Program-made: the position numbers and the translations under genes | The notes under the pieces: generated by a model | Seen by the model: the letters and a program-made list of their open reading frames with translations, nothing else | What the model was told of the DNA's origin: nothing | Databases searched by the model: none | Shown: piece by piece, positions 1 through 37,989 of the stretch | How positions within the stretch are numbered: position 1 is the stretch's first letter | How the letters are laid out: each line of letters begins with the position of its first letter | Origin: an uncultured Lachnospiraceae bacterium | Lineage (GTDB): Bacteria; Bacillota; Clostridia; Lachnospirales; Lachnospiraceae | Direction of reading: 5' to 3' | NCBI GenBank assembly: GCA_947650005.1 | Contig: CANSTU010000029.1 | Span: 1 to 37,989, forward strand | DNA length: 37,989 nucleotides

Positions 1-107
1 AGGATTCCATAGCTCCCGCCTTCCCCGCCGAAGCCTGTCGTTTGTGCCAACAGCCTGGGAAGTGCACAGCCGGGACGACCATGGCCTTGCGCTGACCACA
101 CTGTACA
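1..107. other. Left edge, no gene recognised
   Basis: This short stretch lies downstream of the minus-strand ABC permease. I see no convincing coding frame and no hairpin followed by a T-run that would end the permease operon. Confidence 0.4.
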
Positions 108-953
108 CTAGTCCAAATTAAGCTGTTTATTCATCATATATTCCGTCAGGATATAGGCGCCGACGGCAGCCAGGAGGGAGCCCAGCAAGGCGACAAGAAG
201 GGTGCCGCGTATGAAAACGCCCATAAATTCCGGGACGCCAGCCGTACTTCTGGCCAGTTCGCCGGATACCCTCTCTGTGAGGATCATCTTCGTCAGATAG
301 GGCGTCATGGCAAAGGAAGTAACGGTTTGGATCAGCATGGAAAAACCGATATAGCATAAAATAGAGGCCATAACCTTGTGTTTGCTAAAAAGCTGTCCCA
401 GGGAAACCGCGCCGTACAGGATCAGGGCATTGCTGAAGGCGGATACCGCGGAAATGAGCAGATAATACACGAGAAAGGCGGGCAATGACATGCCGAACAG
501 CGAGTTCGAGTTAGCCATAAGCCAGTCGAGGGTAAGTTCCGGGCCATCCAGGGCAATCACTGGCAGGCAGAATGAGAAGATAATGATCACGAACCATACG
601 GTCAGGAGGGAGCAGATAAAATACCATAGAGAGGCCACCAACGTTTTGGATAAAATGAGTTGTCTTGGAGTGACCGGGAGGGTATGCATCAGATAGCCTT
701 CGTCCGTATACAGGTTCCGATAAAAACGGATTCCGAAATAGATTAGGATCAGGATGGTGGCACAGGAAACCATCATACTGTAAAGGGTCGTTAACAACAG
801 AGCCCCCATATTGATGGCATTTTCTACAGCAGGCGGTTCCATCCGCATCAGGCACAGGGCGCAGATACAGGTGACAACTATGAGCACAAGGCAGGAAAGG
901 CTGGGGATTTTCCAAGTTTCCTTCCATTCATGTTTTATCAATTTGTTCAACAT
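108..953 (-). CDS. ABC-2 type transporter permease
   Basis: This is a 281-residue integral membrane protein and the likely membrane partner of the ATPase encoded just upstream. It begins with a charged cytoplasmic stretch (LIKHEWKETWK) typical of ABC-2 permeases, followed by about six hydrophobic segments near residues 20-36, 55-75, 105-130, 155-180, 185-215 and 245-270. The ATG at 953 follows GGGAGG with about 7 bases between, and it overlaps the ATPase stop by 7 bases, so translation is probably coupled. Order and family match YtrA-type operons, in which a GntR repressor controls a small exporter, often linked to cell-envelope stress or antimicrobial peptides. The transported substrate cannot be read from the sequence. 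Confidence 0.85.
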   Translation of the reverse strand: MLNKLIKHEWKETWKIPSLSCLVLIVVTCICALCLMRMEPPAVENAINMGALLLTTLYSMMVSCATILILIYFGIRFYRNLYTDEGYLMHTLPVTPRQLILSKTLVASLWYFICSLLTVWFVIIIFSFCLPVIALDGPELTLDWLMANSNSLFGMSLPAFLVYYLLISAVSAFSNALILYGAVSLGQLFSKHKVMASILCYIGFSMLIQTVTSFAMTPYLTKMILTERVSGELARSTAGVPEFMGVFIRGTLLVALLGSLLAAVGAYILTEYMMNKQLNLD

Positions 954-1795
954 GCGAACACCTCCCTGAAATAGCCGTCCACGGACTTTCCGTGTTCGCG
1001 GCGGATATCTTCCACACAGGATTGGAGCAGGACCCGTCCCTCCCGCATGAAGATCACATCATCCAGAATATTTTCAATATCCGAAATTAGATGGGTGGAC
1101 AGCAGGATGGTAGAATTCTCATTGTACTCTTGGATGATCGTGCGCAGGATGAAATCCCTGGCAGCGGGATCCACCCCGGCGATGGGTTCGTCCAGGATGT
1201 AGAGATCGGCGTTCCGGCTCATGACGAACACGAGCTGGACTTTCTCTTTTGTACCCTTGGATAAGGATTTCATGGAGGCTTGGCGGTCGATCTTCAGGGC
1301 CTGCAGCAGGCCGATTGCCCGATCCTCATCAAAATCCTCGTAGAAATCGCTGAAAATATCCAACAGATCGGAAACTTTCCTGTTGCTGGTTAAATAGGTG
1401 CGTTCCGGAAGATAGGAAATCTTTTTCTTGGTTTCCACGCCTGGGGAAGAGCCCTCGATCAAAATCTGGCCGCTGGTGGGAACGAGCAGTCCATTGATGA
1501 GCTTGATCAGAGTGGTCTTTCCGCTGCCGTTAGGGCCCAGCAGGCCGATAATGCGTCCCCTGGGAATCGTTAGGGCTGTGGGATACAGGGCAGTATATCG
1601 GCCGTAGATTTTGGAAACGTCCGATAGGGATACGAGTTCGGCAGAAGCATCTGCCCGCCTCGGCTGTCCGTCTGCCGAACCGGCCGGGATAGTGGTTCTG
1701 GTTTGAGAGGGATCCATATTAATCACCATGCCTTTCCGTAACCTGCGAATTTGGGCTGCAGGCACAAATTTGCGTGTGAAAAATTTATTTTTCAC
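947..1795 (-). CDS. ABC transporter ATP-binding protein (YtrB-like)
   Basis: This is the nucleotide-binding subunit that powers the adjacent permease. The Walker A motif is GPNGSGKT, the signature region LSKGTKEK is the variant typical of YtrB/EcsA-type ATPases, the Walker B with catalytic Glu is LYILDEP, and the switch region is LLSTHLI. I place the start at the GTG at 1795, giving 282 residues: GGAG lies 9 bases upstream and the gntR stop codon ends one base before it. The ATG at 1804 sits directly against that GGAG and is unlikely. An ATG at 1732 also fits the family length. The N-terminal 60 residues before the ABC core are poorly conserved in kind and make the start uncertain. Confidence 0.88.
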   Translation of the reverse strand: MKNKFFTRKFVPAAQIRRLRKGMVINMDPSQTRTTIPAGSADGQPRRADASAELVSLSDVSKIYGRYTALYPTALTIPRGRIIGLLGPNGSGKTTLIKLINGLLVPTSGQILIEGSSPGVETKKKISYLPERTYLTSNRKVSDLLDIFSDFYEDFDEDRAIGLLQALKIDRQASMKSLSKGTKEKVQLVFVMSRNADLYILDEPIAGVDPAARDFILRTIIQEYNENSTILLSTHLISDIENILDDVIFMREGRVLLQSCVEDIRREHGKSVDGYFREVFAC

Positions 1796-1796
1796 A

Positions 1797-2177
1797 CTAG
1801 TCATCTCCTTTTTTCGTTTCTGATGATGCGGCTTCCAACAGGCGGATGATATCCTGCGAGTCAAATCCGAGCCCTTTCATCTTTTGGATAAAAGCATTGA
1901 TTTCTTCGCGGGCCAAATCGGTCCGTATCTGTGTGATCATCTGTATATCCTCCGTCACGAATCTTCCGCTGGTACGTCTGGTTATGATCAGGCCGCTGCG
2001 TTCCAGCTCCGTAAAGGCCTTCTGCATTGTATTTGGGTTTACGCTGGCCGTTGCGGCCAGTTCCCTAACGCTTGGAAGTTTGTCACCCGGTCCATAGACG
2101 CCGGAGACGATCTGGAGTTGGATGCGTTCCAGAAGCTGGGCGTAAATGGGGCGGTCGGAATCCAAGTCCCATGCCAT
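1797..2177 (-). CDS. GntR family (YtrA-type) transcriptional repressor
   Basis: This is a 126-residue DNA-binding regulator, first gene of the operon with the ABC transporter. An N-terminal winged helix-turn-helix (IYAQLLERIQLQIVSG, then KLPSVRELA and NPNTMQKAFTELE) fills residues 10-75. It is followed by only about 50 helical residues, the short effector domain of the YtrA subfamily rather than a FadR or HutC domain. The ATG at 2177 follows AAGGAGG at good spacing; an upstream in-frame ATG at 2213 lies inside the promoter and is rejected. An 18-base perfect palindrome overlaps the promoter, so autorepression is likely. The inducing signal is unknown. Confidence 0.9.
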   Translation of the reverse strand: MAWDLDSDRPIYAQLLERIQLQIVSGVYGPGDKLPSVRELAATASVNPNTMQKAFTELERSGLIITRRTSGRFVTEDIQMITQIRTDLAREEINAFIQKMKGLGFDSQDIIRLLEAASSETKKGDD

Positions 2178-2192
2178 GTCATTACCTCCTTG

Positions 2193-2212
2193 TGTATTAT
2201 TATAATAATACA
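2193..2212. promoter_or_regulatory. Palindromic operator of the YtrA-type repressor
   Basis: GTATTATTATAATAATAC at 2194-2211 is a perfect palindrome, extended one base on each side to 2193-2212. It overlaps the end of the -10 box and the expected start of the minus-strand transcript. YtrA-family regulators are known to bind such AT-rich palindromes. Binding by the neighbouring regulator is inferred. Confidence 0.7.
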
Positions 2213-2238
2213 ATAATCTAAAAAGCAGAAATTGTCAA
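2210..2238 (-). promoter_or_regulatory. Sigma-A type promoter of the gntR-ABC operon
   Basis: On the minus strand TTGACA (2238-2233) is separated by exactly 17 bases from TATTGT (2215-2210). It lies directly upstream of the gntR ribosome binding site. Confidence 0.75.
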
Positions 2239-2395
2239 GCGGAAAATATGCTGGCTGCAGGGGAACTGTGTTGAAACCATAAGTGCTCGCGTATCCGATC
2301 AGATCATTCCCCCAAAGGGCACATAAGCAGCAACAGAATGGCAGAGGGGCTGTCTAACTATCCATGCGTTTGTCGTGTTCGATAGCCTGCGGGTA

Positions 2396-2424
2396 TTGCA
2401 CCGCCCCCTATCTGATGTTATACT
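2396..2424 (+). promoter_or_regulatory. Candidate promoter for the DUF5717-like cluster
   Basis: TTGCAC (2396-2401) is followed after 17 bases by TATACT (2419-2424), about 110 bases before the GTG start at 2534. The rest of the 2240-2533 gap shows no gene or repeat that I can support. Confidence 0.6.
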
Positions 2425-2533
2425 ATAACAAGATTTGTCCGGCTGCTCAGGCTTGCTGTAAAAATAAGAAAAGGGCCGCGCCGCAGCCGGAAGCCTTTCG
2501 GACGATGGCGCCGCCAGGAGCGGCAGAAGCGGG

Positions 2534-5500
2534 GTGAGAACTTTGAAGGACATGTATACGAAGATCCGGGAAGACGGATGGCAGAAAAGGATAGAGGCTT
2601 TGAAGTTCTCCTGCCAGGAAGTGGCGGTCTGCGCAGACAGGGATGAAGTGGTGGAGGGATTTTTCACCGCATTCTGTGAGAACGGCCAGAGCGTGGAAGG
2701 ATATGTTTTCTGCGACGAAGAACGGATGAAATGCCTGACCCCATGGTTTTCGGGGATGTGTGAAAATATAGGATATCGTTTTGACGCCAGGGGGATGCGG
2801 GAAGGGGAAGAACGGGAAGGGATTTTCCAGATTGTATCCGATGCGGGGGAATATGAACTGCCCTTCCGGGCCAGGGTGACGCGCAAGGGGCTTACCTGTT
2901 CGGAGGGCCCCATGGAAAATCTGTTCCAGTTCACCAGCCTGGCCCGGGCCAAGTGGCAGGAGGCGGTGAACCTTTTCTACTCCCCGCAGTTTGTGCGGCT
3001 TTTCGACGGGGTGGACAGGAAGTTTGGCAGCCTGTATCAGGGATTGTCCCGCATCACAGGAAACGAGCAGAATGTGGAAGAATTCCTGGTATCCGTTCAG
3101 AAGAAACAGCCTGTGGAATACCTTCTGCCTACGAGGGAGGCGGTGGTGAATCTCTATCCCACCGGGGTGGAGGAGAGCCAGCGATGTGAGACGCTCAAGA
3201 TCATAAGGAACGGTTGGGGTTATACCCGCCTGAAAGTGGAAACCGTGGGGGATTTCCTTTTTACGGAGAAAAAGGTGCTGCGGGAGGAAGATTTCTTGGG
3301 GAACCAGTGCACCCTTCCTGTTTTCATCAATCCGGAGCTGCTGCACGGCGGGAAAAATTTCGGGAAGGTGGTCCTGCGCCATGGAGGCGGAAAGCTGGAA
3401 GCGAATCTGACGGTGATCAAGAATAGGGAACACCGGATGGGGAAGGGCAGCCGACGGCGTGAAATGAAAAAGATGATGGTGGAGCTGGTCCGGCTCTATC
3501 AGAACTATAAGATGAAAAAGATAAATGCCGGCATGTGGCGCGCCCAGACCACGGAGGTTGTGGAGCGTATGCGGCGGCTGGACGACCGGGCCGTGGAGGG
3601 AAAGCTCTATCAGGCGCAGCTTCTGATGACCGGAGAGTCGTATGAGGAGGCCGGGAAGCTCCTGGAAGGCCTGGAGGTGGATCTAGACCAAAACGGACCG
3701 GAGATATACTGCTACTATCTCTACCTTTCCAGCCTGTACCACCAGGACGATGTATATACGACGGAAGTATTGATGCAGGTGGAGGATTTGTATCGTGTTT
3801 ATAGGGACAGCTGGCGGATTGCCTGGCTGCTCTTGTTCCTGTCTCCAGTGCTGCGGCGGAGCGTGTCCAGGAAGTGGCTGTTTCTGGAGGAACAGTTCCA
3901 GCACAGCGGCACCAGCCCGGTATTATACTTGGAAGCCTTGCATCTTGTCAATATGAGTCCCACCCTGCTGCTGAAGCTGGATACTTATGAAATCCAGCTG
4001 CTGCATTTTGGAGCAAAGAATCAGATTCTGTCCGACGACTTGGTGAGCCATGTGGCTTATCTGGCAGGGAAGGAAAAGTACTACAGGGAAAGCCTGTTCC
4101 GGATCCTGGCGGCCTGTTATGAGAAAAAGAAGGACACCCACACGCTCTATGCCATTTGTACGCTGTTAATCAAGGGCAACAAACAGGGAAGCGCTTATTA
4201 TGAGTGGTATCGGCTGGGCGTGGAAGAGGAGCTGCGGGTAACCCGGTTATATGAATATTATATGCTGTCCGTGGATCTGGAAAAGGAAGTGGAGATCCCC
4301 CGGATCGTGCTGATGTATTTCGCCTATCAGAGCAACCTGGAGCAGGAACGATGCGCTTATCTGTATTCTTATATCTTAAAGCATAAAGGAGAGATGCCCG
4401 AGCTTTATAGCGCCTATAAAGGGCAGATTGACCGTTTCATCCTGCAGCAGCTCCATAAAGGCAGGATGGACAGGCATCTGGCTTGGCTGTATGAAAACAT
4501 GCTGGATGAGCGGATGTTCAACAAGGATAACTGCCAGGCGCTGGCCCCCCTGGTATTTTTACAGGAATTGGAGTGCGGCGGGGAGGATATCCGCCGCGTG
4601 GTGGTGATACATAGCAGGCTGCGCGGGGAGCAGGTCTGCCCGGTGGAAAACAAAAGGGCTTATGTGGCGCTCTTTGACAGGGATCACGAAATCCTGCTGG
4701 AGGATGAGATGCACAACCGGTATTCCGCCGGAAGGGCTTATACGCTTTCTCCCCTCCTCAATCCGGCGAAGTGCTTAAAGGTCCTGGGAGGAGAAGTGGG
4801 GCACGTGCTGGGATATGACCTGTTCTGCTGCGGAGGCAGAAAGGGGAAGTTCCACGTCAACCGGCACAATGCGGCGCGGTTTCGTTATCTGGCCTCTTCC
4901 GAACAGGTGGCGCCAGCCTTTGCCAGGAAGATGCGTATGGCGCTCCTTCGTTATTATTATGAAAAGGAGGAGCCGGAGGAACTCGACCTGATCCTGGAGG
5001 ATCTGCAAAAAGGGGATGTGGAGAGCGGTGACGTGTATGAAGCGGTCCATATCCTGATTCAGCGTTCTTTTTATGAAAAAGCCTATGACTGGCTGGAGGG
5101 AATGGATTCGGGGAAGGTGGATGAGAAAGCGCTTTTGCGGCTGTGCAGCCGGCTTTTGGAAAGCGGGCTGCACGGGCAGGAAAAGCGTATGACGCTCCTT
5201 TCGTCCCATGTCTTTTCCCGGGGAAAATATGATAGCCATGTGCTGGGCCATCTTGTGGCGCATGCAGAGGGGGTCAGCCGGATATTGCTGGGGATCTGGG
5301 ACGCGGCGGAGAATTTTGCCGTGGATACCTATTCCCTTACGGAAAGGCTCCTGGTGCAGTTCTTATTTATCGGGGATAATGTGATGGATAGAACCGGAAT
5401 GTTCCGCCGGTATTTGATGGAGGGAGGGCGCAGCGACGTGGAGGCGGCCTTTCTGCACCGTTGCTGTGGCCTGTATCTGATGGATGGGGTGAAGATGGAT

Positions 5501-6127
5501 GCCTATGTGCTGCGGGACGTGGCCCGCGCTGCGGCCCGGGAAGACCGGCTGAGCGATATGTGCCGTCTTTCCTATCTGGAATATTATTCCCGTTATCGGG
5601 ACGAGAGGCGGCCGAAGACGGATGAGGTAATCAAGAAGTTCGGGGAACAGCTCATTCGGAAGGATATGAAGCTGCCCCTTTTCCAGGAATATGTGGATGT
5701 CCTGGAGGGGGCGCAGGCCATGTTGGACAAGACCATGGTGGTATATAAGGGGGATCAGGACCGTCCGGTAACCATCCATTATCGGATTTTCAAGGCGGCA
5801 CACCTGGAAGAACCCCTGTGCTGCATGGAAATGCAGCACATCTATGCGGGGATCTATACCGCTGCATTTGTGTTGTTTGCGGGAGAAAGCCTGGAGTATT
5901 TTATCACGGAAACGGCTGCGCAGGACGGCACGCGTTTAGACGGCGGGGAACTGCGGATGGCGGACGGAAACGTATTGGGAGAGGAGAGCCGTTACGGCCG
6001 GCTGAACGGGATCGCTTCCAGATGGCTGGCAGGAGAGAAGGGAGAGGCCCAGGAACGGCTGGAAGGCTATCTCCATACGGAATGGATGGCAGACGGGCTC
6101 TTTAAGCCCTTGGATACGGATGCATGA
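2534..6127 (+). CDS. Very large DUF5717-like protein with helical repeats
   Basis: This is a 1197-residue protein of unknown function, resembling the DUF5717 proteins of Lachnospiraceae; that name is from memory and unverified. No signal peptide or clear membrane segment is visible, so it is probably cytoplasmic. Residues 1-310 look like beta-rich modules separated by helices. Residues 320-1050 are almost entirely amphipathic helices of TPR-like spacing (for example ALLRLCSRLLESGL and KLYQAQLLMTGESYEEAGKLL). The last 120 residues return to beta strand, with HYRIFKAAHLEEP and IYAGIYTAAFVLF. The start is GTG at 2534; a TTG at 2543 is possible, as the Shine-Dalgarno is weak. The three genes that follow run the same way, and the architecture suggests a scaffold. 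No enzymatic motif was found. Confidence 0.8.
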   Translation: MRTLKDMYTKIREDGWQKRIEALKFSCQEVAVCADRDEVVEGFFTAFCENGQSVEGYVFCDEERMKCLTPWFSGMCENIGYRFDARGMREGEEREGIFQIVSDAGEYELPFRARVTRKGLTCSEGPMENLFQFTSLARAKWQEAVNLFYSPQFVRLFDGVDRKFGSLYQGLSRITGNEQNVEEFLVSVQKKQPVEYLLPTREAVVNLYPTGVEESQRCETLKIIRNGWGYTRLKVETVGDFLFTEKKVLREEDFLGNQCTLPVFINPELLHGGKNFGKVVLRHGGGKLEANLTVIKNREHRMGKGSRRREMKKMMVELVRLYQNYKMKKINAGMWRAQTTEVVERMRRLDDRAVEGKLYQAQLLMTGESYEEAGKLLEGLEVDLDQNGPEIYCYYLYLSSLYHQDDVYTTEVLMQVEDLYRVYRDSWRIAWLLLFLSPVLRRSVSRKWLFLEEQFQHSGTSPVLYLEALHLVNMSPTLLLKLDTYEIQLLHFGAKNQILSDDLVSHVAYLAGKEKYYRESLFRILAACYEKKKDTHTLYAICTLLIKGNKQGSAYYEWYRLGVEEELRVTRLYEYYMLSVDLEKEVEIPRIVLMYFAYQSNLEQERCAYLYSYILKHKGEMPELYSAYKGQIDRFILQQLHKGRMDRHLAWLYENMLDERMFNKDNCQALAPLVFLQELECGGEDIRRVVVIHSRLRGEQVCPVENKRAYVALFDRDHEILLEDEMHNRYSAGRAYTLSPLLNPAKCLKVLGGEVGHVLGYDLFCCGGRKGKFHVNRHNAARFRYLASSEQVAPAFARKMRMALLRYYYEKEEPEELDLILEDLQKGDVESGDVYEAVHILIQRSFYEKAYDWLEGMDSGKVDEKALLRLCSRLLESGLHGQEKRMTLLSSHVFSRGKYDSHVLGHLVAHAEGVSRILLGIWDAAENFAVDTYSLTERLLVQFLFIGDNVMDRTGMFRRYLMEGGRSDVEAAFLHRCCGLYLMDGVKMDAYVLRDVARAAAREDRLSDMCRLSYLEYYSRYRDERRPKTDEVIKKFGEQLIRKDMKLPLFQEYVDVLEGAQAMLDKTMVVYKGDQDRPVTIHYRIFKAAHLEEPLCCMEMQHIYAGIYTAAFVLFAGESLEYFITETAAQDGTRLDGGELRMADGNVLGEESRYGRLNGIASRWLAGEKGEAQERLEGYLHTEWMADGLFKPLDTDA

Positions 6128-6161
6128 ATAGGGGATCGCTGAAAACAGATGTATCAAGCTG

Positions 6162-6177
6162 CCGCCCGTCCGGGCGG
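6162..6177. repeat. Short GC-rich hairpin after the DUF5717-like gene
   Basis: CCGCCCG and CGGGCGG flank a 2-base spacer about 35 bases after the stop codon. No T-run follows, so it is not a standard terminator. Confidence 0.5.
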
Positions 6178-6270
6178 TGACTTTCCTTACGAATCTTCGG
6201 GAAATTTGAAATGCGGTTTCGAATTTTTGGCAGCAGCATCGTGGGCGGCGCTTGTGATATGCAGGAGGTA

Positions 6271-6412
6271 TAGGTTGAAAAATGTCTTTGCAGCCATTGT
6301 TCAACCATGAATTTATGCCTGCTGAAATAGGCATGGAGGGTCAGATTGGAAAATGCCTTTGCAGCCATTTTTCAACCATGAATTTATGCCTGCTATAGCA
6401 GGCATGGAAGGT
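6271..6412 (+). repeat. Two tandem 71-bp two-hairpin repeats
   Basis: Unit A (6271-6341) and unit B (6342-6412) are both 71 bases and differ at only about nine positions. Each contains hairpin I (TTGAAAAATG paired with CATTNTTCAA around a 10-base loop), the link ACCATGAATTT, and hairpin II. In unit B hairpin II is a perfect 20-base palindrome at 6386-6405. In unit A it is shortened to ATGCCT and AGGCAT (6315-6334). Each unit ends in GGCATGGAGGGT or GGCATGGAAGGT. A partial third unit (TAGGTTGAAA) starts at 6413. The repeats fill most of the 387-base gap before the DUF5716-like gene. Confidence 0.9.
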
Positions 6413-6514
6413 TAGGTTGAAACTTGAAATTTTCAATTTCGGACTTTGTGATGCTGCGCGTCATAAAGTTCCCGCTGATTAAAATGCCGCTTGCGCGGCG
6501 GAATGAGAGGAAAA

Positions 6515-7819
6515 ATGCTTCTGGGAAACAGGAACCAACAGGGCGGGATTATCGGAATAGAGTTAAGCGACAGGTATGCCCAGCTCAGTTTTTGGGCAGC
6601 CGGAACGGAGAATCCGGAGACGCCGCCGCAGTGTCCGCCGGAGTTGGGGGAAGATACCATGATCCCCGTTCTTTTGTGCAAACGTCTGGACCGGGATGTG
6701 TGGGCGTACGGGAAAGAAGCGGCACGGATCGCGGCTCAGGGGGAAGGGATTCTGGTGGACCGGCTGCTCTCCCGGGCATTGGCCGGGGAGAGCGCTGTTG
6801 TGGACGGAGAGGCCTATGAGTGCACATCCCTCTTGGCTCTGTTCCTGAAGCGGAGCCTGTCGCTGCTGGATGCCCGGCTACATCCGGAACGGGCGGACAT
6901 GCTGATGATCACCTTGGAAAAGGTGGGTCAGGAAGAGCGCAGCTTAATTGCCAGCCTGGCTTCGCTTCTGTCCCTTCCTTCGGAGCGGATGGCCTGTCAG
7001 AGCCGGGCGGAGAGCTTCTTTTACTATAATATCAACCAGCCGGAGGAGCTGTGGCGGCATCCCTGTATGATCTGTGATTTTTCGGGCGAATGGATGAAGA
7101 CTTTGATATTCGAGGCGGGCCATCAGTCCAGGCCGGTGGTGGTCACGGTGCAGGAGCAGGATTTCCCGGAGATGAACAGGGAAACGGCGGGCGCGGCGGC
7201 GCACAGGGAGGCGGAGAAGGCCAGGCTGGATGCGAAATTCTGCGAGGTGCTCAGACAGGTATGCGCCGGAAGGGTCATCGACACCGTCTATCTCATCGGA
7301 GACGGTTTTGATGGAGAATGGTACGACGCGTCTTTAGGGATCCTGTGTAAGGGACGTAGGGTTTTTCAGGGGAACAACCTGTACAGCAAGGGGGCCTGTT
7401 ACGGCGGAAAGGCCAAAAGCGTCGGAATCCCGCCCCGAGAGAGGGGATTTGTATACCTTGGAGCGGATATGTTGGGGGCCAATGCAGGTCTGGTGGCGTC
7501 CCGGGGCGGAAACGATGTGTATTATCCGCTGTTGGAAGCAGGGACGAACTGGTTCGACGCTCATGGGGAATGTGATTTTTTGCTGGATAGGGATCTGTCC
7601 TTTTCTCTGCGGATTACCCCTATGGGAAGCAGGGAGGCGAAGGAAGTGGTGGTTACGCTGGACGGGGTTCCCGAGCGGCCTCCCAGAACCACCAGGATCC
7701 ATCTGACCGTTTCCTGTCCGGATGCGGAAAATGCAAAGCTTCGGATGGAGGATCGGGGATTCGGAGAGATCTATCCCGCCTCCCATAAGGTGTGGGAAGA
7801 GACGTTTGCCTTGGGATGA
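6515..7819 (+). CDS. DUF5716-like protein, candidate actin/Hsp70-fold ATPase
   Basis: This 434-residue protein lies downstream of the DUF5717-like gene. The family name is recalled, not searched. The N-terminus GGIIGIELSDRYAQLSFW resembles the phosphate-1 loop of actin/Hsp70-fold ATPases. A second motif, VYLIGDGFDGEW followed about 30 residues later by GACYGGKA, resembles their adenosine-binding region. MICDFSGEWMKTLIFE near residue 185 could be the phosphate-2 strand. These matches are by eye and the fold is inferred. After residue 320 the chain turns beta-rich (DLSFSLRITPMGS, EVVVTLDGVPERP), like an Hsp70 substrate-binding domain. The ATG at 6515 is preceded by AGAGG at 4 bases; the earlier TTG at 6491 is rejected. 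Confidence 0.72.
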   Translation: MLLGNRNQQGGIIGIELSDRYAQLSFWAAGTENPETPPQCPPELGEDTMIPVLLCKRLDRDVWAYGKEAARIAAQGEGILVDRLLSRALAGESAVVDGEAYECTSLLALFLKRSLSLLDARLHPERADMLMITLEKVGQEERSLIASLASLLSLPSERMACQSRAESFFYYNINQPEELWRHPCMICDFSGEWMKTLIFEAGHQSRPVVVTVQEQDFPEMNRETAGAAAHREAEKARLDAKFCEVLRQVCAGRVIDTVYLIGDGFDGEWYDASLGILCKGRRVFQGNNLYSKGACYGGKAKSVGIPPRERGFVYLGADMLGANAGLVASRGGNDVYYPLLEAGTNWFDAHGECDFLLDRDLSFSLRITPMGSREAKEVVVTLDGVPERPPRTTRIHLTVSCPDAENAKLRMEDRGFGEIYPASHKVWEETFALG

Positions 7820-7952
7820 GCGAAGATAGGCTCCTTATGGATCCGCGAAGACGGACGGTAACGGTTTGGGCCGTGGCAGGGACAAAAGAGGAGCAAAAAG
7901 GCCTGTCCGCAGAGCGCGCCAAAAAAGGGAGTTTCGGAAAGAAGGTGGAAGA

Positions 7953-8786
7953 ATGGGCAGGGTCTATCTGTGCATTGGAAAAAATGCCCGGACGCCGTAC
8001 AGCTTCGAAACGGCGAGGATACGGGTTTATAATATTGAAGAACTGAGCTACCATTTAAAAGAGAATGCCTATCTTCTGGACGAAGACGTATTCGGCGAAG
8101 CGTTGATCGACTGGGTGGAAGAAGAATGCGGCCTGCCGGATCTGGCAAAACGGCTGCGCGCCCTGCTCAAGATCAATGATAAACCGGAAAATTTTGTCAG
8201 ACAGATTTTTGAATATACGGGTTATTATGATCCAAAGGAAGCGAAGGAGATTCAGCGCCAGATCAGCGTGAGCGGGGAAGTGTCTTTGCTCGAAAAGCAG
8301 AAAACCAGGGCGGACTATTATCTGGGAAGCAGGCATTATGCGCTGGCCATACAGGAATACCGGAACATCTTAAACGACGGGGATGGGAAAGCGCCGGCCT
8401 TTGAGGGAATGGTGTGCCATAACCTGGGGGTGGCGCAGGCCAGGCTGTTTGCGTTTGAGGAGGCGGCAAAATCCTTCGAACGTGCCTATCGTCTCACCGG
8501 GGACGACAGGTGCCTGCGTTCCTATCTGTCCGCTATGCGGCTGCATCTGAAGGAACAGGACTATCTGGAGTTTCTTACGACACATCCGGAATATCATGAA
8601 GCTTCCCTGAAGCTGGAAGAGCAAGTGGTGGAGAGGGAATCCAGCTGGACAAACGTCCGAAACGATTCGCCGGTGGCGGCCATGAAGAGCGCCTTTTTTG
8701 CCGGAGAGGAGGAAACCTGCGGCAGGCTGATGGCCGAGGAAATGGAACGGCTGAAGGAAGTCTATCGGGATTATGTGGTGCAGTAG
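7953..8786 (+). CDS. Hypothetical protein with TPR-like helices
   Basis: This is a 277-residue, probably cytoplasmic protein of unknown function. It starts MGRVYLCIGKNARTPYSF, with a short beta-rich beginning (residues 1-30) and then helices. Residues 120-200 contain at least two TPR-like pairs: KTRADYYLGSRHYALAIQEY and HNLGVAQARLFAFEEAAKSF. The C-terminus is charged and helical. The ATG at 7953 has GAAGGTGG upstream; the open frame extends further but has no good earlier start. It lies 134 bases after the actin/Hsp70-like gene and 97 before the response regulator. A partner or co-chaperone role is only a guess from context. Confidence 0.75.
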   Translation: MGRVYLCIGKNARTPYSFETARIRVYNIEELSYHLKENAYLLDEDVFGEALIDWVEEECGLPDLAKRLRALLKINDKPENFVRQIFEYTGYYDPKEAKEIQRQISVSGEVSLLEKQKTRADYYLGSRHYALAIQEYRNILNDGDGKAPAFEGMVCHNLGVAQARLFAFEEAAKSFERAYRLTGDDRCLRSYLSAMRLHLKEQDYLEFLTTHPEYHEASLKLEEQVVERESSWTNVRNDSPVAAMKSAFFAGEEETCGRLMAEEMERLKEVYRDYVVQ

Positions 8787-8882
8787 AGGTAACTGACACG
8801 CCTTCCCTCCTGCGCCCTTCTGACGTGGCCTCTCCCCACAGGGGCAACTGTAAGGTTACCGATGATAGAAAGGATGGCCTCG

Positions 8883-9560
8883 ATGTGCAGGGAAATTTAC
8901 TATGTGGAGGATGACGTATCCATTGCGGAAGGGGTGCGTTCCTACCTGGAGAGCCATAATTACCGAGTAGAAATATTTCCGCTCCTGTCAGAAGCCAGGC
9001 ACGCGCTGCAGGAACGGCTTCCGGATCTGCTCCTATTGGATTGGAATCTGCCGGACGGAGGCGGGGACGTGCTGTGTGGATGGGTGCGCAGGCAGTTCGG
9101 GGACGCCCTTCCTGTGCTGTTTCTGACAATAAAGGCGGAAACGCCGGATGTGATAGAGGGATTCGCCCAGGGAGCGGACGATTATATCGTGAAGCCCTTT
9201 GAACTGGAAGTCTTGTATGCCCGGATCGGGGCAGTCCTAAAACGGGCAGGGAAGACGGAAAACCCGATGCTCTCCTGCGGCCGGATCCGGCTGGATCGGG
9301 AGGGGATGCGGGTTTATAGCGGTGAGGAGGAAGTTATGTTAAATCCTCCGGAATATGAATTGCTGCTGCGCCTGATGGAGAACAGAGGAAAAACCGTGAC
9401 CAGGGAAAGGCTGCTGGAAGAAATCTGGGATGCGAAGGGAAATTTTGTAAACGACAATACCCTTACGGTCACCATGAAGCGGCTTCGGGAAAAATTGGGG
9501 AATCCGTCCTGCATGAAAACGGTGCGAAGCTTTGGATACCGGATGGAGGAGACCTCCTGA
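8883..9560 (+). CDS. OmpR/PhoB family response regulator (orphan)
   Basis: This is a 225-residue two-domain regulator. The receiver domain (residues 1-115) has the acidic pair in YYVEDD, the phosphoacceptor Asp in LLLLDWNLPD, Thr in LFLTIKAE and Lys in DYIVKPF. A short linker leads to a C-terminal winged helix with PPEYELLLRLMENRGKTVTR and TVTMKRLREKLG, ending VRSFGYRM. I choose the ATG at 8883 because AAGGA lies 8 bases upstream; an in-frame ATG at 8862 would add seven residues before the first strand. No histidine kinase lies next to it, which is unusual for this family. Its position at the end of the cluster suggests it is controlled by, or controls, those genes. Confidence 0.92.
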   Translation: MCREIYYVEDDVSIAEGVRSYLESHNYRVEIFPLLSEARHALQERLPDLLLLDWNLPDGGGDVLCGWVRRQFGDALPVLFLTIKAETPDVIEGFAQGADDYIVKPFELEVLYARIGAVLKRAGKTENPMLSCGRIRLDREGMRVYSGEEEVMLNPPEYELLLRLMENRGKTVTRERLLEEIWDAKGNFVNDNTLTVTMKRLREKLGNPSCMKTVRSFGYRMEETS

Positions 9561-9591
9561 TTTGCTACATAATGACAGGGAAGGATAGGCT

Positions 9592-9700
9592 GGGGCTGTC
9601 GCAAAATAGATGAGTAATCATTTATGGAGCAATGGCTCCACTTTTATATCAAAAAAGAAAAGAGGGTGTTGCAATAATTTGATGATTTTGCAACACCCTC
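9592..9700. mobile_element. Possible IS-derived miniature element
   Basis: The left edge GGGGCTGTCGCAAAAT (9592) and the inverted right edge GAGGGTGTTGCAAAATC (read from 9700 leftwards) match imperfectly as terminal inverted repeats. They resemble the GGGCTGTCGCAAAA ends seen on some Firmicutes insertion sequences. No transposase frame lies between them. The right half also forms a separate strong hairpin. Confidence 0.4.
9650..9700 (-). terminator. Terminator of the DUF6062-like gene
   Basis: On the minus strand a perfect 13-bp stem (GAGGGTGTTGCAA at 9662-9674 with its complement at 9688-9700) is followed by TTTTCTTTTTT. This is a strong intrinsic terminator about 110 bases past the gene's stop. 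Confidence 0.75.
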
Positions 9701-9735
9701 AACCGAGAATTTACGCCCGCTGAAGCGGGCAGCAT
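9701..9735 (+). repeat. Two-hairpin repeat, hairpin II copy
   Basis: AACCGAGAATTTACGCCCGC leads into GCCCGC-TGAA-GCGGGC (9715-9730) and then AGCATGG. It is the same link and hairpin II as at 6301 and 20119, and the terminator stem just before it takes the place of hairpin I. Here it lies between convergent genes. Confidence 0.75.
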
Positions 9736-9809
9736 GGTTAAAATATATTAACTATGGAACCTTTTCTCTATTCATTCATGCGCTTGAAAGATGGTTTGTG
9801 CCAGGACGG

Positions 9810-10571
9810 CTATTTATTCATCTTATAGGTTGGATCCGCGGGATAGCCGCCTTTTAATTTCTGCATGCCGCGCTGAATGGCGTCCTGGGAATTTTTCCAA
9901 TCCGCATCTTTGTTTCTGTAATCGAATTTTTCGATCAGCCAGTCCACATCCTGGGACACGCGCTCCATATTTTCTTCCATTAACCGGAAGGCCAGGGGGA
10001 AAAATGTCCCCTTTTCTTTTGCGTTCAGCCGGGTATCCGCATTCTGGCATACGTCCCCGAAATGATGCAGACAGAAACCCTTGCTGCTTGAGAGCTTCTG
10101 GCGGAAGGCTTCGTCATTTTTGTATAAATAAAAGAAGGTGTCCATATATCGGGCATATTCGCTTTTAAAATAGTCGCATATGTAGCAGCTTTCCTCTTTC
10201 CGCGAGATCCACTCCGCAATGGGGTTGGCTTTGGCCTCTTTTCCCGTGAGCCTTTCTTTCAAGGTGGTTTTTCCTGGCGTGAAGTGGGCAAACTGCCCTT
10301 TCATCTCCGCGATCAGCTTCTTATAGTGAGTTTTGAGAATCCAGCCGTTTCCCAAGGTGTTTCCGTAGTCGTACATTTTCTTATAATGCATCCGGCAGAA
10401 ACCGGCTTTGTCCGTGGCTTCCCGGGTGTCGCTTTCCATATAGGAGGCACAGGAACCGAGAACGTAATCCAGAATATCCTGTTCCACATTGCGTTCGATA
10501 TAGCAGAAGGGGCATTCATCCTCTGCGTTCATGGCATCGTTTAAAGGGATGGTGTACAGTTTTTCTTTCAT
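9810..10571 (-). CDS. DUF6062-like cysteine-rich protein
   Basis: This 253-residue cytoplasmic protein is of unknown function; I recognise it as DUF6062-like from memory. It carries spaced metal-binding-type motifs: CPFC near residue 20, a CRMHY near 57, CYIC near 129 and CLHH near 168. The repeated C-x-x-C then C-x-x-H order suggests one or two zinc or iron sites built from a duplicated module. The remainder is helical and charged. The ATG at 10571 follows AAGGAG with 7 bases between; an upstream extension has no ribosome binding site. It is transcribed alone from its own promoter and ends at a strong terminator. Confidence 0.75.
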   Translation of the reverse strand: MKEKLYTIPLNDAMNAEDECPFCYIERNVEQDILDYVLGSCASYMESDTREATDKAGFCRMHYKKMYDYGNTLGNGWILKTHYKKLIAEMKGQFAHFTPGKTTLKERLTGKEAKANPIAEWISRKEESCYICDYFKSEYARYMDTFFYLYKNDEAFRQKLSSSKGFCLHHFGDVCQNADTRLNAKEKGTFFPLAFRLMEENMERVSQDVDWLIEKFDYRNKDADWKNSQDAIQRGMQKLKGGYPADPTYKMNK

Positions 10572-10664
10572 TGAAATTCTCCTTCTTTGGTTCCTGCCTG
10601 TGGTTTGGGGCGGAATCGGGCTTGGCAGCCGGGGCGGCATCCCGCAGGGAGATGCTTTTAGACT

Positions 10665-10693
10665 ATTGTAACGGATTTGAGGCGGGAAGGCAA
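10665..10693 (-). promoter_or_regulatory. Promoter of the DUF6062-like gene
   Basis: On the minus strand TTGCCT (10693-10688) is separated by 17 bases from TACAAT (10670-10665). It lies about 95 bases before the start codon. Confidence 0.65.
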
Positions 10694-10789
10694 GGAAATA
10701 AGGCCATTCTTTCTTCTGCTTTCAGTACATATCATGTATTGTTTTCCACGGATATATAAATGGTCCGACGGCCCCCTGAAAGGCCGCAC

Positions 10790-10818
10790 TTGAAAATCCT
10801 TCCACTTCCATTTATAAT
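10790..10818 (+). promoter_or_regulatory. Promoter of the AEC transporter gene
   Basis: TTGAAA (10790-10795), a 17-base spacer and the consensus TATAAT (10813-10818). The transcript would start near 10825, leaving a leader of about 178 bases before the start codon at 11003. Confidence 0.75.
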
Positions 10819-10821
10819 GAT

Positions 10822-10912
10822 GCCCATGGGAGCGTTGCTTTTCGTCCCCCTTTCCGGGCCGTATCCTAATGGGGCGTGAAAAGTAACATGGGCCGTCTGC
10901 ATAAAGCGGACG
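10822..10912 (+). promoter_or_regulatory. Structured leader hairpins of the AEC gene
   Basis: GCCCATG (10822-10828) pairs with CATGGGC (10887-10893). Inside it TTGCTTTTCG pairs with TGAAAAGTAA (including G-U pairs), and CCCC pairs with GGGG, making a long imperfect stem. A second hairpin, CGTCTGC-ATAAA-GCGGACG, follows at once. No T-run follows, and no known riboswitch class is recognised. Confidence 0.5.
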
Positions 10913-11002
10913 AAAAACGGAAAAATTTTGGGGTGAGAGTGTGTCAAAGCACAACGCTTCCCCGCGAGATAGGTCGCCCAAAGCGGCAGAATGTGAGGAA
11001 AC

Positions 11003-11914
11003 ATGTGGAGCGTATTGGCAAAAGCATTGGCCTTTGTCGGCATCATCGTCATGGGATATATACTGAAAAGAAAGTCTTTTTTTGAATTGAAGGATTTCTA
11101 CATTCTGTCGAGAATCGTGGTAAAGATCACCCTGCCCTGTGCGATTATTTCCAACTTTAGCAACATTACCATTGATGTTTCGCTGTTGGTTCTGTGTGTG
11201 GTGGGGTTTGTCTGTAATGTGGTGTATGTGGCGTTGGGGTATTTGCTGAACCGGAAAGGGAGCAAGGAGGACAGGGCCTTTGGCGCGATTAATGCATCGG
11301 GTTATAATATTGGCAATTTCACGCTTCCTTTTGTGCAGAGTTTCCTGGGGCCGGTGGGGTTCGCAGCCTGCAGCCTGTTTGATACGGGAAATGCGGTAAT
11401 GTGCACCGGGTTGACCTACAGCATTGCATCCGCGATCCAGGGAAAGGACGGGAAGGTGTCCGTAAAGAGTATGGCAAAAACACTGTTTTCTTCCCTGCCC
11501 TTTGATTCCTATTTGTTGATGACCGTCCTAGTATTGATGCACTGGAAGCTGCCAAAGCTGCTGGTCACCTTTGCGAATACGGCGGGGAATGCGAATCCTT
11601 TTCTGGCCCTTTTGATGATCGGAATCGGTTTTGAGATCCGGTTGGATAAAAGTAAACTGGCCAGGCTGGTGAAGATGTTGGTTCTCCGGTATGGGACGGC
11701 GGCGGTATTGTGCCTGGGATTTTATTTTCTCGCCCCCTTTGGACCGGAAATCCGTCAGGCGCTGGCGATCATTGCCTTTGGACCGGTATCCAGCGTGGCG
11801 ACGGCTTATACAGGGGCGCTCGGGGGAGACGTGGAGCTGTCCAGCGCCATGAATTCCCTTTCCATTGTGATCAGTATAATTTGCATTACCGTGCTTCTGC
11901 TCGTCATGCCATAA
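11003..11914 (+). CDS. AEC family transporter (auxin efflux carrier type)
   Basis: This is a 303-residue membrane protein of the AEC family in the bile/arsenite/sodium transporter superfamily, which exports or exchanges small organic anions such as malate. About ten hydrophobic segments are visible in two halves joined by a hydrophilic loop (SIQGKDGKVSVKSMAK). The family's half-helix motifs appear as GAINASGYNIGNFTLP in the first half and FGPVSSVATAYTGALGG in the second. The ATG at 11003 follows TGAGG. The length is normal. It stands alone behind its own promoter, so neighbours do not indicate the substrate. Confidence 0.88.
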   Translation: MWSVLAKALAFVGIIVMGYILKRKSFFELKDFYILSRIVVKITLPCAIISNFSNITIDVSLLVLCVVGFVCNVVYVALGYLLNRKGSKEDRAFGAINASGYNIGNFTLPFVQSFLGPVGFAACSLFDTGNAVMCTGLTYSIASAIQGKDGKVSVKSMAKTLFSSLPFDSYLLMTVLVLMHWKLPKLLVTFANTAGNANPFLALLMIGIGFEIRLDKSKLARLVKMLVLRYGTAAVLCLGFYFLAPFGPEIRQALAIIAFGPVSSVATAYTGALGGDVELSSAMNSLSIVISIICITVLLLVMP

Positions 11915-12025
11915 ATGTGTTTGAGATTTCCGTGTTTATGCTGCAGGATCCGGTTGAACCGCGGGTGAGGGCCGGAGAATTCCTGTGGCAAGGCTGTAGA
12001 GAACGCGGCATGGAGGTTGAAATGT

Positions 12026-13603
12026 ATGGGAAGAAAACCGGAAAATGAGATGGAGCAGATCCAGAAAGGGCTGGAGGGATTCCTGGATCGGGAAATGGGG
12101 CGGTTACCCAAAAGCAGGGAATCCCAGGCCAACGGATACGCCGGATCGGAAGGCGGCAGGGAGCTTGGCTGTTATCCCGAAGCGGAGGGATCTGAGCCCG
12201 ACGGATATTATGAGGGAGGAAGAGACAGGGGCGAAGGATATTACGGAGAGGAGGCTCCCGAGCCCGGCAAACATTATGAGGAAAGAAGAGTCGGGGGCGG
12301 AAGATATTATGGAGAGGAAGCCTCCGAGCCCAGCGAATATTATGAGGACGAAAGAACTGAGGGCGGAAGATATTACGGAGAGGAGGCCCCCGAACCCGAC
12401 GAATATTATGAGGGCGAAAGACGCAGAGGCAGGAGATATTACGAGACGGAGCCCTCCAGGCTGAACGAATATTATGAAGGTGAGAGAAGCAGGGGCGGAA
12501 GATATTACGAGAATGCGGATCATGATTCCGATGAATACGATGAAGCGGAGTACGATGAGGAAACGCAAGGGCGCGGTTCCGGAAGCTGGAAGGGGCTGGG
12601 AAAAGAGGCATACGGCGGCAGGAAGGATGGCGGGATGAAACACAAGGAGAAGAAAAAGAAGAAATCCGCGATAGGAAAGATTTTGTTTACCCTGGTGATT
12701 CTAGCCGCGATAGGGCTGGGGGCAATCTATTTATTAGTGGGTGTGGTATACGGGAAGATGCGCTATGAGGAGGCGCCTTCCCTGGTGGATAAACCCGTTA
12801 AGAGCAATGGGGTGACTTCCGTTCTCCTGATCGGAAGCGATTCCCGGGATGCCAGCGCGGCTGGACGTTCGGACGCCATGATTTTGCTTTCCATCAGCAA
12901 TAAGACCAGGACGGTGCATATGACTTCCTTACTGCGGGACATGTATGTAGAGATCCCGGGACACGAGGGGAACCGTCTGAACGCTGCCTATGCCTTCGGC
13001 GGGCCGGAACTGTTGCTGGAGACGATCCAGGCAAACTTCGGAATTCAGGTGAACCGGTATGTGGTGGTGAATTTTGAAGCCTTTGCCAACCTGGTGGATG
13101 CGGTGGGAGGCGTGGATCTGGAACTGAGCAGCGAGGAAGTGAAGTGGGTCAACGCCTATCTGAATGAATACAACCTGTTGCGCAATATGCCCATCGATAC
13201 GGATTATCTGGATACTTCCTTAAGCGGGCTCATCCATCTAAACGGGGCCCAGTCTTTGGCCTACAGCAGGAATCGGTATATCGGAACGGATTTCGGCAGG
13301 ACGGAGCGGCAGAGGAAGGTGCTTTCTGAGGTATTGAAGAGGCTGCCTGCGGCTGCGGTGAAGAACCCGAATGGATTGGTGAATGGGTTGTTCCCCAATC
13401 TCACCACGAATTTGACGCAGATGGAATGCATGCAGATCGGCCTGCAGGCGGGAAAACTGCTCATCTATGAAATCGTGCAGGACAGCATCCCCTTAAACGG
13501 CACCTATTCCAATGCGGATATTCGGGGTATGGCCGTACTACAGGTGGACTTTGAGAAAAATAAAGAATATTTACGGAAAGAAATCTATGGGGAACAAGAT
13601 TGA
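12026..13603 (+). CDS. LCP family (LytR-CpsA-Psr) cell wall glycopolymer ligase
   Basis: This 525-residue type II membrane protein belongs to the family that transfers undecaprenyl-linked glycopolymers to peptidoglycan outside the membrane. A long cytoplasmic region (1-213) ends in a Lys-rich stretch, a single membrane helix follows (about 215-238), and then the LCP domain. LCP motifs include LLIGSDSRD, GRSDAMIL, LLRDMYV, RLNAAYAFGG, and YSRNRYIGTDFGRTERQR with its conserved arginines. The cytoplasmic region holds six 22-residue repeats rich in Tyr, Glu, Arg and Pro, which is unusual since most LCP proteins have short tails there. The ATG at 12026 lies 9 bases after GGAGG; a TTG at 12017 touches the Shine-Dalgarno and is rejected. 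Confidence 0.9.
   Translation: MGRKPENEMEQIQKGLEGFLDREMGRLPKSRESQANGYAGSEGGRELGCYPEAEGSEPDGYYEGGRDRGEGYYGEEAPEPGKHYEERRVGGGRYYGEEASEPSEYYEDERTEGGRYYGEEAPEPDEYYEGERRRGRRYYETEPSRLNEYYEGERSRGGRYYENADHDSDEYDEAEYDEETQGRGSGSWKGLGKEAYGGRKDGGMKHKEKKKKKSAIGKILFTLVILAAIGLGAIYLLVGVVYGKMRYEEAPSLVDKPVKSNGVTSVLLIGSDSRDASAAGRSDAMILLSISNKTRTVHMTSLLRDMYVEIPGHEGNRLNAAYAFGGPELLLETIQANFGIQVNRYVVVNFEAFANLVDAVGGVDLELSSEEVKWVNAYLNEYNLLRNMPIDTDYLDTSLSGLIHLNGAQSLAYSRNRYIGTDFGRTERQRKVLSEVLKRLPAAAVKNPNGLVNGLFPNLTTNLTQMECMQIGLQAGKLLIYEIVQDSIPLNGTYSNADIRGMAVLQVDFEKNKEYLRKEIYGEQD
12164..12559 (+). repeat. Six tandem 66-bp coding repeats
   Basis: Six units of exactly 66 bases encode a 22-residue repeat whose best form is GGRYYGEEAPEPDEYYEGER plus two residues. 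Units 2-4 are nearly identical; the first and last are worn. All remain in frame, so copy number could change without breaking the gene. Confidence 0.88.
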
Positions 13604-13639
13604 AACTTTGAAGGCGTGCTTTGCATGTGGACGGGAGCA

Positions 13640-13690
13640 AGCTTGAAACTTCGTTTCAAGCTCTTTAATGTGAATGCGTGCCCTACACGC
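13640..13690 (+). repeat. Two-hairpin repeat before the ABC exporter
   Basis: Hairpin I is AGCTTGAAAC-TTC-GTTTCAAGCT (13640-13662), a perfect 10-bp stem. A link containing GTGAAT leads to a shorter hairpin II, GCGTG-CCCTA-CACGC (13676-13690). AGGAGG follows. An earlier GCGTGCTTTGCATGTGGACGG (13615-13635) resembles a second hairpin II, so this may be a worn tandem pair. Confidence 0.6.
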
Positions 13691-13713
13691 GGACAGGAGG
13701 AAAAACGGAAGCG

Positions 13714-15474
13714 ATGAATCAGAGACAATATGGAACCAAGGAACTTTTAAAGCGTTTTACGCCTTATTTTGCGAAATACAGGGGTACACTGTATCTGGAT
13801 CTGTTCTGCGCGGCGCTCACCACGGTATGCGAACTGGTGCTGCCGCTGATTATGCGCTATATCACGAATGAGGGTTTGCGGGATCTGGCAGCCCTGTCCA
13901 TCAGGACCATCGCAGGGCTGGGTTTCCTGTATTTCCTGCTGCGGGTGGTGGATTGCTTTGCCAGCTATTATATGGCGGATATGGGCCATGTAATGGGAGC
14001 GAAGATCGAGACGGACATGAGGCGGGACGCCTATAACCATCTGCAGAAGCTGTCCAATACCTACTATAATAATACCAAGGTTGGACAGATCATGGGGCGC
14101 ATCACCAACGATCTGTTCGACGTGACAGAGTTTGCCCATCACTGCCCGGAGGAGTTTTTCATCGCAGGGATAAAGACGCTGATTTCTTTTCTGATCCTGG
14201 CTCAGATCAACCTGCCGTTGACGGTTCTGGTATTCGTCTTTGTGCCCATTATGGCCTGGGTGTGTATGACGCTTAATTTCCGCATGCGCGCTGCCTTTAG
14301 CAAGCAGAGGAACCAGATCGGCGAGCTGAATGCGCGGATAGAGGATAGTTTATTAGGACAAAAGGTTGTGAAGGCATTTACCAATGAGGAGATGGAAAAT
14401 GCCAAGTTTGAGACGGATAACGGAAAGTTTCTGGATATCAAGAAGGAAACCTATAAATATATGGCATTGTTCCATACCACGGTGAAGATGTTCGATGGGA
14501 TCATGTATCTGGCCGTGATCGTGGCGGGCGGTTTCTTCATGATTCGAGGGATGATCGCGCCGGGCGATCTGGTGGCGTTTATGCTCTATGTGACCACGCT
14601 GATCGCCACCATCCGCAGGATCATCGAATTTGCGGAACAGTTCCAACGGGGTATGACGGGAATCGAACGGTTTCTGCAGATCATGGATGCGGACATCGAA
14701 ATTTTCGACGAGCCGGGCGCAGTGGAGATGGGAATGCCCTTGGGAGAGATCGCTTTTGAGAATGTTAGTTTTGAATACCCGGACGACCATAACATCGTTT
14801 TCACCAACCTGGATCTGTCCATCCATAAGGGAGAAAAATTGGCGATCGTAGGGCCTTCGGGCGGGGGGAAGACTACGCTGTGCAACCTGATCCCCAGGTT
14901 TTATGATGTGACGGCTGGGCGCATCACCATCGATGGGCATGATATCAAGCATTTCACGCTGAAGAGTCTGCGCAAAAACATCGGAATCGTACAGCAGGAT
15001 GTGTACCTGTTCTCCGGAACGGTCTATGAGAATATCGCCTACGGACGGCCCGGAGCCACCCGGGAAGAGGTGGAAGATGCAGCCAGGCAGGCGGGGGCCC
15101 ATGAGTTTATCATGGAGCTGAAGGACGGATACGATACCTATGTGGGAGAGCGCGGGGTGAAGCTTTCCGGCGGACAGAAGCAGCGCATCAGCATTGCCAG
15201 GGTATTTTTAAAAAATCCGCCTATCATCATCCTGGATGAGGCCACTTCTGCGCTGGATAATGAGAGCGAGTTTGCGGTTGCCAAATCCCTGTCCAGGCTT
15301 TCCGAGGGCCGAACCACGCTGACCATTGCCCACAGGTTGTCCAGCATCAAGAATTCCGACCGTATCCTGGTGCTTACGGAGGAAGGGATCGTGGAGGAGG
15401 GGAACCACGATCAGCTGATGGAGAAGAAGGGGATTTACCACAAATTTTATACTACGGCCGATTTGCTGAAATGA
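13714..15474 (+). CDS. ABC exporter, fused permease and ATPase
   Basis: This 586-residue half-transporter would work as a homodimer or heterodimer in the membrane. Residues 1-320 form a six-helix type I exporter domain, with LLKRFTPYFAKYRGTLYLDLF as the elbow and first helix. Residues 335-586 are the ATPase: Walker A GPSGGGKTT, Q-loop NIGIVQQDVYLFSG, signature LSGGQKQR, Walker B IIILDEATSALD and switch TIAHRL. All catalytic residues are present. The ATG at 13714 gives a normal N-terminus, with AGGAGG 13 bases upstream; the frame's earlier GTG falls within hairpin II. No second half-transporter is adjacent, so a homodimer is likelier. The cargo is unknown. Confidence 0.92.
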   Translation: MNQRQYGTKELLKRFTPYFAKYRGTLYLDLFCAALTTVCELVLPLIMRYITNEGLRDLAALSIRTIAGLGFLYFLLRVVDCFASYYMADMGHVMGAKIETDMRRDAYNHLQKLSNTYYNNTKVGQIMGRITNDLFDVTEFAHHCPEEFFIAGIKTLISFLILAQINLPLTVLVFVFVPIMAWVCMTLNFRMRAAFSKQRNQIGELNARIEDSLLGQKVVKAFTNEEMENAKFETDNGKFLDIKKETYKYMALFHTTVKMFDGIMYLAVIVAGGFFMIRGMIAPGDLVAFMLYVTTLIATIRRIIEFAEQFQRGMTGIERFLQIMDADIEIFDEPGAVEMGMPLGEIAFENVSFEYPDDHNIVFTNLDLSIHKGEKLAIVGPSGGGKTTLCNLIPRFYDVTAGRITIDGHDIKHFTLKSLRKNIGIVQQDVYLFSGTVYENIAYGRPGATREEVEDAARQAGAHEFIMELKDGYDTYVGERGVKLSGGQKQRISIARVFLKNPPIIILDEATSALDNESEFAVAKSLSRLSEGRTTLTIAHRLSSIKNSDRILVLTEEGIVEEGNHDQLMEKKGIYHKFYTTADLLK

Positions 15475-15493
15475 ATGGCGGTATGTGGAAGAG

Positions 15494-15515
15494 TATGTTA
15501 TACTGAAAACATACA
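15494..15515. repeat. Small inverted repeat
   Basis: GTATGTT and AACATAC flank an 8-base loop containing TATACT. It could be a small hairpin or an operator around a weak -10 box for the nuclease gene. The upstream -35 is not convincing. Confidence 0.35.
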
Positions 15516-15637
15516 TAAATTTGACGAAGTCGTGTACAGGGATGGAAGGTGCAGCCCCGGCATGCAGATTTGAATTCTAAGGCCATGAAGGGCAGGACAT
15601 CCCGGGCGCACGGACAAATCAGGAAAGGGGAGAGGGC

Positions 15638-17239
15638 ATGAAACTAGTCTTTGTTGGGGCGGATCATGAAGTTACGGGCAGCTGCCACTATCTGGAGGCA
15701 GCAGGAAAACACATCCTGGTGGACTGCGGGATGGAGCAAGGGGTGAACGTCTTCGAGAACGTACCGCTTCCGGTTCCGGAGGCGATGATTGATTATGTGT
15801 TCCTTACGCACGCCCACGTGGATCACTCGGGGATGCTTCCGCTTCTGTACGCGAAGGGATTTAGGGGAAAGATTTTCGCCACCACGGCCACGGCCGAATT
15901 GTGCGATATCATGCTGCGCGACTGTGCGCATATCCAGATGCAGGAAGCGGAGTGGCGATCCCGGAAGGGAAAGAGAAATTCGGGAATTCGCCAAGTGGAG
16001 CCGATCTATACTATGGAGGATGCGGAAGGGGCCATCAGCCTGTTGACGCCCTGTTCTTATAAGAAGGAGATACAGGTCTGTGAGGGAATCCGGATCCGAT
16101 TCACGGATATCGGCCATCTGTTAGGCTCCGCCAGTATTGAGGTTTGGGCGGAGGAAGACGGGAGAAAGAGGAAACTGTGTTTTTCCGGCGATGTGGGGAA
16201 CCTGGGACAGCCGCTGATCAAGGAGCCGGCTTTTACCAAAGATGCGGATTACGTAATCGTGGAATCCACCTATGGCAACCGTTACCATGACGGGGGCAGG
16301 CCGGATTACGTGAACTACCTGGCCAGGGCGATTCAGGAAACCTTTGACAAGGGTGGAAATCTGGTGATCCCCTCCTTTGCCGTGGGACGTACCCAGGAAA
16401 TTCTGTATTTCATGAGGCAGGTCAAGGAAGAGGGGCTGGTGAAGGGGTACGGAAACTTCAGCGTCTATGTGGACAGTCCGCTGGCAGTGGAAGCAACAGA
16501 GATATTCAAACGGAATATCGATGAATGTTTCGACGAGGAGGCCATAGAGCTGGTAAAAAAGGGAATCAACCCTATCTCCTTCCCCGGTCTGAAGCTGACG
16601 ATTACCAGCGACGAATCAAGGGCGATCAATTTCGACGAAGAGCCTAAGGTGATCATCTCGGCCTCCGGCATGTGCGATGCGGGGCGGATTAAGCACCATC
16701 TGAAGCATAATTTGTGGAGGGAGGAGAGCACGATTCTCTTCGTGGGCTATCAGTCAGTAGGGACCAAGGGACGGCAGATCTTGGACGGGGCGAAGAGCGT
16801 GAAGCTGTTCGGAGAGCCGGTGGACGTCAATGCGAGGATCCTATCGTTCAAGGGATTGTCCGGACATGCGGATAAGGAGGGGCTGCTCCGGTGGCTGGGC
16901 GGTTTTGAACATAAGCCTTGGAAGGTTTTCGTGGTTCACGGAGAGGACAGCGAGTGTAAGGCCTTTGTGGAATGCCTGGAAAGAGAGCATGGCTACGATG
17001 CGGATGCGCCTTACAGCGGAACGAAGTTCGATCTGATCGACAACTGCTATGAATACGATGCAGTACCCGTTCCGGTGAAGAAGAAAGCGAAGGCATCCGC
17101 TGCCAGCAGCGTCTTTGCAAGGCTGGAGGCTGCGGCGCAGCGCCTGCTCGCCATGGTTCAGGGGATGCAGGGTATGGCCAATAAGGATCTGGCGAAGCTG
17201 GCGGATCAGATCAACAGGCTGTGCGACAAATGGCAATAG
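15638..17239 (+). CDS. MBL-fold beta-CASP RNA nuclease (CPSF73/YSH1-like)
   Basis: This 533-residue cytoplasmic metallo-beta-lactamase-fold protein carries the beta-CASP insertion of RNA-processing nucleases. Zinc motifs are HAHVDHSG (motif 2), GHLLGSASIE (motif 3) and FSGDVGN (motif 4). Beta-CASP motifs follow as VESTYGNR, SFAVGRTQE, SASGMCDAGRI, FKGLSGHAD and VFVVHGE. The last 55 residues form a separate helical tail after a Lys/Ala linker, not part of the standard core. The ATG at 15638 has GGGGAGAGG upstream. It differs from RNase J, which carries a dedicated C-terminal domain, and resembles the exonuclease/endonuclease group often annotated as RNA-metabolising MBL proteins. The target RNAs are unknown. 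Confidence 0.92.
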   Translation: MKLVFVGADHEVTGSCHYLEAAGKHILVDCGMEQGVNVFENVPLPVPEAMIDYVFLTHAHVDHSGMLPLLYAKGFRGKIFATTATAELCDIMLRDCAHIQMQEAEWRSRKGKRNSGIRQVEPIYTMEDAEGAISLLTPCSYKKEIQVCEGIRIRFTDIGHLLGSASIEVWAEEDGRKRKLCFSGDVGNLGQPLIKEPAFTKDADYVIVESTYGNRYHDGGRPDYVNYLARAIQETFDKGGNLVIPSFAVGRTQEILYFMRQVKEEGLVKGYGNFSVYVDSPLAVEATEIFKRNIDECFDEEAIELVKKGINPISFPGLKLTITSDESRAINFDEEPKVIISASGMCDAGRIKHHLKHNLWREESTILFVGYQSVGTKGRQILDGAKSVKLFGEPVDVNARILSFKGLSGHADKEGLLRWLGGFEHKPWKVFVVHGEDSECKAFVECLEREHGYDADAPYSGTKFDLIDNCYEYDAVPVPVKKKAKASAASSVFARLEAAAQRLLAMVQGMQGMANKDLAKLADQINRLCDKWQ

Positions 17240-17245
17240 CGGATT

Positions 17246-17318
17246 CGTCTGCCTGCCAAAACAGGCAGACGGAAGTTGGGTTGTAAAGACGGCCGGTGTC
17301 AAAGCAGGCATGGAGGGT
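17246..17318 (+). repeat. Hairpin repeat whose tail supplies the thyA ribosome binding site
   Basis: CGTCTGCCTG-CCAAAA-CAGGCAGACG is a perfect 10-bp hairpin at 17246-17271. About 30 bases on, TCAAAGCAGGCATGGAGGGT (17299-17318) matches the right half and tail of the repeats at 6300-6412 and 31820. Its GGAGG serves as the thyA Shine-Dalgarno. Confidence 0.65.
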
Positions 17319-17322
17319 TCGT

Positions 17323-18171
17323 ATGAGCTTGGCGGACATTACTTTTATCGAGATGTGCAGGGATATCCTGGAAAACGGGACGAGTACGCAGGGGGAGAAG
17401 GTGCGACCGAAGTGGCCGGACGGAACGAGCGCCTATACCATCAAGAAATTCGGCGTGGTGAACCGTTACGACCTGCGCCAGGAATTTCCTATCCTAACCC
17501 TGCGCCGGACGGCTATAAAGAGCGCCACGGACGAGATGCTCTGGATCTGGCAGAGAAAATCCAACAACATCCACGATTTGAACAGCCATATCTGGGACGA
17601 ATGGGCGGACGGGGACGGCTCAATCGGTAAAGCCTACGGTTATCAGATGGGAGTGAAACACCGATATAAGGAAGGCTGGATGGATCAAGTAGATAGGGTG
17701 ATCTACGACCTGAAGAATAACCCGTTCAGCAGGCGCATTATGACGAATATTTATGTCCACCAGGATCTGTACGAGATGAACCTTTATCCCTGCGCCTACA
17801 GCATGACGTTCAATGTCACCCAAGGGGCGGGGGAGGACCGGCTTACCCTGAATGCGGTATTAAACCAGCGTTCCCAGGATGTGTTAACCGCTAATAACTG
17901 GAACGTGGTTCAGTATGCCGTCCTGGTGCACATGCTGGCGCAGGTCTGCGATATGCAGGCAGGGGAACTGGTGCATGTGATTGCTGACGCCCACATTTAT
18001 GACCGGCATGTGCCCATGGTGCAAGAACTGATCAGCCGCCAGCCCGGCCTGGCGCCGCGTTTTTGGTTGAACCCACAGGTGAAGGATTTCTATCAATTTA
18101 CGCGGGATGACGTGCATCTGGAGGGCTATGCGCCCGGGGAACAGATACGGGATATTCCGGTGGCAATCTAG
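17323..18171 (+). CDS. thyA: Thymidylate synthase
   Basis: This 282-residue enzyme methylates dUMP to dTMP using methylene-tetrahydrofolate, releasing dihydrofolate. The catalytic Cys lies in NLYPCAYSM. Substrate-binding motifs include LNQRSQDVLTANNWN (matching the RSCD and Asn region of E. coli ThyA) and DAHIYDRH. The folate-binding N-terminus VRPKWPDGT and PILTLRRTA is intact. The ATG at 17323 has GGAGG 6 bases upstream; a start at 17296 in the same frame has none. The next gene, folA, regenerates tetrahydrofolate from the product, so the two probably form one unit. Confidence 0.95.
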   Translation: MSLADITFIEMCRDILENGTSTQGEKVRPKWPDGTSAYTIKKFGVVNRYDLRQEFPILTLRRTAIKSATDEMLWIWQRKSNNIHDLNSHIWDEWADGDGSIGKAYGYQMGVKHRYKEGWMDQVDRVIYDLKNNPFSRRIMTNIYVHQDLYEMNLYPCAYSMTFNVTQGAGEDRLTLNAVLNQRSQDVLTANNWNVVQYAVLVHMLAQVCDMQAGELVHVIADAHIYDRHVPMVQELISRQPGLAPRFWLNPQVKDFYQFTRDDVHLEGYAPGEQIRDIPVAI

Positions 18172-18200
18172 TATTGCAATGTATGAATAGGCACGCCAGA

Positions 18201-18238
18201 CGCACGAATAGCCAATGGGCAGCCCGGCTATTCATGCG
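18201..18238. repeat. Imperfect hairpin between thyA and folA
   Basis: CGCACGAATAGCC and GGCTATTCATGCG pair at 12 of 13 positions around a 12-base loop. No T-run follows. The unit overlaps the space just before the folA ribosome binding site. Confidence 0.6.
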
Positions 18239-18261
18239 TTTGGAGAATAGGAGTAAACGCA

Positions 18262-18756
18262 ATGAACCTAATCGTAGCTGTGGACGAAAACTGGGCAATC
18301 GGCTGCCGTGGAGACCTGTTGGTGCGGATCCCTGCGGATCATAAGATGTTCCGCCAGGAAACGCTGGGGAAGGTGGTGGTGCTGGGAAGGAAGACCATGG
18401 ATACCTTCCCGGGCGGCATGCCCCTGCAGGGGCGCACCAATCTGATCCTGACCCGGAATCCGGATTACCAGGTAAAAGGAGGCATCGTTGTCCATTCGGT
18501 GGAAGCGCTGTTGGAAAAGCTAAAGGACTATGATGCCAAGGATGTGTATGTGATCGGAGGAGACAGCGTGTACCGGCAGCTTCTCCCCTATTGCGATACC
18601 GCCCATGTGACCCGGATCGACAGGACTTACGAGGCGGACGCTTACTTCCCCAATCTGGATCAAAGCGAGGAATGGGAGGTTACGGCGGACAGTGAGGAAC
18701 AAAGCTACTTCGATACCACGTATCATTTTGTGAAATATGAGAGAAAAAAGGGGTAG
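18262..18756 (+). CDS. folA: Dihydrofolate reductase
   Basis: This 164-residue NADPH-dependent enzyme reduces dihydrofolate to tetrahydrofolate. The start MNLIVAVDENWAIGCRGDLL is followed by IPADHKMF with the catalytic Asp, VVLGRKTMDTFPGG for NADPH binding, and YVIGGDSVYRQLLPY for the second NADPH loop. The position before the catalytic helix that is usually Trp (as in PWNLPAD) reads LVRIPAD. The ATG at 18262 follows AGGAG at good spacing. It directly follows thyA, the classical pairing. Confidence 0.94.
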   Translation: MNLIVAVDENWAIGCRGDLLVRIPADHKMFRQETLGKVVVLGRKTMDTFPGGMPLQGRTNLILTRNPDYQVKGGIVVHSVEALLEKLKDYDAKDVYVIGGDSVYRQLLPYCDTAHVTRIDRTYEADAYFPNLDQSEEWEVTADSEEQSYFDTTYHFVKYERKKG

Positions 18757-18783
18757 GCGGAACCAAAAGGAGAGGAGAAAGAC

Positions 18784-20022
18784 ATGTCAAATAGGAAGTA
18801 TCAGATCGATACGGAAGAGAACGTAAAATTCCTGGAGGAAATCAGGAACGGGCTGTTTTCGTTCGGACACAAGTTCCCGTCGCCAACGGGCGGCTCCTAT
18901 TATCTGGGAGACGACGGGACGCCCTGGAAGGAACGCAGCCGGGAAACCTGGATTACCAGCCGGATGGCCCATGTCTATAGCCTGGGGACGTTCTTGGGCC
19001 ATGAGGGGAGCGAAGCGTTGGTGGATGCGGCCCTGAAGGGACTGACTGGAGAACTGCGTGATAAGGAAAACGGAGGCTGGTATGCGGGCCTGACTGCGGA
19101 CGGGAAGATTCTACCCACCAAGCAGTGCTATGCCCACGCATTTGTAATTCTGGCATCATCCTCCGCTAAGCTGGCGGGCCGTCCTGGGGCCGGAGAACTT
19201 CTGAAAGAGGCTTTGGAGCTGTACGACCTGCGCTTCTGGAACGAAGAAGAGGGACTCTCCTGCGATACCTGGAACACGGAATTTACGGTTCTGGACGATT
19301 ACCGCGGCTTGAACGCCAACATGCATACAGTGGAAGCGTTTCTGGCCGCGGCGGATGTGCTGAAGGATGAAAAATACCGAGTACGCGCGGGCCGTATTAT
19401 AGATCATGTCTTGGGCTGGGCGTCAGACAATGAATGGAGGATTCCGGAGCATTTCACAAAGGACTGGACTGCGGATCTGGAATGCAACAAAGAGAAGCCG
19501 GACGACCCGTTTAAGCCCTATGGCGCAACCCCTGGACACGGGATCGAATGGTCGAGGCTGATCACCCAGTGGGCCCTTTCAACCTATCCGGAGGATATGA
19601 AAGCGCGGCAGAAATATATCGACGCGGCGGAAAACCTTTACAACAGGGCCATTTCAGATGCCTGGGACAGAGACGGCGCGCCGGGTATCGTCTATACCAC
19701 TGACTGGAAGGGGGAGCCGGTGGTGCATGACAGAATGCACTGGACTCTGGCGGAAGCCATCAACACCTCCGCTGTTTTGTTCCGCGTGACGGGGAATGAG
19801 AAATACGCGCAGGATTATGCCCGGTTCATGGAATATCTGGACAACTGTGTGCTGGATCATGTGAACGGCTCCTGGTTCCATCAGCTGGATCGGGATAACC
19901 GGCTCCTCGGCACCGTATGGCCAGGCAAATCCGACCTTTACCATGCGCTGCAGGCCATGCTGATTCCTTATTATGCGCCGGAACTTTCCATAGCCGTGGC
20001 AGTGAAACAAAAAAATCTTTGA
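18784..20022 (+). CDS. AGE family sugar epimerase/isomerase (YihS-like)
   Basis: This 412-residue cytoplasmic enzyme has the alpha6/alpha6 barrel fold of N-acylglucosamine 2-epimerase, YihS and cellobiose 2-epimerase. Conserved His-containing motifs are CYAHAFVILA, NANMHTVEAFL, GHGIEWSRLI and KSDLYHALQAML, and a Trp-rich N-terminus (TPWKERSRETWITSRMAHVYS) fits the sugar-binding pocket. The GHGIEW and SDLYHAL motifs favour the YihS group, whose members interconvert aldoses and ketoses, such as mannose or sulfoquinovose. The actual sugar cannot be told. GGAGAGGAG precedes the ATG at 18784. It lies 27 bases after folA; no sugar pathway genes adjoin it. Confidence 0.85.
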   Translation: MSNRKYQIDTEENVKFLEEIRNGLFSFGHKFPSPTGGSYYLGDDGTPWKERSRETWITSRMAHVYSLGTFLGHEGSEALVDAALKGLTGELRDKENGGWYAGLTADGKILPTKQCYAHAFVILASSSAKLAGRPGAGELLKEALELYDLRFWNEEEGLSCDTWNTEFTVLDDYRGLNANMHTVEAFLAAADVLKDEKYRVRAGRIIDHVLGWASDNEWRIPEHFTKDWTADLECNKEKPDDPFKPYGATPGHGIEWSRLITQWALSTYPEDMKARQKYIDAAENLYNRAISDAWDRDGAPGIVYTTDWKGEPVVHDRMHWTLAEAINTSAVLFRVTGNEKYAQDYARFMEYLDNCVLDHVNGSWFHQLDRDNRLLGTVWPGKSDLYHALQAMLIPYYAPELSIAVAVKQKNL

Positions 20023-20046
20023 CGTTGATTTGATTGGTGCTATAAT
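20019..20046 (+). promoter_or_regulatory. Promoter of ilvE
   Basis: TTGACG (20019-20024) and consensus TATAAT (20041-20046) are separated by 16 bases and overlap the end of the epimerase gene. The transcript would begin near 20053. Confidence 0.75.
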
Positions 20047-20058
20047 AGGTTCGATGAC

Positions 20059-20270
20059 AATGCGGCCGTCGTGAAATGCAGGCCGCAGGCAGGGTGAAAA
20101 ATGACAGAGGCCATTTTCAGCCGTGAATTTACGCCCGCTATAGCGGGCAGTTAAAATGAGGAACGGGTGTGAAGGAAAGGCATGAGGCGGTGGGATGCCG
20201 CTTTGGAGCCCGAAAGCCACATCACGGATTGACGCAGGATCGCGGATTACGATCCGCGGTATGCAGGAGG
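20059..20270 (+). promoter_or_regulatory. Long structured leader of ilvE with a two-hairpin repeat
   Basis: The roughly 225-base leader holds five hairpins: TGCGGCC/GGCCGCA (from 20060), hairpin I TGAAAAATG/CATTTTCA (20095-20119), hairpin II, a perfect 16-base palindrome GCCCGCTATAGCGGGC (20133-20148), GGCGG/CCGC near 20185, and CGCGGAT-TACG-ATCCGCG near 20240. It lacks the T-box GGTGG-x-ACCGCG core, and no leader peptide rich in Ile, Leu or Val was found. Confidence 0.6.
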
Positions 20271-20277
20271 TAGAGCA

Positions 20278-21303
20278 ATGGAAAAGAAAAATCTCGACTG
20301 GGCCAATATAGGCTTTGCCTATCACATTACGGATCAACGTTATGTGGCAAATTACAAGAACGGCGCATGGCAGGAAGGTTTTCTGACACAGGATCCCCAG
20401 ATCGTTCTGAACGAATGCGCAGGTATCCTGCAATATTGTCAGGAGATCTTTGAGGGTCTGAAGGCGTATACCACGCAAGCAGGCCATATCGTCACCTTCC
20501 GTCCTGACCTGAACGCGGAGCGCATGATCGACAGCGCGAAGCGACTGGAAATGCCGCCTCTTCCCAAGGAGAGATTCCTGGAAGCCATCGATCAGGTGGT
20601 GAAGGCTAATGCTGCATGGGTTCCCCCCTACGGAAGCGGAGCGACCCTTTACATCCGTCCTTATATGTTTGCGAGTTCTCCGGTCATAGGCGTGAAGCCG
20701 GCAGAAGAATATCAGTTCAGGGTATTTGTCACCCCGGTAGGCCCCTACTTTAAAGGAGGTGCGAAGCCTCTTACCCTGTGCGTCAGCGACTTTGACAGGG
20801 CGGCGCCCCACGGGACGGGCCATATCAAGGCCGGGCTGAATTATGCCATGAGCCTGCATGCGGGAGTGACGGCCCATGCGAATGGTTTTGACGAGAATAT
20901 GTTCCTGGATCCTGCCACAAGAACCTATGTGGAGGAGACGGGCGGCGCAAACTTCCTGTTTGTGGATAAAGAAAAGAAGATCGTGATTCCCAAATCGGAC
21001 AGCATCCTTCCGTCCATTACGAGACGGTCCTTGGTGGCCGTGGCCAGAGATATCCTGGGCCTGGAGGTGACGGAACGTCCAGTGCGCCTGGACGAGCTGG
21101 AGAATTTTGCGGAGTGCGGGCTTTGCGGTACCGCAGCGGTGATCAGCCCTGTGGGCAAGGTGGTGGATCATGGCAAAGATATCTGCTTTGCCAGCGGCAT
21201 GGACGAAATGGGGCCGGTGATCAAAGAATTATACGATACGTTAACCGGAATCCAGATGGGCAGGATCGAGGCGCCGGAAGGCTGGATCCGCAGAATCCTT
21301 TAA
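20278..21303 (+). CDS. ilvE: Branched-chain amino acid aminotransferase
   Basis: This 341-residue PLP enzyme of fold class IV exchanges amino groups between Leu, Ile or Val and their keto acids. The PLP lysine is in GTGHIKAGLNY. Other family motifs are EIFEGLKAY, LYIRPYMFA, EETGGANFLFV and ECGLCGTAAVISPVG. The length fits the eukaryote-like BCAT2 group, which begins with a longer N-terminus than E. coli IlvE. GGAGGTAGAGC precedes the ATG at 20278. It has its own promoter and a clean terminator, so it is a single-gene unit. Confidence 0.95.
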   Translation: MEKKNLDWANIGFAYHITDQRYVANYKNGAWQEGFLTQDPQIVLNECAGILQYCQEIFEGLKAYTTQAGHIVTFRPDLNAERMIDSAKRLEMPPLPKERFLEAIDQVVKANAAWVPPYGSGATLYIRPYMFASSPVIGVKPAEEYQFRVFVTPVGPYFKGGAKPLTLCVSDFDRAAPHGTGHIKAGLNYAMSLHAGVTAHANGFDENMFLDPATRTYVEETGGANFLFVDKEKKIVIPKSDSILPSITRRSLVAVARDILGLEVTERPVRLDELENFAECGLCGTAAVISPVGKVVDHGKDICFASGMDEMGPVIKELYDTLTGIQMGRIEAPEGWIRRIL

Positions 21304-21416
21304 TCCAGGGACCAAAGTGCGCTTTCTTTGTCCCTTCTTTGCAGGCAGCGGCGGGGATGGGGAAGGAAAAGAAGGCGGCCCGATTTTTGATTCGTTTGGC
21401 GTGTTTATGAAATGAG

Positions 21417-21462
21417 ATAGACAGGGAAAAGGCATAAGCCGGTAATTTCCCTGTCTGTTTTT
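21417..21462 (+). terminator. Terminator of ilvE
   Basis: AGACAGGGAAA pairs with TTTCCCTGTCT around a 16-base loop and is followed by GTTTTTG. It lies about 115 bases after the ilvE stop. Confidence 0.85.
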
Positions 21463-21559
21463 GTCATGATATGGATCGGTTCCGATGGGAAAGAGCGGGG
21501 CGCGGTATGTCGCATTCGCCTACAGTCTGGAAGGCGCGGGCGCAAAAGGAGGGAGAGAG

Positions 21560-21994
21560 ATGATCAGAGAAATCAGAGAAGAGGATTTTGACGCTTTGAT
21601 GGGATTGTATACACAGCTTCATGAGAATCCGATGCCCCAAAAGGATGAACGGATCAGGGAGCTATGGCAAAGAATCCTCAGAGAGGAATCTCACCACATC
21701 ATTGTGGCCGAGGAAGAGGGCGTGATCGTTTCTTCCTGTGTGTGCGTGATCATCCCCAATTTAACCCGCGGACAGCGGCCCTATGCGTTCATAGAGAATG
21801 TGGTTACGGACGAAAATCATAGGAAGAGAGGGCTGGCAACTGCATGCCTGGCATATGCTAAGGAAATCGCCCTGCGGGAGGGGTGTTACAAAATGATGCT
21901 GCTCACCGGTTCCAAGTCGGAAAGTACGCTTCGATTTTATGAGAGGGCTGGATATAACCGAAAAGACAAAACTGCCTTTATTCAATGGCTGTGA
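21560..21994 (+). CDS. GNAT family N-acetyltransferase
   Basis: This 144-residue protein has the acetyl-CoA-dependent GNAT fold. It begins MIREIREEDFDALMGLY. Motif A is IENVVTDENHRKRGLATACL, with the R-K-R-G-L-A acetyl-CoA loop, and motif B is YKMMLLTGSKSESTLRFYERAGY. The substrate is unknown. The ATG at 21560 follows AGGAGGGAG; the frame extends to 21485 but that earlier start has no ribosome binding site. Confidence 0.9.
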   Translation: MIREIREEDFDALMGLYTQLHENPMPQKDERIRELWQRILREESHHIIVAEEEGVIVSSCVCVIIPNLTRGQRPYAFIENVVTDENHRKRGLATACLAYAKEIALREGCYKMMLLTGSKSESTLRFYERAGYNRKDKTAFIQWL

Positions 21995-22027
21995 TCAGGG
22001 ATAGGGTCTCAGGGTAAAGAGAGGACG

Positions 22028-22077
22028 CCATGGGGCAGGAAGGGCCGCGCTGGGCAGCGGCCCTTCCTGCCCCATGG
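22028..22077. terminator. Perfect 21-bp hairpin between convergent genes
   Basis: CCATGGGGCAGGAAGGGCCGC (22028-22048) is exactly complementary to 22057-22077 around an 8-base loop. It separates the convergent GNAT and mgtC genes. Only a weak T-rich stretch (TTGGTTTTA) follows on the plus strand, so it probably ends transcripts from both sides. Confidence 0.7.
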
Positions 22078-22109
22078 TTGGTTTTATCAGCCTGCTGGCG
22101 TAAGGGTTC

Positions 22110-22835
22110 TTAGAACTCATAGGAATAGAGGTAGGGGATCTGGGCCAGGCGTTTAGCCATTTCTTTTCGGTCGGCCTTTAGGGCCGCGGCGAAGACGATC
22201 CTCAGATGTATTGTATCCTTGTTTCGAAGTTCATATTTCATGTTTATGATTTCTATTCCATGTCTTTCCAGGCCTGCGGCAATTTCATCCATGGCATGTT
22301 CCGCGACGTCAGAGACTGCGGGAACGGCAGGGGCGATATTAGACTGTGTGCAGCGTTCGTCAGCTGCCGGGATCAGGAAGTCCACCTGGCCCTTCCACAG
22401 GTGTTTGGCCAGATGGAGATCCCTGTGCATCAGAATCTGACCAAGCAGGATCAGCAGAGTGGCGAACAGGCCCGTCACATACATTCCCGCGCCCAGGGAC
22501 ATGCCCAGGGCCACGGTTGCCCAGATCCCAGCAGCCGTTGTGATACCGCTGGATACGCCCCGCTTCTGGGTGATGACCAGGCCGCCGCTCATCAGTCCCA
22601 CGCCCGCCAGAATGCCTGCTCCCACCCTGGACACGTCTACGGAGGTGCCGGCTGTCTGAAGGGCGTCATAAAAGCCGTATTTGGAGATGATCATCATCAG
22701 GGAAGAAGCAACGGAGATGATGAAATGGGTTCTGATCCCAGCAGCTTTCCCGCGATTCTGACGTTCCCATCCTATGACTATGCCGCAGCAAGCGGCTAGC
22801 AGGATCCTGCCTGCATATATCATTTGGGGCACCAT
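22110..22835 (-). CDS. MgtC/SapB family membrane protein
   Basis: This is a 241-residue membrane protein. The MgtC/SapB domain fills residues 1-145, with GIVIGWERQNRGKAAGIRTH, the conserved GAGILAGVGLM, and TTAAGIWATVALGM, and about five hydrophobic segments. Residues 160-241 form a soluble C-terminal domain of the ACT-like kind (IEIINMKYELRNKDTIHLRIVF). Related proteins are linked to magnesium limitation, acid survival and control of ATP synthase. AAGGAAGGG precedes the ATG at 22835. No Mg-responsive leader is recognised in the short upstream gap. Confidence 0.9.
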   Translation of the reverse strand: MVPQMIYAGRILLAACCGIVIGWERQNRGKAAGIRTHFIISVASSLMMIISKYGFYDALQTAGTSVDVSRVGAGILAGVGLMSGGLVITQKRGVSSGITTAAGIWATVALGMSLGAGMYVTGLFATLLILLGQILMHRDLHLAKHLWKGQVDFLIPAADERCTQSNIAPAVPAVSDVAEHAMDEIAAGLERHGIEIINMKYELRNKDTIHLRIVFAAALKADRKEMAKRLAQIPYLYSYEF

Positions 22836-22912
22836 ATATCCCTTCCTTTCGCTACTTTTTGTTTTAAAAAATCTGCTTTTGCCGCTGTACCAAGGCGACT
22901 GCTTGTGCGACA

Positions 22913-22955
22913 GAAAAAATGGCAGGGCCTGTGCATTTACTGCGCAGACCCTGTC
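22913..22955 (-). terminator. Terminator of the Ugp-like operon
   Basis: On the minus strand GACAGGGTCTGCGCA pairs imperfectly with TGCACAGGCCCTGCC around a 5-base loop, followed by ATTTTTTC. It lies about 90 bases after the binding-protein stop. Confidence 0.75.
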
Positions 22956-23046
22956 AAAAGCTTACTGATAGTAGATATCATCCCGGCCATATGGCGATCA
23001 TGCGGACGAATATCTTTGATTGTCCGGTCGTCCGGGACGCCGTCCT

Positions 23047-24408
23047 TTATTCGTTCAGGATCACATCCACGGAATCGCTGAAGGTAGCCAGGGACTCGTC
23101 GATATCTTGCTTATCAAGCATGATGGCCTGGATGCAAGTACGGAACTCCGTGATCACCGGCGTCAGATTGGCGATACGGTAGCTGTCATCGCCATCTGCA
23201 AGGGCTTCATAGGCGATCTTGTAATTCTCGTTGCTGCTCCACAGATCCTGGATGGCAGAGGACTCAGTCATGGATTTGGTGAAAGGCAGATAACCGGATC
23301 CCAATACGAAAGCAAGTCCGCCTTTTTCGTCCTGAATATACCATTTTACGAACTCCCATGCTGCTTCCTGGTTTTTGCTGGCTGCAAGAATACCGAAACC
23401 GCATCCGCCGGTAGGCATGGAAGCAATTTTGCCTTTTACCAGAGGAGAGACCACATATTCAAAGGAATCCCCGATATTGGCAGTGTTGGAAGTGATACCG
23501 CCGGAGGAATTGATCATCATGGCCGCGGTACCGGATGTAAACAGCGAGCCTGTCTGATCATTGGCAGGATCTGCGTAGTAGAGTGCGCCTGCTTCCTGCA
23601 GTTCCCGCAGGAGTGTGAAAGCTTCTTTTGCAGTGCCATCTTCCACACAACCAAGCCCTGTCACATCTTCGTTAAAGAAATGTCCGCCTGCCTGCTGGAC
23701 GAGTGCGAACAGCTGCCACTGGTCAAATGGAATGGCAAGCCCATACTGCTTCGTCTCACCGCCTTCTACCACTGCACATTTCAGGGCCACTTCTTTTAAT
23801 TCGTCCCAAGTGGTGGGAACGGAACAGCCCATCTCATCCAGGATGGACTTATTGATATGAAGAATCTGTGCGGAACGGCCGAAGGGCACATCCACCAGAG
23901 CGCCGTCATAGTAAGCATCCTGAACAAAGGCTTCCACGAAATCTTTGTCGTCGATGCCGTCTTTCTGCATAAAGGGCAGCAGATCTGCGAAAACGCCATT
24001 GGTAGCAAGTCTGCCCACGTTATCCTGGGCCACCAAGAGGATGTCAGGCGCATTGCCCGCAAAGATCGCCTGTTCTGCTTTCGCGGCTGCTTCCGCATAA
24101 TTTCCCTGGAAGGTGGCTACCACTTCCACTTTATCCTGAGAACTGTTGAAATCCGCCACCAGCTGGTCCACCAGTTCTCCGTTGGTGCCAGACAGGGCAT
24201 GCCAGAACTGTACGGTCGTCTTTCCCTCTGAGGATGTGGAGGCTTCTGCATCATTGGCAGCCTCCGCATCCTGGGAAGCCTCAGACTGCTGGGTATCCTC
24301 GGCCGCAGAAGAAGACTCCTGTGCGGGAGCGGAATTCTTGCCGCATCCGGTAAGGGCCGCTGCCAGCATGGAAACGCTCAATAAGATGCCTATCAATTTC
24401 TTTTTCAT
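23047..24408 (-). CDS. UgpB-like substrate-binding lipoprotein
   Basis: This 453-residue extracellular solute-binding lipoprotein (family 1) is the last gene of the transporter operon. A lipoprotein signal ends at LAAALTGC, with Cys22 as the lipidated residue, and a Ser/Ala/Glu-rich linker runs to about residue 65. The mature part begins VQFWHALSGTNGELVDQLV, close in kind to UgpB of glycerol-3-phosphate transporters (WHAM, GNAPDILLVAQ, VPFGRSAQILHINKS). The ATG at 24408 has AAGGAG upstream. The ligand is most likely glycerol-3-phosphate or a glycerophosphodiester because a phosphodiesterase is divergently encoded, but sugar cannot be excluded. Confidence 0.85.
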   Translation of the reverse strand: MKKKLIGILLSVSMLAAALTGCGKNSAPAQESSSAAEDTQQSEASQDAEAANDAEASTSSEGKTTVQFWHALSGTNGELVDQLVADFNSSQDKVEVVATFQGNYAEAAAKAEQAIFAGNAPDILLVAQDNVGRLATNGVFADLLPFMQKDGIDDKDFVEAFVQDAYYDGALVDVPFGRSAQILHINKSILDEMGCSVPTTWDELKEVALKCAVVEGGETKQYGLAIPFDQWQLFALVQQAGGHFFNEDVTGLGCVEDGTAKEAFTLLRELQEAGALYYADPANDQTGSLFTSGTAAMMINSSGGITSNTANIGDSFEYVVSPLVKGKIASMPTGGCGFGILAASKNQEAAWEFVKWYIQDEKGGLAFVLGSGYLPFTKSMTESSAIQDLWSSNENYKIAYEALADGDDSYRIANLTPVITEFRTCIQAIMLDKQDIDESLATFSDSVDVILNE

Positions 24409-24486
24409 AACATATCTCCTTTCCGATGATGTTATCTTTTATCTTGTGGTAACAAAACGAACTTGTCCGGCCTTTCTATCTTGTGT

Positions 24487-25311
24487 TTATTTAATTTCGC
24501 CATGGGCAAAGGACTGCATGATCTGTTTCGATGCGAACAGATACACCAGTATGATGGGCAGAACCAGGATCACATTACCTGCCATTACCACATGCCAGTT
24601 GTGCATTCCCTCCATTTCAGAAAGGCGTGCGATTCCCACAGGAAGTGTCCTGAACTCATCCAGATTTGTCATGACCAGCGGCCAGAAATAATCATTCCAT
24701 GTTCCTACAAAACAGAACAAAATGATCGTGGCAAACGCAGGCTTGGACAGGGGCACCATGATCTGCATGATCACCCTCCCTTCCGATGCTCCGTCAAGCT
24801 TCGCCGCCTCCAACAGTTCGTTATCTATCTGCATAAAGTATTGCCTGAGAAGGAAAATACCGAACGCATTCGTCATAGCAGGCAGGATCAATGGGATGAG
24901 GGAATTGATCACGCCCCAGTCCGACATCATCAAATAGATGGGAAGAAAAGTGATCTGGGTGGGCATCATAAGCGCAATCAGTACGCAGCCAAATAGGAAT
25001 TTTTTTCCTTTGAATTCATGCCTGGCAAAGGCATACGCCGCAGGAACCATCACCACCAATTGGATCAGAATGCTGCCTACTACCACGATGAGGGAATTCT
25101 TCAGATAGATCCACATATTATTGCCCCAGGCCAGCGCATAATTGATGAACTGGGGAACTGCCGGGAAAAAAGTGGGCGTTACCCGGTTTACTTCTTCCAC
25201 CGTCTGTAAAGATGTGGAAATCAGCCAGAAAAAAGGCCATCCGAATATGAAAAGGAGAAGGCACTTCATGGCAACTCCACCGATTGTTAAAAGCTTTTTT
25301 TTCGTCTGCAT
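24487..25311 (-). CDS. ABC transporter permease, UgpE/MalG type
   Basis: This 274-residue inner membrane permease has six hydrophobic segments and the ATPase-contacting loop EAAKLDGASEGRVIMQIMVP. The N-terminal segment LLLFIFGWPFFWLISTSL and PTQITFLPIYLMMSDWG are typical of the MalG/UgpE subgroup. The ATG at 25311 has GGAG 5 bases upstream and starts MQTKKKLL; the same frame continues to a TTG at 25383 without a ribosome binding site. It acts with the UgpA-like permease and the binding protein. Confidence 0.9.
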   Translation of the reverse strand: MQTKKKLLTIGGVAMKCLLLFIFGWPFFWLISTSLQTVEEVNRVTPTFFPAVPQFINYALAWGNNMWIYLKNSLIVVVGSILIQLVVMVPAAYAFARHEFKGKKFLFGCVLIALMMPTQITFLPIYLMMSDWGVINSLIPLILPAMTNAFGIFLLRQYFMQIDNELLEAAKLDGASEGRVIMQIMVPLSKPAFATIILFCFVGTWNDYFWPLVMTNLDEFRTLPVGIARLSEMEGMHNWHVVMAGNVILVLPIILVYLFASKQIMQSFAHGEIK

Positions 25312-25467
25312 TATCGCTCCTATCTGCGTGCCTTTTGCACTGCCCATCGACATTGCCCCGGTACGCTTGGCTGTCTGCGCCAAAGATACTGCTCCAAGAG
25401 ATCTGTTCCATGGCAGGTCACACCATTCATCGGTTACGCTTCGTCGTTTACCGGAAAATTTTTGTTC

Positions 25468-26358
25468 TTATTGGTAGAAGACCTTCTTGGAAAATCCGCT
25501 AAAATATACGACTGTCAGAAGACTTACGATGACGAGCAGGATGACGCCATATACCGCGCCATAGCCGATCCGCAGGCTCATCAGGGATTCGGTATAAATG
25601 CTGTATACCATAGTGACCGTAGCGTTGTTGGGGCCGCCCTGGGTCAAGATGCGTACCGTATCGAATACCTTAAAGGAACTGATCGTACGGATGATCAACG
25701 TAAAGAACAACTGAGGGGAGATCATGGGCAGGGTGATCTTGAAGAACATGACTGCCCTGTTGGCATTATCCAGCTTGGCCGCTTCATAGATGGATGTGGG
25801 CACGCTGCGCAGGGCGGCAAGCAAAATGAGCACATCGTATCCCACCGCTTTCCAAAGGGATATCGCAATGACGCAGGCCATGGCTGTGGAAGACCCCGAA
25901 AGCCAAGAAGAGGTCGGCAGTCCCATTTTCCGAAGCAGGAAGTTGAACAGACCGAAGTTGGGCTCCATCATCCATTTGAAGACCAGAGCGATGGAGACGA
26001 TGGACACCACATGGGGCAGAAATACGGTCGCCTGAACCAACTGGTTCAGTTTACTATCCTTTTCATGCAGCCATACCGCCAGCAGCAGTGCGCATACCGT
26101 GATGAGAAAGACCACAGCGATGGTATAAATAAAGGTATTGGACAATGATTTATAGAAATCAGGCCTTGCAAATACTTTCTTATAATTATCCCATCCTACG
26201 AACTTGCTGGCTGCCGGATTCAGCATATTTGTGTTCATAAAACTCAGATGGATCAGCTTGATGGCAGGATAGATCGTAAAGACCAGGATACCGATGAGCG
26301 CCGGCGCCACCATGATATAAGGTTTTATTTTCCTGATGAGACGTGTTTTTTGAACCAT
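25468..26358 (-). CDS. ABC transporter permease, UgpA/MalF type
   Basis: This 296-residue inner membrane permease has six hydrophobic segments and an EAA loop reading YEAAKLDNANRAVMFFKITL. The stretch IKPYIMVAPALIGILVFTIY at the N-terminus is characteristic of UgpA-type subunits. The ATG at 26358 has GGGAGG upstream; an upstream extension to 26445 lacks one. It is first in the operon (UgpA-like, UgpE-like, UgpB-like), with no ATPase in the operon, so it probably borrows a shared MsiK/UgpC-type ATPase encoded elsewhere. Confidence 0.9.
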   Translation of the reverse strand: MVQKTRLIRKIKPYIMVAPALIGILVFTIYPAIKLIHLSFMNTNMLNPAASKFVGWDNYKKVFARPDFYKSLSNTFIYTIAVVFLITVCALLLAVWLHEKDSKLNQLVQATVFLPHVVSIVSIALVFKWMMEPNFGLFNFLLRKMGLPTSSWLSGSSTAMACVIAISLWKAVGYDVLILLAALRSVPTSIYEAAKLDNANRAVMFFKITLPMISPQLFFTLIIRTISSFKVFDTVRILTQGGPNNATVTMVYSIYTESLMSLRIGYGAVYGVILLVIVSLLTVVYFSGFSKKVFYQ

Positions 26359-26476
26359 GTTTGCCTCCCTTTCATCAAAAACTCCTGCGGCAGGTTGTCC
26401 CCATTTATCCAGGACAGAGCTTTCATACGATGATTTCCCCCTCATCTTTTGTCCTGTTCCGAGATTTACGTTTTTT

Positions 26477-26485
26477 ACGAAATTA
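26477..26485. promoter_or_regulatory. Shared motif ACGAAATTA, operon side
   Basis: ACGAAATTA here recurs in inverted form (TAATTTCGT) at 26679-26687, just after the divergent promoter. Both copies lie in the early transcribed region of their genes, so they could be sites for one common regulator. No regulator gene is adjacent. Confidence 0.35.
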
Positions 26486-26504
26486 TCCTGCCTTATTTTC
26501 CTTG

Positions 26505-26533
26505 ATTATATCTTTCCAAATCCTCTATGTCAA
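26505..26533 (-). promoter_or_regulatory. Consensus promoter of the Ugp-like operon
   Basis: On the minus strand perfect TTGACA (26533-26528), a 17-base spacer and perfect TATAAT (26510-26505) stand about 147 bases before the first start codon. A promoter this strong suggests control by a repressor or by mRNA processing. Confidence 0.85.
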
Positions 26534-26607
26534 TGTATTTTGTTGAAAAATACTATTTTAGTAATACGTTATAAAATTTTTTGATATAAATTGGCTATTT
26601 TTTCTGG

Positions 26608-26636
26608 TTGACTTTTAGAGTTGCCGCTTTTATACT
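26608..26636 (+). promoter_or_regulatory. Promoter of the HAD phosphatase gene
   Basis: TTGACT (26608-26613) and TATACT (26631-26636) are separated by 17 bases, about 85 bases before the start codon. The inverted motif ACGAATAATTTCGT at 26674-26687 lies in the leader. Confidence 0.75.
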
Positions 26637-26720
26637 TGTATGAAATTGTATTTTGATTTTTATGATTTGATTTACGAATAATTTCGTTTTTGCAGACGCA
26701 GACAGGGAGGTTAGTCATCT

Positions 26721-27449
26721 ATGGATACACATGTCCCAAAGGTACTTGCTTTTGATCTGGACGGAACACTCACGCAGCACAAATCCCCTCTTTCTTCGGA
26801 ATGTAGGGAACTTCTATTGCGGTCAAGGGAAAAATACAGGCTTTTAATGGTGGGGGCCGGATCCTGCCGCCGTATTTTCACGCAGATGGAGAGCTTTCCT
26901 ATCCAGATCATTGGTAATTATGGTATGCAGTTCGCTGATGTGGAGCAGGAGGCGTCAGAAATGGCCCTGATCCTGCATAGTGACAGGAAGGTGGAGGTGG
27001 ATAGCGAACTTGCCGCCGCCAGGGCAAATGCACTGAGACAAATGCTGGGCTATCTTCCTTATAAGGGGGAAACCATAGAGATCCACGAAAGCGGGATGCT
27101 CACTTTTCCCATACTGGGAACCGAGGCGTCCATCGCGGACAAGCTGGCCTATGATCCGGACCGGGTAAAAAGAAGGAAGGTCTACGCCCAGGTTAAAGAT
27201 ATGTTTCCGGAGTATAAGGTCTATATCGGAGGCTCCTCTTCCTTTGATATTGTTCCCCACCCTTATACTAAGCTGCATGCTCTGGATCTGTACTGCACAC
27301 AGAATCAGTTCAGCCATGAGGATGTGCTATATTTCGGAGACGATTACGGCCTTGGAGGGAATGATGAAGATGTATATCTGTCAGACATTCCTTTTCAGTG
27401 TATAGATGATTATCATGATACCTTGGGATATCTGGAACGGTTATTATAG
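26721..27449 (+). CDS. HAD-IIB phosphatase, phosphomannomutase-like
   Basis: This 242-residue cytoplasmic HAD hydrolase has nucleophile motif AFDLDGTLTQ (Asp12 and acid-base Asp14). GNYGMQ, GGSSSFDIVP followed by KLHALDLY, and FGDDYGLGGNDEDVY closely match the eukaryotic PMM-type cap and loop motifs (GGQxSFDVFP, FGDxxxxGGNDxE). It is probably a phosphatase or mutase on a small phospho-sugar or phospho-polyol. It has its own promoter, faces the Ugp-like operon, and is followed by the glycerophosphodiesterase after 117 bases containing a repeat, so use of glycerophosphoryl alcohols is likely. Confidence 0.8.
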   Translation: MDTHVPKVLAFDLDGTLTQHKSPLSSECRELLLRSREKYRLLMVGAGSCRRIFTQMESFPIQIIGNYGMQFADVEQEASEMALILHSDRKVEVDSELAAARANALRQMLGYLPYKGETIEIHESGMLTFPILGTEASIADKLAYDPDRVKRRKVYAQVKDMFPEYKVYIGGSSSFDIVPHPYTKLHALDLYCTQNQFSHEDVLYFGDDYGLGGNDEDVYLSDIPFQCIDDYHDTLGYLERLL

Positions 27450-27485
27450 GGATAGGCTTTGAGGGAGCCGGTTTTACGTTGCAGG

Positions 27486-27560
27486 CATGGGAGCAAAGTT
27501 GAAAGGGGAACCCTTTCAACCGCCCTGATTTGAGAGCCCGCAAAAGCGGGCAGATAGGAG
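27486..27560 (+). repeat. Two-hairpin repeat before the phosphodiesterase
   Basis: GCAGGCATGGGAG (27482-27494) is followed by hairpin I, GTTGAAAGGG-GAA-CCCTTTCAAC (27498-27520), and hairpin II, GCCCGC-AAAA-GCGGGC (27536-27551). The tail AGATAGGAG supplies the Shine-Dalgarno of the next gene. Confidence 0.8.
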
Positions 27561-27566
27561 CAAGAT

Positions 27567-28355
27567 ATGATGGATCAAAAAGGAACGGAAACAAACATTT
27601 TGGTGGCAGGGCACAGGGGTAATCCTGCGCATTATCCGGAGAATACAATGGCTTCCTTTCGGGATGCTATGGAAGCGGGCATCGATATGATAGAATTGGA
27701 TGTGCAGATGTCCCAGGACGGTGAACTGGTTATCATGCATGATCTGACCGTGGATCGCACCACGGACGGCAGCGGGGCGATCCGGGATATGACCCTTTCC
27801 CAGATCCGATCGCTGGATGCAGGGTGCAGGCGAGGAGAGGAGTTCCGGGGAGAGAAGGTGCCCTTGCTGGAAGAATTTCTGGATTTGGGGAAAGGCTATC
27901 CCGATATGCTCTATGATTTCGAGATAAAGGAGTATCCAGTGCCGGGAAATGAGAGCAGGGCTTATGAGACGGCCGACCGGACGATCGGCCTGATCGAAAG
28001 ATACGGCCTGGCCGATCGATGTGTATTGAATGCGTTCAGTGCCAAATTGCTCTGGTACATCCATGATAAATATGAGGGAAGATACCGCCTCCACGGATAT
28101 TATCCCAAAGCGCTCCTTGGGGAAACGGACGGCAGGGATCCTTACGATATTCTTTATTGCCTCTGCGTCTGTGAAGATTTTACGCCGGAAAACTTTCGAA
28201 AGTTAAAGGACCGCGGGATCGCAACCTGGGTGGGAGCGCGGTTTGATAATGAGCAGATGTTGGAGTTGGCCAGGCAGTGCGGCGCAACATTGGTTACCTG
28301 CAATAATCCTAGAGAGGTTATGAGCATATTGCGCAAGATGGGGCTGCATGCGTAA
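27567..28355 (+). CDS. Glycerophosphodiester phosphodiesterase
   Basis: This 262-residue TIM-barrel enzyme hydrolyses glycerophosphodiesters to glycerol-3-phosphate and an alcohol. The catalytic pair is in AGHRGNPAHYPENTMASF and IELDVQMSQDGELVIMHD. A conserved loop is DFEIKEY, and the later NAFSAKLLWYI and WVGARFDNEQML fit GDPD members. No signal peptide is present, so it acts in the cytoplasm on imported diesters, consistent with the divergent Ugp-like transporter and with UgpQ. GGAG lies 6 bases before the ATG at 27567. Confidence 0.92.
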   Translation: MMDQKGTETNILVAGHRGNPAHYPENTMASFRDAMEAGIDMIELDVQMSQDGELVIMHDLTVDRTTDGSGAIRDMTLSQIRSLDAGCRRGEEFRGEKVPLLEEFLDLGKGYPDMLYDFEIKEYPVPGNESRAYETADRTIGLIERYGLADRCVLNAFSAKLLWYIHDKYEGRYRLHGYYPKALLGETDGRDPYDILYCLCVCEDFTPENFRKLKDRGIATWVGARFDNEQMLELARQCGATLVTCNNPREVMSILRKMGLHA

Positions 28356-28435
28356 TTGAGTTTAGAAACGATAAGCTACCTCTTTTTAGGGACATCAAAA
28401 GTGTTGAAGGCAAAACGCAAGGAAATACTTTGAAA

Positions 28436-28605
28436 TCGGGTAGGGCGTTAAGGGCTTCGGCCAGCAGTTCATTTTTGACGATCACATCAAAGCCGGACAC
28501 TTGAAAACGGGTATAATCGCTTTCGTACTCGTCCAATGTGAAAAGCTGGCCCAGTTCGCTTTCGCTCCTTATCCAGGTGGGAGAAGGCTGTTTGTTGCTT
28601 TTTTC
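28436..28605 (-). pseudogene. Fragment of a sigma-70-like gene of conjugative elements
   Basis: On the minus strand about 55 residues, including ELGQLFTLDEYESDYTRFQV and GFDVIVKNELLAEALNAL, match by memory the N-terminal half of the small sigma-70-like proteins found in conjugative transposons. After NALP the sequence departs from the expected EKRRDIILLSYFLD continuation, so the C-terminal HTH half is lost. No start codon with a ribosome binding site is seen. It is a decayed remnant next to the AT-rich BlaR1/MecI pair. Confidence 0.55.
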
Positions 28606-28627
28606 TGAAAAGAATTGAGCAGAACGC

Positions 28628-28662
28628 AAAAAAGCGCCCGATTGCATAAAGCAACCGGGCGC
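28628..28662 (-). terminator. Terminator of the blaR1-mecI type operon
   Basis: On the minus strand GCGCCCGGTTGC pairs with GCAATCGGGCGC (one mismatch) around a TTTAT loop, followed by TTTTTT. It lies about 75 bases past the BlaR1-like stop. Confidence 0.85.
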
Positions 28663-28737
28663 AGAGGAAGCATAGCTATCTTGCCGCCACAACAACGGTT
28701 TTTTATTTTCCGTTGGGCGGATATTTTCTTTTAAAAA

Positions 28738-30414
28738 TTACTCTAACATTTTAGAAGTTTGAAACATGAAGTAATTTTCCACAACAGACATTTTAATTGT
28801 TTCAGTACTGCACGCTTCTACGATTATTTTTAGCTGGTCAAGTACATCATCAGAGGTCATATTCGCAAGAACCACTATATCAGTTGAGTTCCAAAAATTT
28901 TGGACTTCATTTATTACTTTTGCAAGTGCCCAATCTCGTTCCCCAACAGTTAATTTGTTGGCATCAAAATGATAGGAAAATCCATACATGAGTTGTGTCC
29001 ATATTGGCGGGTCAACTTCCATGTCCTCTCTTGACAACTCAAAGCTAACATCTGGATCGATAGACGGTTTTCCGTAGTAGCTACGCATTTGCACAGAGTT
29101 TTCGTTATTGGAAGCCTTTACAGTCAAAGATAAGAAATTGCGTTCTTCTGCATTTAAGTGTTCTGGAAATTGGTGGACTGCTATGTCATTTTCAATGACT
29201 GTTGCGTAAGCTCCATCTATGTTTTGAGTAGACCACTCCAACAGGTTATTGTTAAACTCTGCAACAGTTAATTCTTTATAATCAGACGTTCTTAGGGCCA
29301 GCAAGGATTGATAATCTGTTTTTGTACCTAAGGGGGTCTTTGATTTTTCGTCGTTTGACACCTCTGCATTTGGCAAAGGATTTGAACTATATGCCCCGAC
29401 ATATGTTGCTCCACACAAGAGCAGCCCTGCGAGTGCTATTGATAAGAACACGATAACTTTTGATTGTTTTTTATAAGCCATAATTGCACCTAATCTTTCA
29501 CTCAATATTTTTTTGCTTTCCCACAATGTTACACAAGCCACAGAGTTTTTATAATTGCCGCCTGCCTTGATTGCATTGAGAAGCGTATCTCCATAACCTC
29601 GTCTTTCTTTGGGGCTGAGATCGGAAATAACTACTTCATCACAGGACAGTTCACATGCACGATTTATTTCGTTGCGAATCATATACACGAAAGGGTTAAA
29701 CCAATGCAAACAGATTACAGCTTGCGTCAACCATTTGTAGAACATATCCATTCGCTTGTAGTGTGTTAGTTCATGCAAAATGGTAAATCGAAAGTCTGAT
29801 ATAGAAATATCAGTTGTAGGCAACACAATACACGGTTTCCAAAAGCCAATTAGCAGGGGCGAAGAAATCAAGCTATTGGAGCATAATTCAACACTCGTTT
29901 TTATATTTTGGCTGTCGATTATTTTGCCAAGCTGCTCTAATTTATCAATATCTGTTACTTCGGTACACCCTGCCCGAACATATTTTGCAAAACTTTGGTA
30001 AATAGTGATTTTTCTTATCAACAAAATCAAGGCGACAACAAACCAAACTGCCCCGATAATCTCAATTGCCCCTGCTTTCTTGCTGATGGGTAAGGGGTCA
30101 TAAAATTGGTTTTCTGCCAAAACAGATGGATTTGTTCCTACATCATCTCCTAAAAGAATGTCACCGTCTGTATGAGAATAAGCGTTTGTAATGGGTTCAA
30201 CTACACCTGTGCTAATGGCAGAAAACAAATTGCCGACAAGATTTGTTTCGGGCGCAAATGGTATCAGCAACCGAGCTATAACAATAAGCCATATATAATA
30301 CTGCCACTTTTGGCTTAATCTGTTTTTATAAAGAGGTTTGAGCAAAAGCAAAATTAAAAAAAGAATTGCCCCTGCAACAGACAGGGAAAGAAAGGTGATA
30401 AGCCTGTCATTCAT
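28738..30414 (-). CDS. BlaR1 family M56 membrane metallopeptidase, atypical sensor
   Basis: This 558-residue membrane protease would sense a signal and trigger cleavage of the partner repressor. Four membrane segments lie near residues 5-28, 38-53, 115-135 and 318-340. The zinc motif HELTH is at 214-218 with the third ligand in ELSCDE (about 256-260). The outer domain (350-558) has neither a KTG/KSG box nor a serine-lysine pair in penicillin-sensor context; the only S-x-x-K, SDYK near 372, is not convincing. It therefore probably does not bind beta-lactams. It overlaps the repressor gene by 8 bases. Base composition is clearly more AT-rich than the neighbours, suggesting transfer. Confidence 0.87.
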   Translation of the reverse strand: MNDRLITFLSLSVAGAILFLILLLLKPLYKNRLSQKWQYYIWLIVIARLLIPFAPETNLVGNLFSAISTGVVEPITNAYSHTDGDILLGDDVGTNPSVLAENQFYDPLPISKKAGAIEIIGAVWFVVALILLIRKITIYQSFAKYVRAGCTEVTDIDKLEQLGKIIDSQNIKTSVELCSNSLISSPLLIGFWKPCIVLPTTDISISDFRFTILHELTHYKRMDMFYKWLTQAVICLHWFNPFVYMIRNEINRACELSCDEVVISDLSPKERRGYGDTLLNAIKAGGNYKNSVACVTLWESKKILSERLGAIMAYKKQSKVIVFLSIALAGLLLCGATYVGAYSSNPLPNAEVSNDEKSKTPLGTKTDYQSLLALRTSDYKELTVAEFNNNLLEWSTQNIDGAYATVIENDIAVHQFPEHLNAEERNFLSLTVKASNNENSVQMRSYYGKPSIDPDVSFELSREDMEVDPPIWTQLMYGFSYHFDANKLTVGERDWALAKVINEVQNFWNSTDIVVLANMTSDDVLDQLKIIVEACSTETIKMSVVENYFMFQTSKMLE

Positions 30415-30787
30415 TTTCTCGTTCCCCCTCTCTCCATCGTTTTAGCAGTTCTTCATAATCGGTTGACGAAAGCATTTTGTTGTCTATCAGCATGGAAACA
30501 AAGTTTTTCATATCCCCCTCATAGATTTTTTTAATAAACTGCATTGTTTGCGTTGACTGATATTCCTCGGCTGATACAACAGCCTTGTATTCATTTCTGC
30601 GCCCAATTTTGTTTGCTGTCAAAAAGCCTTTCTCAATTAAACGAGATGACAATGTAATGATTGTGTTTTTCGTCCACGGCGTTCCTTTGTCCTCAAGACC
30701 TTTGAAAATATCGGCATATAAGGCCGTGCCACCATTCGCCCAAATGATTTTCATTAGTTCCAATTCATAGTCGGATATTTGATGCAC
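30407..30787 (-). CDS. BlaI/MecI family repressor
   Basis: This 126-residue winged-helix repressor has a DNA-binding domain at residues 1-70 (MHQISDYELELMKIIWANG, WTKNTIITLSSRLIEKGFL) and a C-terminal dimerisation part. A possible cleavage site for the membrane protease is Asn95-Phe96 in DMKNFVSML, in the position of the Asn-Phe cut of BlaI and MecI. The start is GTG at 30787 behind AGGAGGGA. Two direct repeats in the promoter are likely operators, so it represses itself and blaR1. No beta-lactamase or other target is adjacent. Confidence 0.9.
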   Translation of the reverse strand: MHQISDYELELMKIIWANGGTALYADIFKGLEDKGTPWTKNTIITLSSRLIEKGFLTANKIGRRNEYKAVVSAEEYQSTQTMQFIKKIYEGDMKNFVSMLIDNKMLSSTDYEELLKRWREGERENE

Positions 30788-30802
30788 ACTATTCCCTCCT
30801 TT

Positions 30803-30845
30803 GATAACACTTTGTACTCTATGGCTATGATAACATCTTGTACCC
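30803..30845. promoter_or_regulatory. Direct-repeat operators of the BlaI-type repressor
   Basis: GATAACACTTTGTACTC (30803-30819) and GATAACATCTTGTACCC (30829-30845) match at 14 of 17 positions and are 26 bases apart. One sits between the -35 and -10 boxes, the other just after the transcript start, ideal for repression. BlaI-type repressors bind TACA/TGTA half sites; TGTAC is present in each. Confidence 0.7.
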
Positions 30846-30855
30846 TTGATGTCAA
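30827..30855 (-). promoter_or_regulatory. Promoter of the mecI-blaR1 type operon
   Basis: On the minus strand TTGACA (30855-30850), 17 bases, then TATCAT (30832-30827), directly upstream of the repressor's ribosome binding site. Confidence 0.8.
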
Positions 30856-30921
30856 GATAAAATTAAATGCTTTATTTGTTTAGAATACTATGATGTAAAA
30901 AGCGCCCATTTACACCTGCAT

Positions 30922-30950
30922 TTGACTTTATCAAGGGATATGCATATAAT
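30922..30950 (+). promoter_or_regulatory. Promoter of the PHP domain gene
   Basis: TTGACT (30922-30927), a 17-base spacer and consensus TATAAT (30945-30950), 43 bases before the start codon. Confidence 0.8.
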
Positions 30951-30992
30951 CAAATCAGAAACAGATCTGCTCAAGCAGCAAAGGAGCTAGTC

Positions 30993-31787
30993 ATGAATCA
31001 TCTGTCTACGGAAGAAATCGGGAAAAGGTTTCCCTATTTATATGAAACCCATCTGCATACTTCTCAGGGAAGCGCCTGCGGGAGAAATACGGGAGCGGAA
31101 ATGGCGAAGGCCTGTAGGCAGGCCGGCTATACGGGGATTTTTGTGACGGACCATAACTGGGGAGGAAATACGGCGGCAGATCGCAGCCTTCCCTGGCGGG
31201 AATGGGTGGAGCGGTTTGCGCAGGGATATCGGGATGCCAGGAAAACGGGAGAGAGGATTGGCCTGGATGTGTTCTTTGGCTGGGAGGCCGGTTATCAGGG
31301 GACGGAGTTTCTGATCTATGGCCTGACGCCGGAATGGCTGGCGGATCATCCCGAGCTGCGAGACGCCGATGTGGCAACGCAGCATGAAATCGTAAATGCG
31401 GCGGGCGGAATGGTGATACACGCGCATCCCTTCCGAAAAGAGGCTTATATTCCCCAGATCAGGCTGTTTCCGGAGGCTGTGGATGGGGTGGAGGGAATCA
31501 ATGTCAGCCATACCAATCCATTGACGGCCTCGGGTCATAACGGGGAGTCGGACAGGCAGGCTAGGGAATACGCCATTGCTCACGGATTTCCTATGACAGC
31601 GGGGTCGGATGTGCATAGCACATGTCTTTTGAGCGGAGGGATGGCTTTTCCCAGGCGGATGAAAGACGGAGAGGATTTTGTCCGTACGGTGATGAGCGGG
31701 GAAGATTATCTGCTCAAGGATGGAGAAGATTGGTATTCCAGGGAAGGGATCCGTGTTGCTGGACAAACAATTGATTTGACGGACTAG
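30993..31787 (+). CDS. PHP domain metal-dependent phosphoesterase
   Basis: This 264-residue enzyme has the PHP fold, a trinuclear metal phosphoesterase. Metal ligands are visible in YETHLHTS (His20, His22), VTDHNWGG, FGWEAGYQG, VIHAHPF and the closing GSDVHS. Family members hydrolyse histidinol phosphate, sugar or nucleotide phosphates; the actual substrate is not clear, and the short length with no polymerase domain excludes PolC. AAGGAG lies 6 bases before the ATG at 30993. It has its own promoter and stands alone. Confidence 0.88.
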   Translation: MNHLSTEEIGKRFPYLYETHLHTSQGSACGRNTGAEMAKACRQAGYTGIFVTDHNWGGNTAADRSLPWREWVERFAQGYRDARKTGERIGLDVFFGWEAGYQGTEFLIYGLTPEWLADHPELRDADVATQHEIVNAAGGMVIHAHPFRKEAYIPQIRLFPEAVDGVEGINVSHTNPLTASGHNGESDRQAREYAIAHGFPMTAGSDVHSTCLLSGGMAFPRRMKDGEDFVRTVMSGEDYLLKDGEDWYSREGIRVAGQTIDLTD

Positions 31788-31836
31788 GAAAGGCAATTTC
31801 CAACCGTGAATTAATGCCTGTCAAAGCAGGCATTAA
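31787..31836 (+). repeat. Two-hairpin repeat after the PHP gene
   Basis: Hairpin I is a short GGAAA-GGCAA-TTTCC (31787-31801) that starts in the stop codon. The link AACCGTGAA leads to hairpin II, TTAATGCCTG-TCAAAG-CAGGCATTAA (31811-31836), a perfect 10-bp stem. The remaining 140 bases before the FAD oxidoreductase show no further structure that I can support. Confidence 0.8.
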
Positions 31837-31979
31837 GGTTTGTGTGAAAAATAAGTCCGGTGGATTATTTTTTATACGAAATTTGTGCCACAAATGGTCC
31901 AAATTGAATCAAAGATGAGAAAATGCATTCGTGATTTCCCGTCGCGCAGCCGCATAGGACGCGGCATGAAAGGATTAAT

Positions 31980-33386
31980 ATGGAAAATAAATTTGATGTG
32001 ATCATTATCGGAGCGGGCCCGGGCGGTATTTTCTGTGCCTATGAACTCATGGAAAAGAGAAAAGGCCTTCGGGTTTTGATGGTGGAAAAGGGGCGTCCGA
32101 TTGAGAGAAGGGAATGCCCGAAAAGAAAGACAAAGGTCTGCGTGGGCTGCAAGCCCTGTTCCATTACCACGGGTTTTGCAGGGGCGGGAGCCTTTTCAGA
32201 CGGGAAATTGTCCCTATCCACAGACGTGGGCGGCAATCTGCCTCAGATATTGGGGTACGGGGAAGCGAAGGAGCTCATCGGGGAGTCGGATGCGGTCTAT
32301 CTGAAATTCGGTGCGGACGAGCGGGTATACGGTGTGGATAAAGAAAAAGAAATCCGGGAAATCCGCAGAAAGGCCATTAATGCGAATTTGAAGCTCGTGG
32401 AGTGTCCCATCCGCCATCTGGGAACGGAAGAGGGATATAAGATCTATGCCAGACTGCAAAAGCATCTGGAGGAAGCAGGGGTCACCATGTTGTTCCACAC
32501 CATGGTGGAAGAAATCCTGGTGGAAGATCAAAGGGCTGTTGGGATTGTGACCGATTCCCAAGAGCGCTATTACGGGAAGGAGATCGTGGCCGCCGTGGGC
32601 CGGGAAGGGGCGGACTGGTTCAAGGACCGGTGTGCGGATATCGGCATAGAGACCACGCCGGGAACCGTGGATATCGGTGTCCGGGTGGAGGTACGCGATG
32701 AAGTCATGCAGTTTTTGAATGAAAATCTCTACGAAGCCAAGCTGATTTTCTATACGCCCACCTTTGACGACAAGGTGCGTACCTTCTGCACCAACCCTTC
32801 TGGAGAAGTGGCCACGGAGTATTATGAGGGCGGCCTTGCGGTGGTAAACGGACATGCCTACAAGTCGCAGGAATATAAAACCAACAATACGAATTTTGCA
32901 TTATTGGTTTCCAAGAATTTCACCAGGCCGTTCAGTACGCCGATCGAGTACGGACGCAAGATCGCGGAATTGTCCAATATGCTCTGTGGAGGAAAAATTC
33001 TGGTGCAGACCTTCGGGGATTTCAAGAGGGGAAGGCGGACGACGGAAGAGCGGCTGGCCCGCAATAATCTGATTCCCACCTTGAAGGATGCGGTGCCAGG
33101 GGATCTGTCCTTGGTATTCCCCCATCGGATTATGGTGGATATCGCGGAAATGATAGAGGCACTGGATAAGGTGACGCCGGGGCTGGCCAGCGATGAAACC
33201 CTCCTGTATGGTGTGGAGGTGAAATTCTATTCCAACCGGGTGGTGGTGAACCGCGATTTTGAAACCAGCGTAAAGGGACTGCGTGCCATCGGAGACGGGG
33301 CCGGAGTGACGAGAGGGCTGCAGCAGGCCTCAGCCAACGGGATTAGCGTGGCGAGGAGCATTCTAAGGACGATGGGACAGGAGTGA
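31980..33386 (+). CDS. FAD-dependent oxidoreductase (NAD(P)/FAD family)
   Basis: This 468-residue flavoprotein has the dinucleotide-binding motif IIIGAGPGGIFCAYEL at residues 8-23 and a C-terminal FAD site in RAIGDGAGVTRGLQQASANG. A four-cysteine cluster, ECPKRKTKVCVGCKPCSI near residues 47-62, precedes GFAGAGAFSDGKL, a combination typical of COG2509-like predicted dehydrogenases. The cysteines could bind a metal or act in redox. The substrate is unknown. AAAGGA precedes the ATG at 31980. The next gene starts within a few bases of its stop, so both are probably cotranscribed. Confidence 0.88.
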   Translation: MENKFDVIIIGAGPGGIFCAYELMEKRKGLRVLMVEKGRPIERRECPKRKTKVCVGCKPCSITTGFAGAGAFSDGKLSLSTDVGGNLPQILGYGEAKELIGESDAVYLKFGADERVYGVDKEKEIREIRRKAINANLKLVECPIRHLGTEEGYKIYARLQKHLEEAGVTMLFHTMVEEILVEDQRAVGIVTDSQERYYGKEIVAAVGREGADWFKDRCADIGIETTPGTVDIGVRVEVRDEVMQFLNENLYEAKLIFYTPTFDDKVRTFCTNPSGEVATEYYEGGLAVVNGHAYKSQEYKTNNTNFALLVSKNFTRPFSTPIEYGRKIAELSNMLCGGKILVQTFGDFKRGRRTTEERLARNNLIPTLKDAVPGDLSLVFPHRIMVDIAEMIEALDKVTPGLASDETLLYGVEVKFYSNRVVVNRDFETSVKGLRAIGDGAGVTRGLQQASANGISVARSILRTMGQE

Positions 33387-33394
33387 GAAGGCAT

Positions 33395-34498
33395 ATGGAT
33401 AACCTGGGAGGAAACGGCGTCGTAAAACGTCTGATACCCCTGTGGCTGGCTGTTCTATCTTCGGTTATGGCCGCAGGCTGCGGACCGGCTGAACGATTAC
33501 GGGACGCAGCGGGCGCTGGGGAACCGGTGAAGATCGTCCTGACCACCGGGTTTCAGGCGGACGAAGTATTCCGGCTGGAGGATGCCTCCTGCTCCAAGCA
33601 GGAGATTATGGTTTACCTGGCCACGGAGCGTTGCCGGTATGAAACGGTATACGGGCCGGAAATCTGGGATTACGCTGGAAAAGAAGGCGAACTGGAAGGA
33701 AGGCTGAAAGAAAAGGTACTGGCGGAGATCTCCCAGATCAAAGCCATGACCCTTCTGGCTGACGTGAGGGAAATCGCCCTGTCCTCACAGGAGGAGGAGA
33801 TGGCGGCCAAGGCAGCGGAAGCGTATTTCGCTTTGATGGGAGAAGAGGAGCGAAAGGTCCTGGACGTCTCTGCGGAAGTTCTGGAGGGCATGTATCGGGA
33901 CTATGCCCTGGCTGATAAGGTTTACCGGGAAATCATCCGGGATTTGAACCCGGAAATCAGCGATGATGAGGCGCGTACCATTACGGTGCAGCACGTACTG
34001 CTTCGGACGGCAAGAGAAAACGCGGACGGCACCCTCACTCCGCTTTCGGAGGAAGAAATAAGGCAGAAATACGACAAGGCTCAGGAGGTCCGCCGGGCTG
34101 CATCGGAGGGAGAAGCCTTTGAATCCCTGATTGAGAAATACAGCGACGATTCCCAGGGAACCCTTTCCTTTGGCAAAGGCGAGATGGAGGCCGTTTTTGA
34201 GGAAGCGGCTTTCAATCTGGCAAACGGAGAAATCAGCGGGATTGTGGAAACCTCCCAAGGGTACGAAGTGATCAAATGTATCAGTACCTTCAACCGGGAA
34301 GAGACGGATCGAAACAAGGTGAAAATCGCGGAAAAACGCAAGGACGAGGTGTTTGAGCAGGAATACGATGCTTTTGTGGATTCCCTGGCAAGAAACCTGA
34401 ACGAGGAACTGTGGGATTCCGTCACCCTGCCAAGGGGCGATTGGGAAATGCATGCAGGATTCTTCGATCTATACCAGGAATATTTCGGAAGGAGGTAG
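33395..34498 (+). CDS. PrsA/PpiC-type peptidyl-prolyl isomerase lipoprotein
   Basis: This 367-residue extracellular foldase helps exported proteins fold at the membrane-wall interface. The N-terminus RLIPLWLAVLSSVMAAGC is a lipoprotein signal with the lipidated Cys in MAAGC. A helical chaperone region follows, then a parvulin domain (about residues 190-310) with ITVQHVLLRT, SDDSQGTLSFGKGEM, FNLANGEISGIVETSQGYEVIK. The ATG at 33395 is chosen; a GTG at 33383 overlapping the previous stop is an alternative, and the spacing does not settle it. The long PrsA-like N- and C-terminal extensions are present. Confidence 0.88.
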   Translation: MDNLGGNGVVKRLIPLWLAVLSSVMAAGCGPAERLRDAAGAGEPVKIVLTTGFQADEVFRLEDASCSKQEIMVYLATERCRYETVYGPEIWDYAGKEGELEGRLKEKVLAEISQIKAMTLLADVREIALSSQEEEMAAKAAEAYFALMGEEERKVLDVSAEVLEGMYRDYALADKVYREIIRDLNPEISDDEARTITVQHVLLRTARENADGTLTPLSEEEIRQKYDKAQEVRRAASEGEAFESLIEKYSDDSQGTLSFGKGEMEAVFEEAAFNLANGEISGIVETSQGYEVIKCISTFNREETDRNKVKIAEKRKDEVFEQEYDAFVDSLARNLNEELWDSVTLPRGDWEMHAGFFDLYQEYFGRR

Positions 34499-34528
34499 GC
34501 TGCAGAAATACGGAGCGGCCATGAATGG

Positions 34529-34702
34529 ATGAACAGTTTTGAATATGTTGTAGAAAGCTTGGACGGTGACTATGCGAACCTGAGAAGGACGGACGAAGAG
34601 GATGGGGAATTAAAGTTGGTGGCCCGCGCGCTTCTGCCGCCGGAGATCAGAGAGGGCACGAAGCTGCTATATGAATTTTTACAGTATCAGATCATTGAGT
34701 AG
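34529..34702 (+). CDS. Small 57-residue protein, DUF3006-like
   Basis: The frame from ATG 34529 encodes a 57-residue acidic protein: FEYVVESLDGDYANLRRTDE followed by ARALLPPEIREGTKLLYEF. The D-G-D-Y-A-x-L opening and the LPPEIREGTKL turn resemble DUF3006-type small proteins by eye. It follows the foldase lipoprotein after 30 bases. The Shine-Dalgarno GGAG is 13 bases away, which is weak. It ends only 13 bases before the large inverted repeat. Confidence 0.6.
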   Translation: MNSFEYVVESLDGDYANLRRTDEEDGELKLVARALLPPEIREGTKLLYEFLQYQIIE

Positions 34703-34715
34703 ACGGGGGCTTTCC

Positions 34716-35044
34716 TCTACCGCCATCATCGTCCGGAGGGTAACGCCCCTGCCAGGGTTCTCCCCAGGCTACAGGCGGCGAAGCGCCCCGGCCTTGATTT
34801 AGGAAGGGAGGGCCATAGGATACTTTTCGAGTGCATTTCATGCCATGGAGACGAGACCTGCTTCCCAGGAGGGCCGTATCCCGACTGGGAAGCGGCCAGG
34901 GCTCGTCGCAATGCCTGGCATGACGGCACTCGAAAAGTATCCTATGGCCCTCCCTTCCTAAATCAAGGCCGGGGCGCTTCGCCGCCTGTAGCCTGGGGAG
35001 AACCCTGGCAGGGGCGTTACCCTCCGGACGATGATGGCGGTAGA
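34716..35044. repeat. 119-bp perfect inverted repeat with structured 91-base centre
   Basis: The left arm (34716-34834) and right arm (34926-35044) are exact reverse complements over 119 bases. The 91-base centre (34835-34925) can fold further: CATGCC with GGCATG at its edges and CTTCCCAG (34861-34868) with CTGGGAAG (34885-34892) inside. The whole could form a single 329-base foldback. Flanks differ on the two sides, so it is not a simple fold-back of the neighbouring sequence. No target-site duplication is evident. The centre is related to the right edge of the window. Confidence 0.95.
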
Positions 35045-35583
35045 ATATTGTTCCCATCGGGGGCCCCCATTTTCTGGGTATATCCGGCGATGGTCCGGAT
35101 AACCCTTTCGGGCTCCTGCCCGCCATGCTTTAAGAAGGCATGAAAAGAGCCCTGGATTGCGAAGGTAAGGAGAATTTCCTTTTCCTCGCACTGTGCATAC
35201 TCCGGATGGCTACGCATCACCAGGTCGCGAATCCGCTCCTCTATTTTGGTGACCAGGACGCTTCTCCTGCTTCCCGAGAAGAGGATGTATAAAAGGCGGG
35301 TCTGGGACTGAAAGGCCTGGAAGATTTCCACAGTGGCACGACCAGGCTGATCCAGGAGGGTATCGGGGTGGGGAATGGAACCGATGATATTGTCGATCAA
35401 CTCGTCTTCCATGGATTCGGCTAGGTCGTAGATGTCGTGATAGTGTTGATAAAATGTGGCTTTGTTGATAAAAGCCAATTCGGAAAGCTCCTTAATGGTG
35501 ATCTTTTCAATGGGTTTCCTAGAACGCAGTTCTATAAAGGCGCTGTGGATGTTTGCCCTTGTACGTTGAATTCTCAGATCCAT
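35017..35583 (-). CDS. TetR family transcriptional regulator
   Basis: This 188-residue regulator, divergent from glgB, has an N-terminal HTH at residues 8-55 (RANIHSAFIELRS, KITIKELSELAFINKATFYQHYHDIY) and a helical ligand domain. The last nine residues (LPPSSSGG region) are encoded by the right arm of the inverted repeat, so the natural C-terminus was probably replaced. The core helices end before this tail at IRTIAGYTQKMG, so activity is likely kept. The target could be glgB or itself; a palindrome lies in the shared promoter region. Confidence 0.88.
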   Translation of the reverse strand: MDLRIQRTRANIHSAFIELRSRKPIEKITIKELSELAFINKATFYQHYHDIYDLAESMEDELIDNIIGSIPHPDTLLDQPGRATVEIFQAFQSQTRLLYILFSGSRRSVLVTKIEERIRDLVMRSHPEYAQCEEKEILLTFAIQGSFHAFLKHGGQEPERVIRTIAGYTQKMGAPDGNNILPPSSSGG

Positions 35584-35658
35584 CCGGTATATCCATTCTG
35601 CCGTCCTGTGGGTCGCGTTTTATTTAGGAGGAACGCTGTTGGACGGCCTGGGTGTTTT

Positions 35659-35692
35659 TTGACAATTTCCATAAAAAGTAAATTATTTTACT
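35659..35692 (+). promoter_or_regulatory. Candidate glgB promoter with TetR-type palindrome
   Basis: TTGACA (35659-35664) is followed 17 bases on by a weak -10, ATTATT (35682-35687). AGTAAA-TTAT-TTTACT (35677-35692) forms a palindrome over it, a plausible TetR site. Confidence 0.5.
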
Positions 35693-35734
35693 CCCCTTCA
35701 GGATTGATGATAGCCTGTGGGGGCTTTTTGTTTT
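35693..35734 (+). terminator. Terminator or attenuator before glgB
   Basis: CCCC-TT-CAGG pairs with CCTG-TG-GGGG, followed by CTTTTTGTTTT. It lies directly after the candidate promoter and 148 bases before the glgB start, so transcription would have to read through it. Confidence 0.65.
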
Positions 35735-35881
35735 AAGATGATTTTAACAGAATAAACGACGGCAGTCAATTAAATGCTATGCTGGAATCAGAGCATACCA
35801 TTTTGCCAGCAGCCCGTGAGGGACCCTGGTCGGAGAGTTGTTGAAGCATTCTTGTGTTTGGCGTGTTATAGGGAGGTTGTT

Positions 35882-37723
35882 ATGGATTTGTATGGATTTT
35901 ATACGGGAAAGATTTTCGATGCTTATGAGTACCTGGGTTGCAGGCTGGGGCCTGACGGGGCGGTATTTCGGACTTTTGCACCGGCTGCGGAGCGGATCTC
36001 GGTGATCGGGGAATGGAATGGATGGGAGGAATCGGCCATGGAGCGGATACATGACCGGAATTTCTGGGAATGCCGTATCCCGCAAGCCTGTGCGGGAGCG
36101 ATGTATAAATACAGGATCTATCGGAGGGACGGTTCTTACATCGACCATTGCGACCCCTATGGGTTTGGGATGGAGCTGCGGCCCCATAATGCCAGTATCA
36201 TCCGGGATATGGGCAGCTACCGTTTTGATGACGGGGAATGGATGAAAAAGAGGAGCAGCGGTAAAGACAGACCGCTTAATATCTATGAACTGCATGTGGG
36301 ATCCTGGAAGAAAAAAGGGCCGAAGGCAGAGGACTGGTATCGCTATGACGAACTGGCGCAGGAACTGATTCCCTATTTGAAGGAATACAGTTATAACTAT
36401 GTGGAGGTGATGCCGTTGGGGGAGCATCCCTGTGACGAGTCCTGGGGATATCAGGAGACCGGATTTTACAGCCCTACGGCGAGATATGGTACAGCGGATG
36501 AACTGAAAAGGATGGTGGATCTGCTGCATCAAAACGGGATTGGAATCATTCTGGATTTTGTGCCGGTGCATTTTGCGGTGGACAATTATGCGCTGGCAGA
36601 GTATGATGGCACGGCGCTGTACGAATATCCTAACAGTGATGTGGGGAACAGCGAGTGGGGGAGCCGGAATTTCATGCATTCCCGGGGGGAGGTGCGCAGC
36701 TTCCTACAATCCTGCGCAGACTATTGGCTGAAGGAGTACCATATGGACGGGCTGCGGATGGACGCCATCAGCAACATGATCTATTGGCAGGGCTGTCCGG
36801 AGCGGGGGGTGAACGGCAATGCGGTGGATTTTTTGAAAGGGATGAATCAGGGACTGAAGGGCAGGCATCCGGGTATCCTGCTCGCTGCAGAGGATTCCAC
36901 CTCATTTCCCGGGGTGACGAAGCCGGTGGAAGAGGGAGGCTTAGGATTCGATTATAAGTGGGACATGGGCTGGATGAACGATACGCTGGATTATTTCCGG
37001 ACCGGGCCGGAATATCGCAGCAGGGATTATCACAGGCTGACCTTTTCCATGATGTATTATTATGACGAATCTTATCTGCTGCCTTTATCCCATGATGAGG
37101 TGGTACACGGGAAGGCTACCATTTTGCAGAAAATGAATGGGGAATATGAAACGAAATTTCCCCAGGCCAGGGCGCTTTATATGTACATGTACGCCCATCC
37201 CGGTAAGAAGTTGAATTTCATGGGAAATGAGCTGGGACATTTCAGAGAGTGGGATGAGAAGCGGGAACTGGATTGGGACCTGGCCGCCTATCCCGCCCAT
37301 GATGCGTTCCGGCATTTTATAAAGGATCTGAACCACATTTATCGAGAACATCCGGCATTCTGGGCAAAGGACTATGACAGAAAGGGATTTCGCTGGCTGG
37401 ACTGCCATGAGGAGGCGGATTGTATCTATGCCTTTCTACGCACGGACGGAAAGGAGGAGATCGTTGCCGCATTTAACCTGTCCGACCGGGATTATGAAGG
37501 GTTCGCGCTGGAGGTTTCGGAAGGCAGATATGAGGTTCTGCTCGACAGCGACCGGGATATCTACGGCGGGAAAACTGCGACCGCCTCGAACGGAAAGGGA
37601 AACACCTGCCGGCTCGGGAAACAAAAGGAAGGAGGGAAGAATACGGCCAAAGAAGCCTCGGGCTGCCGTCTTCTTCTGAATCTACCGGCTTTTGGAGGGG
37701 TCTATCTGCTAAGGAAGGCATAG
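35882..37723 (+). CDS. glgB: 1,4-alpha-glucan branching enzyme
   Basis: This 613-residue cytoplasmic enzyme makes the alpha-1,6 branch points of glycogen. Residues 10-110 are the CBM48-type N-domain (FRTFAPAAERISVIGEWNGW). The GH13 barrel holds DFVPVHFAVD, DGLRMDAISNM with the nucleophile Asp, LLAAEDSTSFPGVTKP with the acid Glu, and LPLSHDEVVHGK. A C-terminal beta domain closes the protein (YEGFALEVSEGRYEVLLDSD). The ATG at 35882 follows GGGAGG; the frame's earlier start is not supported. No other glycogen gene is adjacent. It is divergent from TetR. Confidence 0.95.
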   Translation: MDLYGFYTGKIFDAYEYLGCRLGPDGAVFRTFAPAAERISVIGEWNGWEESAMERIHDRNFWECRIPQACAGAMYKYRIYRRDGSYIDHCDPYGFGMELRPHNASIIRDMGSYRFDDGEWMKKRSSGKDRPLNIYELHVGSWKKKGPKAEDWYRYDELAQELIPYLKEYSYNYVEVMPLGEHPCDESWGYQETGFYSPTARYGTADELKRMVDLLHQNGIGIILDFVPVHFAVDNYALAEYDGTALYEYPNSDVGNSEWGSRNFMHSRGEVRSFLQSCADYWLKEYHMDGLRMDAISNMIYWQGCPERGVNGNAVDFLKGMNQGLKGRHPGILLAAEDSTSFPGVTKPVEEGGLGFDYKWDMGWMNDTLDYFRTGPEYRSRDYHRLTFSMMYYYDESYLLPLSHDEVVHGKATILQKMNGEYETKFPQARALYMYMYAHPGKKLNFMGNELGHFREWDEKRELDWDLAAYPAHDAFRHFIKDLNHIYREHPAFWAKDYDRKGFRWLDCHEEADCIYAFLRTDGKEEIVAAFNLSDRDYEGFALEVSEGRYEVLLDSDRDIYGGKTATASNGKGNTCRLGKQKEGGKNTAKEASGCRLLLNLPAFGGVYLLRKA

Positions 37724-37910
37724 AATCCGGCCGACCATCCTCCAGATTAGGAACAATCTATCCATAAGGGCTGTTTGGCGTATACACCGCTCTAGGGAAA
37801 CAGAAATGAAACAGCTGCGGCCACGCCCTGTCAGGATTCCGCGGGGGAGCGTCCCAGGAGAGGAGCATCCCAGGAGGGGAGCGGCTGCCCATGTTTCCCC
37901 GCGCCATCGC
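37724..37910. other. Intergenic stretch after glgB
   Basis: No gene is supported here. The motif GAGCGTCCCAGGAG followed by GAGCATCCCAGGAG is a short direct repeat near 37845-37880. No clear terminator for glgB was found. Confidence 0.4.
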
Positions 37911-37989
37911 GCCAGACATTCCGATGAGCCCTGGACGCTTCCCAGTCGGGCAATGGCCCTCCAGGGAAGCAGGTCTCATCTCCATGGCG
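37911..37989. repeat. Second copy of the inverted-repeat core, cut by the window end
   Basis: This 79-base stretch matches the reverse complement of the centre of the 34716-35044 element at about 69 of 79 positions, counted by eye. CTTCCC (from 37938) can pair with GGGAAG (to 37979), as in the first copy. The 119-base arm is not present on its left side; the right side is outside the window. Confidence 0.85.

Follow-up and report, generated by a model that had tools for sequence, protein, structure and literature searches.

The perfect inverted repeat at positions 34716–35044 of the window, i.e., the whole 37,989-nt stretch of Lachnospiraceae DNA analysed here, is probably one copy of a MITE-type element, in which palindromic arms running over nearly the whole length are kept matched by DNA copying from arm to arm, around a conserved and structured core. 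The window corresponds to an entire contig (C29) of a draft genome of 3.59 Mb in 138 contigs. A repeat search placed the left arm at 34716–34834 and the right arm at 34926–35044 (no strand assigned to either), the two being 100% complementary over 119 nt with 91 nt between them, so a chance origin is impossible. A sequence-only reading of the same DNA had already described this repeat, the divergence of the flanks immediately beyond both arms and the location of the site at a junction of convergent transcription, where the ORFs on both sides converge, and we recovered all three.

The conserved core of the window copy (34824–34936, plus strand), supported by covariation, takes in 11 nt of each arm and is a quasi-palindrome with conserved asymmetric internal loops. 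It matched positions 1–113 of our covariance model R1 at 130.1 bits (E = 1.5e-29), although the 26 rows of the model include this copy itself. A motif of the core, read from the sequence on the plus strand, was found to be conserved across genera in alignment A3, with CCATGGAGACGAGACC as its 5' side (34843–34858) and GGGCTCGTCGCAATGCCTGG as its 3' side (34899–34918). Besides this copy, we noticed a second one on the minus strand (37894–37989; model R1 positions 18–97), which is cut inside its core by the right contig end and whose centre (37894–37988) was absent from the earlier reading. Elsewhere in the window, positions 2534–6127 encode a 1197-aa protein matching DUF5717 across almost its full length.

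Searching the genome of the window with the covariance model of the core (26 rows; 150 of 2128 candidates scored) yielded 105 matches at 75 distinct places, of which at least 11 are contig-end pieces, so that two may come from one copy, and a few are weak. At least 60 arm positions were paired in 56 of the 61 places examined, and fewer than 10 arm mismatches were likewise found in 56 of the 61 (27 in the worst). Among 35 copies, mismatches amounted to 69 of 3555 arm pairs (1.9%), the arms were perfect in 12, and the longest unbroken pairing was 134 pairs, the window copy being third with 119. The arms were matched within each copy and largely dissimilar between copies: in a set of 26, the cores were on average 81% identical between copies and the two arms of one copy matched at 86–96% over the inner 70 nt, whereas ungapped arm identity between copies was 24–44%, depending on the distance from the core. 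The arms of different copies are not wholly unrelated, as core and arm identities are correlated (rho 0.48), yet they are still near the shuffled level; in one pair of copies the cores were 97.8% identical and the arms 57%, which is the shuffled level. As arms drift between copies while matching themselves within each, perfect arms do not imply the recent origin that had been suggested from their identity. The earlier reading had also held that an arm found only once in the genome would speak against it. When we searched with the 329-nt element (40 of 96 candidates scored), only two other matches extended beyond about query positions 85–244, one on contig C1 (78%, positions 36–297) and the other on C4 (76%, positions 31–231), although dozens of copies exist. 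A single occurrence of the arm sequence is a misleading criterion here, because the element is repeated while its arms differ.

A pattern scan of genome contigs matched at least 107 stretches, carried by Eisenbergiella tayi (including its type strain DSM 26961), E. porci, Lachnospiraceae bacterium CE91-St56, Hungatella and other Lachnospiraceae MAGs, as well as records labelled only Clostridiaceae, Clostridia or bacterium. The complete single-contig genome of CE91-St56 (AP025576.1) has dozens of copies. These copies, together with the 75 places in the genome of the window (some of them contig-end pieces), make an assembly artefact very unlikely, in agreement with the earlier argument against a simple fold-back error; the presence of copies in single-contig genomes and of orthologous copies disfavours a fold-back as well. 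Matches were found in 6 of 61 relatives, the genome of the window counted in, and in at least 13 of 299 genomes of the family (14 candidates per genome scored), while a survey of 348 genomes of the phylum gave a match only in the genome of the window among the candidates scored (12 per genome); the copy numbers from the family and phylum surveys are minima, and some carriers may have been overlooked. The genome G267, a single contig from another genus, holds eight elements with the core; their paired stretches span 30–64 positions and vary in sequence from copy to copy. From its kinship to three relatives (G001, G003 and G012), we infer that the species of the window groups with Eisenbergiella. 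Carriage by phages or plasmids gained no support, one CE91-St56 copy having no match in phage and plasmid collections, and the core pattern had no match in viral contigs. In CAJTGF01 records (L080, L090, L100, L145 and others), many cores occur as inverted pairs approximately 400 or 730 bp apart; four of these stretches, when folded, placed the cores within larger nested hairpins with no long ORF.

The nested stem that had been noticed in the centre of the window copy is indeed a stem of its own, covarying across copies. The core structure has 39 pairs, 19 of which changed on both sides, a figure that none of 500 shuffles reached; further pair types in the core were not above shuffles (91/500). 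Across genera, 39 diverse cores share the motif CCATGGAGATGAGAC...GGCTCATCGGAATG around a stem of free but paired sequence, in which 95.5% of cells were paired and the covariation was 0.523, versus 0.176 in shuffled and 0.08–0.11 in slid alignments. An internal loop, GGA versus GGA in most of the 39 cores and GGA/GCA in the window copy, stays unpaired beside nearly perfectly paired arms. Two pairs of orthologous loci, one between CE91-St56 and E. tayi (L153/L161) and the other between two Eisenbergiella MAGs (L085/L156), were available for comparison. Changed sites numbered 4/185 in the core, 32/390 in the arms and 274/1985 in the flanks (core versus arms, p = 0.005; core versus flanks, p = 2e-7), and for L153/L161 alone the difference between core and arms was not significant (p = 0.27). 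These figures, from two loci only, point to selection on the core. The orientation of the centre was identical within both orthologous pairs, and we saw no support in the assembled sequence of these pairs for the invertible segment that the sequence-only reading had listed as an option. Five CE91-St56 copies (L193, L194, L195, L197 and L207) share an insertion of approximately 16 nt on one side of the core only, which is itself palindromic (AATTACTTTAGTAATT). A known RNA family was also considered and dropped, as neither the window nor five further loci matched Rfam 15 at the gathering score. With an E-value threshold instead, the window element gave MIR918 at 106 and 104 bits (gathering score 268), probably because any long hairpin fits that model, together with four weak matches, to CRISPR-DR35 and HTT-AS1_3.

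The case for mobility is clearest in CE91-St56. Its young copies end in ACTCAAACTTCGCAGG and the complement, and a 14-mer pattern of these ends matched 82 times forward and 72 times in reverse, against 10 and 10 for the reversed control; the window copy has long arms but lacks the ACTCAAACTTCGCAGG end motif. An exact 5-bp target duplication flanks 18 of 31 CE91-St56 copies, and five more agree in four of the five bases, whereas mismatched left–right pairs of copies gave an exact duplication in 8 of 930 cases. Short, non-coding copies dispersed over the genome of the window (75 places, some being contig-end pieces), together with the terminal inverted repeats and 5-bp target duplications of CE91-St56, identify a non-autonomous transposon (MITE), so that the MITE-like mobile element proposed in the sequence-only reading is supported. 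In the genome of the window, most target duplications cannot be made out: a 6-mer common to both ends was seen in 5 of 32 copies, versus 14 of 992 mismatched pairs, in a test for which the ends are approximate and the 7-bp repeat of the window lies outside the test windows. This scarcity counts against the MITE reading. In E. porci, the region corresponding to the L194 site of CE91-St56 lacks that element: one GTGTA stands there, whereas L194 has TTGTA on both sides; E. porci has an element of its own near the equivalent site. Four CE91-St56 loci (L233, L234, L235 and L237) carry core-less hairpins of about 30–45 bp with the same ends as full elements, which, judged from their sequences, are likely relics left by central deletions.

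The locus of the window was compared with G002, whose flanks are the most similar among 12 genomes of the same genus. No element is present there, and 19 bp lie between the shared anchors, versus 365 in the window. In the window, CGGGGGC occurs twice around the arms (34704–34710 and 35058–35064, plus strand) and G002 has a single CGGGCGC. This 7-bp repeat is only a candidate target duplication, the duplications in the relative CE91-St56 being 5 bp long. At its outer end the left arm reads CCTCTaCCGCC, similar to CCTCTCCGCC of G002, which hints, in this one case, that the palindrome may have grown into host DNA. Including the window locus, 13 sites were readable in G002 (12 of the 14 probed, L011 and L015 being unreadable). 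The core was not seen in any of these 13 stretches, and the core matches listed for G002 lie only on two other contigs. Five sites (L017, L019, L021, L026 and L029) retain the terminal-repeat motif, a relic or another hairpin, two (L004 and L012) a short hairpin, and six (L001, L003, L005, L006, L010 and L016) neither motif nor hairpin. As five sites keep such traces, some insertions may predate the divergence from G002. The G002 hairpin at the L029 site (L335) contains nested inner hairpins and no core, and a 15-nt direct repeat surrounds it.

How the arms change can be followed in copies of increasing divergence. In CE91-St56, the share of symmetric differences among symmetric plus one-arm differences was 0.25 under 2% divergence and then 0.28, 0.46, 0.82 and 0.89 in the later bins (the last being above 20%); in the 10–20% bin, 1429 symmetric differences were observed versus 88 expected under independence, counts that are not independent as pairs of copies share ancestry. 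Close copies thus differ chiefly on one arm and divergent ones mostly by mirrored changes. Orthologous pairs take the transposition step out of the comparison. The arm columns of L153/L161 comprised 2 symmetric, 9 one-arm and 2 other changes (0.17 symmetric expected), and those of L085/L156 comprised 4, 5 and 2 (0.46 expected). Over both sites, 6 of 24 changed columns were symmetric, one of them a 1-nt indel, versus about 0.6 expected with independent arms, i.e., approximately ten times chance. One-arm changes outnumbered symmetric ones (14 versus 6, plus 4 other), and this excess, seen also in the close CE91-St56 copies, indicates that correction is slow relative to recent divergence. In each of the two pairs, one site is swapped, with C on the left and T on the right in one species and the reverse in the other. 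L029 and the hairpin at the same intergenic site in G002, which share the end motif, differ by 30 symmetric, 11 one-arm and 6 other columns; the arms of the G002 hairpin match each other at 84% (78/93). The speed of arm change is inconsistent, being not above that of the flanks at the two orthologous loci, yet between L029 and G002 the arms are about 50% identical and the left flank 88%. In copy L195, the left GGA of the core has become TCC, which complements the right side exactly. The active homogenisation that had been put forward as one option is supported by the mirrored differences in CE91-St56, at the two orthologous sites and at L029/G002. The idea that the arms are copies of host coding sequence gained no support from 13 elements checked in other genera: adjacent genes mostly stop before the arms or reach only slightly into them.

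These patterns fit arms kept matched by templating between them at the DNA level. The terminal inverted repeats would span almost the whole element and form one long hairpin around the structured core, and a transposase acting in trans would move it. After insertion, arm-to-arm copying of DNA would keep both arms alike, most likely by template switching at the replication fork during hairpin extrusion (quasi-palindrome correction), a step that we infer. A change in a single arm would then be lost again or passed on to the opposite arm, so that copies diverge while each stays self-matching. The core may resist such copying because its asymmetric loops are under selection, and what is selected would be the fold of a single strand (of DNA or of RNA) to which some protein binds. 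It is tempting, though distinctly tentative, to speculate that the element inherits shape and not sequence: only the folded core and the matching of the arms would be kept, arm sequences would continually be replaced on the two sides together, at times more quickly than the DNA around them, and the core would function at many fixed sites.

Alternatively, the hairpin may act as an RNA, and selection purging unpaired mutants would keep the arms matched. The strong covariation of the core stems and the conservation of the core at two orthologous loci agree with this idea, which we nevertheless consider unlikely. Such selection should tolerate or enrich G·U, but G·T and A·C mismatches on the core strand numbered 18 and 41 in the genome of the window. 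This count also speaks against selection, on that strand, of the very stable RNA suggested in the sequence-only reading. The corresponding figures, from partial sets with some places counted repeatedly, were 10 and 16 in CE91-St56, 10 and 14 in E. tayi and 4 and 8 in E. porci, with a mixed set of other genomes (15 and 5) siding with RNA. Seen from the other strand, the surplus of A·C in the genome of the window is one of G·U, so an RNA from that strand could still fit. Pairing over approximately 100 bp, however, exceeds what an RNA function should need, and the symmetric 1-nt indel would be hard to reach by separate steps. Strand bias, considered as a sign of transcription, gave no clear signal, the co-directional contexts being 7 sense and 8 antisense in the genome of the window and 4 and 12 in CE91-St56. 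If the arms were equalised only during transposition (e.g., by repair of a hairpin intermediate) and not in place, symmetric differences among paralogues would likewise arise, but the symmetric changes between same-site orthologues in two pairs and at L029/G002 make this very unlikely. It also appears quite unlikely that the copies are dispersed regulatory or chromosome-organising sites of the host, with long arms as a by-product, rather than mobile DNA. The core is more conserved than the flanks at the two orthologous loci, and 31 of 32 copies tested in the genome of the window and 25 of 25 in CE91-St56 lie outside ORFs (simple ORF caller), both as expected of host sites; against this stand the target duplications and the young, near-identical copies in CE91-St56, as well as the patchy hosts (at least 13 of the 299 family genomes, at limited depth). 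A role as host sites could exist in addition to mobility.

If the element is a MITE, as we prefer, its transposase should be encoded elsewhere. No transposase gene was seen to recur in the 25 largest clusters of ORFs adjoining the copies, and in the 17 stretches examined no two terminal repeats enclosed a gene (100 of the 154 terminal-repeat matches listed for CE91-St56). The ends of IS982 start with AC, for which we tried the IS982-type transposase (PF13612), and it had no match in the genome of the window. Y1 chemistry is not expected to make target duplications, and the 5-bp duplications of CE91-St56 therefore argue against a REPIN-type element that a Y1 (RAYT) transposase mobilises, as does the absence of any PF01797 (Y1_Tnp) match in the genome of the window (G000, 97.7% complete). 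Dispersed intergenic hairpins and Y1_Tnp matches in three relatives (G012, G001 and G003) would suit that explanation, which we regard as extremely improbable. REPINs (PMC3116915) are alike in being dispersed, intergenic, non-autonomous hairpins, whereas in our elements the arms are far longer, a relative shows 5-bp target duplications and the genome of the window has no Y1 match. At one CE91-St56 locus (L214), half an element lies between two of three similar tandem genes. These three genes presumably encode Rpn-type nucleases. Rpn-like genes near two terminal repeats of CE91-St56 were considered and rejected, as no paired ends were found. SbcD is part of a nuclease attacking palindromes, and its loss might have explained how these palindromes survive; it was matched in all 16 genomes (15 above the cut-off), so that loss of SbcCD, judged from its SbcD half, was dismissed, and we counted the presence of SbcD against our preferred explanation.

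Bacterial MITEs, such as RUP and Correia/NEMIS, are short, non-coding and dispersed like the present element, with terminal inverted repeats and target duplications (here in CE91-St56). Unlike in those elements, the arms here pair over nearly the entire length and differ strongly between copies, and it is the interior core that is conserved across genera. In PMC8794818, templating by the reverse complement is a proposed process that can restore perfect pairing with double substitutions; the process is alike, but it concerns the stems of RNA genes there and arms of approximately 100 bp in mobile elements here. Perfect inverted repeats of up to 284 bp are described in PMC6649704 from mitochondrial genes of Nematomorpha, with long perfect arms like ours, but within coding genes and not as dispersed mobile copies. 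According to PMC13155455, indels on both arms preserve large inverted repeats on Enterococcus faecium plasmids; these symmetric indels are alike, but the repeats are three on related plasmids and not a dispersed family, and the survey in the same paper covers spacers only up to 8 bp, so that the present elements would fall outside its list. In open PMC articles, we found no description of such an element in Lachnospiraceae.

Most of what is known about template-switch correction of imperfect palindromes comes from reporters and from reconstructed histories. The dozens of long palindromes in this single genome, about 2% of whose arm pairs remain mismatched, form a natural system in which to study the self-repair of DNA mirror repeats; under an assumed simple balance of mutation and conversion, a site would be converted at roughly a hundred times the rate at which it mutates. 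With self-correcting arms and a core with mismatched loops, mutational templating and selection are separable in one molecule. The hairpins also break assemblies in practice: the draft has 276 contig ends, and at least 11 lie within a core. Finally, covariation alone is no proof of RNA structure, as the covariation of these arms seems to have its cause in the DNA.
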